Of a stretch of 64,000 nt of DNA, positions 1-64,000 are shown piece after piece. Below the pieces are notes generated by a model, which saw only the letters and a program-made list of their open reading frames with translations, was not told where the DNA came from and did not search any database. The DNA lies in the NCBI GenBank assembly GCA_903904835.1, contig CAIVEI010000051.1, positions 62,001-126,000 of the forward strand. Direction: 5' to 3'. The stretch comes from an uncultured Schlesneria sp. GTDB taxonomy: Bacteria; Planctomycetota; Planctomycetia; Planctomycetales; Planctomycetaceae. Within the stretch, counting starts at the first letter, position 1; each line of letters opens with the position of its first letter. Position numbers and translations under genes: made by a program.

Positions 1-1
1 C

Positions 2-379
2 AGCGATCTGTTGTATAAGGACGTCGTTCGGGATCATGCCCGGTGCGTCTGGCGCGGGATGATCAAGGTTGCAAAGGATGCGCAGAAGACCGATGGTTAT
101 CAGAGGAACGACAGCCTGTTGCTAAGCGAAACCTGCCGCGTGGATGCGATCCCTGGCCTTGAGATCGAAGCCGACGATGTGCGATGCACCCACGGTGCGA
201 CGTGCGGCCAGGTTGATGAAGAACAACTCTTTTACTGTATGTGCCGCGGACTCAGACGCATGGAAGCCATGCATCTGATCGTGGAAGGCTTCTTCCAAAG
301 GGTGTACGACCGAATTCCTGTCGAAATCGTTCGAGAAACACTTGGTCAGGCCGTGGAACGAAAGCTTGGGATCTCCTGA
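2..379 (+). CDS. sufD: SufD, Fe-S cluster assembly scaffold subunit (C-terminal part)
   Basis: This is the 3' end of a gene that starts before the window; the frame is open from base 2. SufD is the partner of SufB in the SufBCD complex that builds Fe-S clusters in the cytoplasm. The visible part has the family's C-terminal signature: a stretch around codons 15-45 with the QKTDGYQRNDSLLLS pattern, then EIEADDVRCTHGATCG, then a helical tail rich in Phe/Leu. The pattern is typical of the SufB/SufD beta-helix end. A SufB assignment is possible but the tail fits SufD better. A Rieske gene and a SufT gene follow directly, so this is the end of a suf operon. Confidence 0.9.
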   Translation, partial: SDLLYKDVVRDHARCVWRGMIKVAKDAQKTDGYQRNDSLLLSETCRVDAIPGLEIEADDVRCTHGATCGQVDEEQLFYCMCRGLRRMEAMHLIVEGFFQRVYDRIPVEIVRETLGQAVERKLGIS

Positions 380-402
380 GCTGTTGGAAAGTATTGCCCT
401 GC

Positions 403-714
403 ATGCCAGAATTTGAACGTGTTGCTGCGATCAGTGAAATCCCGTCCGGCGGACGATTGTCGATTCTTGTCGACGATATTCCCTCATTGCTGATACGTGT
501 GGGTGACGAGTTTTTTGCAGTCGAAGATGTTTGTTCGCACGATGGCCAACCGTTAACGAATGGCCCTGTCGAAAGTTGCTCGATTACTTGCCCTCGCCAC
601 GGTGCAAAGTTCGATCTGCGCACCGGCCAACCGCTTTGTATGCCCGCGATCGAACCGATTTCGACATTTGAAGTGCAAATTCGTGATGGCGAAATTTTTG
701 TGAGACCCAGATGA
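403..714 (+). CDS. Rieske [2Fe-2S] ferredoxin of the suf operon
   Basis: Small Rieske-type protein of 103 residues, probably a cytoplasmic electron carrier of the kind also annotated as non-heme iron oxygenase ferredoxin subunit. Both cluster-binding boxes are present: CSHDGQPL near residue 45 and CPRHGAKFD near residue 64 (C-x-H and C-x2-H). I chose the ATG at 403 because it gives the normal family length; the frame is open further upstream but that would run into sufD. The stop overlaps the next start as ATGA at 711-714, so translation is probably coupled. Such Rieske genes often sit between sufD/sufS and sufT. The electron acceptor is not visible. Confidence 0.93.
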   Translation: MPEFERVAAISEIPSGGRLSILVDDIPSLLIRVGDEFFAVEDVCSHDGQPLTNGPVESCSITCPRHGAKFDLRTGQPLCMPAIEPISTFEVQIRDGEIFVRPR

Positions 715-1244
715 TGACTGCTGAAACTCTTTCGATTCCTATTGTGCCAGCGACGGATTGCTGCTCCGAAACAACACCAAAGGCTGATGGTCTTCCAATC
801 GTCAGTGCACATCCGAACGCCGCGACGGAGGCTTGTTGTCATTCGCCCTCGGCAGAATTGCCGGTTGCGGCGACCTCGCATCATGAAAGTTGTTCGACCG
901 GGCAATCTCTCGCAACTGATGTGGTTGCGTCAGACGAGAATAATGCCCCCGACGATGCCACGCTCATTGACGCGTTGCGAACGGTCATTGATCCAGAACT
1001 AATGATCAACATCGTTGATTTGGGACTGGTTTACTCAATCAACCAGACTGATCGAAAAGTTCTGGTTGAAATGACGTTAACGAGTCCCGCATGTCCCGCT
1101 GGACCACAGATCATTTCACAAGCAAAAATGGCTTTGGAAAAGATTTCTGGGATCGACGTCGCCGAAATCAAACTGACGATGTCACCCCCTTGGACACCGG
1201 ATCGGATGACTGACGATGCCCGAGACCAGTTAGGAATTTTTTAA
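711..1244 (+). CDS. sufT: SufT / MIP18-family (DUF59) Fe-S maturation protein
   Basis: 177-residue protein with a C-terminal MIP18/PaaD domain (about residues 80-177). Signs are the DPELMINIVDLGLVY segment, then LTSPACPAGPQI with the conserved Cys, and the MSPPWTPDRMT end. SufT proteins help deliver or mature Fe-S clusters in the cytoplasm. The first ~75 residues are an added, probably disordered extension with several Cys and His residues (CC near residue 20, CCH near residue 43, HESC near residue 63). This is unusual for the family and could hold metal. The start overlaps the Rieske stop by 4 bases. The gene is the last of the suf operon and is followed by a strong terminator. Confidence 0.9.
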   Translation: MMTAETLSIPIVPATDCCSETTPKADGLPIVSAHPNAATEACCHSPSAELPVAATSHHESCSTGQSLATDVVASDENNAPDDATLIDALRTVIDPELMINIVDLGLVYSINQTDRKVLVEMTLTSPACPAGPQIISQAKMALEKISGIDVAEIKLTMSPPWTPDRMTDDARDQLGIF

Positions 1245-1342
1245 AGTCAGATATTCTTTAGCCCGACGCGCAAGCGAGGGACGAACGTAAACCGGCGGGG
1301 ATGACGGTTTGCATCGCAACAAAACCAGTGTGCTTCTCAATG

Positions 1343-1382
1343 AAAACGGCCCGCGTGAACTTTCACGCGGGCCGTTTTTTTA
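1343..1382 (+). terminator. Intrinsic terminator of the suf operon
   Basis: A near-perfect GC-rich stem (arms 1343-1359 and 1362-1378, core ACGGCCCGCGTGAA) has a two-base loop and runs straight into seven or more T. It lies about 100 bases after sufT. Read in reverse it also has a short T-tract, so it may partly insulate against the convergent gene at 1438. Confidence 0.92.
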
Positions 1383-1437
1383 ATCACACAAGCTTATTCG
1401 AAGCGATCGGTCAGAGAATAATTTTGAAGATTTTCTT

Positions 1438-1794
1438 TTAGCGATCCTGGTTTACTTTTAATGAAGGCGATGATTCAGGCTTCGATGCCGGATCAATTTT
1501 CGGCCGAGAGACGGCTTCTGCGTAAAGATTATCCGATCTTGCGGTCCGCTGGCTGATGCTTGCCAATGATTCGTCGTCATCAAAGACATTTCGTGACCGC
1601 AGGTTGAGAATTCCTACTGCGAGGTAGAACAGACCCACGCCGGCCATCCCTCCGACCGCCATCCAACCTGTTAGCCAGTGGTTGACGACGGTCCCAATAC
1701 CGGCTGCGGCAAACGCACAAGCCGAAATCGCGAACGACATCTGGCTAGCCGGGCTCATCGAAAATTCCGAGTTAGTTTTTGCCAGCTTCGGCAT
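1438..1794 (-). CDS. Small double-TM protein A (paralogue of 3993 and 6266 genes)
   Basis: 118-residue protein of no family I recognise. Two hydrophobic helices (about residues 19-37 and 45-65) are joined by a short loop ending in Trp40. A charged cytoplasm-like tail of ~50 residues follows, containing the DNLYAEAV motif. It aligns without gaps up to Trp40 with the proteins at 3993-4325 and 6266-6622, sharing Met13, Phe21, Cys26, Phe28, Gly34 and Trp40, then an FYL motif in helix 2. The GWMAVGGMAG stretch is identical with the 6266 paralogue. It lies downstream of the SbtA-type transporter on the same strand, separated by 137 bases that contain a strong hairpin. A role as small subunit or regulator of the transporter is inference. 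Confidence 0.85.
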   Translation of the reverse strand: MPKLAKTNSEFSMSPASQMSFAISACAFAAAGIGTVVNHWLTGWMAVGGMAGVGLFYLAVGILNLRSRNVFDDDESLASISQRTARSDNLYAEAVSRPKIDPASKPESSPSLKVNQDR

Positions 1795-1870
1795 TTGTTT
1801 TGACTCGCTGTCGAATAATCTTCAAAAACCATCAGTCGCGTTGGTCTCGATGGGATCAGGTGTCGTGATA

Positions 1871-1909
1871 CTGGCCGGGTACATATGACTGACGTATGTA
1901 CCCGGCCAG
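1871..1909. other. Strong 15-bp inverted repeat between sbtA and small protein A
   Basis: Arms 1871-1885 and 1895-1909 (CTGGCCGGGTACATA and its exact complement) enclose a 9-base loop. No T-tract follows in either direction, so it is not a classical terminator. It could be an mRNA-stabilising or attenuating hairpin in the sbtA transcript, or a dyad operator. Confidence 0.75.
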
Positions 1910-1931
1910 AAATCAACTCGTCGAGGGTCGA

Positions 1932-3404
1932 CTACGATGCCACTGCGGCAGCGGCCGAAGCAGCAACAGGTGCATACTTCGTCAAAATTGTTGCAATCAT
2001 CATGTAAACCGGGATACCGATCGTCACATTGTAACTGAAGGTGACCCCAAGCGAAGCTGCTAAGGGAAGAGTCGGACTGGCTTCAGGTATGGCAAGTCGC
2101 TGCACTGCAGGAAGTGCGATGTAAGACGCGGCACCGCACAACACTGCAAACAGGACGTAGGTACCGATATCGAAGGGTTGACCCAGCAGAGTGCTGTAGG
2201 CGTGGGCAATCAACATTCCGCTGATCGCAAACACATTAGGAGCGACCAAAGCGAATGCCACGAACTGCCATCCGGCGTTTCCAAGGTCCTTCAGTTTCTT
2301 CGATGCAGTCATCCCCATTTCGAGAAGGAAGATGCACAGCAAACCGTGGAACAGGTGCACAAACAAAGCGTCGTCTGTCTGAGTAACCTTTTCACCCTGC
2401 AACCGTGAAATGAAACCGATGGTGATTCCGGCAAACAGAAGGAAGATCCCTGGGTTCAAAAAGACTTCGTGAAGCAATGTAGGACTGAGGAACGAGCCAC
2501 CCTTCTTCTTTTCAGGATCGCCCGTTTTGTGAAGGTTAACTTCCTGAAGAGCAAGCATCGCCTCCACTTCGTCGTCTGTCCTGAATTTATCTCCCGATCC
2601 ACCGGCTGAAACGCCATTTCCATTCGAGCCCGAACCATGAGACGGCTTTGAACCTCGGCCGGCAGAGCTGCCTGATGAGCGTGCGACAGTCGTCGTTGAA
2701 TGAGATCGAGCCGATCGAACTTTGCCGTTACCAGCACCGGCTGTGACCAGTTCCTCTTCGGAGATTTCTTCCGAAAGCTCTTCCTCTTCCAGTTGTTCGT
2801 GCTCTTCGTCCGCTCCGATATGCCGTGGCGAAGCAATCATCGCTTCACGAAAGCGATTGTAGCCCGTTTCGCCAGGCATGTTTCCTGCTGCGTCCATCCC
2901 TTTTTCTCGCATCTTAGCGACCAGGTAAAGAGCGACCAGACAACCAGGAATTTCCATGACAGCCAGCAAAACCGGCATGTATGGCGCGAATGCAATATGA
3001 CCAGCAGTGAGAACACCCATTGCGGTCACGAAAGTTCCCGCCGAGTCTGAACCGTAATAACCAGCAACCGTCGCTGCGTCGATCTGACGAAGTTTCGTCG
3101 TCCACCGAAGAATCGTGTAAGCGGCGATCCCAATCACAAAGTTCGTGCAGAATCCAATCAACATGAAACCGGCCGCCTGACCATAAAGGTGGGGCTCAAG
3201 CCCCGCCAATTCTTCGCCACCTTTCCAGCCAATCGCCAGAAGCAAATAAATTGTCAGACCCTGGTAAACCGCCTTGGGGAATTCGAGCTTCACGTGCAGC
3301 ATGGGCATCAGAAACCCTGCATAGAAAAACAGCAGCAGCGGTTTAAATAGGTTATGTGTGAAATTGTCAATGAACTCGTGAAGCACGGCGCGTTCTCCAA
3401 ACAA
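1932..3404 (-). CDS. SbtA-type sodium-dependent bicarbonate permease
   Basis: 490-residue membrane protein that matches the SbtA family (DUF897, sodium-dependent bicarbonate symporters). The N-terminal half has about five helices with the GFLMPMLHVKLEFP and YYGSDSAGTFVTAMG segments. The C-terminal half repeats the fold (FLNPGIFLLFAG, then LFAVLCGAASYIALPAVQR). Between the halves lies an unusual ~110-residue cytoplasmic linker (about residues 200-315). It is first Glu-rich, then Ser/Gly/Arg-rich and low in complexity, which explains the length well over the usual ~370. No PII-like SbtB gene is adjacent. The start is uncertain: TTG at 3404 or GTG at 3386, both with a GAGG or GGAG upstream. Bicarbonate as substrate is known for the family, not shown here. 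Confidence 0.87.
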   Translation of the reverse strand: MFGERAVLHEFIDNFTHNLFKPLLLFFYAGFLMPMLHVKLEFPKAVYQGLTIYLLLAIGWKGGEELAGLEPHLYGQAAGFMLIGFCTNFVIGIAAYTILRWTTKLRQIDAATVAGYYGSDSAGTFVTAMGVLTAGHIAFAPYMPVLLAVMEIPGCLVALYLVAKMREKGMDAAGNMPGETGYNRFREAMIASPRHIGADEEHEQLEEEELSEEISEEELVTAGAGNGKVRSARSHSTTTVARSSGSSAGRGSKPSHGSGSNGNGVSAGGSGDKFRTDDEVEAMLALQEVNLHKTGDPEKKKGGSFLSPTLLHEVFLNPGIFLLFAGITIGFISRLQGEKVTQTDDALFVHLFHGLLCIFLLEMGMTASKKLKDLGNAGWQFVAFALVAPNVFAISGMLIAHAYSTLLGQPFDIGTYVLFAVLCGAASYIALPAVQRLAIPEASPTLPLAASLGVTFSYNVTIGIPVYMMIATILTKYAPVAASAAAAVAS

Positions 3405-3992
3405 GTAAAGCTACCTCAGGGGATGGCACAACAACATCGTTGAGCGACCAACAAAGGGAGGATGTTATCTGCTAACCACTGGCTCGAAAATGTCACTCGA
3501 TTAGGGAGTGACAAGAAGTTGTCGGTGGATTTCGGGAATTGGAAGCAGTACCTGTGCCGTATCGATATTCTGTCAAAGACTTCAGGAGGATTTATACTGT
3601 ACAATCGGCGATGCAGTCTGTCTCTATTTCCGTAAGTCTTTGATAGGAATAATCTTGAGCGACGGCGTTCAGCCAACATTCGTTGGCGGGGAGTTGGACT
3701 AAATACCGCGACAAATGCGATTTTATTCGAAAGACGCGCGCATATTGTGCCAACTTTTTTGGCAGCATCGACGCTGTACACACTCGACTTATCGAGATTT
3801 TCAGCATTAATAGAAATCAATGGTTCGGTCTAAAACGCCAAAACGAAAACAGCCAGCGATTGATCGCTGGCTGTTTTTTATGTCGCAGAAAAAACACGAT
3901 ATGTTTTTCTGTTTCAACTGCTTTATGTTAACTGAAGGCTGTATAATATGCGGTTACGTCTGTAACGTCTGCCTTGTGTCATGCGGTGGTTG
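3405..3992. other. Intergenic region upstream of sbtA
   Basis: About 590 bases with no convincing gene. Short open frames on both strands are basic, lack hydrophobic or motif structure and overlap each other. It should hold the sbtA promoter; none is clear enough to place. The terminator at 3846-3881 splits it, leaving ~440 bases as a possible long sbtA leader. Confidence 0.55.
3846..3881. terminator. Bidirectional intrinsic terminator
   Basis: Arms AACAGCCAGCGAT and its complement have a 2-base loop. The plus side continues with six T then A; the minus side gives TTTTCGTTTT. On the minus strand it lies ~110 bases after small protein B and would end the SulP-B operon before sbtA. Confidence 0.85.
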
Positions 3993-4325
3993 TTAGCGTT
4001 GAGCACCTACGAGTTCCTGTGTGCGTCGCGCTGCCGATGCGATTTCATGGGTATTTCCAACGGCTTCGGCAACCAGGTTATCTGCACCGGCTGTTTTGTG
4101 GCTGGCTTCGCTTCCTGTTGCGTGAGCGGCGGATGTCGCAGTTGCCCAACTAATAAAACCGACGACCAGGTAGAACGCTCCGACTGCCGCGAGACCCACT
4201 GTTGGCCAGTGACTGAAGGGCATACCGAGTACTGCGGCGCCGAATGAGCAGATCGCGACCGAAAAGCTGCTTAAGGCGACGGGATTCATCGACAGGCGTG
4301 AGGCAGGCTGAACATTGTGAGACAT
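3993..4325 (-). CDS. Small double-TM protein B (paralogue of 1438 and 6266 genes)
   Basis: 110-residue protein homologous to the small proteins at 1438 and 6266. Met13, Phe21, Cys26, Phe28, Gly34 and Trp40 are at identical positions, helix 2 is shortened, and an FYLVVG motif follows. Like protein A it keeps a tail motif, DNLVAEAV. Two TM helices (about 16-36 and 43-62) precede an Ala/Thr-rich tail with many small residues. The gene begins 54 bases after the SulP transporter stop on the same strand and is the last gene before a terminator, so it is surely cotranscribed with SulP. Function unknown. The recurrent pairing with an anion transporter suggests a helper or regulator, which is inference. 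Confidence 0.85.
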   Translation of the reverse strand: MSHNVQPASRLSMNPVALSSFSVAICSFGAAVLGMPFSHWPTVGLAAVGAFYLVVGFISWATATSAAHATGSEASHKTAGADNLVAEAVGNTHEIASAARRTQELVGAQR

Positions 4326-4379
4326 CGTCTTAACTTTCGTGAGTTTGGGGCAGTAGCGGAATTGGTTTTGAAATTGAAA

Positions 4380-6080
4380 TCAGGCGGATTGAGCAGTCGG
4401 AGCGGCGACTCGCACGCAAGCGTCGTAGTGGGACAACGGTTCCAGGTGGTCGATACCAATGATTTCGACCGGGACGTTTGAGTGTGAATATTCCTTGATG
4501 GCGTGCATCAGGTTTTCGGCCGCCGTGTGGTCAATCAACGCGACTCGTTCATCAAGATGAACTTGAACCGACTTGACGTCGGAAGGAATCTCGTCAAGCT
4601 CTTCCGACAGTTGCATCGTGTTGAAACAAACAAGTGGTTTGTCGACGTACATGTGGTACACACCATCGCAATATTCACGGTTAACAACCGGGTTGCGGAA
4701 GAAGTCTCCCATGCACTTCGCTAGCGAAAGATTCTGGACGCCACTCGCGGTTGCGGTGGAAATCGCATGTCGACAAAACAATGTGCTCAGTACAAAATTT
4801 GCTGCGACCCCCGCAGCGATTCCGACCAGCAAATCTGTCAGCAGTGTCACGATAATCGTGAACGAGAAGATCACGACTTGCTCTTTTCCAATGTGGGCCA
4901 TGTGTCGCCACACCAGTGGTTCGCACATCTTCCAACCGGTGTAGATCAGAACGGCTGCCAGCACACCAAGAGGGATCATGTTGATCCAGGCCGCACCGAC
5001 AAGTAGATAGATCACCAGGCAAACCGCGTTCGTGAAATTAGCCCACAGTGTTCGACCACCCGCTGCGATATTCGCTTTGCTTTTAACGCCGCCGGGAATG
5101 ATGGTCAGTCCACCAACGAGACTCGACGCGACGTTGGAAACACCCATCGCCAGCAAGACCCGATTCGCATCGGATTTTCGATGGTATGGATCGATTCGAT
5201 CAATCGCCATGGCTGTGGCAAGAGATTCGACTCCATCGATCATGGTCAGCATGATCACCCCCACTGCTGCAGCCTGCCAAAGATCGCTACGGGCAAGTAA
5301 CGCACTGAAGTCAGGACTGTGAATTCCGTGAAAAGGGTTATCAGGAAGCTTAATCAGAAATCCTGGACCTAAGTCACCAATATGGACAATCTGCCCCAGG
5401 ATGACACCGAAGATCACAGCCAATAACTGAGGTGGGACAACCTGAAAGAACTTGTATTTCTTCAACGAACCGAACACGAACAGCATGACCAGGCTGGCAA
5501 AAGCGACCGCAAACGCCTTGGTTGTCATCCCTTGTGCGTATTCTGGAACGCTTGTGACGAATTCCATGAATTCATGAGCGTGAACCTTCCCGGTGAACCC
5601 GAAAAACTTCGGAAGCTGTTTCACGATAATCAGCAGTCCGATCGACGCCAGCATCCCTTCAACGACCGTGACAGGAATAATTGCAGCAAACCGTGCCAGT
5701 TTGAGCAGACTGAGAATGACTTGCAATACGCCGACAATAAAGATCACGACGAGCAGAAATTTATAACCTTCGCCAACATGCTCGGCGTCGCCCGCCCCTC
5801 CGAGTGCGATCATCACCGCCATGACCGCAGGTGCCAGACCGGCCGCGGGGCCGGCGATCGTCACATAAGCGCCACCGATAAACGGGAAGATAAAGCCCGC
5901 AATGATCGCAGAAATCAATCCGACGATTGGAGGGACACCTGAGGCAATTGCGATGCCCGAAGAAAGTGGCAACGAGACCAAAGAGACAACGATTCCAGAG
6001 AGAATATCGCTACGCAAATGTTTCAGCCCCGCGATTCCGTTCTGAGGCTTTTCGTTCGATTCAACTTGGTCGGAAGACAT
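4380..6080 (-). CDS. SulP-family anion transporter, probably bicarbonate (BicA-like)
   Basis: 566-residue transporter of the SulP/SLC26 family. The N-terminal half has the family signature LPLSSGIAIASGVPPIVGL and the TIAGPAAGLAPAV segment. The mid region carries MIDGVESLATAMAIDR and the NRVLLAMGVSNVASSLVGG / IIPGGVKSKANI stretch. A C-terminal STAS-like domain (about residues 450-550) keeps VALIDHTAAENL. Members carry sulfate, bicarbonate or other anions with Na+ or H+. The presence of an SbtA-type gene and paired small proteins nearby suggests bicarbonate, but sulfate cannot be excluded from sequence. It is transcribed after small protein C (185-base gap) and followed by small protein B. Confidence 0.92.
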   Translation of the reverse strand: MSSDQVESNEKPQNGIAGLKHLRSDILSGIVVSLVSLPLSSGIAIASGVPPIVGLISAIIAGFIFPFIGGAYVTIAGPAAGLAPAVMAVMIALGGAGDAEHVGEGYKFLLVVIFIVGVLQVILSLLKLARFAAIIPVTVVEGMLASIGLLIIVKQLPKFFGFTGKVHAHEFMEFVTSVPEYAQGMTTKAFAVAFASLVMLFVFGSLKKYKFFQVVPPQLLAVIFGVILGQIVHIGDLGPGFLIKLPDNPFHGIHSPDFSALLARSDLWQAAAVGVIMLTMIDGVESLATAMAIDRIDPYHRKSDANRVLLAMGVSNVASSLVGGLTIIPGGVKSKANIAAGGRTLWANFTNAVCLVIYLLVGAAWINMIPLGVLAAVLIYTGWKMCEPLVWRHMAHIGKEQVVIFSFTIIVTLLTDLLVGIAAGVAANFVLSTLFCRHAISTATASGVQNLSLAKCMGDFFRNPVVNREYCDGVYHMYVDKPLVCFNTMQLSEELDEIPSDVKSVQVHLDERVALIDHTAAENLMHAIKEYSHSNVPVEIIGIDHLEPLSHYDACVRVAAPTAQSA

Positions 6081-6265
6081 TCATAAATCCTTTAATGCGC
6101 GTTTGAACTCTGAAGTTCGTTCCGGAAGGCTGTTACGACGATTTCGAGTGAGAAAGAGAAAAAACTGCTATTCGTCGATCAGCGGGTTCCGTATGGGGAA
6201 AAACTTGAATCCGATGGAAGGCCTAACATTTTCGCCAACATCCCTGTTCTGGCGAATCGGATTCG

Positions 6266-6622
6266 TCATGACCTATGAGCATTGGCCAGCTTGTCGGATC
6301 TCGAACTAACCCCGGTTTCTTCAGGTCGCTTGGTCGCGAGATCATCAACGTTCATCGCGCCCGATAATCGATGTGAAGCGGTCTCAATCAGTTCGCTTTC
6401 TTGGGTAAACAACGGCTCCGTAGATCCGAGATTCAGCAGTCCAATCGCAAGATAAAACAGTCCCAGGCCCGCCATACCACCTACGGCCATCCAGCCGGAC
6501 ATCCATTGATTGATCAACAATCCAAGGGCGGCAGCACCAAATGCACAAGCTGCGACAGCAAACGACATCTGACTTGTCGAGTTCATTTCACTTCGGTTGG
6601 AGGTTTGTGAGTCGCGTGGCAT
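6266..6622 (-). CDS. Small double-TM protein C (paralogue of 1438 and 3993 genes)
   Basis: 118-residue protein, the closest relative of small protein A. It shares the S-Q-M-S-F start of helix 1, Cys26, FGAA, Trp40, and the GWMAVGGMAG segment running into GLFYLA. The C-terminal tail (residues 66-118) is polar and diverged; it has only a partial match (VDDLATK) to the DNLxAEAV motif of A and B. It lies upstream of the SulP transporter and 49 bases after a hypothetical membrane gene, on the same strand. No family name is known to me. Predicted inner-membrane protein. Confidence 0.83.
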   Translation of the reverse strand: MPRDSQTSNRSEMNSTSQMSFAVAACAFGAAALGLLINQWMSGWMAVGGMAGLGLFYLAIGLLNLGSTEPLFTQESELIETASHRLSGAMNVDDLATKRPEETGVSSRSDKLANAHRS

Positions 6623-6671
6623 ATTGAATTTCCTTGGCCTGAAGTGGCGTTCGATGCAGAACTTTTAGCAA

Positions 6672-7079
6672 TTACTTGGATTTTGAAGGGAAATCGCGAT
6701 CGTCCAAGTCGTAAACTTCACCACCGGCAAAGCCGATGTGACGAGGAGCTGAATTCAGTTCTGAAAGAAATCGTCGATAGGAGAGTTCCCTTCGAGAAGG
6801 GAGTATTCGGTGAAATTCCCGTCGACGAAACTTGGGCTCGACAATCAAGGCGATCAGGCAGCACGCAACCGACACAAGTAATCCAGCACAGAACAACAGA
6901 GAAGGTTGATATTGCTGATCAACGATTGCAAAAACGGACCCAAGGAACATTTTCAAATTCCGCAACAGTGATTTTTCATTCGTCAAATCGAATCGAGCGG
7001 TCATGACGCTGTTGAATGCAGTCCCTGTGCCGGATACAGATCTGGAGCTCGGTAAATTGACATCCTGAATCATTGGCAA
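6672..7079 (-). CDS. Hypothetical single-TM protein
   Basis: Possible 135-residue protein, not recognised. A 20-residue hydrophobic helix (about residues 60-80, with paired Cys) is followed by a very basic stretch and a C-terminal motif rich in Asp, Gly and Lys. The start may be the ATG at 7004, which removes 25 unconvincing residues. It stands 49 bases upstream of small protein C on the same strand, so it may lead that operon. Membrane anchor with cytoplasmic basic tail is the most that can be said. Confidence 0.5.
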   Translation of the reverse strand: MPMIQDVNLPSSRSVSGTGTAFNSVMTARFDLTNEKSLLRNLKMFLGSVFAIVDQQYQPSLLFCAGLLVSVACCLIALIVEPKFRRREFHRILPSRRELSYRRFLSELNSAPRHIGFAGGEVYDLDDRDFPSKSK

Positions 7080-7613
7080 CTCACGAGAATCGCCACAAGA
7101 TGTTTTCTGGAATTGTGTTGCGAAGTGACGTTGATGCTAATGCCAAGCAATTATGAAGCTTCCGACAGCATTCGTTGAGTCGCTTTGTTTCTATGAAAAC
7201 CAAGAAATTGGCCAGAAAGTGGCCACCCCAATTGGCCAGGAATTGGTCTTCCCTAAAATCAATTCCCGTTGGTTTCCGATTGAGCAGAGAAATTGCCGGT
7301 AAAGGTTATCAGTAAAGCTGGTTGATCTTTGCGGTAACTCTTCGCGGTTGAGTTGGTCGGTTGAGCTGGTGGCAACGTTAGCATGCCCAACGAATATGCC
7401 TGCTGGATGAGTAACGGAACGCAACTTCGAATCCTTCCTCCCGCGTCGTTTGTTTGTAGTTGCAGTCCGTTCCGCAGTAACAAAAAAGGAATTTCTCCAA
7501 AGTCCACGCCACAAAATATCGCTCGTCCGATCCCAAGGCTGCCGGTTTTTGGTTTTCCCTGAATAGCACGACCCAACCTGGATGCGTATCATCGCGCTTC
7601 TGGCTACTGTACG
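7080..7613. other. Non-coding or decayed stretch before the helicase remnant
   Basis: No frame has convincing protein features. Around 7208-7250 the word TTGGCCA recurs several times within a short stretch. The region borders gene remnants and probably is degraded DNA. Confidence 0.5.
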
Positions 7614-7871
7614 CAGGAGTCAGAAACACGCTCGGTTCGTGTCATTCATCAAGCGAAGGGCGCAGAGGCATCGGCGGTCGTCGTACATTTGACCGAGGGG
7701 CAGATTCAGGCTCTTATTGGATCGCCAACGGTAGAGCCAGAAGAGAAACGACTCGTGTACGTTGCCCTCAGCAGAGCGATGAATCAACTGTTTCTAATTG
7801 CCGAAGCGGTTGAAACGGAATCACTTCAACAACTCCCCAACCTCAGAATCGAAGTCGTAATTCTTTCTTAA
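7614..7871 (+). pseudogene. C-terminal remnant of a UvrD-like helicase
   Basis: Only the last ~85 codons of a superfamily I helicase remain. They contain a motif V-like segment (VIHQAKGAEASAVVVHL) and motif VI (RLVYVALSRAMNQLFL), which in UvrD/RecB-type proteins contact DNA and the ATP arginine finger. Everything upstream, including Walker A, is missing: the same frame meets a stop at 7560 and the intervening codons are not helicase-like. The remnant ends in TAA at 7869-7871, directly abutting a second remnant in the same reading frame. It cannot be functional as a helicase. Confidence 0.75.
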
Positions 7872-8771
7872 CCATTTGAAGGCCAGAACTATCGTGGGTT
7901 CTTCCACGGGTACGACTACTCGGCGGCACTCGACGCTAACGCCGCCAACGTGCTCAGGGTGTATCTGAGGGCGATCGAACATTTGTTGGACGTCGGGCAG
8001 AACGTGGGCGAAGAGGCGAAGCAGATCACTCCTCACTTGGCATTTTTCCAGCGGATCGCCGCGATGATCCGTAAACGGCTGGCAGATGACGCCGAGCCGA
8101 CGCCGGGCGGAGGTGGATCGCGAGACATCGATGCCGCCGTGAGGCAGGTGATCGGCGACGCGGTCGAAGCGGGTGAAGTGATCGACCTGTTCGCGGCGGC
8201 GGGCCTGGACGCGGCACGGCTGGACATCCTCAGCGAGGATTTTCTCGATCGAGTCAGCGCATTGGTGCACAAGAACCTGGCGCTGGAGACACTGCGGAAA
8301 CTGCTCACCGACCAGATCCAGATCAGTGAGCGGACGAACCTCGTGCAGGTACAAAAATTCCGCGAGGCGCTGGAGAAGGCGATGCTCAGCTACACGAACA
8401 AGCAGATCACCACGGCCGAGATGATCACCAAGCTGCTGGAACTGGCGAAGTGGGTGCGGGAGGCGAAACAGCACGGGAACGACCTGGGGCTGAGCACCGA
8501 GGAAGTCGCATTTTATGACGCGTTGGCGGAAAACGGATCGGCGAAAGAAGTGATGAAGTCCGACCAGCTTCGCCTGATGGCTCGTGAATTGGCCGAGATG
8601 GTCAAGAAGATGCCGAAGCTCGACTGGACGCAGCGGGAATCGGTTCGGGCAGACCTGCGTCGCAAGGTCCGAAGGTTGCTTGCCATGTACGGGTATCCGC
8701 CGGACCTGTCGGAAGATGCGACGCAGCTTGTGCTGAAGCAGGCGGAACTGTCGACGGAGGCGGGTGTGTAA
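7872..8771 (+). pseudogene. C-terminal remnant of type I restriction HsdR
   Basis: About 300 codons that match the C-terminal helical part (DUF3387 region) of type I restriction-modification R subunits. It begins with an FFHGYDYS segment and continues through ITTAEMITKLLELAKWVREA, typical of HsdR ends that bind the methyltransferase core. The endonuclease and motor domains are absent, and there are no hsdM or hsdS genes. The frame is open from the stop of the helicase remnant; internal starts (TTG near 7950) could make a 273-residue protein, but no role is likely. Base composition is clearly more GC-rich than its neighbours, which supports foreign origin. Confidence 0.82.
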
Positions 8772-8920
8772 TCGACGTTGAATGCGTGATAGCAATCATC
8801 TGTCTGCATGCACGGAAAACGATTTTCCTGCGCACCTTCCAAACGTTAAAAATGTATCTGTGTGTTTCTATTGACTAACGATATTTGTTATTGTAGTTTT
8901 ATGTCGCTTATTGCGAAGAG

Positions 8921-8981
8921 GCGGCAAAGCGCCGAGAGCATATGAAGTGGAAAGTAGAAAGGCGACAGCCGCTGCGAGCGG
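8921..8981. repeat. Dispersed repeat, copy 1
   Basis: Begins GCGGCAAAGCGCCGAG and ends GCCGCTGCGAGCGG. The outer words match the copy at 9144-9184, with a longer middle. The two outer words are partly complementary (GCGGC and GCCGC), so the unit can fold. Confidence 0.6.
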
Positions 8982-9037
8982 ATTATCACTTTCTCCTAGC
9001 GCACTTGCTGGCCTTTTCGGCCCGGCTGGCCTGCGGA

Positions 9038-9086
9038 ACAAAAGCGGGACAGGCACGTCGAAGCTCGGAGCCAGTCCCGGTTTTGT
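9038..9086. repeat. REP-like imperfect palindrome
   Basis: Arms 9038-9054 and 9070-9086 pair over 17 positions with two mismatches (ACAAAAGCGGGACAGGC against GCCAGTCCCGGTTTTGT) around a 15-base loop. The GGGACAGGC / GCCAGTCCC core resembles bacterial REP elements moved by REP-associated transposases. No such transposase gene is in the window. Confidence 0.6.
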
Positions 9087-9143
9087 TCTGAGGACGACAA
9101 TTGATCATTGACAATTTGGAAAACAAATTTCATACGGACCGCG

Positions 9144-9184
9144 GCGGCGAAGCGCCGAGCGAGTTGAGAGCCGCTGCAAGCGGT
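9144..9184. repeat. Dispersed repeat, copy 2
   Basis: GCGGCGAAGCGCCGAG followed closely by GCCGCTGCAAGCGG; shorter spacing than the copy at 8921-8981. Together the two copies flank the REP-like palindrome. Confidence 0.6.
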
Positions 9185-9212
9185 TGGCCAGGAGCTGCCG
9201 GTCCATGAGCCC

Positions 9213-9249
9213 GAGGAACTTTTTTGACACTTCCGACGTCAAGTTCCTC
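9213..9249. repeat. Imperfect hairpin
   Basis: GAGGAAC at 9213 pairs with GTTCCTC ending at 9249, and inner TTGAC pairs with GTCAA, leaving a TTTT bulge. No gene ends here, so it is more likely part of the repeat scar than a terminator. Confidence 0.45.
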
Positions 9250-9370
9250 AAGTGTAGAAAGATCAGGCCATCGGGTTCCGTTCTTGGTCCGATCTACTTA
9301 CCAATTTCGACTTATCAACTTTCTGCCGTTTCGGCTGCCCGGCTCGCCTGTGATAATCGATGGGATTCGA

Positions 9371-9400
9371 ACTCGAACAAACTCGAACAAACTCGAACAC
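9371..9400. repeat. 10-bp tandem repeat, three units
   Basis: Three consecutive copies of ACTCGAACAA, the last ending in C. Simple short tandem repeat in non-coding DNA. Confidence 0.8.
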
Positions 9401-9535
9401 GCCAAAAAACGGACGGAAAATCGCCAAAGCGCTATGAATTACGAGGAATGGTCGAAGTCGATCAAACTTGATCAAACTGTGACGCCAAATTTCGCGGCGG
9501 CGGAACTGCAGTGGAATAAAAGAGAAGACGGATTT

Positions 9536-9583
9536 TACCACGGAGACACTGAGGTCACGGAGAAGAATTCCAATGTTGGAATT
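9536..9583. repeat. CCACGGAGACAC-type repeat fragment plus small palindrome
   Basis: The stretch 9536-9566 has the periodic CACGGAGACACTGAGG pattern known from dispersed intergenic repeats in several bacterial phyla (recalled, not searched). It is followed at 9566-9583 by the perfect palindrome AATTCCAATGTTGGAATT. It lies ~60 bases beyond the oxidoreductase stop at 9646. Confidence 0.5.
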
Positions 9584-9645
9584 TCAGAGAATTGCTCCTC
9601 ATTCGAGAATTTGCATTTATCCAATCCCACGGTCTAAGTCGAAAG

Positions 9646-10986
9646 TCAGCTCAATCCCATGACTTCCCAGCCTTTGCGGGGTGGTCGACGAATCAACCGA
9701 GCGGCCTCTGGCTTATTCGTGAACTGTAGTTTAGCGGCGTTCCATTCGAGTGTCTCGTTCGGAAAGAATGTTGCGACACCGCCGAGAAGTACGCTTTCCG
9801 TGAGTGGCCCGGAATATCCGAAATGAGTCGACGTTGTCCCCTTCCCCTGCACGGCGTCAACAAACTGATGCCAGTGATTGATGTCAGCCAGTTGTGGCCT
9901 TGGGTAATCCTTAAACTGGTCTTCCGGAAGTAACACGGGCATATCGACGTGAGGCAATAACATCGCCCCTTTTTCCCCGATAAACAACGAGCCTTGATCG
10001 GGGAGCGGTCGATCTTTCAGATGCATGGAAATGAGCTCAGGGGATGGCCGCTGATCTCCGTCGTACCAGGTAATCGGAACTACTGGACCGATCGTCTGTT
10101 TCGTCTGAGGAAAGGTCAGATGCACTAGGGCATTATTTGCCCAGTTATGAGCGGTCGGGGCTGGACCGGTGGACCGCAATGTCAGCGGTGCGGTTAGTTC
10201 CAACGCTTTGAAGACCGGATCGAAGATGTGGCAGCCCATGTCGCCGAACGTCCCGGTCCCGAAATCGAGTCGCTTTCGCCAGTTGCCGGGATGGTAATAG
10301 CCGTTCCCGATAAACGGACGAGATTCACAAACGCCCAACCATTGATCCCAGTCGAAGTTGGCGGGAACAGGATCAGTTCGATCAGGTCGCGCGGTTTCAT
10401 CGCCCCATTTTTTGCTGCTCCACGAATGGACGCTTTGTACTTTGCCGATTGCACCCCCTTGAATCAGTTGTACTGCAGACCGATAAGCCGGATGCGAATG
10501 AATCTGGATTCCCATCTGGGTCACCAGCTTCTTTTCCGCAGCGACCTCAGCCAATCTTCTGGAGTCGTAGACGTCATGCGTCAGTGGCTTTTGGCCATAA
10601 ACGTTTAGCCCGCGCTGCAATGACGCCATGGCCAGTGACGCATGCATGTGATCCGGTGTGGAAACGTTGACCGAATCAAGATAGGCGTGCTCTTTATCGA
10701 GCAACTGTCGCCAATCCTGGTAGACGCGAATATCTGGGAATTTTTTCTTTAATTCTTCCGCTCGCCCCAGGTCAACATCCGCGACGGCGATCAGTTTTGC
10801 TTTCGGATGACTGGCAATTTGCGAAAGGTCGGCACCGGCCATTCCTGACGCACCAAAACTGGCATGCCGGACGACGTCGTTAGGGGATGCTGCTCGTAAG
10901 TCTCGGATAAACACAGGAGCGGCAAAGGTGCCCAATGCCGCTTGCTTCAGAAAGGACCGACGATTCGAACGAGATACCTGTGACAT
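9646..10986 (-). CDS. Gfo/Idh/MocA-family oxidoreductase, Tat-exported
   Basis: 446-residue NAD(P)-dependent dehydrogenase of the Gfo/Idh/MocA family. A twin-arginine signal is at the N-terminus (residues 8-16, NRRSFLKQA, then a hydrophobic stretch). The Rossmann part follows (VRHASFGASGMAG, then KLIAVADVDLGRAEEL), with the VSTPDHMHASLAM loop and the YGQKPLTHDVYDSRRLAEVA segment that carries the catalytic-type Lys-Pro. The C-terminal half is the alpha/beta substrate-binding domain common in planctomycete members of this family. The sugar substrate is unknown. Tat export with a bound cofactor is typical of these planctomycete paralogues. It follows pyrF by 47 bases but probably is not functionally linked. 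Confidence 0.92.
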   Translation of the reverse strand: MSQVSRSNRRSFLKQAALGTFAAPVFIRDLRAASPNDVVRHASFGASGMAGADLSQIASHPKAKLIAVADVDLGRAEELKKKFPDIRVYQDWRQLLDKEHAYLDSVNVSTPDHMHASLAMASLQRGLNVYGQKPLTHDVYDSRRLAEVAAEKKLVTQMGIQIHSHPAYRSAVQLIQGGAIGKVQSVHSWSSKKWGDETARPDRTDPVPANFDWDQWLGVCESRPFIGNGYYHPGNWRKRLDFGTGTFGDMGCHIFDPVFKALELTAPLTLRSTGPAPTAHNWANNALVHLTFPQTKQTIGPVVPITWYDGDQRPSPELISMHLKDRPLPDQGSLFIGEKGAMLLPHVDMPVLLPEDQFKDYPRPQLADINHWHQFVDAVQGKGTTSTHFGYSGPLTESVLLGGVATFFPNETLEWNAAKLQFTNKPEAARLIRRPPRKGWEVMGLS

Positions 10987-11033
10987 TACAGAGCCTTTCG
11001 AGAATTGAACGAAACAATCACATGAAATGAGGT

Positions 11034-11975
11034 CTATATCAGTTTTCCTGCCGTCGTATTTGCCGTCAGATCGGCAATCATCCGTTTTGTCGCGGCCTCA
11101 GCGGCCGCTTCCCATTTTCGAGGGCCAAATTCTTCCGCATACGGTTCCAGCTTGTAGGCGAAATTGATCCCGCGCGAGTTGTTAACGACGGCTCCCAATC
11201 CCGTTTCCTGAAACGCGGGGGCGACGTCGGCAGCCGCGCCACCCTGACTGCCGTAACCGGGAATCAAGAACGGAACATGTGGCATTGAAGCCCGCAGTTC
11301 GACCAGTTCACGTGGGTAGGTGGCTCCGACGACCGCTCCAACACAACCAAATCCGTCTTCTGCTGTCTCCAGAGCGAGTTCTTCCACCACCCGAGCAACA
11401 TGTTGATAGATCGTCGTTCCACCTGCGTTTTGATCCTGGAACGACGCAGAACCGGGATTGCTGGTTTTGACCAGTACATAGATCCCTGCCCCACGCTCTT
11501 TTGCAATCTTGATGAATGGCTCAAGCGTATCTCGTCCGAGATAGGGATTGACGGTCAGAGCGTCGGATTGCCACAAGGCCGCCTTCGGATCGGAGCCGGC
11601 AAGATAGCCTCTGGCATAGGCTTCTGCCGTTGTGCCGATATCGCCTCGTTTCGCGTCACAGATCACGATCAAGCCCTTCGATCGTGCATAACGGATCACG
11701 CGAGAGAGCGCCAGGCAGCCATCTGGACCCCATTCCTCAAAAAATGCCGACTGTGGTTTGACGGCGGGAACCAGCGGTGAGACGACGTCGATCAGACGGA
11801 CACAGAACTCTTCGAACGCTGCCGCCGCTTGTGCCACGGGGTCATCGTGTTCGTCTCTGGCATGTCGCAAAACATCCGGTGGAAGCTGATCCAGCCTGGG
11901 GTCAAGACCGACCAGTACGGGTGTTTGTTTGGCTTTGATTGCGGCGTGCAATCGTGTTGCGTAATGGTTACTCAT
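11034..11975 (-). CDS. pyrF: Orotidine 5'-phosphate decarboxylase (type 2)
   Basis: 313-residue OMP decarboxylase, last step of UMP synthesis in the cytoplasm. The N-terminus has the type 2 signature [14 protein letters not shown], and the catalytic D-x-K-x2-D motif is present as DAKRGDIG near residue 105. The phosphate-binding end has [12 protein letters not shown]. Length fits the longer type 2 (archaeal/myxobacterial-like) group, not the ~230-residue type 1. The start overlaps the end of the upstream membrane-protein gene by 8 bases, so the two are translated together, and purC lies just before that. Confidence 0.95.
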
Positions 11976-12426
11976 TCGTCAGACGACTTTCGTCATAAGC
12001 AGGCGGGAAAATGTCTTGCTCGCGTTCAGCCTCTATCTTCGGACGGTCTTGCAGTAGACGCAATTCTGAAAGGAACCAATATCCGCAACTCAGATAAAGT
12101 CCGATGACAATTTCGCGTCCGAAATGAGCCCCCAATGTGAACCACCATCGTTGGCCCCTCGCCTGAACGTACATTGTCAACAGCACGAACAAGATCACAC
12201 CAGCGAGTGAGCTCCAGATCTTAAACGCTGGTCGAGGATAAGCGATCATCAGCTTCATCAGCAGCCATCCGACCAACCAGGTTGCGATGACAATCCCGAC
12301 CGCAATGGGCCAGATTCCTTTACGCGCATCAAACCTGAACTGAAAGACCATGAACAGGATCATCACCAGAATTTGCAGACGCATCCACCACGACATCAGG
12401 CTGAAGAATAAAGTCAGGCGTCTCAC
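11968..12426 (-). CDS. Hypothetical membrane protein between purC and pyrF
   Basis: 152-residue protein with about four hydrophobic helices (roughly residues 15-30, 38-60, 68-88, 100-118) and a polar C-terminal tail. No family recognised. The reading starts with GTG at 12426; internal ATGs 10-14 codons in could also serve. Its end overlaps pyrF and its start is 9 bases after purC, so it is firmly within that operon. Inner-membrane location is inferred from hydrophobicity only. Confidence 0.75.
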
Positions 12427-12435
12427 AGCAGTATC

Positions 12436-13320
12436 TCATCTCCAGGGAAATGTCGTTCCCGTCAGACGCTCGTAAGCATCGATGTACTTATCGCGAGTCC
12501 CTTCCACAACACGTTCGGGAAGTGCGGGCGGCGGGCTGTTCTTGTCCCATGAGGTTGTTTCCAACCAGTCCCGTACGAATTGCTTGTCAAAACTCGGTTG
12601 CGATTTGCCAGGTGAGAATTGGTCGGCTGGCCAGAACCGCGAGCTGTCTGGCGTCAACACCTCGTCGATCAGGATGATGGAGTCGTTAACGACTCCGAAC
12701 TCAAATTTTGTATCGGCGATAATGATTCCACGCGCCTTCGCGTATTCGGCGGCCTTGGTGTAGACCTGCATGCTGAACTCACGTAACCGGACCGCGTGCT
12801 CGTCACCGATGATTGTCGACATTCGTTCAAACGAGATGTTTTCGTCGTGGCCGGTTTCTGCTTTCGTGGCGGGAGTAAAAATCGGGTTCGGCAATCGGTC
12901 GCTTTCGCGTAATCCTGATGGCAATGAAAGTCCGCAAACCGTTTGGCTCGACTTGTATTCTTTCCAGCCTGAACCGGACAGATAACCTCGCACGACGCAT
13001 TCGATTGGAAAGACTTTCGTTTTCCTGACAACCATGCTGCGGCCTTCCAACGCTGCGATATCGGTACCGTCGGGCAGCGAAAGGTCAGCCGGATTCATGC
13101 TTAACAAGTGGTGTGGCACCTGCAGCAGGTCAAACCAGAATCGGCTTAGTTGCGTCAGCACACGTCCCTTATCAGGGATGCCGGTCGGAAGGATCCAGTC
13201 GAACGCACTAATTCGATCGGTTGCCACAATCAGCAGCCTATCGCCGAAATCGTAGACGTCTCGAACTTTGCCGCGAATCGGAATTTGACCGGGGATCTCA
13301 CTTTGCAGTAGTGGATTCAT
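12436..13320 (-). CDS. purC: SAICAR synthetase (phosphoribosylaminoimidazole-succinocarboxamide synthase)
   Basis: 294-residue enzyme joining aspartate to CAIR with ATP in purine synthesis. Family marks are [26 protein letters not shown] at residues 17-43, the [16 protein letters not shown] segment, [17 protein letters not shown], and [11 protein letters not shown] followed by [15 protein letters not shown]. Length agrees with the longer, yeast-like branch of PurC. It heads a three-gene operon with a membrane gene and pyrF, combining purine and pyrimidine steps. The ~270 bases upstream, shared with a divergent gene, should hold its promoter. Confidence 0.97.
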
Positions 13321-13592
13321 AGGGTGACGGCATCTTCAGAGGAACGTTCGAAATGAAAAACATTTTGTTACTGGAATTTCCAAAAAAGACTACCAGACGT
13401 CGGACTGGTTGAACAACGTACGCGGCAGTACTACACTGATATTTGGTGGTTCGGTCCGCTAAACATCCGTTTTTATTTTTCCCATGTTCACACCGGTTTG
13501 TTTGATTGCAATGTTCCTACAGTCGTAGGCTTTAAGGTCGCAGACATGCCGGATTTTGATTTTCTTTCTCTAACAAGCAGGCCGGTGCAGCG

Positions 13593-15089
13593 ATGGGGTT
13601 GATTCGGTTTGCTGTCTACCCCGTTAACCTGCTCAGTGACTGGCCAGAAGTTCATGCGGGATATTTAACAGGTGCCGATGGACGAATCTTTCCAACTCGG
13701 ATCGAGATCCTTAATAACATCGTGGGTTGTCGGCGAACTTCTTCGGAAAGTGCCAAATTTCATGTTGTCTGGACGGTTCAGGGATTTGGTCGCATCGTCA
13801 TCCCGACAGCTTCGTTGCCGGAGCGAGAAGAGCCTTACCTCTTGGCCGTTGAACTTGCTCGTGGAAAGATCGTTCAAGTTCGAAATCAGTCGGCTCAATG
13901 GGAACTGGCTGGGCTAAAAATTCCGCCGGAATTCAATGATCCAAATCGAGCCGCACACCGCGCCTTCTCTCGTGCTGCCGCGTCACAGACTCAGCCGGAA
14001 GAATCCAGTGCACTGGCGAACGATGCCATCCGATATGCCTGCGAGGCTGCGGAAATTCTGACGCGATCATACGCGGCCCAGGCATTAGCCGGTCGGCTAC
14101 AACGGTTCGGAACTCTTCCAGTCTCGATCGGCTGTGAATTGATGGGAGCGATCCCATCAGCACCGGATTCCGAGCTTTTCAATGAAATGTTCAACTCGGC
14201 CACCGTCTCGATTCCGTGGACCACGATTGAGGAAGTCGAAGGTGAGTACAACTGGGACTCGACCGATCGGCAAATCGAATGGTGCGAATCACAAAAGCAG
14301 ATGGTTCGCGGCGGCCCTTTGCTTGATCTTGGTCCTGGCGGCTTGCCGGCCTGGCTGGCTCGCTGGGAGCACGATGTCTTTAACCTGCAAAGCTTTGTTT
14401 GTGATTTTGTGGAAACCGCAATCTCCCGGTATTTCGGTCGCATCCACGTATGGGAAATCTGCAGTCGGATCAACACGGGTGGAGTCCTGAACTTGACCGA
14501 AGAGAGTCGCCTCACTCTGGCCGCTCGAGTTTTCGACGTGGCCCGGCAGGTTGATGAAGACGCTCAACTGGTTGTTCGTGTCGATCAGCCTTGGGGTGAC
14601 TATCAGTCGAGAGGCCAGCTCCGACTGTCGCCGCTGCAAGTCGTCGACGCCTTGCTTCGATCCGGTGTCGGCTTATCGGGTGTGAATCTTGAAATTGCCA
14701 ACGGCTTTAAATCGTTCGGATCGGCCAGACGCGACCTGCTGGAATGTTCGCGATTGATTGATGCCTGGACGATCTTGGACATCCCGATCTTCGTGACACT
14801 GGCTTGTCCTTCATCGGTCAGTCCTGATCCAAAAGCTCGTTCGCAAATCAATGTGAATCCGCGCGTCTGGGACGGTCCTTGCGACGAAGATCAACAGGCA
14901 AAATGGCTGAACCTGATGCTCGAACTGCTGGTAGCCAAGCCTCGCGTCGCGGGTGTCTTTTTCCCTCATTTTTCTGATGCTGATCCTCACAGTCTTCCCA
15001 ATGCGGGACTTTTGCGTACCGATGGGAGCCCCAAGCCGATCGTTGAGCAAATCATTGCCCAGCGACTGAATCATCGTCGCAAAGCTTGA
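13593..15089 (+). CDS. GH10-like TIM-barrel protein without catalytic glutamates
   Basis: 498-residue protein. The N-terminal ~170 residues form a beta-rich or linker domain of unknown type. From about residue 195 it resembles glycoside hydrolase family 10: the WTTIEEVEGEYNWDSTDRQIEWC segment equals the xylanase entry helix, and WEICSRINT stands where active GH10 enzymes have W-D-V-V-N-E. The acid/base Glu is thus replaced (Arg), and the nucleophile strand reads IPIFVTLACPSS instead of a T-E-L-D pattern. It is probably a non-hydrolytic carbohydrate-binding or rewired barrel of a planctomycete-type family. No signal peptide is visible. It precedes an MDR reductase by 17 bases. Confidence 0.75.
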   Translation: MGLIRFAVYPVNLLSDWPEVHAGYLTGADGRIFPTRIEILNNIVGCRRTSSESAKFHVVWTVQGFGRIVIPTASLPEREEPYLLAVELARGKIVQVRNQSAQWELAGLKIPPEFNDPNRAAHRAFSRAAASQTQPEESSALANDAIRYACEAAEILTRSYAAQALAGRLQRFGTLPVSIGCELMGAIPSAPDSELFNEMFNSATVSIPWTTIEEVEGEYNWDSTDRQIEWCESQKQMVRGGPLLDLGPGGLPAWLARWEHDVFNLQSFVCDFVETAISRYFGRIHVWEICSRINTGGVLNLTEESRLTLAARVFDVARQVDEDAQLVVRVDQPWGDYQSRGQLRLSPLQVVDALLRSGVGLSGVNLEIANGFKSFGSARRDLLECSRLIDAWTILDIPIFVTLACPSSVSPDPKARSQINVNPRVWDGPCDEDQQAKWLNLMLELLVAKPRVAGVFFPHFSDADPHSLPNAGLLRTDGSPKPIVEQIIAQRLNHRRKA

Positions 15090-15106
15090 ATGACGGGTGT
15101 TTTATC

Positions 15107-16093
15107 ATGCACGCTCTTGTCACTTCACCGCCAGGCGGCTGGCCTAACACACAACTTAGCCAAATCGAGTTGCGGGAGGGTCGGCCCGTTGATGTTCTTG
15201 TCAGGATTCACGCAGTCGGTCTGAACCCTGCCGACAATTTCCAGATCGAAGGAAAATATCCCGGCGGACCCAAGCCGCCGTTTATTCCCGGTCGTGACGC
15301 CTGCGGCGTTGTTGTTCGAGGTGACAGCCTCGGGAAATGGCAACCGGGTGATGTGGTCGTGGTGCTCCAATCCTCAACCACCGATCTCACGAACGGAACT
15401 CTCTGCGAGCAGCAATGGATCGCGGCAGAAAATCTGGCTCGAAAGCCGGAAGCGTGGACCGATGCCGAAGCAGCGGCCGCTCCGCTTGTGTTTCATACGG
15501 CCTGGAAAGCCCTGTTTGATTTGGGTGGCCTGAAGTCGGGCCAGTCAGTCGTCGTCACCGGAGCTTCCGGCGGGGTCGGACTTGCCGCAGTTCAATTAGC
15601 TAACTCCGTCGGAGCGACCGTCGTCGCCCTGTCCCGTTCCGACGCAAAGCGGTCGCAACTTCACGAGATCGGAGCACACCATGTTTTCGCTCCCGATGAC
15701 CCGCATTTAAAGGAAAAAATCTGCGATGCCGTGAAGGCCAAGGGAGTTTCACTTGTGATTGAAAATGTCGGCGGCACGTCACTTGCGACGTCAGTCCACT
15801 TGCTTGGTCTACACGGACGAGTCAGCGTTGTGGGTGTGCTCGGTGGAGTCGAAGGAACAATTCCAATTCCGGCTCTGATGTTCAAACGAGCTTCAATTCA
15901 TGGAGTCCTTGTCACGGACGACACTCCGCAACAGGCACGATCGGCATGGGAGCAGATCGTGACCTTGATGAACCACACCCAGTCCCGCCCGATCATCGAC
16001 AAACGATTTCCGCTGAAGGACGTGGCAGCCGCATTCGAAAAATTATGCGAAAACGTGTTCGGCAAAGTGATCGTCGAAATCCCGCCGGTGTGA
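15107..16093 (+). CDS. Zinc-free MDR-family NADPH:quinone reductase-like enzyme
   Basis: 328-residue medium-chain dehydrogenase/reductase. The N-terminal GroES-like domain has VRIHAVGLNPADNFQIEG and the PFIPGRDACGVV stretch. The nucleotide domain has TGASGGVGLAAVQLANSVGA, with Ser and Lys downstream fitting NADPH. No catalytic or structural zinc cysteines are present, so it belongs to the quinone oxidoreductase/zeta-crystallin branch. I chose the ATG at 15107 because residues after it match the family start; an upstream TTG at 15086 overlaps the preceding stop. Substrate unknown. Confidence 0.88.
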   Translation: MHALVTSPPGGWPNTQLSQIELREGRPVDVLVRIHAVGLNPADNFQIEGKYPGGPKPPFIPGRDACGVVVRGDSLGKWQPGDVVVVLQSSTTDLTNGTLCEQQWIAAENLARKPEAWTDAEAAAAPLVFHTAWKALFDLGGLKSGQSVVVTGASGGVGLAAVQLANSVGATVVALSRSDAKRSQLHEIGAHHVFAPDDPHLKEKICDAVKAKGVSLVIENVGGTSLATSVHLLGLHGRVSVVGVLGGVEGTIPIPALMFKRASIHGVLVTDDTPQQARSAWEQIVTLMNHTQSRPIIDKRFPLKDVAAAFEKLCENVFGKVIVEIPPV

Positions 16094-16150
16094 ACCAATC
16101 AAGGGAATGGATACCCACTCGCGTGCGACAAAACTTATTTGATGATCAGT

Positions 16151-17638
16151 TTATTGAGGCCTGGATGCAATCCATTTGTGCCAGATAACGAGTTGATTTT
16201 TGGCCTCAGACTGTGCCGTCCGATGAATCTTGAGGATCACGGATTCGCTGTGTGAATTTTGTTCGAGCGCCTGACTCAGGTCTTCAAGACTCGCCACCGG
16301 CGTGCGGCCAACCGCTTCAAGGACATCGTAAGCTTCCAGGTCACCGCTGAGGGTACTGCCTCGTTCGACTTTCAACACGAGCAGGCCGCGTGATGTCCGC
16401 TGATGTCCCAATTGTTCGGCCAGGTCTCCGTCCAATGGGTGCACGATTAGTCCCATCGGCCGAACGGGAACGCCTCGACCTTGCTGCGGGGGAGCTTCGC
16501 TCGTCTTGCGAAGATCGCTGCGATCGGCGAGTACGATCGAAAGCGTCACTTTTTTCTGAGCGCGCCAAACCGACATGCGAATCTGTTTTCCGATCGGTGA
16601 CAGGCTGACAAGATTAATTAAGTGGTCATGATCCTGAACATCGAATCCGTCAAAGTTCAAGACAACATCGCCTAGCTGCAAACCCGCACGTGAAGCAGGT
16701 GAGTTTTCGTAGACCTCGTTCACTCGAGCACCCATTGCCCGGTCCAACTTCAATTTGTTGGCGACTTTGATATCGAAGTGCTCGTCCAATTTCACACCGA
16801 TCCAGGCGCGGGGTACGACTCCGTGTTCGAGTAGTTGATCCATCACGCGCTGAGCCAAATAGCTGGGTATGCTGAATCCAATTCCATCATTACCGCCGCT
16901 CGACGTGGCAATTGCGGTGTTGATGCCGATCACACGCCCCTGAAGATCAATCAGCGGGCCTCCGCTATTCCCAGGATTGATGGCGGCATCGGTCTGGAGG
17001 AAGTCCTGATTAATGACTTCCGTGCGCCCTAACTGCAGTTTACGCCGACCACGGGCGCTGATGATCCCAAGTGTGACCGACCGGCTGAGTCCGAAAGGGC
17101 TTCCCATCGCGAGGACCATATGGCCGATGTCGACCTTTCGACTGTCTCCCCATTTCGCAGCGGTGACATTCGTCGCACCGATTTTCAGGACGGCGATATC
17201 CGATTCGGCGTCGGTATACACTCGTTCTGGCTGAATCACACGACCGTCATAAAGTGATATCGAAATAGAATCGACCGCTGTCTTGTCAACAACGTGACAA
17301 TTGGTGACGACGAAATAGCCGCTTGCTTTGGAGCTTGTCAGGATCACACCCGACCCGGTTTCTTCTTCTTTTCCGCGACCACCTTGAACTCGTTTTTCAC
17401 ATTGAATGTGAACAACACTTGGTGTCGTCACGGCTGCAATTTTTGCGAGAAGCGTGCTTCCGTCTTGCAATGACGAGCCTTCCGTGCTGAGTTCGCGGTA
17501 GATCCGTTCCGCCGTCGCGCCGTCCAGGTTCTGAGCATGGACTGTTCTGTTGACCGGTAGCCACATCAGGCCGGCTCCGATCATCATTCCTGCAATTAAA
17601 GTACCGGCAGACAGCAATAGGGCGGTTGGTTGTCGCAT
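16151..17638 (-). CDS. HtrA/DegP-type periplasmic serine protease with two PDZ domains
   Basis: 495-residue protease. A signal peptide or anchor spans residues 1-35 (hydrophobic from Leu8 to Trp27, then VHAQN). The trypsin-like domain has the full triad: His in TNCHVV, Asp in ESDIAVLK, Ser in NPGNSGGPL. PDZ1 begins near residue 285 (AWIGVKLDEHF) and PDZ2 near residue 400 (MGLIVHPLDGDLAEQL). Its job is most likely periplasmic protein quality control. It is monocistronic by position, converging with the MDR gene. A paralogue elsewhere in the genome is likely but not visible. Confidence 0.95.
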   Translation of the reverse strand: MRQPTALLLSAGTLIAGMMIGAGLMWLPVNRTVHAQNLDGATAERIYRELSTEGSSLQDGSTLLAKIAAVTTPSVVHIQCEKRVQGGRGKEEETGSGVILTSSKASGYFVVTNCHVVDKTAVDSISISLYDGRVIQPERVYTDAESDIAVLKIGATNVTAAKWGDSRKVDIGHMVLAMGSPFGLSRSVTLGIISARGRRKLQLGRTEVINQDFLQTDAAINPGNSGGPLIDLQGRVIGINTAIATSSGGNDGIGFSIPSYLAQRVMDQLLEHGVVPRAWIGVKLDEHFDIKVANKLKLDRAMGARVNEVYENSPASRAGLQLGDVVLNFDGFDVQDHDHLINLVSLSPIGKQIRMSVWRAQKKVTLSIVLADRSDLRKTSEAPPQQGRGVPVRPMGLIVHPLDGDLAEQLGHQRTSRGLLVLKVERGSTLSGDLEAYDVLEAVGRTPVASLEDLSQALEQNSHSESVILKIHRTAQSEAKNQLVIWHKWIASRPQ

Positions 17639-18004
17639 GCAATTTTCGATTCACCGCTGGGCGAGATAAGCCATCAAGACGTCACTCGCAAACCTCGGCC
17701 GCATGAACATCCTGCCCCGGCCCATCTGTCGGAAATATCGGAAAGTCCGGAAACAATTTGAACTCGTACCATTCTATCCCAACAAGGAATCACTCGGCAG
17801 ACGACAAAACCAGATTGAACCTTTTTCATCGAATACCACGCGGATCAATTGCACGGGATTTCACACGCCCACCGGCGCAGATGAGATGCGACACGTGGGT
17901 TGACGATCCCAATCGTTCCCACAGGGCGATTGGGATCGCTTGAAGGGCCCGAGACACTGGAAGTGATACCACTCCCGTTCATGAAAAATTCCCTGAATTC
18001 CATC
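17639..18004. other. Intergenic region upstream of the HtrA gene
   Basis: About 365 bases with only short unconvincing frames. Contains the hairpin at 17905-17937. No promoter could be placed with confidence. Confidence 0.5.
17905..17937 (-). terminator. Perfect 11-bp hairpin after the Dabb gene
   Basis: GATCCCAATCG at 17905-17915 pairs exactly with 17927-17937. No T-tract follows, so termination is uncertain, but its position ~70 bases after the minus-strand gene at 18005 fits a transcript end. Confidence 0.5.
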
Positions 18005-18337
18005 TTATGCCTTGGTGTAATTATCGAACACGCGAACCTTGTCCCATGTTGGCTTGTTTTCTTCAATAAATTGCAAGTGGGCGGGAGCAGTCTGGTAAAC
18101 GTCGTGATCATGTTTCGATTTGAAAACAACCAGCAGTGCGACGTGAAAATCACGAACATTGACCGGACGCTCAAGCTCAGCGACCAGCGGCCCAGCTCCA
18201 AAGTAAACGACCCCCGGATGATCTTTGAGGTACTTGAAACAGGCGTCGGTCAGTTTCTGGATGTTTTCAGCAGTGCCGTCCTTCAGCGTGAAAAAGACGT
18301 TGTGGACCAGCATCGAATGGTTTGCGTGATCAGTCAT
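18005..18337 (-). CDS. Dabb (stress-responsive A/B barrel) domain protein
   Basis: 110-residue protein of the dimeric alpha/beta barrel (Dabb) family. Marks are the VHNVFFTLKDGT start, the KDHPGVVYFGAGP loop, VRDFHVALLVVFKS with the conserved His, and the YQTAPAHLQFIEENKP helix. Such proteins are small cytoplasmic dimers linked to stress; their ligands are mostly unknown. The gene stands alone between HtrA and a divergent lipase. Confidence 0.88.
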   Translation of the reverse strand: MTDHANHSMLVHNVFFTLKDGTAENIQKLTDACFKYLKDHPGVVYFGAGPLVAELERPVNVRDFHVALLVVFKSKHDHDVYQTAPAHLQFIEENKPTWDKVRVFDNYTKA

Positions 18338-18654
18338 CGAAAAAATCTCTTCCTCTTTTGGTTCTTTTAAATTTCAATCGCACTACCACACCGTTTTTGG
18401 CATTGCGGTTCGCTCGCCGTTGGATGACACATCGGGGTACGAAGGCCCGTACTGCCAACGTCACGAGATACAAATTCGTAAGGCGATATCATCACGAATC
18501 GGCTCGTCTCTTGCCACTCTGCTGATTATGATATGCCCAGCTTCTGACAAACGCGCCGATTGACTTTTTGTTTCAGTCAAGTAATGAATGAAAGCAATCG
18601 GTTGCTCAGGCGATTTCGGTCTTTCGTGATTTAGTTCGAGGTTGGGGTGGCGAT
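18338..18654. other. Divergent intergenic region
   Basis: About 315 bases between the Dabb gene (minus) and the lipase gene (plus). It should carry both promoters. No repeat or clear structure seen. Confidence 0.5.
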
Positions 18655-19521
18655 ATGGTGTTGGATCTCTACGAAGATTCTTTCGGTGACCATCGAAATG
18701 CACGGGCTCTGGCCAAGGCATCAGAGTTGGCCTACCTTCCAGAAGATCTCGGAAAAGCAGAGTTTGCGGCACTGCTTGGACTCGATGCGCGACTGATCAG
18801 CGTGGGGAATACCCAGGCTTACATTGCACAAAATGCGAATAATATTGTTGTCGCTTTTCGGGGGACCGAGTCTCCCACATCATTCGAGGGTCTGAAAGAC
18901 TGGCTGCTTTCCGATGCCATTAACCTGTTAATCCTGCCAACCGGTCGACTGGGGACGGATTTTGCTGCAGCCGGAGTGGGAGCTCGGTTTCATCAGGGTT
19001 TCATCAATGCCTTGGACGATATCTGGCTACCGTTGTTTTCAGGCGTTGACGACGAGATAAAACGAGCCGACCGGCCGCTGTGGATCACGGGGCACAGCCT
19101 GGGGGGCGCATTGGCCGTGTTGAGTACTTGGCTGTTCACGCGAAAATTCGTGAACGTCCATCAGGTTTACACTTTTGGCGGCCCGATGATTGGAAACGTC
19201 GAGGCATCCAAGGCCTTTGATCGAGAACTTGCCGGTAAGATTTTTCGGTATGTGAATGGCCCCGATCCAGTCCCGAAGCTTCCCACGGTGAGCTTGATTG
19301 CGAACGACTATGGACACGTTCAAAAAGAGATGTCGACTGGAGTCGGGCCCGGTGCATCTTCGTCAGCAGCACTGTTCACTGATTTCTTGAGCCGATCGGC
19401 CAACGGAGTCATTCAAGGGACCTTGGTCGACGATGTCTGGAAAGCAGTAACACAAACGGTCGAAGCCCATCTGATGCCAAGCTATCACAGTATGATCGAC
19501 AAGCTGATGGGGAAGAAATAA
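18655..19521 (+). CDS. Class 3 lipase-family alpha/beta hydrolase
   Basis: 288-residue protein of the fungal-type lipase (class 3) family. The nucleophile elbow is GHSLGGALA near residue 144, preceded by the family's VVAFRGTES strand and FHQGFINALDDIW helix. FRYVNGPDPVPKLP supplies the catalytic Asp region and the GHVQKE His lies near residue 222. No signal peptide is visible, so it may be cytoplasmic or exported by another route. Probable substrate is acylglycerol or phospholipid; this is inference. The gene converges with the lipid-modification operon that begins at 25877. Confidence 0.88.
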   Translation: MVLDLYEDSFGDHRNARALAKASELAYLPEDLGKAEFAALLGLDARLISVGNTQAYIAQNANNIVVAFRGTESPTSFEGLKDWLLSDAINLLILPTGRLGTDFAAAGVGARFHQGFINALDDIWLPLFSGVDDEIKRADRPLWITGHSLGGALAVLSTWLFTRKFVNVHQVYTFGGPMIGNVEASKAFDRELAGKIFRYVNGPDPVPKLPTVSLIANDYGHVQKEMSTGVGPGASSSAALFTDFLSRSANGVIQGTLVDDVWKAVTQTVEAHLMPSYHSMIDKLMGKK

Positions 19522-19548
19522 AGAGGGAAGAGCTGTTCTTGCGACTCT

Positions 19549-20844
19549 TTATTTAACGTCAAACGTGCTGGAGCGGCAGGCGGGCTTTGCCAGAACCATC
19601 TGCACAAGTCCGCAGTTTCGTTCGAGAAAAGCCCCTTCACAGTAGCAAAGATAATAGTCCCACATCCGAATAAAGCGATCGTCAAATCCAAGTCGTCTGA
19701 CTTCGGTGATCTGTTCGAAGAACCGAGTCCGCCAGTCGCGAAGCGTCTTGGCGTAGTGCACGGCGAAGTCTTCCAGATGGGTTACACGTAAATCGGTCGA
19801 GCGAGTTAATACGCTGCAGACGTGGGTCACCGAAGGAAGGCACCCACCGGGAAAGATGTATCGCTGAATAAAATCGACGTTGCGAATATAGCCCTGATAC
19901 AGTTGGTCGGCGATCGTGATTCCCTGCAGAACGAACAGACCATCCGGCTTCAACAATCGACTGCAGCATTGAAAATAGGTGTCGAAGAATTCATGGCCGA
20001 CCGCCTCGATCATTTCAATCGAGACAAGTTTGTCGTACTGGCCTTTGAGATCGCGATAATCCTGCATCACGACCGTCACGCGATCACTAAGTCCCGCGTC
20101 GGCGATTCGATGAGTTGCCAATTCAAATTGTTCTTGTGAAATCGTCGTCGTTGTCACTCGGCAGCCAAAATTCCTCGCCGCATGCAGAGCAAAGCCACCC
20201 CAGCCGGTTCCGATTTCAAGGAGATGATCCTGCGGCGAGAGTCGGAGTTTCTCGCAAATCCGTTCATTCTTCGCCGTCGACGCATCAAATAGCGTGCTGT
20301 CAGGTTTTTCGTAGATGCCGCAGGAGTACATCATTGTTTCATCAAGAAACAGTTTGAAAAAATCGTTCCCCAAATCGTAATGGGCTGCAATGTTTTTACG
20401 GCTTCCTCGCCGGGAATTTCGATTCAGCCGATGAGCAATCTGATAAAGTGGCTCGAACATTAAGGCGAGCCATCCAGGTTTAGCCGCTTGTGTTTGCGAA
20501 TTGATCACCAGGATCCGGACAAGATCCGTCAAATTGTCGCAGGTCCAGTCGCCGTCCATAAATGATTCAGCAGCACCGAGGTCTGCTCCGAATGCCGCTC
20601 GAGGATAAAACCGCGATCGATGAACAGTCAAAACCACATGCAATAGACAATTCAATGTTGTCTGCCCAAAGGTCTGGTGGGAAGATCCTTCAACGAGCGT
20701 GATTTTCCCTTGTTGGATCCCTTTCAGACGCGAGATGACCGCGCTTCTGGCAAATTTTTCGCGGAGACAACGGGGTGAGACATCGCGCTCGCTGCAATAA
20801 CTTTCCAAGGAGAGTGTTGATTGCGATTCGGTGATGCTGCTCAT
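19549..20844 (-). CDS. Cyclopropane-fatty-acyl-phospholipid synthase-type methyltransferase
   Basis: 431-residue SAM-dependent enzyme of the CFA synthase/mycolic acid methyltransferase family. The N-terminal ~140 residues are the lipid-binding domain. The catalytic half has AHYDLGNDFFKLFLDETMMYSCGIY, the SAM loop LLEIGTGWGGFALHAA, MIEAVGHEFFDTYF with the bicarbonate-binding Glu/His, and DWRTRFFE near the end. It methylates or cyclopropanates double bonds of membrane lipids. It is the last gene of a six-gene operon and starts 4 bases after the DUF1365 gene. A second, more divergent family member is at 23090. Confidence 0.93.
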   Translation of the reverse strand: MSSITESQSTLSLESYCSERDVSPRCLREKFARSAVISRLKGIQQGKITLVEGSSHQTFGQTTLNCLLHVVLTVHRSRFYPRAAFGADLGAAESFMDGDWTCDNLTDLVRILVINSQTQAAKPGWLALMFEPLYQIAHRLNRNSRRGSRKNIAAHYDLGNDFFKLFLDETMMYSCGIYEKPDSTLFDASTAKNERICEKLRLSPQDHLLEIGTGWGGFALHAARNFGCRVTTTTISQEQFELATHRIADAGLSDRVTVVMQDYRDLKGQYDKLVSIEMIEAVGHEFFDTYFQCCSRLLKPDGLFVLQGITIADQLYQGYIRNVDFIQRYIFPGGCLPSVTHVCSVLTRSTDLRVTHLEDFAVHYAKTLRDWRTRFFEQITEVRRLGFDDRFIRMWDYYLCYCEGAFLERNCGLVQMVLAKPACRSSTFDVK

Positions 20845-20848
20845 GTCG

Positions 20849-21688
20849 TCAGTTCTCGATGGAATCTTGTTTCGGAGTTTCCGTTTGAGGAATCTTATCT
20901 GATTCGTCCAATCGGCTACTTTCAGGATGTGGGACGTACGGAACGCGTTTCCACCACAGCCGTAATGCCTGCCAATAAATATTGGCCATAACTCGTGCTG
21001 TCATCAATGGATACAATGCAAGAATTCTTGCGAGCGCCCATGTCGTGATTTCCTTTCGCTTGAGATTTAATGTCGCATCAAAACACGCGTGCTCACTCTG
21101 CCAGTTTTCAGTCTGCAGTACGATTTGATCACTCGGACCAACGAGATTCCAGCGATATTCGTAGTCCATCGTCATAAAAGGCGAAACGTGAAACGATTTA
21201 GCAAACCGAAACTTATGTTTTTCGGGTTCACTTTGTGACCCGACCGGATAATTCTGCTTTGAATCAACTACCGGCAATACATAGCAATGTCGTTCCTTCC
21301 ACGGAGTATTCGTGACTTCTGCGACGATGCTTTGAATGTGATCTCCACGTTCGTCGAAACAAAAGAACACGCTCAATGGATTGAAGCAGTATCCAAAATA
21401 ACTCAAATGTGTCAGTAGTCGAATGGGTCCGCGGGGGCGGATACCAGTTTGAGTTTCGACAAGATTTCGGACTGTTTCGTCCAGCGGCTGGGTCGTGTCG
21501 CCGAAATGATCGCGCCGACGAAACGTGGCGACATTCCAATATTCATTCGACCAGAACCACCGACCTTGAAACAAGTTAGGAAGTTCGCTCAGATCGAGAT
21601 ACATCATAAATAGCGTCGCGCGAAATTCGTGCCGAACGGGCTCGAATCGTCGGTGCCGAACCGTCCCTTCATAAATGCCACTCTGCAT
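20849..21688 (-). CDS. DUF1365 protein
   Basis: 279-residue DUF1365 protein. Family marks are the start [20 protein letters not shown], the [21 protein letters not shown] segment with FFCFDERG following, and [17 protein letters not shown]. Function is not established, but in many bacteria the gene lies between a flavin amine-oxidase gene and a CFA synthase gene, exactly as here. A role in modified fatty acid synthesis is inferred from that constant context. Probably membrane-associated through the C-terminal basic helices. Confidence 0.92.
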
Positions 21689-21735
21689 GATCCAGCCCTA
21701 ACGATCAGCGCTTTTCGAGTTGCTACTGCCAACTT

Positions 21736-22977
21736 CTATTCGATACCGAACGCCTTCGCTACGACCAGAGCGCTTTTCACGCCGTCTTCATGAAACCCAA
21801 AACCCCAGTAAGCACCGCAATAGTGCGTTCGATGGCAGATACCACTGATCTCAGAATGGCGGCGTTGCGACAAGACAGCTCCAGGGGAATAGATAGGATG
21901 TTCATACACAAATCGTCCCAGAATTTTTTCGGGCCTAATGGCATCTTCCCTGTTCAGCGTCACACAGAATGTTTCCGTCGAATTCAATCGCTGAAGAATA
22001 TTCATTTGGTAAGTCACCGATGGTGCGTCCAGCGGGCTGTTCGACAGGTGGTAATTCCAACTGGCCCATGCACGACGCCGCTTTGGCATTAAGGATGCGT
22101 CAGTATGGAGCACGGCGACATTTTTCGAACAGACAAACGGGGCCAAGACCTCGCGTTCGACAGAACTCGAGTCGCTGAGCAATCGCAGCGCCTGGTCACC
22201 GTGAGTGGCAAACACGACCTGATCGAATCGTTCAGACCCGACTGTTGAAGTGACTTCAACGTCATCTTCGGTGCGACGCACCGAAATCACCGGACAATTC
22301 AACCGAATTTGATCACGAAACGAAGCCGTCAGCCTGTCAATGTATTTCCAAGAGCCGCCGACGATCGTACGCCAGATTGGACGATCCGTCAGGGTGACGA
22401 GTCCGTGATTAACGAGGAACTGAATAAAGTAACGAGCTGGAAACTCTAACATTTTCGAAGGAGATGTTGACCAGATCGCTGCTCCCATCGGGATCAGATA
22501 GTTTTCGCGAAACGTCTGCGAATAGCGACCTTTATCGAGATAATCACCCAGCGAAATTTCGTCGGAATCCTCCGATAATAATTGGGGTGATTGGCGATTG
22601 AACCGCAGGATTTCCAGCAGCATTTGCAGAAATGATGGCCGGAAAAGATTCGCCCTCTGGGCAAACAGAGTATTAAGCGACGTTCCGCAATATTCCAGTC
22701 CCGTTCGCTCACATTTAACGCTGAAGCTCATTTCGCTTTCTTGTGATTCAACACCAAGACGATCGAGCAACGTGCAGAAATTTGGGTAAGTTCGCTTGTT
22801 AAAAACAATAAATCCCGTGTCAATTGAGTAAGAACGGCCCTCTATTTCGACAGGAACGGTGTGAGTGTGTCCGCCGATATAGTTGTTTGCTTCGAACACC
22901 GTGATCGAGTGCTCACGGTGGAGGTGCCATGCAGCAACCATGCCCGAGATTCCCGTCCCGATGATCGCAATCTTCAT
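21736..22977 (-). CDS. FAD-dependent amine-oxidase-like oxidoreductase (COG2907 type)
   Basis: 413-residue flavoprotein. The N-terminal dinucleotide fold is IAIIGTGISGMVAAWHL, followed by the acid FEANNYIGGHTHT that binds the ribose. An FVIFNKRTYPNF stretch and a C-terminal YWGFGFHEDG flavin contact are present. I chose the ATG at 22977; an upstream frame extension of 15 codons is very basic and lacks family features. Proteins of this group sit with DUF1365 and CFA synthase genes and are thought to act on fatty acyl chains, for instance as desaturases. Substrate is inference. Confidence 0.9.
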   Translation of the reverse strand: MKIAIIGTGISGMVAAWHLHREHSITVFEANNYIGGHTHTVPVEIEGRSYSIDTGFIVFNKRTYPNFCTLLDRLGVESQESEMSFSVKCERTGLEYCGTSLNTLFAQRANLFRPSFLQMLLEILRFNRQSPQLLSEDSDEISLGDYLDKGRYSQTFRENYLIPMGAAIWSTSPSKMLEFPARYFIQFLVNHGLVTLTDRPIWRTIVGGSWKYIDRLTASFRDQIRLNCPVISVRRTEDDVEVTSTVGSERFDQVVFATHGDQALRLLSDSSSVEREVLAPFVCSKNVAVLHTDASLMPKRRRAWASWNYHLSNSPLDAPSVTYQMNILQRLNSTETFCVTLNREDAIRPEKILGRFVYEHPIYSPGAVLSQRRHSEISGICHRTHYCGAYWGFGFHEDGVKSALVVAKAFGIE

Positions 22978-23089
22978 GATTTTGCCTTGTCGCGTTCGTC
23001 GCCGACGATTAATGGGATGCAACGATCGAATGGATCTAAGCCAATGGGAGTGAATGAAATCTTTTCATTTTGAAAAATCAATGAATCGT

Positions 23090-24130
23090 TCACATTCTCT
23101 TACGTCTGGAGAATAGGAAATGAGCGACACCCCACTCCTCTCCCCCGCGATAGCCAAACAACTCGGCACATGCGAGGTAGAACATCCTCCATCGCTGAAA
23201 CATCACTTTTGACAGTTCATGACCATACGTGTTACGGAACAGCGGCAGGATTTGCTTGCGCGATGCATCGTGCCGTTTCAGCCAGGCCTCGAGTGTTTTT
23301 TGATAGTGCTGGCCGTTGATGAGCCAACGATCTTCGAATAACAAGTCACGTTGGAATTCCAGAAACAAATCGGCTGACGGCATCAGTCCGCCCGTAAAAA
23401 AATGGCGTGCCATCCAGTCGTTGTTTCCATCAGTCTCAAACGGATAGGCGCAACGACGGTGATAGAAAACGTGGGTAAAAAGTTTTCCTTGTGGCTTAAG
23501 CCAGCGGGAGATTCGTGCAAATAATTCTTCATAGTTACGCATATGTTCGAACATTTCGACCGAAACGACCCGATCAAAGGTTCGTTCGGTTTGAAAGTCA
23601 TTCATATCTCGCGTTTCGACGTCGAGATTCGAAATGCCTCGAATGGCCGCTTGTTGGAGAATGAATTTTCGCTGAGACGCTGAATTCGAGACAGCGAGAA
23701 GCCGGCTGCCGGGATATCGTTCGGCCATAAAAAGCGACAGCGAACCCCAACCGCAACCAAGCTCCAGAATCTCCATTCCATCATGCAGGTCCGCTCGATC
23801 ACAGGTCAGTTCGAGCATTTTCTGTTCGGCATCGCTGAGGTCGACGACTCCTTCGGGCCAGAAACAAGAACTGTATTTTCGGTGCGGACCAAGGACCAAC
23901 TCGAAATATGCTGCTGGAACTTCGTAATGTTGCTCATTCGCAGAGGCGGTATAGAGCGCGATGGGACTTTTACGCAATTCCGCCACAAAGGAGCGATTGA
24001 GTTCGCTCAGTCCTTCACATCCGAGCCGAGATTCCTCGACGAGCCGTGCCGCTAGTAGTCGACGGATCCCGAAACGGATCAGTTGATCAGGCAACCATCC
24101 TTGCTCTGCAAGCTCTAAACCCGACAGCAT
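23090..24130 (-). CDS. Second CFA-synthase-like SAM methyltransferase
   Basis: 346-residue SAM-dependent methyltransferase of the cyclopropane-synthase superfamily, distinct from the classical CFA synthase at 19549. It has HYEVPAAYFELVLGPHRKYSSCFW, the SAM loop LELGCGWGSLSLFMAE, and VSVEMFEHMRNYEELF. The C-terminal part is shorter and Arg/Trp-rich. The ATG at 24130 gives the usual start just before ELAEQGWLPDQLIRFGIRRLL; a TTG at 24175 would overlap the upstream gene by 28 bases. It is likely to methylate an acyl chain in the pathway encoded by this operon. Confidence 0.88.
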   Translation of the reverse strand: MLSGLELAEQGWLPDQLIRFGIRRLLAARLVEESRLGCEGLSELNRSFVAELRKSPIALYTASANEQHYEVPAAYFELVLGPHRKYSSCFWPEGVVDLSDAEQKMLELTCDRADLHDGMEILELGCGWGSLSLFMAERYPGSRLLAVSNSASQRKFILQQAAIRGISNLDVETRDMNDFQTERTFDRVVSVEMFEHMRNYEELFARISRWLKPQGKLFTHVFYHRRCAYPFETDGNNDWMARHFFTGGLMPSADLFLEFQRDLLFEDRWLINGQHYQKTLEAWLKRHDASRKQILPLFRNTYGHELSKVMFQRWRMFYLACAELFGYRGGEEWGVAHFLFSRRKRM

Positions 24131-24147
24131 TCGATACCCGTGTTCAA

Positions 24148-24942
24148 TTAATCTGGAGATTTCTTCCGGAACCAAGGAACGAACATGCTAGTCGTCTGCT
24201 GATATTTTCGGTAGTCGTCGCCGCGACTGATCAACGCTTGAGCTTCTGTCGCAGGGATTCCAGTCACTTTAAACAAAAACAACCACATCAGCGCTGGGGC
24301 AGACAAGGTCATCCAACCCAACGGAGACGCCCAAGCGATCACGACGTAAGTCCACCAGTGCAGCCATTCAAAGAAATAATTGGGATGTCGCGAATACTTC
24401 CACAGCCCGCTTCGACAAGTCGTGCCTCGGTTGGACGCATTCGCTCGAAAGCGTGCCAATTGTGAATCGGCAATAGTTTCACCGGTTACGGAAATCGTCC
24501 AGATCGAAATGCCGATGAGATCCCATGCATCCATTGGGCCACTTCTACGCATTGCCAGCCAGAATGCAAGCGAGAAAAACCAGGCCAAAAACGCCTGCAA
24601 CTGAAAGAATCCGAAAAAGAACAGATTTGCTTGCGATCCAAAGCCAACTCGCAGCTTTTGATAACGACGGTCCTCTGGTTTTCCTAGAACGCGATCACGC
24701 AGCAGATAGAGAGCAAGACGCAATGACCAGACGCTTGCGATCGTTACGACCGCCCAGGTTCGCCATGTGCAATAAGGATTTGTCGTCCCGTAGAATATTG
24801 CGAGACATCCGAGACAACCTGACCAACCAACATCGACAATCCCTGCATCTCGAGTTTGCCACTGGATACACCAAAGCAGGAACATAAGCAAAGTGGCAAA
24901 AAACAAAGCCAAAACAAGCTGTGAAGCAGGATTCAGGCTCAT
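24148..24942 (-). CDS. DUF1295 integral membrane protein
   Basis: 264-residue membrane protein with about six helices, belonging to the DUF1295 (steroid 5-alpha-reductase-like) family. The C-terminal signature GLWKYSRHPNYFFEWLHWW and the following Tyr/Arg-rich end (RGDDYRKYQQTTS) are diagnostic. These folds reduce or methylate lipid substrates using NADPH or SAM; the activity of DUF1295 itself is not settled. The start codon overlaps the stop of the upstream sigma-factor gene (24939-24942), so the two are coupled. Neighbouring lipid genes suggest it acts on membrane acyl chains. Confidence 0.92.
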   Translation of the reverse strand: MSLNPASQLVLALFFATLLMFLLWCIQWQTRDAGIVDVGWSGCLGCLAIFYGTTNPYCTWRTWAVVTIASVWSLRLALYLLRDRVLGKPEDRRYQKLRVGFGSQANLFFFGFFQLQAFLAWFFSLAFWLAMRRSGPMDAWDLIGISIWTISVTGETIADSQLARFRANASNRGTTCRSGLWKYSRHPNYFFEWLHWWTYVVIAWASPLGWMTLSAPALMWLFLFKVTGIPATEAQALISRGDDYRKYQQTTSMFVPWFRKKSPD

Positions 24943-25877
24943 AACTTTGACGAAGCCAACTGTCGCTTTGAATATTCAACCGCAACGGCGTGCAACTTCT
25001 TCAATGCCGTTCCTTCAACCTGACGGACTCGTTCTTTACAGATCCCAAGTTCGGCGGAAAGTTGCATAAGCGTCAAGGGTTCGCTTCGACCGTTCAAGCC
25101 GAATCGCCCTTCGATGATTTGGCGTTCTCGTTCGGTGAGGTGGTCTGACATGACTTCGACCATATGCGCCATCAGGCGATTTTCGGCTGGAGCATCGTAG
25201 TCAACTTCTTGTTGATCGGGGGTCGACGTCATGATCTCAGGATCGGTTACGGAAAATCGCTTGCGGTCTTTCTGCTTCCGTTCAATTCTTCGGAAAAAGC
25301 TCCGTCGAATGGCGTGCGTGGCGTACGTGCTGAATCGGAAACCAAGTTGATAATTGAATTTTTCAACGGCTTCCATCAAGGACAACGATCCGTCGCTAAC
25401 CAGGTCTTCAAAACCGTAGCTAGACGTGCAGTACTTCCCGGCGTTGGAAACGACAAGTCGCATATTCGACCGAATGATATGATCTCGTACGTCTTTAGCT
25501 TCGGAAAGCAATTGCTCGATTTGTTTCAAGGTTTTTGCGTCCGGTCGATCAGCGTCGAGCGTCAACTGCAATCGGGCGGCCTGGAACTTCAAGAAGTTCA
25601 TCCGACGAAACTCATGTTGCTCTTCGGCGAACGAAAGCAGTGGTTCACCCAATGCAAGTGCGAGGCAGGGAAGATTCTCGGCTTGAACGTCTTCTTGAAC
25701 CTTCAGTGAAGGGTTCAGAGGCACTGTCTCGAAGATGCCGGGTCGAGTCTGTGCGGTAAGCATGGACTCAAACTCGCTGCTTTCGATGAATTCGATCTCA
25801 AGCTTCAAGATGCGTTCTAATCGTAATTGGTTCTTGATGAGTTCGGATTCCGTCGTTGATGATGCTGCCAACTTCAT
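24939..25877 (-). CDS. Sigma-70 family RNA polymerase sigma factor of the lipid operon
   Basis: 312-residue sigma factor. Region 2 is clear (RSNMRLVVSNAGKYCTSS, YGFEDLVSDGSLSLMEAV, FRFSTYATHAIRRSFFRRIE). Region 4 is present at the C-terminus (LTERERQIIEGRFGL, then the helix-turn-helix LGICKERVRQVEGTALKKL). Region 3 is short or missing, and the ~100 N-terminal residues are acidic and unlike region 1 of RpoD. It is larger than a usual ECF factor. As first gene of the operon, overlapping the DUF1295 gene by 4 bases, it may control its own operon. No anti-sigma gene lies beside it. Confidence 0.93.
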   Translation of the reverse strand: MKLAASSTTESELIKNQLRLERILKLEIEFIESSEFESMLTAQTRPGIFETVPLNPSLKVQEDVQAENLPCLALALGEPLLSFAEEQHEFRRMNFLKFQAARLQLTLDADRPDAKTLKQIEQLLSEAKDVRDHIIRSNMRLVVSNAGKYCTSSYGFEDLVSDGSLSLMEAVEKFNYQLGFRFSTYATHAIRRSFFRRIERKQKDRKRFSVTDPEIMTSTPDQQEVDYDAPAENRLMAHMVEVMSDHLTERERQIIEGRFGLNGRSEPLTLMQLSAELGICKERVRQVEGTALKKLHAVAVEYSKRQLASSKL

Positions 25878-25907
25878 AATCGTCCACTGCCCAACCAGAA
25901 GAAATTT

Positions 25908-25934
25908 AAATCGTTCAAATCGTTCAAATCGTCC
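25908..25934. repeat. Three 9-bp direct repeats upstream of the sigma-factor gene
   Basis: AAATCGTTC occurs at 25908, 25917 and (with one change) 25926, starting 31 bases from the sigma-factor ATG. Spacing just under one helical turn and its position make it a candidate regulator-binding site; slippage-generated repeat is the alternative. Confidence 0.55.
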
Positions 25935-26342
25935 GACGCCGAGATGGTAGTCGATCGATTCGAAACGGCAAGAGATTATTTAGGAATTAAGAACGATTTT
26001 TCCTAAAGTTTATAAAACCCCATGTTTTCATGCATTTAAGCGAATAGGACTTTTTCTGTTGTTTCTTTTTGATGCGAATTGGTTAACACTATCTTCATGG
26101 TGGGCGATTTGAATGAATCCCAAAAAACGTTCACGTTGCCCATTTGACCGAATCCCACAACGATCTTAATTGGTCAGAATTATGAGGCTTCAGAAACGGT
26201 CATGTGTTTTAAAATAAATCACTATTGCCGCCGACCCCGACCGTCCAAGTTTGCGCTTAGCCGAGTAAATTCATCCGTATCTGCACAGTTGTTGGAATTT
26301 CGATTCAAGCAGAAAGCGACCTGACGAATCATTGACCGTGAA

Positions 26343-26380
26343 AAAACAAAAAACGTGGGACGACATGTCGTCCCACGCTC
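26343..26380 (-). terminator. Intrinsic terminator of rne-rplU
   Basis: A perfect 24-base palindrome at 26354-26377 (arms CGTGGGACGACA) is followed on the minus strand by TTTTTTGTTTTTT. It lies about 40 bases after rplU. Confidence 0.93.
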
Positions 26381-26416
26381 AAAAAATTTTCGTTTAATAG
26401 CGACCGAAAACCAAAA

Positions 26417-26815
26417 TCAGGTGGCAGCGGTGGCCACAGCAGGGGCTTCCGAAGAAGTGGCTTCTGCCGCTTTTGGCCGCTCGACTACTTGAAGATTTGG
26501 AATCGAAATTCCTGTAATCTTCACGCGGGTGTATTTCTGACGATGTCCGGTGTGACGCTTCGATGCGTTCCGGCGATGAAAAGTCTGAATTTCCAGCTTC
26601 AATCCTTTTAATAACGCCGTCACGACCTCTGCAGTGACTGTCGCCCCTGAAATAACAGGTTGCCCAACGATACTTGGGCCGCCGCCATTTGCAAGAAGGA
26701 CTTTGTCAAACGTTATTACCTGACCGTCTTCAACATCATTGCGATAATCAATGGCTAGAACATCGTCCATTTGGACTCGAAATTGTCGACCACCGTCTTC
26801 AAATACTGCGAACAT
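26417..26815 (-). CDS. rplU: 50S ribosomal protein bL21
   Basis: 132-residue ribosomal protein that binds 23S rRNA in the large subunit. It begins MFAVFEDGGRQFRVQ and has the FDKVLLANGGG stretch and the basic KRHTGHRQKYTRVKI signature. The last ~20 residues are an Ala/Thr/Glu-rich extension. rne lies upstream with a 94-base gap, a common pairing. The usual partner rpmA (bL27) does not follow; a strong terminator does. Confidence 0.96.
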   Translation of the reverse strand: MFAVFEDGGRQFRVQMDDVLAIDYRNDVEDGQVITFDKVLLANGGGPSIVGQPVISGATVTAEVVTALLKGLKLEIQTFHRRNASKRHTGHRQKYTRVKITGISIPNLQVVERPKAAEATSSEAPAVATAAT

Positions 26816-26909
26816 TACATCGACCTTGAAAGCGCTTGCCCCGTTTTCCAGAGCAACCTATTGACGTACCAACTCTGGCGACCCAGAGGGGGAGAGAAAG
26901 AATACCGAT

Positions 26910-28520
26910 TTAGCTCTTTGATTTCGAGTCTACTGGGGCCAAAATTCTGACTTCCGTTCCAGTTGCGTTGGAACAGTGGAATTTTAAATGCTCTGGACCA
27001 ACCCCAACCTTCGAGTCAACCGTCACGGAAACATCATATGTCTCTTCAAGTTGCGTAATGTCTTTTCGTTTTCGATTATTAAGGAAGGCTGCTACGCGTT
27101 CGTGAACTTCGACTGTAATTTTTGAAACATCGTCCCGATTGGCGTGCGACATGAGTAGTCGCATCACGTCAATCGCCATGCTTTCCCCGGTTTTGACCTG
27201 AGCGGTCCCTGAACAACAAGGGCAATCTTCATAAACCGAGCGTCTCAGCGATGGACGAATCCTTTGGCGGGTCATCTCAATCAGTCCGAACGGGCTGATA
27301 TGAAGGATTTTTGTTCGAGCACGATCCCGTTTAACGGCATTATGGAGGGCTCTTTCAACTCCGCGGCGATGTCGCTCGTCTCGCATATCAATAAAATCGT
27401 TGACAATCACGCCTCCGAGGTCACGCAAGCGAATCTGTCGGCTGATTTCCTCAGCCGCTCGTAAGTTGACTTGGTATGCATTTTCTTCAGCATCGTCATC
27501 CATCCGAAAATTACCACTATTGACGTCGATCGCCACCAGCGCTTCGGTCTGATCAATGACAATCGAACCGCCGCCTTTAAGTGGCACATGCCGACTTTGT
27601 ATCCGGGTAATTTCTTGTTCGATGTCGTGTTGTTGGAAAATGGGTTCTTTACCGTCGTAAAGCTTTACCCGATCCACGTGGCGCGGAAGTACTATCTTCA
27701 TGAATTCGCACGCGCGCTCAAAAGCGCGTGGTTCATCGATCCAGATCGTATCGATTTCCGATGTGTAGATGTCGCGGATTGTCCGCGTAATCATGTCGCT
27801 TTCTTCGTAAATATCCACGGGTGCCGGGAATTTTTTGACACGGCTGACAATCACCTTCCAGAGCCGCAAGAGATAGTTCAAATCCCGTTGCAGATCTGCC
27901 TGAGATCGATCAACACCGGCCGTCCGAATGATGAAGCCCAAGCCTTCAGGGGGACTGAGGTCGCGAAGAATCCGTTTGAGTCGTTTACGGGCATCATCAT
28001 CGGCAATTTTGCGACTGACTCCAACTCGCTGCAGTCCCGGCATCAAGACCAGATAACGCCCGGGAATAGAGACGTACGTCGAAAGCGTCGGTCCTTTAGA
28101 ACCGATTGCCCCTTTAATCACCTGGACAAGAACTTCGCTGCCCCGTTTCAGAATATCTTGAATCGGCGGCTTGTTTCGAGTGCTTCGCTCGTTGAACTTG
28201 CCCTTTGGAGAACGTGAAGGCCTGCTATCGTCATCATCATCGGCGTCCAGGTCATCGGCTTCTCGGCCGTCAACCAGATGCTTGTAATACTGAAATTCAA
28301 CATCACTTACGTGCAGAAATCCGTTACGTCCAACCCCAAAATCGACGAACGCCGCCTGGATACTGGGTTCGATATTAACGACCCGACCCTTGTAAATGTT
28401 GCCGACGTAATTTTCGAGACTGTTTCGCTCGACATAAAGCTCTTGAAGTATTCCATCTTCAACGATGGCAATTCGACTTTCCTCCGGTTGGAGGACATTC
28501 ATCAACATTTCTTTTTTCAT
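26910..28520 (-). CDS. RNase E/G family endoribonuclease
   Basis: 536-residue single-strand-specific endoribonuclease for RNA decay and rRNA processing. An S1 domain near residues 40-130 is interrupted by an acidic Asp-rich plus basic insert (residues ~85-115). The catalytic domain carries VAIDVNSGN and GGVIVNDFIDMRD, giving the two metal-binding Asp residues. A CPCCSG zinc-link equivalent lies near residue 435. The C-terminal scaffold of E. coli RNase E is absent, so it is closer to RNase G in size. The gene is followed by rplU. A gene-free stretch of ~640 bases upstream could be a long leader. Confidence 0.95.
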   Translation of the reverse strand: MKKEMLMNVLQPEESRIAIVEDGILQELYVERNSLENYVGNIYKGRVVNIEPSIQAAFVDFGVGRNGFLHVSDVEFQYYKHLVDGREADDLDADDDDDSRPSRSPKGKFNERSTRNKPPIQDILKRGSEVLVQVIKGAIGSKGPTLSTYVSIPGRYLVLMPGLQRVGVSRKIADDDARKRLKRILRDLSPPEGLGFIIRTAGVDRSQADLQRDLNYLLRLWKVIVSRVKKFPAPVDIYEESDMITRTIRDIYTSEIDTIWIDEPRAFERACEFMKIVLPRHVDRVKLYDGKEPIFQQHDIEQEITRIQSRHVPLKGGGSIVIDQTEALVAIDVNSGNFRMDDDAEENAYQVNLRAAEEISRQIRLRDLGGVIVNDFIDMRDERHRRGVERALHNAVKRDRARTKILHISPFGLIEMTRQRIRPSLRRSVYEDCPCCSGTAQVKTGESMAIDVMRLLMSHANRDDVSKITVEVHERVAAFLNNRKRKDITQLEETYDVSVTVDSKVGVGPEHLKFHCSNATGTEVRILAPVDSKSKS

Positions 28521-29164
28521 TACTCACCCTTAACAAAGAATGAGTGCGCGGAGCGTTTTGCAATAATGTCTGGGCCACCCTTAACCGTTTCCGACGACAA
28601 AATCCAAGCGAGATTTCGACATCGCGCGTCGGGTTTCGCAAACGGGCATTCCAAGAAAAGAATGGCCTTAAAAAATCGTAAAACGACGCGATGCGCTGAG
28701 GTGCACTGACCGATTCGAACGATGAGGTTAATCGCTCGACGTCGGGAAGCCCCGAATCAACAGAAAGATACGCAGATGACCATTGAAAACGTCGACGGTG
28801 GGTAGTGCTGTCCACTTTCGGGCAGTCTTTTCCAGTTTCGATGGTGACCGCAGACGCGATTACCAATCGTCGTTCAACTCCACCAAATTGTGGCGGTCTT
28901 CGATTACGTTCGTGTGTGGACACGATCTGCCAACTCGGCGCGCACAGACCTTTCAACTGCTCTTGGCAGCGAAAAACAAGGTCATCATTCCAACATCGCG
29001 ATGCTCGATCACTCGGCAATCGTTCGTCGGCACCTGGGTCGCAATTGCGCACTCGAAATGAATCCAATCCAATATGTTTCGTCGCGGTCACATAACCGCG
29101 GCAACCTTACGGTTTTGCAGGCGACTGCATCGTAGCGAGCTATTCGAAGAAAAGCATTCGCGGT
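28521..29164. other. Long gene-free region upstream of the RNase E/G gene
   Basis: About 640 bases between ptsI and the ribonuclease gene, both on the minus strand. The one long minus-strand frame (28459-29091) overlaps the ribonuclease start and has no recognisable features. A long leader for the ribonuclease, as in autoregulated rne genes, is possible. No known ncRNA was recognised. Confidence 0.5.
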
Positions 29165-30916
29165 TCAGTCCATCTGCATTAAATCAGGGCAGAGTCGCCT
29201 CAATTCCCCTCCGAGATAGTTCTCAACATCACGAGCCACTTCCAGAGTCTCGGCCCGCGCGGCGATTTTTTCCGCCTTTGAGATCGTCAGATTTCGAATA
29301 ACCTCCTTCAGTTCAGGTATTGCATGGGGTGTTACACTAAATTGGCGAATTCCCATTCCAATCAGCAGCGGCAGGAATACAGCGTCGGAACTCATTTGGC
29401 CGCAAACAGAAACGGGGATGTTATGCTTCCTTGCTGCGTTGACGACGTTACGGATCATTCGCAGAATCGAAGGATCTCCCGATCGATAAAGATTCGCAAC
29501 GGCCTGGTCTGCCCTATCCACTGCGAGAGTGTACTGGATCAGGTCGTTAGTCCCAAGCGAGAAGAAACCGACTTCTTGAGCAAATTCTTCTGCCATAATC
29601 GCAGCAGACGGGACCTCAACCATCATTCCAATAGGAACATCTCTTCGAAAAGGAATTCCCTGTTCTTCTAAATCTTCTACAACGTCACTTAAGACCATTT
29701 TTGCCTGACGGTACTCGAGCAACGTCGAAATCAACGGAAACATGATCCGAAGATCTCCGAACTCGGCAGCTCGCAGCGCCGCCCTCAGCTGTGTTTTAAA
29801 CAGCTGAAGATGCTGCAGGCTCAATCGAATGCTCCGTACACTTAACGCGGGATTGACGCTCTCAGGATACTTTGCGCGCAACGCGCCCGGCATTTTGTCG
29901 GAACCAAGATCCAGCGTTCGAATGGTAACCGGCTGATTTGGAAACGCTTTCAAGACCTGACAGTAGGCCTGGTAGTGATCCTCTTCGGTTGGCTCACGAT
30001 TTGACTCGAGGTAAAGAAACTCAGTTCGATAAAGACCGATTCCAGCGGCACCCTTCTCTTTGCAAGGTCCCGCTTCCTGAGGAAATTCAATGTTACCCAG
30101 GAGACTGATGGCAACCCCGTCTTGAGTCTCACAGGGGAGCTTGCTTAGTGACCTTAACCGCCGTTCGTGGCTTCGGAATCGCTCTTCAGAATCGCGATAC
30201 TTGACGAGTGTCTCTTCATCGGGGTCGATGATGACCACGCCATGACTGCCGTCAATAATAATCGTTTCAGAACCGGTAACATCCGACAGAAACTTCCCAA
30301 TCCCCACGACCGCCGGGATTTCCATAGCCCCAGCGAGGATCGCTGTATGGCTTGTGTGACCACCGACTTCCGTCGCAAAACCAAGCACAAATTTGCGATC
30401 TAAATTGGCCGTCTCGCTTGGGGTCAGATTGCTCGCCAAAACGAGGACTGGTTCGGTAAGATTTCCCAACTCTTCACGTCGCTCGCCTAGTAAATGGCGC
30501 AGGATCCGTTTTTCGAGGTCAAAAATATCGACGGAACGCTCCGCAAGGTAATGTCCACCAAGGTTTTGAAGTTGCTTTGCATACTGGCCGAGGACCTGGC
30601 TGACTGCATATTCTGGTGACTGCTTCTGCTGGATTCGCGTTTCGACCTGCTCGATCAGTTGCGGGTCCCGGACAAGCATCAAATGAGCCGAGAAAATCGC
30701 CGCATACTGTTCGCCTAAGCGCTCACGGGCAAGTTTTTCATTAAGCGAGATTTCTCGGCACACGGCATCAAGTGCGGTGTGAAAGCGGTTCAGTTCAAAC
30801 CCGATGGCACTAGCCGATAGATATCGGTGCGGGATTCGAAAATTCTCTGAACCGAGGACCATCGCTGGACCAATCGCCACGCCGGGCGAAACTGCGATGC
30901 CGCGTTTGATCTGCAT
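29165..30916 (-). CDS. ptsI: PTS Enzyme I (phosphoenolpyruvate-protein phosphotransferase)
   Basis: 583-residue Enzyme I, which takes phosphate from PEP and passes it to HPr. The N-terminal domain has the active His in GGHTSHTAILAG near residue 190. The PEP-binding barrel has GIGLYRTEFLYLES, MVEVPSAAIMAEEFAQEVGFFSLGTNDLIQYTLAVDR, and the C-terminal Cys in VSVCGQMSSDAVFLPLLIG. The ATG at 30916 gives the standard start MQIKRGIAVSPG. It follows HPr by 48 bases. No sugar permease is near, so the chain probably serves regulation. Confidence 0.96.
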   Translation of the reverse strand: MQIKRGIAVSPGVAIGPAMVLGSENFRIPHRYLSASAIGFELNRFHTALDAVCREISLNEKLARERLGEQYAAIFSAHLMLVRDPQLIEQVETRIQQKQSPEYAVSQVLGQYAKQLQNLGGHYLAERSVDIFDLEKRILRHLLGERREELGNLTEPVLVLASNLTPSETANLDRKFVLGFATEVGGHTSHTAILAGAMEIPAVVGIGKFLSDVTGSETIIIDGSHGVVIIDPDEETLVKYRDSEERFRSHERRLRSLSKLPCETQDGVAISLLGNIEFPQEAGPCKEKGAAGIGLYRTEFLYLESNREPTEEDHYQAYCQVLKAFPNQPVTIRTLDLGSDKMPGALRAKYPESVNPALSVRSIRLSLQHLQLFKTQLRAALRAAEFGDLRIMFPLISTLLEYRQAKMVLSDVVEDLEEQGIPFRRDVPIGMMVEVPSAAIMAEEFAQEVGFFSLGTNDLIQYTLAVDRADQAVANLYRSGDPSILRMIRNVVNAARKHNIPVSVCGQMSSDAVFLPLLIGMGIRQFSVTPHAIPELKEVIRNLTISKAEKIAARAETLEVARDVENYLGGELRRLCPDLMQMD

Positions 30917-30964
30917 AAATGACAACAATCTACAGGGAACACCGCCACAGTTTGTAATAATGAA

Positions 30965-31258
30965 TTAAACAGGCCGAGGCGGCGATTGAAAACCACACGA
31001 GAAAAGGTCAGTCACTTCGTTTAAGGCATCAATCGCATCGGGTCCAACGACCTCAAGCTCCAGGTTCGTCCCTTGTTCCGCAGCCAACGTAAGCAACTCC
31101 AATAAGCTCTTCGCATCGGCTCGCGTCGTACCTCGAGAAAGTATCACGGAACTTTGATGCTGTTGTGCGGCGAGCGCGATCAATTGACAGGGGCGAAAAT
31201 GAAGCCCTTGTTCATTGATTACTGTAACCGTTCGTCGATGAATTACGGCCTCAGACAT
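30965..31258 (-). CDS. HPr-family phosphocarrier protein
   Basis: 97-residue phosphocarrier. The active His is in NEQGLHFRPCQLI near residue 17, where typical HPr has GLHARPA. The regulatory-site region DAKSLLELLTLAA keeps the Ser used by HPr kinase in other phyla. The ATG at 31258 gives a normal length; an upstream 14-codon extension has no family match. It lies between an EIIA gene and ptsI and forms the middle link of the phospho-relay. Confidence 0.94.
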   Translation of the reverse strand: MSEAVIHRRTVTVINEQGLHFRPCQLIALAAQQHQSSVILSRGTTRADAKSLLELLTLAAEQGTNLELEVVGPDAIDALNEVTDLFSCGFQSPPRPV

Positions 31259-31438
31259 GATGAATCGTTCATCACGTGGATGTTTCAAACCAAGTGACAC
31301 GGTTTACGGATATGCTGGCAAAACAACAGAGAAGTGTCGAAAGACGATAATGAATAGCGACGCTTCCCTTGGAAACCCTGCTTTGAATCCGGAGTAAGTC
31401 TGCAGTTTCCCGATGATCAACCACATCGGGAAAAACCA

Positions 31439-31909
31439 CTAAATTTCGTTATTATCAGCTTCAGTCAAAAGCTCCCAAATATCTTCGCTGGTCTTCGATT
31501 GGCGTAGAAATTTGCAGAAGTGATCATTTCTCAAATGCCGTGAAATGTTTTCAAGGCCCCTCAGATGATCACCAGGTCGATCCGGTGGTGAAACGAGCAA
31601 AAAGATGATGTAGACCGGCTCGCCGTCTAAGCTGGCAAAATCAACACCCTCTTTGGAGAGTGCAATTGCCGCAATTAACTTGTCAGTTGAGGCATGTTTT
31701 GTATGCGGAACCGCAACACCGCGTCCGATTCCTGTCGAACCAAGCTCTTCTCGTTTCAGAATTGCAGCAACAATATTTTCCTCGTCCTCAGCCTTGATGC
31801 TTCCCGCCTTCTGAAGGCTGGCCACCATGGCGCGAATTGCTGATTCTTTGGTCCCGGCTGGAAGTTCCGGAACGATCGCTCCTGGAACAACGAAGTCACA
31901 CAACTTCAT
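31439..31909 (-). CDS. PTS EIIA domain protein, PtsN/fructose type
   Basis: 156-residue stand-alone EIIA of the mannitol/fructose/nitrogen family. The phospho-accepting His is in [13 protein letters not shown] near residue 66, and the acidic [24 protein letters not shown] segment is typical. No EIIB or EIIC domain is attached or adjacent. With hpf upstream and HPr and EI downstream the unit resembles the nitrogen-PTS of proteobacteria, where EIIA regulates instead of transporting. Targets cannot be read from the sequence. Confidence 0.94.
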
Positions 31910-32042
31910 AGATCTCCCCTTTCGGCTTATCGCCGTTTATGACTACTTATTGACGATTCTCAAGACCATACTGAATTGTTGATCAAACACTCGCCTTCGA
32001 CATTATTATTCGAAATCTCTATCTTTCGCAGCAGCGTAGCGA

Positions 32043-32399
32043 TTACGGCTTTGCTTCTGGGCTTCGTTTTTCCGCAGCTTCCGCAATTTCACCCAGCGTC
32101 GGGTCGCCACGGTGGTCTTGAATCTTCTCTTTATATTTCCGGACTTGCTGTTCCATTTTGTGAAGCGCCGCATCGAAGACGGGGATTACGTTGTCCCCTG
32201 ATTCGCTCGCCACAAAATCATGGCGATGTTCGGCATCAACCAGAATTTCGACATTGATTCGATCATTGGAAAAATCGACCGTTACATTGATCGCGGTCAC
32301 CCGATCAAAGTACGTCAACAGTTTTTCCGCCTTACGAGCAATGTGTTCATGTGCGCTGGGACTTAAGGTACCGTGTCTGCTGGTAATGGCGACTTGCAC
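32043..32399 (-). CDS. hpf: Ribosome hibernation promoting factor, short form
   Basis: 118-residue HPF/YfiA (RaiA) protein that sits in the 30S decoding region and silences ribosomes in stationary phase. Family marks are the start VAITSRHGTLSPSAHEHIARKAEKL, the VEILVDAEHRHDFVASES strand and the DAALHKMEQQVRKYKEK helix. The dimerising C-terminal domain of long HPF is absent, so it is of the short type. It heads the hpf-EIIA-HPr-EI gene row, although 133 bases separate it from the EIIA gene. Confidence 0.94.
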   Translation of the reverse strand: MQVAITSRHGTLSPSAHEHIARKAEKLLTYFDRVTAINVTVDFSNDRINVEILVDAEHRHDFVASESGDNVIPVFDAALHKMEQQVRKYKEKIQDHRGDPTLGEIAEAAEKRSPEAKP

Positions 32400-32811
32400 C
32401 GAAACCTACTCTTTCTTAATGAACTCAAATTACGATTTTGCCTCTGACAAAATAACCCCGAGGACAACGCCCCCGGGGAAATCGATGCTTCGATTGTATT
32501 CCGCAGGAATCGTCCGTCAATCACGTGAGACACAAGTCCCCTTCATGATTGAGATTTGATTTACGGCCGACCAGTACTGCGGGGTCATTCGGATCCCGCA
32601 AAAATAAGAATAAATCCTCCCCGCGCACAAAGTGTAACACCTCGGCGGGATAAGGAAAACCAAATAACGCACAACCGGAACTTTACCAGCGAAAAAACAA
32701 GATATCCGCAGTTTTCAACGCTCCGCTCGTGCGAAATCGTCTCGAGAATTTAACGAGTTGACTGTGAGTAAAAACGGGTCGTCGAACTCTTCATCTTTTC
32801 ATCGCGTCAAT
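32400..32811. other. Intergenic region upstream of hpf
   Basis: About 410 bases without a gene. The terminator at 32447-32478 lies close to hpf, leaving under 60 bases from it to the hpf start for a promoter. No -24/-12 sigma-54 pattern was evident. Confidence 0.5.
32447..32478 (-). terminator. Intrinsic terminator upstream of hpf
   Basis: On the minus strand CCCCGGGG and CCTCGGGG pair around a short loop and are followed by TTATTTTGT. It would end transcription arriving from the lipoprotein gene before hpf begins. Confidence 0.65.
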
Positions 32812-33264
32812 TTATTGAAAGTCGACGCCTGACGAATTTGTTCGCTGGTCGACATGCTGCGCGTGTTCCAGGTCAGTTTTCGGAAGCGGAATCGAGGTCG
32901 TCTGCAAGTCTCTAGCAGTACTCGTGACACCTTTCGGTGTTATCGAATACGACGGATCACGATCTGACAAAGACTTGGCAACAAGTCGATTTTCGCGTTT
33001 TTTGAATCTCGATACAGGACTTCCAGAACCGACTTGAAGGGCGATTTTCACTTCTGGCGAATCACGATTTGTTTGCGAAATGGATTGATAAGAGGGGGCA
33101 GTACTTTTTGGTTTCCGCTCTTTCAATTCTAGACCAAAAAACGGAACTCGAGAATTGCTGTCGATCGAGAAGCTCTTACCACCAATCGTGCAGCCGCTCA
33201 AAATGCCGCTGAAAATCGACATTAAGCACAAAACACAGACAGTGTGACCGTATACGGCCTTCAT
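32812..33264 (-). CDS. Hypothetical lipoprotein
   Basis: 150-residue protein with a lipoprotein signal: hydrophobic residues 5-22 ending in the lipobox LSGC near residue 24. The mature part is Ser/Lys/Arg-rich, probably disordered, and matches no family I know. The ATG at 33264 is chosen because it places the signal at the N-terminus; upstream codons would put it too far inside. Likely a small surface or periplasmic lipoprotein. Confidence 0.7.
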   Translation of the reverse strand: MKAVYGHTVCVLCLMSIFSGILSGCTIGGKSFSIDSNSRVPFFGLELKERKPKSTAPSYQSISQTNRDSPEVKIALQVGSGSPVSRFKKRENRLVAKSLSDRDPSYSITPKGVTSTARDLQTTSIPLPKTDLEHAQHVDQRTNSSGVDFQ

Positions 33265-33418
33265 TGCGCAGCCCTTGATATGATCAACAAAAAATAGTGG
33301 GGAGGGCTGGGTCATAGCAGGAAAACAAAAATGCGCGAAGACAGATTTTTCTGGTCGAGTAATCGACAGTCAAATTCTTGTCCGGCAGCGGAAGTTTAAC
33401 GACACGACGATACAATTT

Positions 33419-33820
33419 TCATCCGGCCGCTTGCTCTAAAACCTCTTCAGCGACATAGATCGGAAGATGGGGATCATAATGGACAGCCAACGCCACGGCA
33501 TCGCTGGGACGGCTGTCGACCTCGATCAATTCTCCGTCCCTCCGGATTCGGATCGACGCGAAATAGGTGTGTTCTTCCAGTTTGTGAATGATCACGTCCT
33601 GCAATTCACCCCCAAGTGCCTCGATTGTCGATTTAAGTAAATCGTGAGTTAAGGGTCGAGGCGGTTCTTCGCCCTGAACGCAACGGTCAATACTCGTCGC
33701 TTCAAACAGGCCAATGAGAATTGGAAATTCCCGTTCGCCTTCGACTTCGCGCAGGAAAATCACTTGCTGGTCATTAATCTCACTGATGATAATTCGGGCC
33801 AATTCCATCTGAACGAGCAC
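33419..33820 (-). CDS. Bifunctional nuclease (DUF151/BFN) family protein
   Basis: 133-residue protein of the BFN/DUF151 family. Marks are FPILIGLFEATSID near residue 32, RPLTHDLLKSTIEALGG, and the end signature IEVDSRPSDAVALAV. Related plant proteins have RNase and DNase activity; in bacteria the domain is common but its role is open. A GAGGAG lies 8 bases before the GTG at 33820 and supports that start over the ATG at 33808. It stands alone. Confidence 0.92.
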   Translation of the reverse strand: MLVQMELARIIISEINDQQVIFLREVEGEREFPILIGLFEATSIDRCVQGEEPPRPLTHDLLKSTIEALGGELQDVIIHKLEEHTYFASIRIRRDGELIEVDSRPSDAVALAVHYDPHLPIYVAEEVLEQAAG

Positions 33821-34032
33821 AACAGGGACTCCTCATGTCGAGTGGCAAGGCCGCTTATCCGGTTTGAATTGCCACAAGTGCGATTCGAACGTCAAGCCTG
33901 CCCGAAAAAGCGAAAGTGGCAAAAGCAGTCTGCGTCGACACATGAAGTATATGCCTACCGCAAATAAATGAAATGAAACGAGATTAATCATCCGACCGAA
34001 CTTTAACCCGTTACAAATCATGAAGATCTGTG

Positions 34033-34830
34033 TTAACGACCAAGAAACTCATGAATGACTTGATTGACCTCGCTGGGATTTTCGATCGGCGCCATGTGTC
34101 CCGCATTCGAAATCACGGCGAATCGTGCATTTGGCATCGCATCGGAAAATGCCTTCATTTCCGCAGGGGGAGAAATCACATCGTATTCTCCGACAATAAC
34201 TAACGTGGGAACGTGAAGGGTTGGCAGAAATGACGAAACATCGGGCCGGACGGCCATTCCCCGATGGGCGGCCGCAATCGCGATTGGGTTCGTTGCTAAC
34301 ACTGTTCTTCGAATTTGCTCCGTCAACTCCGGTCGACGCTCGCTGGTTGTTGGTGCGAACAGCTTCGGCATCATGGTCCATGCGATCGGTTCCGGGCCCT
34401 CTTTCGTCACGATCTCGGCCATCTTAAGACGGTTTGACGCAGCCTCGGCAGAATCTGCGACGGATCGGGTATCGCAGAGAATCAAGCGACCGAGCCACTT
34501 GGGGTGTCTTAATGCGAATTGCCAACCGACGTATCCTCCCATTGAAAGTCCGCAAAACGTAATTGGCTTATCGGCATGAAGCGCTTCCAATAGCGCTACT
34601 AAATCGTCGGCATATTGCTCCATCGAAACGGAGTAGAGAGCGCCATCAGTTCCACCAAATCCTCGCAAATCAGGGGCAATCACACGATTTGTTTTGGAAA
34701 ACTCTTCGATTTGCGATGACCACATTGTGTGATCGAGCGGAAAACCATGAACAAGCAATATTACGGGGCCTGACCCTTCATCAGCGACGCGGAAGCGGAC
34801 ACCTGAAACTTCAATTGTTCTCAACATCAT
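34033..34830 (-). CDS. Alpha/beta-hydrolase fold protein
   Basis: 265-residue hydrolase. The oxyanion-hole strand is ILLVHGFPLDHTMW, the nucleophile elbow is FCGLSMGGYVGW near residue 96, the acid is in LVIVGEYDVISPP, and the His is in SNAGHMAPIENP. No signal peptide. It belongs to the broad 3-oxoadipate enol-lactonase/esterase branch; the substrate is not predictable. It is the last gene of a row that starts with a glycosyltransferase at 36977, 39 bases after the MazG gene. Confidence 0.92.
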   Translation of the reverse strand: MMLRTIEVSGVRFRVADEGSGPVILLVHGFPLDHTMWSSQIEEFSKTNRVIAPDLRGFGGTDGALYSVSMEQYADDLVALLEALHADKPITFCGLSMGGYVGWQFALRHPKWLGRLILCDTRSVADSAEAASNRLKMAEIVTKEGPEPIAWTMMPKLFAPTTSERRPELTEQIRRTVLATNPIAIAAAHRGMAVRPDVSSFLPTLHVPTLVIVGEYDVISPPAEMKAFSDAMPNARFAVISNAGHMAPIENPSEVNQVIHEFLGR

Positions 34831-34869
34831 TTGTTTCTCGGGAAATCTAGCCGATAAAACCTGCGGACC

Positions 34870-35187
34870 TCAGGGTTTTTCGCTGAGATCACATTGACAT
34901 GAAAATTGACCGCATCCTGGGCATCCTGAGCCATATTTTTTGCGGACTGCCGCGTCAAGATCAACACCAGCGACGTTTGCAATCGTAGCCAGCCAGGCGA
35001 GTACGTCAGCAAATTCAAGCGCCAACTCTTCGGGACTGCCTTCCCGCAATGCGGCAGCCAATTCTCCAACCTCTTCCATTAGCCACATGAACGTTCCGTC
35101 AACACCCCTTGCAACATCCTTGGGGCCATACATCTGTTTTATCAATGATTGTAAATCTCGTAACGAAAGCGGGTTTGGATCATTCAT
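34870..35187 (-). CDS. MazG-like nucleotide pyrophosphohydrolase with Cys-rich tail
   Basis: 105-residue all-alpha NTP pyrophosphohydrolase of the MazG family. The metal-binding helices show MEEVGELAAAL (E-E-x-x-E) and LEFADVLAWLATI (E-x-x-D). The C-terminal tail has four Cys in CPGCGQFSCQC, which could bind zinc and is not part of the core fold. Such enzymes clean non-canonical or excess nucleotides. The gene starts 9 bases after the UxuA-like gene, in the same operon. Confidence 0.9.
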   Translation of the reverse strand: MNDPNPLSLRDLQSLIKQMYGPKDVARGVDGTFMWLMEEVGELAAALREGSPEELALEFADVLAWLATIANVAGVDLDAAVRKKYGSGCPGCGQFSCQCDLSEKP

Positions 35188-35196
35188 TTTGGTCTT

Positions 35197-36150
35197 TCAT
35201 GTTTCCGTTGCTTGTATCAAACCGCGGATATACCCATAAGCAAATAAGCGGCCGAGCATCGTATATCCTGGTTCGCCATCGTCCTCGCCGTACATTTGTG
35301 GAACGTGATCCGGTCGGATTGGACCGTTAAAACCGATCTGATGGTAAGCGCGCATGGCAGCAGGCATGTTGGTCTCTCCGTTATCATGAAATGTCTCGAC
35401 GAATGACTCGCGCGTCCCACGAACGTCGCGGAAATGCACGTACTTTATGTGCTTTCCCAGGCGGCGAATCGAGGTGGGGATATCGACCCCCATTGAGGCG
35501 AACGTCCCCTGACAGAAACAGATTGCGTTGGATGGGCTGGGGACAAGGTTGATCAGTTGTTCAAAATTCTCAACCGAGTTCATGATGCGAGCCTTTCCCT
35601 GAAATTCGGGAAGGGGCGGATCATCCGGGTGCATGCACATCGTCACGTTTACCGATTCAGCAACCGGAATGAGGGCGCTGAGAAAACGTTTCAAGTTCTG
35701 CCAAAGCCTGTCCGATGAAATCGTTTCCCGTGACATTTCTGATGTGTTTGCACTGAGTGACATTGCTCGGTGGGCGTCAGCCAGATCAAATGCGGTCACC
35801 TTTGCTCTACCTCGCTCTGGAGCATCGAGACGCGTTCGGACCCAATCAGTACCTGCCATAAAGTTGTAGCAAAGCAGCGGAATTCCGGCCGTTCCCATGT
35901 TCTGTAGAAGCGACTTCATTACGGTCAATTCGCTTCCATCGTCCAGGCCAAATTTTGACCGTTCGATCGGAAGATAGCCTTCAATTACCGACAGCTTCAT
36001 ACCGAATGACTCAATCCGAACTCGCAAACGAATGAGATCTTCAAGCTTCGGACCAGGATATCTTCCGACGACATCAGTCACTCCGCATTGTGCGGCGAGG
36101 GTGAGGTTCTCGTCTGACATCGGAGTTAAAACAGTCGCCAGTCGCATCAT
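35197..36150 (-). CDS. Mannonate dehydratase-like (UxuA family) enzyme
   Basis: 317-residue TIM-barrel protein of the UxuA family, which dehydrates D-mannonate to 2-keto-3-deoxygluconate with Mn2+. The metal and substrate motifs are visible: [11 protein letters not shown] near residue 172, [20 protein letters not shown], and [11 protein letters not shown] near residue 280. The protein is shorter than E. coli UxuA (~390) and like the type found in other planctomycetes. The end of the glycosyltransferase gene overlaps its start by 4 bases. The KduD-like SDR at 61379 could act in the same uronate route. Confidence 0.88.
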
Positions 36151-36977
36151 TTTACCAGGCTCTCAGTTTTCAATTCACCTCGGGCTGGGTCAAACAACGG
36201 TGATCGCCAGACCCCAAGTTTTCGAGCCCAGAATTTTGCCAGGACATTCAGCGTGGAAAATCCGTACGTGACACTTCGCCGAAAGTTGATGCTGGACATT
36301 TCATCAAAGTAGCGGACAGGTACAGGAATATCGCCAAGTTTGAAGCCGAAGTAGACTGCCTGTGCTAAAAATTCGCTATCGAATACGAAATCGTTCGAGT
36401 TTTTCAAATAAGGGATCGTTTCCAGCACTTCACGGCGATAGGCGCGAAATCCACTATGAAAGTCGCCGAGATTTTGCCCGAGGGCAATGTTTTCGGTGAA
36501 TGTCAAGCAACGATTGGCAACGTATTTCCACGGAGGCATCCCACCGGAGAGGGCCTCGCGCCGTGTCCGAATCCGCGACCCCATAATGAAATCGCAGATG
36601 CCCAGACGAATGATATCAATCGCTGCTGGAATCACCCGACTGTCATATTGATAGTCGGGATGGATCATCACGACGTAGTCCGCCCCATTTTCCAATGCCC
36701 GACGATAACAAGTCTTCTGATTACCGCCATAACCAAGATTCTTTTCATGACGAATCACCGTCAGGCCGATTCGTTCGGCAATTTCAACAGTATTGTCGCT
36801 GCTGCAATCATCAACGAGAATAATTTCATCAACCGATCCTGCCGGAATGTCGGCGACCGTCCGTTCAAGCGTCCGTGCCGCGTTGTAAGCGGGCATAACG
36901 GCAATTGTCTTTCCACGCGGCAATTTCTTGCCTTCTGGAAAAGATGGAAGTTCGTCACTGTTTAAAATGGATAACAC
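36147..36977 (-). CDS. Family 2 glycosyltransferase, polyprenyl-phosphate sugar type
   Basis: 276-residue GT-A fold enzyme similar to dolichol-phosphate glucosyl/mannosyltransferases. It has [31 protein letters not shown], and the metal-binding region [15 protein letters not shown]. No C-terminal membrane helices are present, so it is probably a peripheral enzyme charging undecaprenyl-phosphate. The start is GTG at 36977. It leads the operon with UxuA-like, MazG and hydrolase genes, and its stop overlaps the UxuA-like start. The sugar is unknown. Confidence 0.92.
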
Positions 36978-37202
36978 AACAGCTCAATTCATGCAGAACA
37001 GGGGGCATTGACTCGAAAATCGATGGCGACATTATCGAGAAATGCAGCCACGTTGGAAGCGGCACGGGGCGTCAATTTCCTAATTTGCCTTACACCGCGC
37101 ATCACCAAATTCGACGACCATGATTTGACGATTTATACCCCGGCGTGTCACCATACGGATTCGATGTTTAATCATAACCGCTTAAATACCAGGATTCCGC
37201 TC

Positions 37203-37799
37203 ATGCCTAAGAAAAAAGCCGCGAAAAAGACTTTGGCCAAAGACGATTCGGTCGCATCTCAACGGATTGTCATGCGAACTGGTGAAGCATTGGTCGAAGC
37301 CGAACCGGCGTATTCGGCGGCGGAACCAGAAGTTGTGATTGGCGAGTTGGACGGCCCAGTTGGTTATGCGATTGCCAATTTAATCGGGGACCAGACCAAA
37401 GGACACTCCCGCGTGTTTGCCATCTTGAATTGTGATGTTCAAGTTCGTCCGGTCACCCTGATGGTCAGCAAAGTCACGGTAAAAAACACAAAATACACAA
37501 ATATCTTGATGGGCTCAGTCCAGGCAGGTATTGCGAATGGAGTTCTCGACGCTGTTCGAGCGGGTGACATTCCCAAGGAAAAGGCCAACGATCTCGGGAT
37601 TATTGTTTCTGTATGGCTTGATCCCAGTGTGACCAAGGTGGAAGTGGATCACAACATCCTGTTCGAAACTAACCGGAAAGCGACAGCGAAGGCTATTCAC
37701 AAAGCCATGCACAATGAACCGGGAATCGATTGGTTACTCGAAAACCAAAAGGACGTGACACACTATTTCCATCAATTGGGAGTCGATAAGAAGCTGTAA
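37203..37799 (+). CDS. Formaldehyde-activating enzyme (Fae) homologue lacking the catalytic His
   Basis: 198-residue protein homologous to Fae, which couples formaldehyde to tetrahydromethanopterin. Shared segments are RTGEALVEAEP, GPVGYAIANL, GHSRVFAILN, RPVTLMVSKVTVKN, and NRKATAKAIHKAM. In active Fae a His follows GEALVG by about seven residues; here that stretch reads EAEPAYSAAEPEVVIG, with two extra residues and no His. A Lys-rich start (MPKKKAAKK) and a ~20-residue C-terminal tail are added. The ATG at 37203 is chosen because upstream codons show no family match. Likely a Fae-like paralogue of altered function. Confidence 0.88.
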   Translation: MPKKKAAKKTLAKDDSVASQRIVMRTGEALVEAEPAYSAAEPEVVIGELDGPVGYAIANLIGDQTKGHSRVFAILNCDVQVRPVTLMVSKVTVKNTKYTNILMGSVQAGIANGVLDAVRAGDIPKEKANDLGIIVSVWLDPSVTKVEVDHNILFETNRKATAKAIHKAMHNEPGIDWLLENQKDVTHYFHQLGVDKKL

Positions 37800-37809
37800 T
37801 TCTTCAATA

Positions 37810-38991
37810 TCACCGTGATTTGCCTGGGATTTGACTCAACAGCTCGGCAACGACTTCGGGCTGTTGAGAAGCAATATCATTAACGTCCCAAATGTCTTCC
37901 GGTTTGAAAAACAGGGCGGTTTGATTTGTCTGATTCGATTGCGAAAGGTCGACTTGCGAATCGATCGCGTTCGCTTGAATACAGAGCCAGTCGTTTGTTC
38001 GAATTGCTTTTGTCTGGAGGCCATCGCCGTACCAGACCGCCGACCGCGCTGGAACGTCTTCTGTCAATTCTCGCAGCCAACTTCTACCTGGGTATGGCCC
38101 TTGGTCAGTAAAATGAGCCAGATCAAACCAGTCAATTAACGTGGGGGCCAGATCACATGTTTGGACCAGTCGATCTGATCGAAGGGAGTTGAGATTCGGA
38201 AATCTCGCGTCTCGGGTTACGCTTAACACGAGAGGGATTCGCGTCAGTTGATCGCCAAGGGTCAGCGCTTTACTCGAAGCGGGGTTCAACTTTGATTGTT
38301 TGATTTGCTGCCAGCCAAAGCCCGTCGCCGCCGTCACAATCACCAGTAGAGGCTCCTCAACAACGTCCGTCGCTCCCTGAGCGAGAAGTTCGCCTAGCCA
38401 GTGGTCCAATAACGACACCGATCCTGCATAAACAGCAGGATGTCGTGATCGTTCTTCATCGGATAAATCGGAAAGATCCTGACCTCGTTCTTCAAAATCT
38501 TCAAAATAAAGAGCGTCAAAACCCTCAGGTGGAATCCCTGGCCCAGGTGCGTGAACCCACAATAACTTTGCCTGTTTAGTGGTTGTTGATTGTTTCCGTT
38601 CCGAAATCGCAGCCTTGACCACCTCGGCGAACGGAATTTCGTCCGGCTTGGTTCCGATTCCTTCACGCCCGTGAACACGAATCACGTTGTCGAATTCAAA
38701 GCTCTGTTGCCAGCATTGAAGGTCACCTGCAGCAATCAATTGCGATTCGACATTGCCGGTACGTAACAGGCTTCCGATGGAAATCGGCGGAGAATTCGCT
38801 GGCAGCAAGGAATGTTGACCAGTCGACCAGGCCATCCCGGCCATCGGCCCCAGCGTATCAAGGAAATGTCGGTCAAAGACAGCACCTGTGGCGGCAAGCT
38901 GATCAAAGCTGGGTGTCTCGATCCACTCATTGCCGTAGCAGCCGAGAGAATTTGTGGCGAGCGAATCGAAAGAGACGATGACAGCCTGCAT
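37810..38991 (-). CDS. Sulfatase/alkaline-phosphatase fold protein without the formylglycine Cys
   Basis: 393-residue protein of the sulfatase-like hydrolase superfamily. The N-terminal metal strand is VIVSFDSLATNSLGCYGNEW, then TPSFDQLAATGAVFDRHF. At the place of the C-x-P-S-R modification motif it has DTLGPMAGMAWSTG, so no Cys or Ser is available for formylglycine. Later segments (LLDHWLGELL, QTCDLAPTLIDWF) are typical of sulfatases. No signal peptide, which is also unusual. Perhaps a phosphatase-like or inactive member. It converges with the Fae-like gene, 10 bases apart. Confidence 0.85.
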   Translation of the reverse strand: MQAVIVSFDSLATNSLGCYGNEWIETPSFDQLAATGAVFDRHFLDTLGPMAGMAWSTGQHSLLPANSPPISIGSLLRTGNVESQLIAAGDLQCWQQSFEFDNVIRVHGREGIGTKPDEIPFAEVVKAAISERKQSTTTKQAKLLWVHAPGPGIPPEGFDALYFEDFEERGQDLSDLSDEERSRHPAVYAGSVSLLDHWLGELLAQGATDVVEEPLLVIVTAATGFGWQQIKQSKLNPASSKALTLGDQLTRIPLVLSVTRDARFPNLNSLRSDRLVQTCDLAPTLIDWFDLAHFTDQGPYPGRSWLRELTEDVPARSAVWYGDGLQTKAIRTNDWLCIQANAIDSQVDLSQSNQTNQTALFFKPEDIWDVNDIASQQPEVVAELLSQIPGKSR

Positions 38992-39018
38992 CTAACGATT
39001 CGTCCCTTCGAACGAGAC

Positions 39019-39065
39019 GGAAAACGGGAAGAGAGAATCATGATTGATTCTCTTTCCTGTTTTCC
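39019..39065 (-). terminator. Long hairpin after the small gene at 39076
   Basis: Arms 39019-39040 and 39045-39065 pair over about 20 positions with few mismatches (GGAAAAC...GAATCA). On the minus strand it is followed by a weak TTTT. It sits between two minus-strand genes, 11 bases after the stop of the upstream one. Confidence 0.6.
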
Positions 39066-39075
39066 TCATATCAGA

Positions 39076-39345
39076 TCAAGGCGACCGCAAAGCTCGACGC
39101 CACTGAGGGCTGACGAGAATTCGCTCGATTTGCAGTTCATGAAGCTGGTCGAACCATGTTCCGTCAAACTCGAAGACTTCGTACATTCGCTGCGACTGAT
39201 CAAAGCGCGGGTCCGTTGTCCCACCTTCTTCGTCCGTTCCAGCGAATCGACTTGGGACGATTAAAACCCAAGTTCTGTCCCCGGCTCGCTCCCATGTTGG
39301 CTTCGTCCAACGGAAACCAACCTCCTGCAAATCTGCCTGTGACAT
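39076..39345 (-). CDS. Small hypothetical protein
   Basis: 89-residue protein, not recognised. It is rich in Trp, Arg and Phe, has no membrane segment or signal, and ends in a basic RRALRSP. A beta-rich small domain is likely (GDRTWVLIVPSRF, then YEVFEFDGTWFDQLHEL). It lies upstream of the sulfatase-fold gene, separated from it by a strong hairpin. Confidence 0.65.
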   Translation of the reverse strand: MSQADLQEVGFRWTKPTWERAGDRTWVLIVPSRFAGTDEEGGTTDPRFDQSQRMYEVFEFDGTWFDQLHELQIERILVSPQWRRALRSP

Positions 39346-39460
39346 TCAACGGCCTCCTTGCCAGTCAACACGGGTCCATCCGTGGGGCGGATTATTCATT
39401 CAACGAGCAGGTTGGTCAAGCGACTATCGAGAAGTTATCTTGGATGTTGAGAAACAGAGG

Positions 39461-39907
39461 ATGTTTTTGATCATCGACGACGATGACCAATCCGATCGTG
39501 AACAAGAACAAATGTCCCTATTTTCGCATACGAAAAATGAAACGTTTCCCGCAATGGATGGCTCGCTGAAGAAATCACTTTTACTCCTGCCACCAGAATC
39601 CTGTGACGGATGTGGACTGTGCTGTGAAGGGATCGGATCGCCGGTCGTGTTGTATGCATCACGGACGGGATTACCGACGCCGCACCCTTTCCGGCCTGCG
39701 GAGTTACCGCAGGACCTGATCGAAGAAATCGATATCCACTTTTCAGGCTTAACGCGTGGTCAGGAATCACAGGACCGCTGCCTCTGGTTTGACCCTGTCG
39801 TCCGAGCCTGTCGCCATTACGAGTTTCGACCGCAGATCTGTCGTGACTACGAACTCGGTGGCCGAGCATGCCTCCAACGACGACGCGATGAACTGAATTC
39901 AATGTAA
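39461..39907 (+). CDS. YkgJ-family Cys-cluster protein
   Basis: 148-residue protein of the YkgJ/Fli family of zinc- or iron-binding Cys-cluster proteins. The metal box is CDGCGLCCEG near residue 48, followed by CLWFDPVVRACRHYEFRPQICRDYE. This gives the eight-Cys pattern of the family. The start could be ATG at 39461 or 39512; the latter leaves a shorter acidic leader. Function of the family is not settled. The gene is between divergent and convergent neighbours and seems to stand alone. Confidence 0.85.
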   Translation: MFLIIDDDDQSDREQEQMSLFSHTKNETFPAMDGSLKKSLLLLPPESCDGCGLCCEGIGSPVVLYASRTGLPTPHPFRPAELPQDLIEEIDIHFSGLTRGQESQDRCLWFDPVVRACRHYEFRPQICRDYELGGRACLQRRRDELNSM

Positions 39908-39983
39908 ATACGACCGTCGCACCAATTGATCGCTGCCGACCTTTTGATGACGGCGCAGACCAAAACATGCCACATGAAGGCAA

Positions 39984-40508
39984 TCACTCGTGATCTGTTG
40001 CGTTAGTTGCGTGAACCAACTCTCGAAACGTTGGGCGCAACGAAGGGTGCAAGAAGCGAGCGAAAGAACTGTCGAGGTTTCCAGCCGCGATCAGTTCAAC
40101 GACGTCCGCAAAGTCTTTGTGCGTTCGGCGCAGATTGCTCGTACCACAAGCGATTTTCATTTCGATCAATCGCGAAAGTCGCACGACGACGAGTCCCTCT
40201 CGCTGTTCGACATTCACTTCGCCAGTCGGCTCGGGAATCACTACTTCGCTTCCTTTGCCCGCAGTCTGGCCCGCGATCAGGAATTGAACGGCAATACCAG
40301 CGGGCGACCGGAATTCGACTTGCGCCTGATTCCAGACCAGTCCACCATCTTCCAAAGTTTTCCGAACGGCGTCTGTATCACTTGAACGAATCACAAGATC
40401 GAGGTCGACGGTATTCCTTTGATATCCGTGCAAGCAAACGGCCACTCCGCCGCAAATCGAATAGGGGATCGCTTCGTCGGACAAGAGTGCATGACATCGC
40501 TCTGCCAC
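39984..40508 (-). CDS. Nucleotidyltransferase-fold protein, possibly 5'-interrupted
   Basis: 174-residue protein of the minimal nucleotidyltransferase (MNT/AbiEii-like) fold: SICGGVAVCLHGY near residue 17 with the G-G core, then VDLDLVIRSSD supplying the two metal Asp residues. The rest is an alpha/beta domain ending in Arg/Leu helices. The reading starts at a GTG (40508), but the same frame continues upstream to an ATG at 40562 with good coding-like sequence, broken by one in-frame TGA at 40518-40520. Either translation starts at GTG or the gene carries a nonsense mutation. No antitoxin partner is next to it. Confidence 0.75.
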   Translation of the reverse strand: MAERCHALLSDEAIPYSICGGVAVCLHGYQRNTVDLDLVIRSSDTDAVRKTLEDGGLVWNQAQVEFRSPAGIAVQFLIAGQTAGKGSEVVIPEPTGEVNVEQREGLVVVRLSRLIEMKIACGTSNLRRTHKDFADVVELIAAGNLDSSFARFLHPSLRPTFRELVHATNATDHE

Positions 40509-40695
40509 GTTCCAAAGTCACTCGTTGCCGAGCATCCGATAAACCTTCTGTGCCGTGACCATGATTTGTCCCTCTGCTCCGATTATACAGCAACGCAACG
40601 GTCAGGAAACATAGACTTTTTGGCCGGGACATCGTGCAGTACACTTGGCTCCTCGTTCAACAGTTGGTTTTCGGGAAACATGCACGTTGCCAAAG

Positions 40696-41139
40696 TCACT
40701 CTTCGACTTTTGGGGGGCGACGTCGATCTTTGGTTTCGGTCCGTTCGCGCTTGGCCTCAACTCGGCGTCGCTTGGAAGCATGGGTTGGTTTCACGGCACG
40801 CCGTGGTTTCGGTTCGGTGGCGACCGATTGAAGTAGTGCTTGCAACTTTTCGAGACAGTCAGCAACGTTCTTCGGCTGGTCTCGAAACCGCTCGCTGCTG
40901 AGAACCAGTTCCCCCTCACCGGTCATGCGCCGTCGATAGGCTGCAATGAATCGGTCTCGCACATCGACAGGAAGTGATTCTGATTCGACAAGGCTCCACC
41001 TCAGGATCACCTTGGAATTCACTTTGTTGACGTTTTGTCCGCCCGGTCCCGAGCTGCGCGCAGTCGACCACGAGAACTCGCGACATGGGACGCGAATTCG
41101 ATGAGTGACATTCAGAATTTCCGATTCGTCGGGAAACAT
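40696..41139 (-). CDS. arfB: Peptidyl-tRNA hydrolase ArfB (stalled-ribosome rescue)
   Basis: 147-residue class I release-factor-like protein that frees peptides from ribosomes stalled without a stop codon. The catalytic GGQ is in SSGPGGQNVNKVNSKV near residue 34, preceded by the FSWSTAR motif, and followed by the LVLSSERFRDQ strand. A very basic tail (about residues 110-142, Lys/Arg-rich), which in ArfB inserts into the mRNA channel, is present. No codon-recognition domain exists. Cytoplasmic. Confidence 0.93.
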   Translation of the reverse strand: MFPDESEILNVTHRIRVPCREFSWSTARSSGPGGQNVNKVNSKVILRWSLVESESLPVDVRDRFIAAYRRRMTGEGELVLSSERFRDQPKNVADCLEKLQALLQSVATEPKPRRAVKPTHASKRRRVEAKRERTETKDRRRPPKVEE

Positions 41140-41220
41140 GATGGTTGCATGTTAGTTCAAATGCGATGACGATACCGCGCTGGGGACACGGGAATCGGCT
41201 AAAAGGTTCACTTTATTGCT

Positions 41221-42048
41221 TCACGCGGCGACATTCGAACGCGTAATTTCCGTATGAACACCTTCGATTTGATCGGCGGAAATCCGCTGTAACTGGTTCG
41301 CGTAACCGACCAGAAGTGCAAAATCGCAAAGTCGATTGATCCGTCGTGGGATGCCCCCAGACAGTTCGTAAAGGACTCGCATTGCAGATGAATCGAAGAT
41401 CGGCATTGAACGGCCGGCAGTCTGCAATCGGTGGACAATGTATTCCGCTGTTTCCACTTCCTCGAGCGACTGCAGAAAACAGTGAAAAGCCATTCGATCG
41501 GCAATTTGAGCGGTGGTTTGCAGGGTACCGATCAGTTCAGGTTGCCCTGCAAGAATCAAGGCAAAGTTGGAACGCCCCGGACGTTGAAAATTCATCAACT
41601 GATGCAGCGTTTGGAAGACTCGTCGGTCTTCAATCAAATGTGCGTCGTCGAGAATGATGACCGGCTCGTGACCAGCTTCAGTCAACTCATTTAAGCGAGT
41701 TTCGAAAGATCGCAACAGGACATCGAGTCCCAGATTTGCAGAATTGAAATCATGCGGACAGCCACCCAATTCCTGGGTTAGGTACGCAACCAACTCATGC
41801 GGCGAAAGCTGAGGATAGACGAGTTGTACGACGGGGCATCCGTGTGAGACTCGCTGGCGGACCATTTCCAGGACGTGCGTCTTACCTGTTCCACTTGCCC
41901 CAACCAGGGCTGCGGCCCCTTTGCCGTGTTCGATCAGATAATTTAGTTTCACGATCGCTTCTTGATGCAGTCGACCGGAGTAGAAAGAATCAGATCGACG
42001 ATCGTGATCGAACGGCGCTCGCTCCAATTGCCAATGTCGCTCGTACAT
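41221..42048 (-). CDS. ExeA-like AAA ATPase
   Basis: 275-residue AAA+ ATPase of the ExeA/general-secretion type. It begins with the typical YERHWQLERAPFDHD, has Walker A VGASGTGKTHVLEM near residue 50 and Walker B EPVIILDDAHL near residue 130, and continues with FALILAGQPELIG and GGIPRRINRLCDFAL. The peptidoglycan-binding C-terminal domain and membrane helix of ExeA are absent. It forms a pair with the TM protein upstream (35-base gap). In planctomycetes such ATPases occur in many copies; the process served is unknown. Confidence 0.9.
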   Translation of the reverse strand: MYERHWQLERAPFDHDRRSDSFYSGRLHQEAIVKLNYLIEHGKGAAALVGASGTGKTHVLEMVRQRVSHGCPVVQLVYPQLSPHELVAYLTQELGGCPHDFNSANLGLDVLLRSFETRLNELTEAGHEPVIILDDAHLIEDRRVFQTLHQLMNFQRPGRSNFALILAGQPELIGTLQTTAQIADRMAFHCFLQSLEEVETAEYIVHRLQTAGRSMPIFDSSAMRVLYELSGGIPRRINRLCDFALLVGYANQLQRISADQIEGVHTEITRSNVAA

Positions 42049-42083
42049 TTCGGCCTCCTTGCCGTTTTATTGACCGACGTAAC

Positions 42084-42575
42084 TTATCTCAGATTTGTTG
42101 ATTCGCCCCGACCACCAGAAATTCGGCGAACCGAATCTGTGGTATCTTTGCGATCAATTTCTTCGATTGTGCCAGTCAACCAGACTACCGAGAATCGGTC
42201 GTGCCCATTTACCGAAGCCTGGTCGTTCTTTCCGCCCGAATTTGATCGGTCGCTTGCGACCCCTTTGGCAGGAGACGTTCGAATCGGCATGCGAGAACCT
42301 TGTTTCGTCTGTTTGGGTGAATCAAACGCAGGGGCCGGAAAATCAAGGCCTTCCAGTTCCGAAATCGAATCCCCATCATCGGCTTGCCGACGTGAACCAA
42401 AATAGCTCCACGCCCCCAAACCAACGCTCACAATCAAAAGGCCGACGATGATATAGGTTAAGGGAGGAATCATCTTCATCCCTATCTGTTTGACTGACGC
42501 ACTCCGCTTTGGTCCATTTGTTTTGGACGGTTGAGTTTCGCGGATAGCCTTTGCTGTTTGACCGGCGTCCATCAT
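42084..42575 (-). CDS. Hypothetical single-TM protein paired with the ExeA-like ATPase
   Basis: 163-residue protein, not recognised. A polar N-terminus of ~35 residues is followed by one helix (PLTYIIVGLLIVSVGLGAW) and a Ser/Lys/Asp-rich region. A short ordered C-terminal segment (FSVVWLTGTIEEID) follows. The ATG at 42575 has AAGGA just upstream. It is cotranscribed with the ATPase gene and is probably its membrane partner, which would replace the missing TM part of ExeA; this is inference. Confidence 0.7.
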   Translation of the reverse strand: MMDAGQTAKAIRETQPSKTNGPKRSASVKQIGMKMIPPLTYIIVGLLIVSVGLGAWSYFGSRRQADDGDSISELEGLDFPAPAFDSPKQTKQGSRMPIRTSPAKGVASDRSNSGGKNDQASVNGHDRFSVVWLTGTIEEIDRKDTTDSVRRISGGRGESTNLR

Positions 42576-42791
42576 CTCATCCTTGTTTATGGAAAAGAAC
42601 AACCGTCAGGGATGGCGACAATCGTAATTCGAATACCATGCGGAATAAAATCCGCTACGGACGAACCACTTGTGGATCGCTCATCAATGCTATCGTCAGC
42701 TTGCTGGAGGGACTTGAATGGAGTTCCGCCAAAAACCCCGTCTCCACCGCTCAGCAGTTGTCAGTTTAAGGGCGTAAAAAAAAGGCGGACG

Positions 42792-42821
42792 AAAAAGGTT
42801 ATGACGAGCGTAAGCCTTTTT
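42792..42821 (-). terminator. Possible terminator after the nif3 gene
   Basis: AAAAAGGTTA at 42792-42801 pairs with TAAGCCTTTTT at 42811-42821 with one bulge. On the minus strand the stem ends in CCTTTTTC. AT-rich stem, so only moderately convincing. Confidence 0.4.
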
Positions 42822-42891
42822 AAATAAGAGGATTGCGTCCAGAAAAGTCGGGTTGAAGTGTTCGGCAGTTTCTCATCTCCGACTGAACGAA

Positions 42892-44007
42892 TTACGGCTT
42901 TGAAACGATGGTCTGAATCGGATCACGCTCTTTCTCACTTGCACTGACAATCAGATCTGGAAACTGTTCACCAAGTCGTTTTGCGAGGGTTTCCATCGAA
43001 AATCTTTCGGTGGCATAGTGACCTGGCAAGATCATTCCGAGACCGAGATCCGTAGCTTCAAGGCATGCATGAAAACGTGCTTCACCTGTCAGCAAAGCCT
43101 GGCAGCCACAGCGTTGCGCGTCCCGCAGAAATTCGGAAGCAGCGCCGCACGCAATGCCAAGCCGATAAATCACTTGCGATGGTTCTCCAACAAATTGGAC
43201 GTTTGAGAGGCGTAATCGATCGGAGATAATGTGGTTTAACTCGTTAAGCGTGATTGGCTTAGGAAGGATTCCGAATCTCCCGGTGCCTGCACCATTAGCC
43301 ACGGCTTTGACAGAAAAGACATCGACTGCGGGTTCTTCGTAAGGGTGAGCCATTCTTAACAGTGCAAGAGCTTGATCAAGTCGCTTTGACGGACAAACAA
43401 CTTCGACACGGACCTCGTCAACCTGCTCAAGCTGACCTGATTTGCCGACCGCGGGGTTTGTCAAATCGGACCCGAAGAAAGTTCCTGTGCCGTGCAGATT
43501 GAAGCTGCATTGTCGATAATTTCCGATCACTCCCGCGCCAGCGTCCCACAAGGCTTTGCGAACGACTTGCAGATGCGATTCCGGAACAAATGTGACCAGT
43601 TTGACTTGATCAGTGACCGCTCGCTGCCTCAAGGGTGCAATCTCTTTCAATTCAAGCAATTCAGCTAACTGCTGGTTGATACCTGTGGCTGAATTATCCC
43701 AGGCTGTGTGCGGACTGTAGACGGCAATTCCGCTGCGAAGCAGAGTCAGCAACATTCGCCCCTCAGCAGTGGCCGCGGTAATTTGCTTGATCGGCTTGAA
43801 CATCACTGGGTGATGCGCGACAACAAGTTGTGCTCCGAAATTTGCCGCCTCAGCCGCAACAACTGTTGTCAGCGTCAAGCAGGTTATCACTTTCTTTACT
43901 TCGGCGCTGTCGTCGCCGAGCAATAATCCAACGTTGTCCCAATCTTCTGCCAGATTTAAAGGAGCCAACATTTTCAAATGGTCGCAAACGTCTCGAACCG
44001 TTGTCAT
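42892..44007 (-). CDS. Nif3-like dinuclear metal centre protein (YqfO type)
   Basis: 371-residue Nif3/DUF34 family protein with the internal PII-like insert of the YqfO branch. Metal ligands are seen in AEDWDNVGLLLGD, LVVAHHPVMF (His pair near residue 65) and PHTAWDNS near residue 102; the C-terminal LPGHYATERFS supplies the last His/Glu. The insert spans about residues 130-235 (VTFVPESHLQVV through PYEEPAVDVF). The ATG at 44007 is favoured because AAAGGA lies 9 bases upstream; another ATG is at 44016. The family acts on an unsettled substrate, possibly as a cyclohydrolase. Confidence 0.93.
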   Translation of the reverse strand: MTTVRDVCDHLKMLAPLNLAEDWDNVGLLLGDDSAEVKKVITCLTLTTVVAAEAANFGAQLVVAHHPVMFKPIKQITAATAEGRMLLTLLRSGIAVYSPHTAWDNSATGINQQLAELLELKEIAPLRQRAVTDQVKLVTFVPESHLQVVRKALWDAGAGVIGNYRQCSFNLHGTGTFFGSDLTNPAVGKSGQLEQVDEVRVEVVCPSKRLDQALALLRMAHPYEEPAVDVFSVKAVANGAGTGRFGILPKPITLNELNHIISDRLRLSNVQFVGEPSQVIYRLGIACGAASEFLRDAQRCGCQALLTGEARFHACLEATDLGLGMILPGHYATERFSMETLAKRLGEQFPDLIVSASEKERDPIQTIVSKP

Positions 44008-44149
44008 GGAAATCATTCCTTTGGTTGGATAACACGCTGCCAATAAGGCAGATTCTCGGTTATACTTAGGCGAGCATCGGTGAACTGAAATCATCCGACT
44101 TTGGTGTTTTATTCGGTCGCTATATCACTTTGCTTTTGGAACATTGGTC

Positions 44150-45364
44150 ATGTCGAGTTGCGTGCTCGCCTATTCGGGCGGTCTGGATACGTCGGTCATT
44201 CTCGGTTGGTTACAGGACGAAGGATACGACGTTCACTGTGTCTACGTCGACCTCGGACAGCCGGGTGAGGACCGTGAGGCGGTTCTGAAGAAGGCTTATG
44301 CCTGCGGAGCCAAGTCGGCTCGAATTGTCGACGCCCAGGAAGAACTCTGTCGCGATTTTGCGTTTCCCGTTATGCAATGGCAGGCGAAATACGAAGGTGT
44401 GTACCTGCTTGGTACTTCGATCGCCCGACCGTTGATCTCGAAAATCTGCTTGCAGGTTGCGCGAGAAGTCGGAGCGGACGCCTACGCACACGGCGCGACA
44501 GGCAAAGGAAACGACCAGTGTCGATTCCAGCTTGCCGCCGAAGCCTTGGAGCCTGGAGTTAAGATCATCGCTCCCTGGCGAATTGAAAAGTACCGAGCAA
44601 AGTTCCCTGGCCGGACGGAAATGATCGCGTTTTGTCACGAAAAGGGAATCCCCGTTAAGGCTTCGGTTGCCAAGCCGTACAGTTCGGACGAAAACTGCTT
44701 GCATATCAGTTATGAAGCGGGAGTCCTCGAAGACCCCAAAGTCACCGGTGTCGACGTTCCTGATTATGGAATGACTGTCTCGCCGCAACAGGCGCCAGAC
44801 CAAAGCGAACAGGTCACCATCGGTTTTGAGCATGGTGTCCCCGTCACATTGAACGGCAAGGCGGCCAGCCCGCTGACAATGGTCTTAGAGCTGAACAAAA
44901 TCGGTGGACGAAACGGGATCGGTCGATTGGATATGATCGAAAACCGATTCGTCGGAATGAAAAGTCGTGGTGTTTACGAAGCGCCCGGTATGACGCTGCT
45001 GTACGAGGCTCATCGCTATGTTGAGCAACTGACACTTGACCGCGATCTGTTGCATCTGCGAGATCGCCTGTCGCCAGAGATTGCCGAGATGGTCTATTAC
45101 GGCTTCTGGTACACCGCGAAAATGGACGCACTGATGGCCTTCAACAAGCAGGCTCAAGCGGTCGTCACCGGCGAGATCGCATTACGTCTGTACAAAGGAA
45201 ATATCACGGTCTGCAGCCGGACCAGCCCCAACAGCCTGTACGACGACAAGATCGCCAGCATGGAAGCGGGTGGTTCATACAACCAGACCGATGCCGAAGG
45301 GTTTTTACGCCTGATGGGGCTGCCTGGCCGCGTTCAGGGCCGGGTCAGGCCGCGAGCGTATTAA
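44150..45364 (+). CDS. argG: Argininosuccinate synthase
   Basis: 404-residue enzyme that joins citrulline and aspartate with ATP in arginine synthesis. Marks are the PP-loop CVLAYSGGLDTSVI at the N-terminus, GATGKGNDQCRFQLA near residue 117, YSSDENCLHISYEAG near residue 180, and IGRLDMIENRFVGMKSRGVYE near residue 265. Length is standard. The ATG at 44150 is used; an in-frame TTG lies two codons upstream. Divergent from nif3; no other arg gene is adjacent. Confidence 0.97.
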   Translation: MSSCVLAYSGGLDTSVILGWLQDEGYDVHCVYVDLGQPGEDREAVLKKAYACGAKSARIVDAQEELCRDFAFPVMQWQAKYEGVYLLGTSIARPLISKICLQVAREVGADAYAHGATGKGNDQCRFQLAAEALEPGVKIIAPWRIEKYRAKFPGRTEMIAFCHEKGIPVKASVAKPYSSDENCLHISYEAGVLEDPKVTGVDVPDYGMTVSPQQAPDQSEQVTIGFEHGVPVTLNGKAASPLTMVLELNKIGGRNGIGRLDMIENRFVGMKSRGVYEAPGMTLLYEAHRYVEQLTLDRDLLHLRDRLSPEIAEMVYYGFWYTAKMDALMAFNKQAQAVVTGEIALRLYKGNITVCSRTSPNSLYDDKIASMEAGGSYNQTDAEGFLRLMGLPGRVQGRVRPRAY

Positions 45365-45496
45365 CCATCGGAAATTTGTCCGATCGCGATAAGCGGCAGA
45401 TAATGAATGAAGTGCCACTAAGGAGATCACCGTTTGATTCGCTCTGCAGATTGAGACGAACAGGTAAAAGGCGTAGCCACGGAAAGGCTCGAAGTC

Positions 45497-46456
45497 ATGA
45501 AAAGGGCATTAATTCTATTTAAACGATTTTTGCCCTCGGCTATTCCACTTGTCTTGGTTGCAACGTTGGCCGTCGTTTTCGAATTGCAGAATTACTCGAC
45601 CGTCACTCGCAAAGATGATTTCCTGCTGATCACGGATGATCAATTGTCCGTGCAGCACAAGACTTACACTTCTGGTGATCCTGAACGAAAAAAATTCATT
45701 GGTCCAGAATTCTCTATTCCTGTGGCAAAGAAAACCGTTCTGATTCGGCGAGCTGGCCTGAATTTTTTCGACCGTGGCCATAACATGTCGTTCGAAGCCG
45801 AACTGCCTGAATTCTTGATTGATTCGCCGTTCTTGAAAAAGCTGAGTCAACAGCTTAGTGCTGACTACAGGCAACGTGCAGTCGACTTCACCACCGTCGA
45901 TTGGTCCTTAGTTCTGAATGGTTTTCGCGAGCCAGGGTACTCGTTGAGAAATTGGGAAGGGTCGATCAGTGTCGACTTCGCTTATGTGACGCCAAAAGCA
46001 GTCAGTCTGGTCCAATTTTATTGGGAATACACCGGCGGGGCACACGGAAATGGCGGGCTTGACGGCCAGTGTTTTGTCGATGATCAGGGATCGGTTCGCC
46101 GATTGACGCTCGAAGACTTGTTCGAACGGAACAGTGACTGGGAAAAGCGATTGGTTGACTATTGTGTGAGCGATCTTCGGTGCCAGGAAGCATCATTAAT
46201 TACAGATGCATTGGTACAGAACCCTGAATCAGCAACGATTTCGCCTGACAGTTTTTGTGATTTGAAACAATTCTCGATCGATGATTTGACCTCTTTCACT
46301 CTGTCACCGGCTGGGCTGAGGTTTTACTTCTCGCCCTATCATGTAGGCAGTTATGCAGACGGAGTCTTCACCGTTGGAGTGCCATACTACGTCATTCGAG
46401 ACTGTATTCCAGAAAATAGCCCCGCGCGATTATTCATGAACACGAACTCGCGTTGA
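45497..46456 (+). CDS. Membrane-anchored DUF3298/DUF4163 protein (RsiV-like)
   Basis: 319-residue protein with an N-terminal signal-anchor (about residues 10-28). The extracytoplasmic domain resembles DUF4163/DUF3298 as found in RsiV and PdaC-type proteins. Marks are FYWEYTGGAHGNGG near residue 178, LTLEDLFERNSDW, and FYFSPYHVGSYADGVFTVGVPY near residue 278. In RsiV this domain binds lysozyme and controls a sigma factor. Here no anti-sigma region is present, so only the fold is claimed. The gene converges with the one at 46477. Confidence 0.85.
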   Translation: MKRALILFKRFLPSAIPLVLVATLAVVFELQNYSTVTRKDDFLLITDDQLSVQHKTYTSGDPERKKFIGPEFSIPVAKKTVLIRRAGLNFFDRGHNMSFEAELPEFLIDSPFLKKLSQQLSADYRQRAVDFTTVDWSLVLNGFREPGYSLRNWEGSISVDFAYVTPKAVSLVQFYWEYTGGAHGNGGLDGQCFVDDQGSVRRLTLEDLFERNSDWEKRLVDYCVSDLRCQEASLITDALVQNPESATISPDSFCDLKQFSIDDLTSFTLSPAGLRFYFSPYHVGSYADGVFTVGVPYYVIRDCIPENSPARLFMNTNSR

Positions 46457-46476
46457 GGCACGAAGCAAGCATTCGA

Positions 46477-47103
46477 TCACTTGATGGAATTCAGAAAATC
46501 GTCGATTTCCTGCTCGGTGAAAAATCCTTCTTCGCATTGAAGGATCAACACCGAGTCATCCAGTTTTCCGCGAAATTTTCCGGTGACTTGTCGATACTTC
46601 GTAGTCGACGCACGGTCTTCACCAAGTCCGATATCAAATTGGGATGGAACTCCACGAATTACGAGAGTACGTGTTACGTGCTCATTCAGGTCAATCATCT
46701 TCAACTCTGGCGAGATCTTTTCCATGAAGTCCTGCAGTTGGGACTGTTGTTGAGAATACGGAAACGTCTTTAAATGCATTTGCCCGACGATCAGGATTCC
46801 GCGACCTTCGCGATGAACAAATCTCGCAATGTCAATTCGCATCACCATGTTATCCATCGTGACGCCCGATTTTCCCTCGAAGGTTTCGGGAATCTTCCAA
46901 TCAGTGATCATTGAGGCTGCCGCCTCGGCACCTTCAGTGGTATCAGTGACTTGAGGTCGGAGCAGAAAAAACGAGATAAAACAACAGCCTGCACAGACGA
47001 AAAAAAGGCCGCAAAAAACGATTGCGCCGATCGAAATAAGACGCTCAAATCCACGATAACGCGTTGGCGGAGGCGTTTCGATCGGTAATTCGAATTTTGG
47101 CAT
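46477..47103 (-). CDS. Hypothetical membrane-anchored protein
   Basis: 208-residue protein, not recognised. A polar Pro-rich start is followed by one strongly hydrophobic helix (about residues 25-48, with paired Cys) and a ~150-residue soluble domain. That domain has alternating beta-like segments (RGILIVGQMHLKT, TRTLVIRGVPSQFD, DDSVLILQCEEGFF) and a helical end TEQEIDDFLNSIK. The ATG at 47103 is preferred; 18 codons upstream are basic and unstructured. Likely anchored in the cytoplasmic membrane with the domain outside. Confidence 0.75.
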   Translation of the reverse strand: MPKFELPIETPPPTRYRGFERLISIGAIVFCGLFFVCAGCCFISFFLLRPQVTDTTEGAEAAASMITDWKIPETFEGKSGVTMDNMVMRIDIARFVHREGRGILIVGQMHLKTFPYSQQQSQLQDFMEKISPELKMIDLNEHVTRTLVIRGVPSQFDIGLGEDRASTTKYRQVTGKFRGKLDDSVLILQCEEGFFTEQEIDDFLNSIK

Positions 47104-47392
47104 CGAGTTCTTTCGGATCACTCGAACGGTCGGCTTGGTGTCTCGGCTAAACCACAAGTTAACAACTCAACGGTTTTGATTCACGCGACTTCCGCCTGAC
47201 AATATTGAAGAATCCGCGCAATCTCAAAGTGGTGCAGAAAATAGAGCGAAACGTCTTGTTCCGAACCGACTGTCGGTTGAATGACATTGACCGACTTGGA
47301 ATCGACGACATATTCTTCTCGCGGACTGAACTGAAGAGTTCAGTGCCGACTTGGCGAATCGGATGCGCCAGTCAAATTTCAGGGAGGATCGA

Positions 47393-48613
47393 ATGTCAGT
47401 CGATGTACAATTGTTTTCAGGTTACCGTCAGTCCAGCTGGTGGTCTTGGCTCGCGTTGACTGGTGTCGTCACCTTTGCGGTTCTGATGTCGATCATTGTG
47501 GGGCAAGAACGGTCTGTGACGCCTGCCTATCAGTCCGCAGTAGTCCATTGGTTTGCCGGCGAACCACTGTACAGCATGGAAGGTCACGGGTTTCTGTACC
47601 TTCCTCAGGCCGCTTTGACGTTTGCGCCATGGGCCGTGTTGCCTCATACGGCAAGCGAACTTGTCTGGCGCTGGTGCATGATCGGCGTGTTTGCGGCGAG
47701 TTGCATCAGGTTGACGCGGCTCTTGGGCGGCGATGATCGCTGGTTTTTCGCGATTTCGGTATCGTCCGTCGTACTGGCATGGGGATGTGCAAGAAATGGT
47801 CAGTCGACGCTGCTGATTACGGGACTTATGATTCTGGCTGCCGCAGACCTCAGCGAAGCCCGATGGTGGAGAGCAACGATCCTTCTTTCACTCGCCTTCG
47901 CGTTCAAGCCATTGGTAATTGTCATGATTCTGCTTGTTGCCGTGGTCTATCAGCGAATGTCATGGCGACTGGCGATCGGACTGTTGTTTGTCGCACTTGT
48001 TCCCTTTATGACGCAGCGACCTGACTATGTGATTTCGCAATATCGTGCTTGTGTCCAGAATCTTGAAATCACGTTCGAAGTCGGTGAAACCGGACTTTGG
48101 GCTCAATTCTTTGGTATGTTACAAGTCGTGGGAATCGAATTTCCTTCAGGTGTGCGAACTGCGATTCGATTGTTGGCTGCGGTGACAACCTTGTTCGCCT
48201 GTTGGAAGGCCTCACGGACTCTGTCACCAGAACGCAGCGCCTTCTATCTGTTCTCATTCGCGAGCTGTTATCTGATGTTGTTTAACTCGCGAACTGAAGG
48301 AAACACGTACACAATGATCGGACCAGTTTATGGTGCGTTATTGGCAGAGGCCGCATTTCGGTTGAAGAACCGGACATCCACGGCGTGGATGATCGCAGCC
48401 GTGGTCCTGACTGTGGCAAATTACGAATTGGCCGTATTGGTGACACCAAGGCCCAAAGCAATCTGGATTTCACCGCTGGTTTGCGTCGGAGTCACCGGGT
48501 ATCTGATTCACCGATTAGTTCAAGACATAAGGACGGCTGATTTAGAAAACCGCAAGTCAGGCGATGAGAATGTTCCACAATTTTCAGAAATGCGACGAAC
48601 CACTGCTGCTTGA
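47393..48613 (+). CDS. GT87-type polyprenyl-phosphate-sugar mannosyltransferase-like membrane protein
   Basis: 406-residue polytopic protein with about nine to ten helices, similar to the DUF2029/GT87 family of GT-C glycosyltransferases. Typical points are FAGEPLYSMEGHGFLYLPQAALTF near residue 45 and the NGQSTLLITGLMILAA segment near residue 127 (the GT87 R-N-G-Q-x motif). Then come FAFKPLVIVMILL and, near the end, LFNSRTEGNTYTMIGPVYG. AGGGAGG lies 5 bases before the ATG at 47393 and decides the start. It would transfer a sugar from a lipid carrier outside the membrane. Confidence 0.85.
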   Translation: MSVDVQLFSGYRQSSWWSWLALTGVVTFAVLMSIIVGQERSVTPAYQSAVVHWFAGEPLYSMEGHGFLYLPQAALTFAPWAVLPHTASELVWRWCMIGVFAASCIRLTRLLGGDDRWFFAISVSSVVLAWGCARNGQSTLLITGLMILAAADLSEARWWRATILLSLAFAFKPLVIVMILLVAVVYQRMSWRLAIGLLFVALVPFMTQRPDYVISQYRACVQNLEITFEVGETGLWAQFFGMLQVVGIEFPSGVRTAIRLLAAVTTLFACWKASRTLSPERSAFYLFSFASCYLMLFNSRTEGNTYTMIGPVYGALLAEAAFRLKNRTSTAWMIAAVVLTVANYELAVLVTPRPKAIWISPLVCVGVTGYLIHRLVQDIRTADLENRKSGDENVPQFSEMRRTTAA

Positions 48614-48686
48614 AAAAAAGTCGGCGGTGGAGCGAGGATTTGTAATCCGCAGATCGAACCCGTTTCAGGCACTCCGTATCTGACGC

Positions 48687-48896
48687 TTAACAAGCGGCAT
48701 TGGAGGAATCCCACCAGCCGATGATCAGCCAAAGCACTATGCAAAACAGGGCCAACACCGAAGCATAAATGTGGCTGACAGGAAGCCCGGAAGGAAGGGA
48801 AGCAACATGCCAACAATCAAGATTACCGCGATCGAATATGAGATCCTCGAATCGAAAAGCGGTCCCTGGGTGTTGAGCAACGGCCCCCAGAAACAA
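48687..48896 (-). CDS. Possible small membrane protein after ddl
   Basis: A 69-residue frame with one hydrophobic helix near its C-terminus (VSHIYASVLALFCIVLWLIIG). It begins 14 bases after the ddl stop but has only a TTG start and a first half with no features. It may be a real small gene of the ddl operon or chance. The rest of 48614-48910 is empty. Confidence 0.25.
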   Translation of the reverse strand: MFLGAVAQHPGTAFRFEDLIFDRGNLDCWHVASLPSGLPVSHIYASVLALFCIVLWLIIGWWDSSNAAC

Positions 48897-48910
48897 TCAA
48901 CACTCTTCAG

Positions 48911-49942
48911 CTACTGACTTTGATCGCCACTTACTGAATCTCGAAAAAATCGGTCACGTTTCGTGCCGAAAGCATGTGGACGGAGTAAGTGACTGTGGCG
49001 TCCACCGGAGATCGGCTTCTCGTAACTTGCTCTAACAATCCGGTCGCACAATGTGACGAAATCGGTTCCCTGCCGTGCTGCGGCTTTTGGGAGCAGGCTG
49101 TGATCCGTGAAGCCGGGAACGGTGTTGATCTCAAGAACCCAAGGCTGATTCTGAGCATCAAGTCTGAGGTCAACACGAGCCAGTCCGCTTGTCCCCAGTG
49201 CCGAACAAGCATTTTGAGCAACAAGTTCCATGTGCGAGATGACATCAGGCGGAACATCCGCATCAAAGACGTAGCGAGTTTCGTCGTCTTCGTACTTTGC
49301 CTGCCAATCGAAAAACTCTCGATCCGTTTCAATTTTAATGGCAGGTAACGTCTGCAAGTCGATCAGCCCAACAGTCCATTCCGTCCCTTCGATCATTGTT
49401 TCGACGACACCGAATACATCGTATTGGAAACAAAGTTTCAACGCGTTTGGAAGTTGATCCGGGGTCCGAACCATACTCACTCCAAGGCTTGATCCCTGTG
49501 TATCAGGCTTGACGACGAGCGGATAACCAATTTCATCTGCTTTTCTTGAGATGTTTTGCAGGTCATCACTGTAATGGATTAACGAATACCTCGGGCTAGG
49601 GACTCCAAACTGTTCGAAGCGTTCCTTCGCAGCTGATTTGCTGAACGCAAGTCGCGAGGCAAGCGCGCTGCTTCCCGTATAAGGTACGCCAGCTTCGTCG
49701 AGTAGCTGCTGAACCTGTCCGTCTTCTCCGAATCGACCGTGCAATGCGACAAACGCAACGTCGAATTGAGACCAATCGATTCCTGACAATTCCACAATTG
49801 CCGGATCGAGATGCAGGACACGATGTCTGGCCTGGGCGAGTGCCTCAGCCACGGCCATCCCACTTTTCAAGCTGACGGAACGTTCGTCCGAATCTCCCCC
49901 AGCAAGAACGGCAACGCGCAACGACAATCTATCTTCTACCAT
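48911..49942 (-). CDS. ddl: D-alanine--D-alanine ligase
   Basis: 343-residue ATP-grasp enzyme that makes the D-Ala-D-Ala dipeptide for peptidoglycan. Marks are RVAVLAGGDSDERSVSLKSG at the N-terminus, VALHGRFGEDGQVQQLLD near residue 65, PYTGSSALASRLAFSK, LVVKPDTQGSSLGVS, and the metal end VLEINTVPGFTDHSLLPKAA. It follows murB on the same strand with a 230-base gap that contains a small GCGCGAA hairpin. A cell-wall role supports the presence of peptidoglycan in this organism. Confidence 0.95.
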   Translation of the reverse strand: MVEDRLSLRVAVLAGGDSDERSVSLKSGMAVAEALAQARHRVLHLDPAIVELSGIDWSQFDVAFVALHGRFGEDGQVQQLLDEAGVPYTGSSALASRLAFSKSAAKERFEQFGVPSPRYSLIHYSDDLQNISRKADEIGYPLVVKPDTQGSSLGVSMVRTPDQLPNALKLCFQYDVFGVVETMIEGTEWTVGLIDLQTLPAIKIETDREFFDWQAKYEDDETRYVFDADVPPDVISHMELVAQNACSALGTSGLARVDLRLDAQNQPWVLEINTVPGFTDHSLLPKAAARQGTDFVTLCDRIVRASYEKPISGGRHSHLLRPHAFGTKRDRFFRDSVSGDQSQ

Positions 49943-50172
49943 AATTCGCTTCCTTGCGTTTAATAGTGAGTGTCGCTTGACGGGTTATGAAGCGCGAATC
50001 CTTCGCGCGTTGTGAGAAACGTCTTGGCTTTAGAAGTCAAAACTCTCTCATTGCGATGAATCGATATCTCGTATCCTGAACAATGTCCCGCCCACACATT
50101 CTGCAAACAAAAATGGCCCCAACGCACAAGCGAAAAACCTATTCTAAACCCATCTCTCGACGCGCGTAAAAA

Positions 50173-51051
50173 CTACCAGAATTTGATTTCGGGCTCTAGG
50201 TGGACTCCGAATTGTTCGGAGATCTTGGAGCGGGTCAGATCGATCAGCCTCATGACGTCGCTGGATTTGGCACCAGGATGCGTGACGATGAAATTGGCGT
50301 GCCGGTCGCTGATTTCGGCACCACCCACGCGAGTTCCCTTCAGCCCGGCTTGTTCGATCAGTAATCCCGCTCGTTGACCACGCGGATTTTTGAAGACACA
50401 ACCTGCGGATTGTGAGCTGAGCGGTTGCACGGATTTTTTGGCGATCCAATTCATTTTTAGCATCTGAGCGATTGCTTCGGGATCATCCCGTCGAAGTTCG
50501 AATTCTGCTTCGATCATGATCAATTCATTCAGATTACTTTGGCGGTAATCGAATGTGAGTTCGTCTTTACCTCGCACAACTCGTTCGCCCAGTGACGTCA
50601 GTCCGGTCACACTGGAAACGAGTTGTGAAATTTCTCCCAGTCGACCACCGCTGTTCCCGCAGAGGGCGCCGCCGATTGTTCCAGGAATTCCAGCCAGATT
50701 TTCGAACCCAGCCAGTCCAACTCGGACCGTTTCAGAAATCACATGAGATAATAAGGCACCGGCACCGGCTCGCGCCCGATTTCCGTCGATTTCGACCTTC
50801 CCAAACACCGGTGCCGTCAAGCGAATGACGACGCCACTGACACCTTCGTCTTTGACGAGTAAATTGGAACCGCCCCCCAAAATATGGATCGGAAGCTGCT
50901 CGTCATGACAGACAGCGACCAGTCCGGTCAGTTCTTCGACCGAGCGCGGAGTTGCCAGGTACTGAGCTGGCCCTCCCAGCCGCAACCAGGTGTAGGGAGC
51001 CATTGGCTCGTCTCGTTGAAGAATCTCATTGAATGCGTCGAGTGAACTCAT
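50173..51051 (-). CDS. murB: UDP-N-acetylenolpyruvoylglucosamine reductase
   Basis: 292-residue FAD enzyme of peptidoglycan precursor synthesis. The FAD domain has YTWLRLGGPAQYLATPRS and HILGGGSNLLVKDEGVSGVVIRL, then LAGIPGTIGGALCGNSGGRLGEIS. The proton-donor position is Cys in QSAGCVFKNPRG, where E. coli has Ser; this variant is common in other phyla. The C-terminal Glu is in LEPEIKF. It is type II (no extra loop domain). The gene overlaps the end of murC by 26 bases. Confidence 0.95.
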   Translation of the reverse strand: MSSLDAFNEILQRDEPMAPYTWLRLGGPAQYLATPRSVEELTGLVAVCHDEQLPIHILGGGSNLLVKDEGVSGVVIRLTAPVFGKVEIDGNRARAGAGALLSHVISETVRVGLAGFENLAGIPGTIGGALCGNSGGRLGEISQLVSSVTGLTSLGERVVRGKDELTFDYRQSNLNELIMIEAEFELRRDDPEAIAQMLKMNWIAKKSVQPLSSQSAGCVFKNPRGQRAGLLIEQAGLKGTRVGGAEISDRHANFIVTHPGAKSSDVMRLIDLTRSKISEQFGVHLEPEIKFW

Positions 51052-52414
51052 GATATATCCGGTCGATGTCGCCAGCCCCCATGGTCACAATGACGTCTCC
51101 GGGGCGCATTGCATCCTCTAATGTGTCCACGATCTGGTCAAGCGACGAAAAAAACTGGGCAGGAATACCTTGTGATGAGATTCGATCCGCCAGTTCACGC
51201 GAAACCACTGCTGGTTCATCAGTCACCGACTCGCGCGCGGCGAAGACCGGTGCCAATAAAACCTCATCGGCATGAACGAAGCTCGATGCGAAATCTGTCA
51301 TTAACTCCAAAGTCCGGCGGATTTGATGCGGCTGGAAAACGCATCGGATTCGACGTGTCCCCATGACTTGTCGCAAGGTTTTTAATGTAATCCTCACTGC
51401 CGTAGGATGATGTGCGTAGTCGTCGATGAACGTCACGCCGTTTAATTCGCCTGCGAATTCGAAACGACGGCGAATCCCGTGGAAATTGGAAAGGCTATGA
51501 CGAATGGACTCGGGTGAGATACCGATTTCAGCACACAAGGCCGCAGCCGCAAGTCCATTCCAGACATTGTGTTGACCATGAATCGCCAAGTCGATTTCAA
51601 CGACAGTCTTTCCTTGATGTTCGAGCCAAAATCGAGTTCCGTTTTTCGTTTGTTGCAGGTTGCCGGCCTGCCAATCGGCAACAGGAGACATACCAAACGA
51701 TACTCGCTTAGCGTTTGTTTGAGCCTTAACCGACACTTCTCGGGAAATAGCACAGTCGGAATTGATTAACAGCACGCCGTCGGAAGCGGTCCTGCTGGCA
51801 AAGTGACAAAACGCTGTTTGAAGTGATTCAACGTCGGCATAGCAGTCAAAATGGTCTGGTTCTACCGTTAAAATGGCCGAGTATTTTGGGCTCAGGTCAA
51901 GAAAGCTCTGCTGAAATTCGCAACTTTCGGCGACAAATAAATCCCCGGCTTCGCTCCATCCGCTTCGCCCTCCATCGCACAATTCTGCTCCCATGACCAC
52001 GGACGATAATCGACCGCATTCCGCTAAAATGGTCGCAACCATCGCGGTCGTCGTGCTTTTTCCGTGAGTCCCGGCAACGCAGACGCCAGTTGATTGCTTC
52101 ATCAACTGCCCTACAGCTTGGCTGTAGGATTGTTGTGGCAATGAGCGGCGTAGTGCCAATTTTCGTTCCACGTTTTCTGCCGGTATTGCGGGGCTGTAAA
52201 TCAGATGTTGAGTTGCATCAGAAACGTTGGCTTCAGAATGGCCTTGATGGAAAATAAGTCCGCGCTCAATCAGTCCCTTGATTGAAGCGTTCGGAGACAT
52301 CAAATCAGAGCCCGATAACGAGCATCCGTGGTCCAAGAGGACTTCAGCCAAGGCTCGCATCCCTGACCCGCAGACTCCGACAAGATGCACCGACCGGTAA
52401 TTATTGGTATCCAT
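51026..52414 (-). CDS. murC: UDP-N-acetylmuramate--L-alanine ligase
   Basis: 462-residue Mur ligase adding the first amino acid to UDP-MurNAc. The N-terminal UDP domain begins SVHLVGVCGSGMRALAEVLLDHG; the ATP loop is GVCVAGTHGKSTTTAM near residue 100. LTVEPDHFDCYAD and GVTFIDDYAHHPTAVRITL mark the central and C-terminal parts. The start is taken at ATG 52414; a TTG ten codons upstream is also in frame. It leads the murC-murB-ddl row. Other dcw genes, including ftsQAZ, are not present here. Confidence 0.95.
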   Translation of the reverse strand: MDTNNYRSVHLVGVCGSGMRALAEVLLDHGCSLSGSDLMSPNASIKGLIERGLIFHQGHSEANVSDATQHLIYSPAIPAENVERKLALRRSLPQQSYSQAVGQLMKQSTGVCVAGTHGKSTTTAMVATILAECGRLSSVVMGAELCDGGRSGWSEAGDLFVAESCEFQQSFLDLSPKYSAILTVEPDHFDCYADVESLQTAFCHFASRTASDGVLLINSDCAISREVSVKAQTNAKRVSFGMSPVADWQAGNLQQTKNGTRFWLEHQGKTVVEIDLAIHGQHNVWNGLAAAALCAEIGISPESIRHSLSNFHGIRRRFEFAGELNGVTFIDDYAHHPTAVRITLKTLRQVMGTRRIRCVFQPHQIRRTLELMTDFASSFVHADEVLLAPVFAARESVTDEPAVVSRELADRISSQGIPAQFFSSLDQIVDTLEDAMRPGDVIVTMGAGDIDRIYHEFTRRIQ

Positions 52415-52743
52415 TGATCGATTGGTTTCTTTTTCGATTTTCAAATTCGCCTGGTCGAGAAATCCTGTCCTCTATCCTAACGGTTTGAGTTCACGGTCAA
52501 TCCGGATCTCATCACATTTTCGTAAGCGTATTCCAGAAAAGAACTTGTCTCAATGACAATCGCCGTATTGGTTGATCCGACTGGATTTGTTGGATACACT
52601 AACTCCGTTGGGGAAGAGTCTTTTACATTCGACAATAGCCCTTGGATTGAAAAGACCTTCCGCTGATTCGTGGTCGACTGACCACAAATCCAGACCCATT
52701 CCTTCGTAATACACGCTCCATTCCATCGTTTGGAATCTTCGTA

Positions 52744-53865
52744 ATGACGCAGATTGTCGAAATTCGCAATAGTAACGATCCGCGCGATGCAATCCATCGC
52801 GCGTGTCATCGACTGGCGGAAGGCGATCTTGTTGCATTTCCTACGGAAACGGTTTATCTGGTCGTTGCCAATCCATTAAGTTCGCACGGAATCGAAAAAC
52901 TGGTTGCACTTCAGCCGGAAGGTCGGCGAACCCTCTTGTTGAAGTCGTGCTTTGAACTCTGGGATTACGCACCCAAACTGCCGAATTTTGCCGACAAACT
53001 CTCTCGTCGAGGTTGGCCGGGGCCGCTGACGATTGCGATGAATCGCTCGTTGATTAAGGGGGTCTTTGATGACTTCGATGAAAACGTACAGAAAGCGTTA
53101 ACTGGCAGTGACGGTACGGTCCGCTTTCGATCGCCGGCTCAACCGCTCCTCTTGGAAACATTGAAATTGTGCCCAGCGCCGTTAATCGCGTGTGCGGAGT
53201 TCTCATCTGGGGAAATGATGCCGCGCAGCGCGGCAGAGGTTGCTTCACGTTTTGGCGATCAACTGACAATGATCTTCGACGACGGACCATGTCGTTATGG
53301 AGAGCCGTCGACGGTGGTCAAAGTTGATTCGGATCGTTGGCAAGTCGCTCAGCCAGGTGTCGTTTCCGAGTGCACTCTGAAAAGATTATGCGGTGAGGTT
53401 TACCTCTTCATTTGTACTGGAAACACGTGCCGTAGCCCTATGGCGGAAGCCTTATTTCGAAGATTGCTTGCTAACCGACTGAATTGTCACGACGAAGAAT
53501 TAATGGATCGAGGGTTTAATGTCGTTTCTGCCGGTGTGTCAGCCGGAAACGGTGCGCCAGCGAGCCGGGAAGCTGTTAATGCGCTTGCACAGGACGGGAT
53601 TGACCTTCGAAATCACGAAAGCCAACCATTGACGGAACGGCTTCTGCTACACGCGGATCATGTTTTGACAATGACTCGCGGACATCGACAGTCGATCTTG
53701 AATGCGTATCCCGATTTGGTAAGTCGTGTCAGCCTATTGTCTTCAGATCACATCGATATTTCTGATCCATACGGAGGAGGTCCTTCCGAGTATGCCGAAT
53801 GCAAGGATGCCATCGCACAAAACCTTAAAACTTTGATATCCCAACTTATTCCTGCTAACTCGTAA
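52744..53865 (+). CDS. Fusion: YrdC/Sua5-like domain plus low-molecular-weight tyrosine phosphatase
   Basis: 373-residue two-domain protein. Residues 15-200 resemble YrdC/Sua5, the threonylcarbamoyl-AMP synthase of tRNA modification: LAEGDLVAFPTETVY, RGWPGPLTIAMNR and TVRFRSPAQPLL. The K-x-R motif is broken (ALQPEGRRTLLL) and the S-A-N loop reads CAEFSSG, so this half may not make t6A. Residues 215-370 form a LMW protein tyrosine phosphatase with C-x5-R as FICTGNTCRSPMAEALF and the acid loop HIDISDPYGGG. The two domains join without a linker. It is divergent from murC and ahead of rpiB. Confidence 0.9.
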   Translation: MTQIVEIRNSNDPRDAIHRACHRLAEGDLVAFPTETVYLVVANPLSSHGIEKLVALQPEGRRTLLLKSCFELWDYAPKLPNFADKLSRRGWPGPLTIAMNRSLIKGVFDDFDENVQKALTGSDGTVRFRSPAQPLLLETLKLCPAPLIACAEFSSGEMMPRSAAEVASRFGDQLTMIFDDGPCRYGEPSTVVKVDSDRWQVAQPGVVSECTLKRLCGEVYLFICTGNTCRSPMAEALFRRLLANRLNCHDEELMDRGFNVVSAGVSAGNGAPASREAVNALAQDGIDLRNHESQPLTERLLLHADHVLTMTRGHRQSILNAYPDLVSRVSLLSSDHIDISDPYGGGPSEYAECKDAIAQNLKTLISQLIPANS

Positions 53866-53952
53866 GCTCTTCGAGTTGAGGGATTTTTGTTACAATTCGC
53901 ACCACCCAATTGATTTACTTCACGACCCATTAAGAGATTTGAGTCGCCTTAT

Positions 53953-54429
53953 ATGAAAATTGTTGTCGCCAGTGATCATCGCGGCTTTCAGGTGAAGGGT
54001 CGAATTCTCGCCCAAGCCGCCGAACTCGGCCATGAAACAATTGATATGGGGCCAATGAACGCGGAAATTGTCGATTATCCGGACTTCGGGGCTAAAGGGG
54101 CTCGCTCTGTTTCCGAAGGAAAGGCGGATCGAGCAATTCTGATTTGCGGAAGCGGAATTGGGATGAGTATCGTCGCCAATAAGTTTCCCGGCGTTCGGGC
54201 CGCGCTTTGCCACGATGAATTAACGGCGGAAATGAGTCGACGCCACAACGATGCCAACGTGCTTTGCCTTTCTGCTGACCTTCTGGGAGAACGACTTACG
54301 TCACGGATGATCGAAATCTGGCTCGGAACATCTTTCGAGGGTGGTCGCCACGCACGTCGAATTGGTAAGATCGCCGATATGGAACATCAGGTGGAATGCC
54401 ACCCGACCGACTGCGCCACTTGCGAATGA
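53953..54429 (+). CDS. rpiB: Ribose-5-phosphate isomerase B
   Basis: 158-residue RpiB/LacA-type isomerase that interconverts ribose- and ribulose-5-phosphate. Marks are IVVASDHRGFQVKG at the start, DYPDFGAKGARSVSEGKADRAILICGSGIGMSIVANK with the catalytic Cys near residue 71, and RAALCHDELTAEMSRRHNDANVLCL. A ~20-residue Cys/His-containing tail (HQVECHPTDCATCE) is added. It follows the YrdC fusion and precedes gcvH on the same strand. Confidence 0.96.
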   Translation: MKIVVASDHRGFQVKGRILAQAAELGHETIDMGPMNAEIVDYPDFGAKGARSVSEGKADRAILICGSGIGMSIVANKFPGVRAALCHDELTAEMSRRHNDANVLCLSADLLGERLTSRMIEIWLGTSFEGGRHARRIGKIADMEHQVECHPTDCATCE

Positions 54430-54558
54430 TCTTGTCAGCGGAACCGAATTCAAAAGGTCCTGCAGTCGATCCCGCAGTTGTTGGTTTTAAATCGGTGACT
54501 ACCATGCCTTCAACATCTATCTAACTGAAGTCAAAACCGCGAACGGAGTCGTCTTCCA

Positions 54559-54978
54559 ATGGGTCCCGACCAACTCAAATACTCGAAAACTCACGAATGG
54601 GTGGCCATCGAAGGAAATATCGCAACAATCGGGATCACCGATTTTGCTGTCCATTTGCTGACCGACCTCGTGTTTGCCGAACTTCCCGCTGTTGGGCAAA
54701 AGTTAGTTCAAGGTCAGCCGTTCGGAGAAGTGGAAAGCGTCAAAGCAGTTAGCGATCTGTATGCCCCGGTCAGCGGCGAAGTCATTGAAAAAAACGATCG
54801 ACTGACGGAACGCCGCGGCCCCGATGGAAAAACAATCCCGGCAGAGCTGGAACTGCTCACAACCAGCCCATTCGCCGATGGCTGGATGATCAAAGCCAAA
54901 GTTTCGAATCCTGCTGAGCTGGCGAACTTGCTCGATCAATCACAATACAAGTCTCATTGCGAAGCCTCGGATCACTAA
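54559..54978 (+). CDS. gcvH: Glycine cleavage system H protein
   Basis: 139-residue lipoyl carrier protein of the glycine cleavage system. It has LKYSKTHEWVAIEG near the start and the lipoylated Lys in FGEVESVKAVSDLYAPVSGEV near residue 63. Four extra residues in ERRGPDGKTIP form a small loop. It stands 82 bases before gcvPA on the same strand. No glycine riboswitch could be recognised upstream, and gcvT is absent. Confidence 0.96.
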   Translation: MGPDQLKYSKTHEWVAIEGNIATIGITDFAVHLLTDLVFAELPAVGQKLVQGQPFGEVESVKAVSDLYAPVSGEVIEKNDRLTERRGPDGKTIPAELELLTTSPFADGWMIKAKVSNPAELANLLDQSQYKSHCEASDH

Positions 54979-55060
54979 CCCTCAAGATCGAATATTTTCG
55001 CGGCAAGAATGAGAATCGATCGGCCGGAAAAAGCCCTTCGTTCTGACAAAGGATTCTCAA

Positions 55061-56422
55061 GTGGCCTATTTGTTTTGTACGCCCGATGAACAGCAGCAGA
55101 TGCTTGAGCGCATCGGGGTTGATTCACTTCAGACGCTGATCGACGAGATCCCTAAAGAGCTTCAACTCAATCGCCCACTGGATCTTCCGGTGGCGCTGAC
55201 TGAGCTTGAGCTTGAACAGCACTTAAGGGAATTGGCATCAAATAACATTGGCGCGTCAGCGCGCGCCTGCTTTATGGGAGGTGGGGCGTACGATCACTAT
55301 ATTCCCAGTGTTGTCGATGAAGTGACGTCACGCGGCGAGTTCTATACTGCGTACACCCCCTACCAGGCGGAAGCCAGCCAAGGGACGCTTCAAGCGTTTT
55401 TTGAATTTCAATCAATGATCGCCGAACTCACTGGTCTGGATGTCGCCAATTCAAGTCTTTACGAAGGTGGAAGCGGAGTCGCAGAAGCCACCCTGATGGC
55501 CATGCGTTGTACCGATCGAGTTGGTCGGGTCGTGTGCCTGGGTTCGGTCAATCCTGAATATGTCGCAACACTAAAAACCTATCTGACAAACAAGACGACA
55601 AAACTTGAGGTGGTTCCCACGTCAACGGGTACTTGCGATGTTGCCGCATTGGAGAAGCTTGCCGACGACCAGACGGCCTGCATTATCGTCCAGCAGCCGA
55701 ATTTCTTTGGGTGTCTTGAGGACGTCGAAGCCATCGGCAAACTGGCACGTCAATCGGGGGCACTGCTGGTCGTCAGCTTTGATCCGCTGAGCTTGGGGAT
55801 TCTCAAGCGTCCTGGGGATCTTGGGGCGGACATAGCAGTCGCAGAAGGACAGTCTCTCGGTACACCGCTGCAGTTCGGCGGGCCGTACCTGGGTCTTCTT
55901 GCTTGTCGCCAGCAGTATGTCCGAAAGATGCCGGGTAGGCTGATTGGTCAGACCGTAGACCGAAATGGCAAACGCTGCTTTTTTCTAAATTTGCAGGCGC
56001 GTGAACAACATATTCGCCGTGCAGGTGCCATGAGCAACATCTGCACGAATCAGGGATTGATGGCGCTGCGAGCAACAGTCTATTTGTCGCTGCTCGGTCC
56101 GCAGGGACTGAAAGAAGTTGCCAATTTGAGTTGTCGTAAAGCGCACTATGCGGCTGATCGGCTGAAGGTGATCGACGGTTGCGAATTGTCGTTTGCGCAG
56201 CCATTCTTCAAAGAGTTCGTGTTGAAGTATCGCTACGGTGCTGATGTGGCGATTCGGCGGGCTGCTGCGGCCAATATTGATATCGGGCCTGCCCTCAATC
56301 ATTTCCCCGGGTTGGATTGGCTCTCACAGGAAGACCGGGATCAAAGCGTCCTGGTTGCAGTCACGGAATCGCGGACAAAAGACGAAATTGATCGTTTGGT
56401 TAGCGCGTTGGCAGCGAGCTGA
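55061..56422 (+). CDS. gcvPA: Glycine dehydrogenase (decarboxylating) subunit 1
   Basis: 453-residue N-terminal-type subunit of the split P-protein. Marks are FLCTPDEQQQMLERIG at the start, FMGGGAYDHYIPSVVDE near residue 72, YTPYQAEASQGTLQAFFEFQSMIAELTGLDVANSSLYEGG, and QFGGPYLGLLACRQQ. The PLP lysine lies on the partner subunit GcvPB, whose gene does not follow; the next gene is convergent. The start is GTG at 55061 after a GGATTCTCAA leader. Together with gcvH it implies a glycine cleavage system completed elsewhere in the genome. Confidence 0.95.
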   Translation: MAYLFCTPDEQQQMLERIGVDSLQTLIDEIPKELQLNRPLDLPVALTELELEQHLRELASNNIGASARACFMGGGAYDHYIPSVVDEVTSRGEFYTAYTPYQAEASQGTLQAFFEFQSMIAELTGLDVANSSLYEGGSGVAEATLMAMRCTDRVGRVVCLGSVNPEYVATLKTYLTNKTTKLEVVPTSTGTCDVAALEKLADDQTACIIVQQPNFFGCLEDVEAIGKLARQSGALLVVSFDPLSLGILKRPGDLGADIAVAEGQSLGTPLQFGGPYLGLLACRQQYVRKMPGRLIGQTVDRNGKRCFFLNLQAREQHIRRAGAMSNICTNQGLMALRATVYLSLLGPQGLKEVANLSCRKAHYAADRLKVIDGCELSFAQPFFKEFVLKYRYGADVAIRRAAAANIDIGPALNHFPGLDWLSQEDRDQSVLVAVTESRTKDEIDRLVSALAAS

Positions 56423-56434
56423 ATTTGCAGCTCA

Positions 56435-58006
56435 TCATAAATCAAAACGGATTCCTTGAGCGAGCGGCAATTCTTTGGAATAGTTGATCGTGTTTGTGGT
56501 TCGCCGCATGTACGCCTTCCAACTGTCCGATCCCGATTCGCGTCCTCCTCCCGTCCCCTTTTCTCCACCGAAAGCGCCACCAATTTCTGCTCCGCTGGGG
56601 CCGACGTTCACATTGACAATTCCGCAATCCGATCCGGCGGCTGAACAGAATCGTTCAGCATCGCTCATGTCGCTCGTCATGATCGACGATGCCAGTCCTT
56701 GAGGCACGTCATTGTGGATCGCGATCGCTTCTTCGAATGTCTTGTAACTTTGAACGTACAATATCGGAGCAAACGTTTCGTCCCGCACGACGCTTTGCTG
56801 AGGCATTGTCGACGGGGTCGCCGAATCGGAATTGAATGCAGAAAAATCGACAATCGCAGGCCGGACGTAAAATCCTCCATCAGGAACACCTTTATTGAAA
56901 CGCTGACCACCATGGACGATCCCACCTTCCGCCACGGCTCTCTTCAATGCACCGTCCATCGCTTTCCATGCCGCCTCGTCGATCAAGGGACCAATCAAAG
57001 TCCGCGATTCTGTTGGATTGCCAATCGGAAGCCGCTCATAGATCGGGATCAGCCTGTTGATGACTTCTTTCACCAGACTTTCGTGAACAATCAATCGTCG
57101 AAGAGTTGTGCAACGTTGTCCGCATGTACCAACAGCCGAGAACACGATCGCTCGAATAGTTAATTCGAGATCTGCGGACGGAGTCACGATCATCCCGTTA
57201 TTGCCACCCAGCTCCAGCAGCGATCGTCCCAGTCTCGAAGCGACACGCTGAGCAACAGAGCGACCCATAGCGGTCGATCCTGTCGCGGAAACAAGCGGTA
57301 CAGCCGGGGCTTCAGACAAGCTCTCGCCAACGTCTTTCAGCCCGATGATCACTGACGACACTGCCTTGGGAATCTCGGGCATTTCGCGGAGCACAGATGC
57401 GACGACCGCCTGGCAGGCCAAGGCGCACAGCGGCGTTTTTTCGGACGGTTTCCAGATGACTGGGTCACCACAGACCCAGGCCAATGCGGCGTTCCAGGCC
57501 CAAACCGCCATTGGAAAATTAAAGGCAGTGATGACTCCAACGGTTCCCAGCGGATGCCACTGTTCTGCCAGTCGATGGAAGGGCCGTTCGCTGGCAATTG
57601 TCAGGCCGTGAAGCTGACGACTGAGTCCAACCGCAAAATCGCAAATGTCGATGACTTCCTGAACTTCACCTAAAGCTTCCTGGGTGATCTTACCTGCTTC
57701 CCATGAGATGATGGCAGCAAGGTCTGATTTCAATTCCCGAAATCGATTTCCAACGCGCCTGACAAACTCGCCTCGTTTCGGGGCAGGCATGACACGCCAG
57801 TTGATGAAGCATTCGCTAGCGGAAGAGATGACCTGGCTCACGTCATGTGCCGAGGCAGACACCATTGTCGCCAGGCGCGCTCCGTCGATTGGTGATCGAC
57901 TGTGCAATGTGATACCGGAGCCGGGACGTTCCTGATCGCCGATCCAAACGGCGTGCAACTCATTCCGGAGGCCGATTCGCGCTAAGATCGTTTGAACTGA
58001 GTCCAT
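56435..58006 (-). CDS. ALDH7-family aldehyde dehydrogenase
   Basis: 523-residue NAD-dependent aldehyde dehydrogenase most like the ALDH7 group (alpha-aminoadipic semialdehyde / piperideine-6-carboxylate dehydrogenase). Marks are HPLGTVGVITAFNFPMAVWAWN near residue 160, ATGSTAMGRSVAQRVA, the catalytic Glu in LLELGGNNGMIV and Cys in GTCGQRCTTLRRLI, and DETFAPILYV. Lysine catabolism is the likely pathway. No neighbouring lysine genes exist to confirm it. It converges with gcvPA, 12 bases apart. Confidence 0.92.
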   Translation of the reverse strand: MDSVQTILARIGLRNELHAVWIGDQERPGSGITLHSRSPIDGARLATMVSASAHDVSQVISSASECFINWRVMPAPKRGEFVRRVGNRFRELKSDLAAIISWEAGKITQEALGEVQEVIDICDFAVGLSRQLHGLTIASERPFHRLAEQWHPLGTVGVITAFNFPMAVWAWNAALAWVCGDPVIWKPSEKTPLCALACQAVVASVLREMPEIPKAVSSVIIGLKDVGESLSEAPAVPLVSATGSTAMGRSVAQRVASRLGRSLLELGGNNGMIVTPSADLELTIRAIVFSAVGTCGQRCTTLRRLIVHESLVKEVINRLIPIYERLPIGNPTESRTLIGPLIDEAAWKAMDGALKRAVAEGGIVHGGQRFNKGVPDGGFYVRPAIVDFSAFNSDSATPSTMPQQSVVRDETFAPILYVQSYKTFEEAIAIHNDVPQGLASSIMTSDMSDAERFCSAAGSDCGIVNVNVGPSGAEIGGAFGGEKGTGGGRESGSDSWKAYMRRTTNTINYSKELPLAQGIRFDL

Positions 58007-58050
58007 TCTCGAGTACTCCGAGGCTGTCGCCTTCTTGCCGACTAAAATGT

Positions 58051-58085
58051 CAGAACCCCTCTCGTATCATACGAGAGGGGTTCTG
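58051..58085 (-). terminator. Hairpin terminator after the glutathione peroxidase gene
   Basis: A perfect 17-bp stem (CAGAACCCCTCTCGTAT and its complement) with a one-base loop lies ~65 bases after the stop on the minus strand and is followed by ACATTTTAG. Weak T-tract, very stable stem. Confidence 0.8.
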
Positions 58086-58149
58086 AAGTGTTTAGTCTGG
58101 AATCAAGCTCAAGCTCGAGTTTCCAAAATCGCATCTCTTTCGGCCAGGA

Positions 58150-58713
58150 TCACTTCGCTGATTTTGCGAGCTCTGCTTCGATCACTTTGACGACTTCAGG
58201 CGCATCTGGCTTTGTCGCAGTGGGGAATCGGGCGACAACTTCGCCGTTGCGTCCGATGACGAACTTTTCGAAGTTCCACTTAATCGGACCATCTTTTGCC
58301 GTCAACTGCTTGTAGATCGGAGCGGCCTTTTCGCCATTCACATCAATTTTGGTAAAAAGATCAAACGAGACATCGTATTTTGTTTTGCAGAATTTGACGA
58401 TCTCTTCTTCGCTGCCCGGTTCCTGACCACCGAATTGATTGCAAGGAAAACCGACGACTTCCAGACCCTTTTCGTGATACGTGTCCTGCAAACCTTCAAG
58501 TTGTTTATACTGAGGTGTCGCTCCGCATTGGCTGGCAACGTTCACCACGAGCAGAACTTTTCCCTTGTACTTTTCGGCAAGATTCACTTCTTTGCCGTCA
58601 ATCGCCTTCATCTTGTGATCGAGCACTTTGGAACTCTTTTCTTGAGCAACAGCCGACACCGAAGCCATGGCGACAACGACACCAGCAAACAAGGACGCAG
58701 CGAACAGTCTCAT
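58150..58713 (-). CDS. Exported glutathione-peroxidase-family thiol peroxidase
   Basis: 187-residue GPx/BsaA-family peroxidase with an N-terminal signal peptide (residues 1-24, LFAASLFAGVVVAMASVSAVAQE). The active Cys is in VNVASQCGATPQYK near residue 65, with PCNQFGGQEPGSEEEI and the KWNFEKFVIGRNGEV Trp-Asn site. It has Cys, not selenocysteine, and a second Cys in KFCKTKYDV for thioredoxin-type recycling. The ATG at 58713 is chosen so that the signal is N-terminal. Acts on peroxides in the periplasm. Confidence 0.93.
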   Translation of the reverse strand: MRLFAASLFAGVVVAMASVSAVAQEKSSKVLDHKMKAIDGKEVNLAEKYKGKVLLVVNVASQCGATPQYKQLEGLQDTYHEKGLEVVGFPCNQFGGQEPGSEEEIVKFCKTKYDVSFDLFTKIDVNGEKAAPIYKQLTAKDGPIKWNFEKFVIGRNGEVVARFPTATKPDAPEVVKVIEAELAKSAK

Positions 58714-58847
58714 TGGAGCAACTCCACGCGGGACGGATGACGCAAACGAGCCGACGGCCGCCACAGGCCGCAAATTTGGTAAACTCGTTACGCACGACAC
58801 TACTCTGTAGTGTAGCCGTCACGCGAAGGATGACCAGCGATCGCCTT

Positions 58848-59123
58848 TCATGCGGATTCTTCTTGTTGTGGAATCACAGCAAGTCGCGGTCGATCTGCGG
58901 GTTCGGTCATCCACGGCGAAATTCGAGCTTCCAGCAAATCGATCCGGTTTCGCAACTGTTCGCACTGAGACAACCATTTTTCCTGACCGACTGCAAACAA
59001 ACGATGCAGTCGTGATTCCTGCTCAAGATGAGCCACGAGATTTTGCTTCATGCGCTTGATCGCTTGATCGATCAGGCGAATCTTCGAAAACGAGGGACCC
59101 TGGGATTCGGTCGGAACGAACAT
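58848..59123 (-). CDS. Hypothetical coiled-coil protein
   Basis: 91-residue protein, not recognised. It is predominantly helical with a likely coiled coil (about residues 20-70, heptad-like Leu/Ile spacing) and no membrane segment. The C-terminus is Pro- and Glu-rich. It stands alone between glutathione peroxidase and rfbD on the same strand. Coding status is plausible but not certain. Confidence 0.5.
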   Translation of the reverse strand: MFVPTESQGPSFSKIRLIDQAIKRMKQNLVAHLEQESRLHRLFAVGQEKWLSQCEQLRNRIDLLEARISPWMTEPADRPRLAVIPQQEESA

Positions 59124-59337
59124 CGGCTAACGCTCCCGGTTGGTTGATCAGAAAGTGAGTACATTTCAAGATGCCCACTGCCATCGACGTTAACGGGTGC
59201 GAAGCTTGAATCACATAGGCAAGATCTGCCGCGTGCGAAGACTTTGCGCAGCTTGTTCCGAACATTCCGTTCAGCCTGACTGACTGCTTTATTCAACACG
59301 ACCCTACGGAATAAACCAGTCTTTATCAATCCGAAGT

Positions 59338-60192
59338 CTATTGATTGCGTTCGGTCAGATAACGGCCCAAGGCCTCCTGCCAGGAGGGCATTTTCCAACC
59401 AAGAACTCGTTCTAACTTGGAACAATCCAGCACGCTATAGCTTGGACGACGGGCTCTCGCCCCGTATTCCGCTGTCGTAATCGAGCTGACCGTGGCCCGG
59501 AGGCTGGCGATTTTCATGATTTCCGAGGCAAATTCGAACCAGGAACAGCTACCTGAATTTGTCGCGTGATAGAGGCCATATTCATCGGTCTTGACGAGAT
59601 CGAGAATGGCCGACGCGAGATTCGCCGTGGAAGTTGGGGTACACCTTTGATCCCCGACAACTCGTAATTCCGGTCGTTCACGCCCCAGTCGCAGCATCGT
59701 TTCGACGAAGTTTCCTTTCCCGTGCATCGCATTTCGACCGTATAGTCCACACGTTCTTACCACGAAATGTCGTGGGCAATGTGCTCGAACAAGTTGCTCT
59801 CCCGAGTATTTGCTTAAGGCATACGTACTGATCGGAAGGGGTTCGTCTTGTTCTGTCCAGGGGGTCTTGCCCGTCCGACCGTCGTAAACGTAATCGGTAC
59901 CAACATGGACCAGTTTCAAGTCGTGTTCCCGGCAATAGTCGGCAAGCAGTCCGGGCCCGCGACGATTCGTCATCATCGCCGCATCTCGCTCGGATTCGGC
60001 CTTGTCGACAAAATTGTAAGCCGCGCAGTTGATGACGGCATTCGGCCGCTCTCGATCAAGGGCAGTCGCGACACTTGTTGCGTCTGAAATATCGATCTCG
60101 CTGTGCCCAAGGGGAATCGCTTGCGCTCCCAAACGAGCAACAAGATCACTACCCAATTGCCCCTTCGCGCCGATGACGGCCACTCGCATCAT
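59338..60192 (-). CDS. rfbD: dTDP-4-dehydrorhamnose reductase
   Basis: 284-residue short-chain-type reductase (RmlD), last step of dTDP-L-rhamnose synthesis. It has RVAVIGAKGQLGSDLVARLG, VINCAAYNFVDKAESERDAAMMTN, the catalytic Thr-Tyr-Lys in HVGTDYVYDGRTGKTPWTE and YALSKYSGEQLV. AGGAG lies 9 bases before the ATG at 60192 and decides the start. rmlA, rmlB and rmlC are not adjacent, so the pathway is scattered or the enzyme serves another nucleotide sugar. Confidence 0.93.
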   Translation of the reverse strand: MMRVAVIGAKGQLGSDLVARLGAQAIPLGHSEIDISDATSVATALDRERPNAVINCAAYNFVDKAESERDAAMMTNRRGPGLLADYCREHDLKLVHVGTDYVYDGRTGKTPWTEQDEPLPISTYALSKYSGEQLVRAHCPRHFVVRTCGLYGRNAMHGKGNFVETMLRLGRERPELRVVGDQRCTPTSTANLASAILDLVKTDEYGLYHATNSGSCSWFEFASEIMKIASLRATVSSITTAEYGARARRPSYSVLDCSKLERVLGWKMPSWQEALGRYLTERNQ

Positions 60193-60298
60193 TTTGTTCA
60201 ACTCCTGTCAAAAAACTCTGTAAAATTCGGAAGCCATCAAAAACAAGACAGAAAAAGAACACACAGACAAGACCGGAATTTCGTCTTTGACGTCAGGT

Positions 60299-61378
<1,080 letters not shown>

Positions 61379-62140
61379 TTATCGCGACAGCCATCCACCG
61401 TCAATCGCGACGGTACTTCCATGCATATAGTTCGATGCATCGGACGCGAGAAAAACACAAAGTCCTGCAAGCTCGTCCGGTTGTCCCCACCGACCGACGG
61501 GAATTCGATCCAGGATTTGTGGACCACGGACGGGATCGTCTTGAAGTACGTGTGACATTGACGTTTCAAAGTAGCCAGGACAGATGCAGTTGACGTTGAT
61601 TCCTTGTCGTCCCCAGGAGTTGGCCAGGGATTTCGTCAGTCCAGCCAAACCATGTTTGGCTGCGGCATATGCCGGAATATTGAGCCCTCCTTCAAACGTC
61701 ATTACCGACCCGATATTAATAATCTTTCCTCGGCCTCGAACCAGCATGTGTTGAGCGGCTTGCTGAGACAGGTCGAACGACGCATGAAGATGCACCTCAA
61801 ACAATTGATGCCATTCAGAGAGTGGATATTCTTCTGGCGGATGCCGGTGCGAGATTCCCGCATTGTTGACGAGAATATCCAGCCGCCCTGCCCGAGCAAC
61901 AATTCGATCCACCAATCCGATTCGGTCTGCTGGTTGGCCAAGATCGGCGGAAAAGCCCCAGAACTGACGACCTGATGCGCGAACCAGTTGTTCAAGTTCG
62001 GCCCAGTCACCCGTGCGACTGATACCGACAACGTCAGCACCCGCTTCCGCAAGCCCGACCGCCATTGCCTGACCAAGCCCCCGGCTGGCTCCCGTCACCA
62101 GCGCGACGCGACCATCAAGTTTAAATAAATCGAGGATCAT
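61379..62140 (-). CDS. KduD-like short-chain dehydrogenase
   Basis: 253-residue SDR similar to 2-deoxy-D-gluconate 3-dehydrogenase (KduD). It begins MILDLFKLDGRVALVTGASRG, has the NAD loop, ILVNNAGISHRHPPEEY, the catalytic Tyr-x3-Lys in IPAYAAAKHGLAGLTKSLA, and ICPGYFETSM. The start and length agree with KduD. It would act in pectin or uronate breakdown, where UxuA (35197) is also used. Substrate assignment is by similarity only. Confidence 0.88.
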   Translation of the reverse strand: MILDLFKLDGRVALVTGASRGLGQAMAVGLAEAGADVVGISRTGDWAELEQLVRASGRQFWGFSADLGQPADRIGLVDRIVARAGRLDILVNNAGISHRHPPEEYPLSEWHQLFEVHLHASFDLSQQAAQHMLVRGRGKIINIGSVMTFEGGLNIPAYAAAKHGLAGLTKSLANSWGRQGINVNCICPGYFETSMSHVLQDDPVRGPQILDRIPVGRWGQPDELAGLCVFLASDASNYMHGSTVAIDGGWLSR

Positions 62141-62482
62141 CTTGGTTCTGTGACCTTGTTGCTAATTCTGTTGCAAGACATTCAACGTTCGGCGCTGCCT
62201 ATGTTTTTCGGGCGACCGCGTGTTGGCTTCCACTGCAATTCTTGACTTTACCGATTTTTCTGTTTGCTTCGCCAAAGGTGAATTCGATGCAGTCGTTGTG
62301 ATCCGCAGGATAAGCACGCCGCGCAGGTTTGCCCAGTCAGCCCCAATACTCCGGCGAGGTGCCCGATCAGAGGCATGACCGGCCTGTTCCCTGCCGATGT
62401 CAACAGTGTGGTTTTCATCTTCATCTCGTGACGGTACATTGTAATGGCAATTTGGCACTGGGGTCGGAAAAGGGAATCTCGA
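62141..62482. other. Divergent intergenic region
   Basis: About 340 bases between the SDR gene (minus) and the DUF1501 gene (plus). Short frames are shadows. AGGGA lies 8 bases before the ATG at 62483. No promoter is clear enough to place. Confidence 0.5.
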
Positions 62483-63631
62483 ATGTTAGCGGCCGAAAAT
62501 ATCACCGATGCCGACGGTGTTTCGCGTCGTGACTTCCTGCGCGCAGGGGGCCTGACTGTGGTCGGACTATCCGGTGCCTCGCGTGCCTCGTCAATCATGG
62601 CGAATTCAAATCGGCGGGCCATTCTCATTCTGATGACCGGTGGCGTCAGCCAACTGGAAACATTTGACCCCAAGCCCGATGCGCCTGCGTCAATTCGCGG
62701 TCCGTTCAAGTCAATCGAAACGGCTGTGCCGGGGGTGCGGTTTGGAGAATCACTGCCAGGTTTGGCACAACGATCCAATCGTATTTCAGTTATTCGCTCA
62801 CTGAACCATTCCGCCGCTCCTATCCACGAGACCGGCCTTCAGTTGTTGCAGACGGGCCGATTGTCGATTAACGGAATCAAGTTTCCAAATTGGGGCAGTC
62901 TGGTCGCCAGTAATCTCCCCTCAAAAAATGGTTTTGCCTCCAACGTGATTCTTCCACAACTGCTCGGTGATACCGGTGTTGCCACCTATCAAGGGCAGCA
63001 GTCAGGAGTCCTGGGGGATGAATGGCAGCCTCAGCTTGCGACAAAGGACCTCGCAGACGAACCCGAATATATCCGACGAATGTACGGCGACACCGACTTC
63101 GGTCGATTGCTGTTGAAGGCCAGACAGCTTGTTGAACACGGAACGCGCTGCGTCACCGTCAATTTATTCGATTCCTTGAAAGATCGGATCACGTGGGATT
63201 GTCACGGCGATAAAAATTGTGGGGCGGCGACATTATTTGATTACCAGGCAAAGCTTTGCCCCGAATTCGATCACGCGATGTCGGGCTTGCTGGATGACTT
63301 GTCCCAGCGAGGAGTTCTTGACGACACTCTGGTTATCGCGACAAGTGAATTCGGGCGAACTCCTCATGTCAATGAAAATATGGGGCGAGATCATTGGCCT
63401 TTATGCTGGTCTGCAATTGTTGCCGGCGGAAAAGTCGCCGGTGGAAAAGTGATCGGTGCCAGCGATACTTCTGCTGCTGAACCGCTGGAAAGGCCAGTCG
63501 AACCGGGTGAACTGACGGCAACGTTGCTCAATTGGTGTGGCATCGACGGGGCGGCACAATCAATCATCTACGAGCAAGAAACGATTCCGCTTGTCCCTCA
63601 CGCTCCGGTCGCGGAACTCTGGTCAACATAA
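62483..63631 (+). CDS. DUF1501 protein, Tat-exported
   Basis: 382-residue DUF1501 protein, a sulfatase-fold family expanded in planctomycetes. The Tat signal is VSRRDFLRAGGLTVVG near residue 13. Fold marks are AILILMTGGVSQLETFDPKPDAP and the later DTLVIATSEFGRTPHVNENMGRDHWP. The ATG at 62483 has AGGGA upstream; an ATG 13 codons earlier is also open. Such proteins usually pair with DUF1553/DUF1549 cytochrome-type genes, which are not visible here. Periplasmic; substrate unknown. Confidence 0.92.
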   Translation: MLAAENITDADGVSRRDFLRAGGLTVVGLSGASRASSIMANSNRRAILILMTGGVSQLETFDPKPDAPASIRGPFKSIETAVPGVRFGESLPGLAQRSNRISVIRSLNHSAAPIHETGLQLLQTGRLSINGIKFPNWGSLVASNLPSKNGFASNVILPQLLGDTGVATYQGQQSGVLGDEWQPQLATKDLADEPEYIRRMYGDTDFGRLLLKARQLVEHGTRCVTVNLFDSLKDRITWDCHGDKNCGAATLFDYQAKLCPEFDHAMSGLLDDLSQRGVLDDTLVIATSEFGRTPHVNENMGRDHWPLCWSAIVAGGKVAGGKVIGASDTSAAEPLERPVEPGELTATLLNWCGIDGAAQSIIYEQETIPLVPHAPVAELWST

Positions 63632-63869
63632 TGACCGGGTTTTCGTCGTGAAATGTCAAGAAATACGGAAAAACAGACTCGGCCTGGCGAAAACTCCTGA
63701 CGCATCAATCCAAATATAAGACTGTTTTTCATTCGGTGAATCGGGTCTCTATTCCGGCTGGGCCGGTTTCACTATAGAATCAGGTTGCTCGTCCGTTTAA
63801 CCGATCGAACGTATTTTTGACGATCGCGAGCGTTTCCTGCCAGACTCCTCCTTCCTGTTTTGATTGCCC

Positions 63870-64000
63870 ATGTTTGACCAGCGGTTTATTCGTAATTTTT
63901 CGATCATTGCCCATATTGACCACGGCAAAAGCACTCTTGCAGACCAGTTGCTGCTGAAGAGCGGGGCAATTACGCAACGTGAATTCCGTGAACAAATTCT
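63870..64000 (+). CDS. lepA: Elongation factor 4 LepA (N-terminal part)
   Basis: The first 43 codons of a gene that runs off the window. The GTPase G1 loop [15 protein letters not shown] begins near residue 14, preceded by FIRNFSII, which is specific for LepA among translation GTPases. LepA back-translocates or remodels stalled ribosomes. The preceding ~240 bases hold no gene. Confidence 0.92.

Follow-up and report, generated by a model that had tools for sequence, protein, structure and literature searches.

Planctomycete Fae3, a Fae paralogue with glutamate in place of the proposed catalytic histidine

Background

The question raised by the locus described here is what a protein with the fold of formaldehyde-activating enzyme (Fae) does once the proposed catalytic histidine has gone. 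Fae, also known as 5,6,7,8-tetrahydromethanopterin hydro-lyase, serves bacteria in capturing toxic formaldehyde by condensation with tetrahydromethanopterin. The gene lies in a stretch of 64,000 nucleotides from an uncultured Schlesneria sp. (contig CAIVEI010000051.1; the whole stretch is referred to as the window), and a first-pass annotation made from the letters alone had described its product as a Fae homologue without that histidine. The histidine of the AHID motif is taken here to be the proposed general acid of Fae, as in the Methylobacterium extorquens structure. Homologues named Fae2 and Fae3 have long been recorded from the genomes of methylotrophs, but no function has been assigned to them. 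To our knowledge, growth on C1 compounds is not known for the planctomycete class that carries Fae3.

Gene, domain and fold

The open reading frame starts with an ATG at 37203 and ends with a TAA at 37797-37799 (Table 1). No structured RNA above Rfam thresholds was found in 36500-38500. Across 34 planctomycete fae3 loci, the window included, no neighbour family was common to more than four when fae3 itself and the reading frames overlapping it were left out of the count, and the search for an operon-based function in planctomycetes therefore gave no lead.

Table 1. Coordinates of the fae3-type gene, its neighbours and the protein features discussed in the text (positions in the window)
Feature	Position	Strand	Remark
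Glycosyltransferase gene, divergent, upstream of fae3	36147-36977	-	
fae3-type gene	37203..37799	+	198 aa, lone gene
Lys-rich N-terminal extension, residues 1-21	37203..37265	+	varies among relatives, among the alignment rows listed
Glu41-Pro42-Glu43 replacing canonical His-Ile-Asp	37323..37331	+	alignment
His68	37404..37406	+	alignment column
Residues 98-107, second replaced block	37494..37523	+	alignment
His187 and 11-residue C-terminal extension	37761..37796	+	alignment
Sulfatase gene, convergent with fae3	37810-38991	-	

Two arrangements were noted in passing. Genes resembling ptsI, HPr, a PTS IIA domain and a ribosome hibernation factor (by eye) lie near fae3 at 29200-32400 of the window and at two further loci (L051, L074), which come from a congener and from a member of a different family. 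This sharing, seen in 3 of 34 loci, is probably local synteny. Head-to-head pairs of fae3 genes were seen at L070 (7925-8548 on the reverse strand, 8589-9095 on the forward strand) and L071 (725-1456 reverse, 1293-1871 forward); their second copies match from residue 39 onward only, so that the GEALV strand is absent.

The Pfam Fae domain (PF08714) was matched at 201 bits over residues 26-189, model positions 1-158 of 159, which bears out the description of the remaining Fae domain as retained; no second domain was seen in the Pfam search. The window protein was matched to M. extorquens Fae (PDB 1y5y, 1y60) by phmmer with an E-value of 6.8e-16. A Foldseek search with a predicted model of moderate quality (pLDDT averaging 69.3 and falling below 50 for residues 65-85) returned 1y60 and 1y5y as best matches (E 7e-11 to 6e-10, TM 0.77-0.81 by target), and Fae proteins were the only matches with E below 1e-4. 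The Lys-rich N-terminus and the C-terminal extension noticed at first sight are both present; the chain continues for 11 residues beyond His187 in 85 of the 93 Fae3 rows aligned, window protein included, and for 5 or 6 in 31 of the 36 canonical rows.

The genome of 8.18 Mb contains sulfatases and genes of the tetrahydromethanopterin (H4MPT) pathway. An authentic fae, which the annotation had proposed to look for elsewhere in the genome, was found at C81:25416-25889 as a second, His-bearing Fae (motif IAHIDLLIG), adjoining an Mpt_N-domain protein (the methylene-H4MPT dehydrogenase domain) and an ATP-grasp protein.

Substitutions in and around the histidine segment

The segment GEALVEAEPAYSAAEPEVVIG of the window protein aligns to GEALSGEGNEIAHIDLLIG of the canonical Fae of the same genome and is two residues longer, and the histidine of the latter falls on Glu41. 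When the Fae, Fae2 and Fae3 groups were aligned, as had been suggested with the first annotation, this column split into H in 36/36 canonical, E in 93/93 Fae3 (73 rows from the window's class or phylum, 20 from Proteobacteria) and M in 85/85 Fae2 distinct sequences, the rows having first been sorted by motif and two His-bearing fusion rows (L106) left out; the window protein stands with Fae3, and the claim that it lacks the proposed catalytic histidine in this segment is thus confirmed. A misaligned histidine was ruled out for the stretch between GE(A) and IG, H68 and H187 apart, since a histidine anywhere in that stretch was found in none of the 93 Fae3 rows and in all 36 canonical rows; 2 of the 85 Fae2 rows have one there, away from the His column. 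The replacement of the segment and its two extra residues stand as first described, whereas its length can no longer be regarded as distinctive because 8 of the 36 canonical rows also have a segment of 28.

A second block, missed at first sight, is also replaced. It spans residues 98-107, and its canonical counterpart reads Q98, A99, Q101, M102, F103, G104, P105, A106 and Q107: the swaps Q98Y, A99T, Q101I, M102L, F103M and A106V, together with F138W and Y158R, are fixed or nearly so in Fae3. The canonical residues K90, V91, T92, G104 and Q107 are retained. His187 is conserved in 36/36 canonical, 85/85 Fae2 and 91/93 Fae3 rows (the other two being gaps), and His68 in 93/93 Fae3, 85/85 Fae2 and 18/18 planctomycete canonical rows, against 0/18 proteobacterial canonical rows; judged by these columns, both could be active-site residues in Fae3. 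No mention of the His replacement in Fae2 or Fae3 was found in the available portions of the literature on these groups, and it may already have been reported.

The conserved H68 and H187, and glutamate as a possible acid, would suit a Fae isozyme, slow or specialised, with Glu41, His68 or His187 carrying out the acid step, as would the passing of the NCBIfam equivalog cut-off described below. We consider such an isozyme very improbable, given that Fae3 has other residues at further positions that are fixed in canonical Fae and that, according to the available text of PMC11748545, an author-named Fae3, that of M. alcaliphilum (its sequence not compared here), failed to rescue the AM1 delta-fae mutant. 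For the role of Glu41 proposed below, the occurrence of Glu at position 41 in Fae3 as opposed to Met in Fae2 implies that an acid role shared by both groups is not general.

Annotation by profile models

The Fae equivalog model of NCBIfam (TIGR03126, cut-off 118.05) scored the window protein at 124.7 bits, above the cut-off, and its own canonical Fae at 257.9. The Methylovorus Fae3 also passed at 136.2, as did a Fae2 at 140.9; the Fae3 of Methylobacterium sp. DM1 (106.4) and the M. aquaticum Fae2 (115.3) fell below. The curated model thus lets through certain proteins in which the proposed catalytic residue is missing, and because it passes the His-less window protein, annotation of the latter as active Fae is misleading. 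Genomic and metagenomic tallies of formaldehyde-activating enzyme, those for planctomycetes included, may be inflated.

Group membership

Sorting by motif would by itself be circular; the tree was built independently of it, from 108 of 216 rows after thinning. With bootstrap not settled and a long-branch warning that concerned chiefly the two L106 fusion rows, support was 100/99 for Fae3, 100/97 for Fae2 and 100/99 for Fae2 and Fae3 together against canonical Fae (93/93). The Fae3 branch, which also holds one row of unusual motif (SGEPEV), unites the window protein with the Fae3 of Methylophilaceae (100/99). The window protein is almost certainly the planctomycete form of Fae3. Its description as a paralogue of an authentic fae was correct, and it need no longer be treated as unplaced: the Fae3 group itself is known from methylotrophs, where it was named.

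Gene counts link this group to the published name, with an M. methylotrophus strain different from that of PMC4109929. Three Fae-family genes of three types were found in the M. methylotrophus genome (G580), and two canonical Fae genes and one of Fae2 type in Methylophilaceae bacterium 11 (G583); the counts tabulated in PMC4109929 and matched to these organisms are fae 1, fae2 1, fae3 1 and fae 2, fae2 1, fae3 0, respectively. In that table, fae2 is present in every genome and fae3 in some.

Most planctomycete Fae3 rows of the thinned tree fall on one branch (99/94). Three rows (L065, L082 and L067) were placed among proteobacterial rows, and on this placement transfer of the Fae3 gene between planctomycetes and Proteobacteria, in one direction or the other, is likely. 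Separately, a Fae2 gene in a genome of the window's class (G297, L069 7982-8527), on a contig of 839 kb and 89% identical to the Fae2 of Methylophilaceae bacterium 11, is a recent transfer or contamination. The L106 rows come from two neighbouring reading frames in G398 (4179-5642, 488 aa, and 5633-7120, 496 aa), an unusual fusion of a DapA-like N-terminal part (by eye) with a C-terminal Fae domain; both retain the histidine (EVHIEILAG, VAHIDLLIG) and are 25-26% identical to the window protein.

Distribution and selection

Among 170 genomes of the window's family, a match in the Fae3 range was obtained in 116 (107 with a second Fae-family match, nine without), a match in the canonical range only in 48 and no match in six, the second matches having been sorted by E-value and mostly not read as sequence. 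Of the family genomes, 84 reach a completeness of 97% or more: 65 of them have Fae3 and another Fae, 19 the canonical range only and none Fae3 alone; six of the nine Fae3-only genomes are 91-96% complete. In the class, Fae3 was present in 143 of 248 genomes, in some as contig-edge or broken pieces. Two of these (G191 and G233, both 99% complete and with mch) gave no second Fae match at E 1e-5, and together with six family genomes of 90% completeness or higher that have Fae3 alone they argue against strict dependence on canonical Fae.

Any Fae match was found in 23 of 246 genomes of the phylum sample (E 1e-5), eight of them marked as outside the class; Fae3 outside the window's class was seen in G411 and G476. 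PMC3628875, in the part available, describes Fae as typically encoded by planctomycetes and methylotrophy as not demonstrated. For the class drawn around Methylophilus, taken as the Gammaproteobacteria of GTDB, matches at E 1e-40 came from 19 of 274 genomes, 18 with Fae3 and one (G828) with Fae2.

Fae3 was found in 141 of 232 mch-positive class genomes and in 2 of 16 mch-negative ones (Fisher p 3e-4, shared ancestry uncorrected), and this co-occurrence is in part shared ancestry. The two mch-negative carriers are G295 (64% complete) and G076 (a draft of 350 contigs); 91 mch-positive class genomes are without Fae3. In Proteobacteria (the class around Methylophilus plus Methylovorus), mch accompanied Fae3 in 18 of 19 carriers, the exception being G601, in which no canonical Fae was seen either. 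An AHID-motif Fae was read directly in 17 of 18 proteobacterial genomes (17 Fae3 carriers and G828), with none in G601.

Selection was estimated from 11 of 13 same-genus fae3 copies, ten of which were of equal length and gave 45 pairs. The dN/dS ratio was 0.005-0.041 in 24 of these, the remaining pairs being saturated at synonymous sites. A decaying pseudogene was ruled out, since the ratio is low in the calculable pairs and orthologues occur throughout the class. In seven genomes with both genes, mean identity over 21 genome pairs was 69.4% for Fae3 and 81.6% for canonical Fae; Fae3 is constrained, yet less so than canonical Fae.

Loci and phenotypes in methylotrophs

Two proteobacterial loci place fae3 among methylamine-type genes, the names mgsABC, gmaS and amidotransferase being readings of gene order, annotation and profiles. 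On plasmid pLVM1 of Methylobacterium sp. DM1, where dimethylamine-monooxygenase-like genes are among those preceding fae3, the order is a DmmA-like gene, an oxidoreductase, an HODM-type subunit, mgsA, mgsB, mgsC, a gmaS-type gene (type III glutamate-ammonia ligase), fae3 and a globin; in Methylovorus menthalis it is a soxG-like gene, a gmaS-type gene, mgsA, mgsB, mgsC, an amidotransferase and fae3. The comparison covered 20 Fae3 loci of Proteobacteria, including these two (L260, the 21st locus, is Fae2), and no methylamine-type genes were among the shared families of the others within at most about 7 kb per side, less at contig ends. In 3 of the 20 (L107 12628-13035, L256 7883-8281 and L257), fae3 has a gene for a bacterial-type globin close by. 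The link was looked for in the window's own genome, where a search for MgsB gave a weak MgsB-like match only (31%) and no HODM-type demethylase was found, and for these two reasons it cannot be transferred to that genome.

Published phenotypes come from several methylotrophs. According to the available text of PMC5023235, fae3 of M. universalis is up almost 10-fold on methylamine; revertants on methylamine were obtained from delta-fae1 and none from delta-fae1 delta-fae3; the single fae3 deletion left growth unimpaired; and a revertant to which fae3 had been added continued to grow on methylamine. Deletion of fae3 in M. alcaliphilum likewise left growth unimpaired as described in PMC11748545, which, in the part available, distinguishes five Fae groups on a tree including planctomycetes, with groups 2-4 lacking a known function. 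As given in PMC3728764, expression of fae2 and fae3 is moderate and unresponsive to conditions. For Fae2, PMC7356819 reports that deletion of fae2 in M. aquaticum 22A slows growth on methanol in the wild type and not in delta-mxaF. The sole Fae match on M. aquaticum plasmid 1p (L110) has the motif DAMPEVLIG, from which the 22A Fae2 would be without the histidine if, as seems probable, its locus tag corresponds to this match. On plasmid pAZKH of Azoarcus sp. KH32C (L109 3259-8531) a Fae2 gene directly follows formylmethanofuran dehydrogenase/formyltransferase genes, which is another tie of a His-less Fae to the H4MPT pathway.

The N-methylglutamate-pathway-type loci bear on the idea of a tetrahydrofolate (H4F)-linked Fae that would join formaldehyde to H4F or pass C1 units between H4F and H4MPT. 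The replaced motif would suit a change of cofactor, C1 shuttling has been suggested for Fae3 (in PMC5023235), and condensation with H4F has been suggested by modelling for Fae1-2 (in PMC11748545). A protein working with H4F only would not be expected to track H4MPT as Fae3 does (141 of 143 class carriers with mch), a point that is not decisive because formaldehyde flux may accompany the H4MPT pathway, and the window's own genome is without a clear MgsB; we regard this explanation as improbable.

Proposed function

For the substitutions, group membership, selection and mch co-occurrence of Fae3 observed above, we tentatively propose that planctomycete Fae3 is an old Fae paralogue which serves the H4MPT pathway as an accessory C1-pterin protein, its active site having been re-made, rather than a spare Fae (rough probability 0.45 for the mechanism). 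Since the fold of Fae is kept together with some of the canonical residues, binding of a tetrahydropterin that carries or accepts a C1 unit would most likely be retained. Canonical formaldehyde capture would not be expected, because the proposed acid histidine has become a fixed glutamate and the neighbouring motif has been rebuilt. Glu41 would occupy the place of the canonical histidine, and the protein may bind or move a pterin-bound C1 unit through transfer, release or buffering of methylene-H4MPT. Also in favour of this proposal are the methylamine-type loci of Methylovorus menthalis and Methylobacterium sp. DM1, the induction and revertant data from M. universalis and the failed rescue by fae3 of M. 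alcaliphilum. Against it count the single fae3 deletions that left growth unimpaired, the M. universalis revertant that kept growing with fae3 added, the methylamine link not found in the window's own genome, the Glu/Met difference at position 41, the chance that H68 or H187 supplies a histidine, the faster divergence of Fae3 relative to canonical Fae, the share of the mch co-occurrence that is common ancestry and the 91 mch-positive genomes without Fae3.

The near-restriction to H4MPT genomes, the strong purifying selection and the retained residues fit a pterin-binding or regulatory role and an enzyme of changed chemistry alike. The regulatory or pterin-binding role first suggested for the window protein is among the published suggestions and agrees with the data, as does changed chemistry. 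In its non-catalytic form, the protein would be a sensor or regulator that, through binding of H4MPT or methylene-H4MPT, signals the C1 load to other proteins. The loss of the proposed acid histidine and the lone gene, with no neighbour in more than 4 of 34 planctomycete loci, are in keeping with this, and sensing or regulation has been proposed in print for Fae homologues (in the available parts of PMC3728764 and PMC11748545). A sensor or regulator is nevertheless somewhat unlikely, in view of the missing second domain beside Fae and of the old His position, which in Fae3 is one fixed acidic residue without drift.

A broader and more doubtful extension of the accessory-protein reading is that Fae2 and Fae3 form one old branch that underwent a single loss of the acid histidine, after which Met or Glu became fixed in the pocket. 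The members of this branch would then be enzymes with a novel C1-pterin reaction, such as one that releases methylene units or exchanges them between H4MPT and a second carrier. If this is true, such enzymes would occur in a majority of the genomes sampled from the planctomycete class. The fixed His-to-Glu (Fae3) and His-to-Met (Fae2) changes, strong purifying selection and near-restriction to H4MPT genomes make the question testable by single-residue variants.

Comparison with known systems

The closest known counterparts of the window protein are the Fae3 proteins of Methylophilus methylotrophus and Methylovorus, which share its tree group, the AEPE motif and the extended C-terminus; identity to the M. 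methylotrophus (G580) Fae3 is 64%. Planctomycete fae3 is a lone gene, many copies of which have a Lys-rich N-terminus, whereas fae3 of Methylovorus menthalis follows N-methylglutamate-pathway-type genes. Fae2 (Methylophilaceae, Burkholderiales, Methylobacterium aquaticum) is the sister group of Fae3 and likewise lacks the histidine, but has Met at its position and retains Asn157 and Tyr158, both of which are changed in Fae3. With M. extorquens Fae (1y5y, 1y60) the window protein has fold and family in common; it differs in having Glu-Pro-Glu for His-Ile-Asp, a rebuilt QMFGPAQ-type motif and, compared with 1y5y, a longer segment ahead of that motif and a longer C-terminus.
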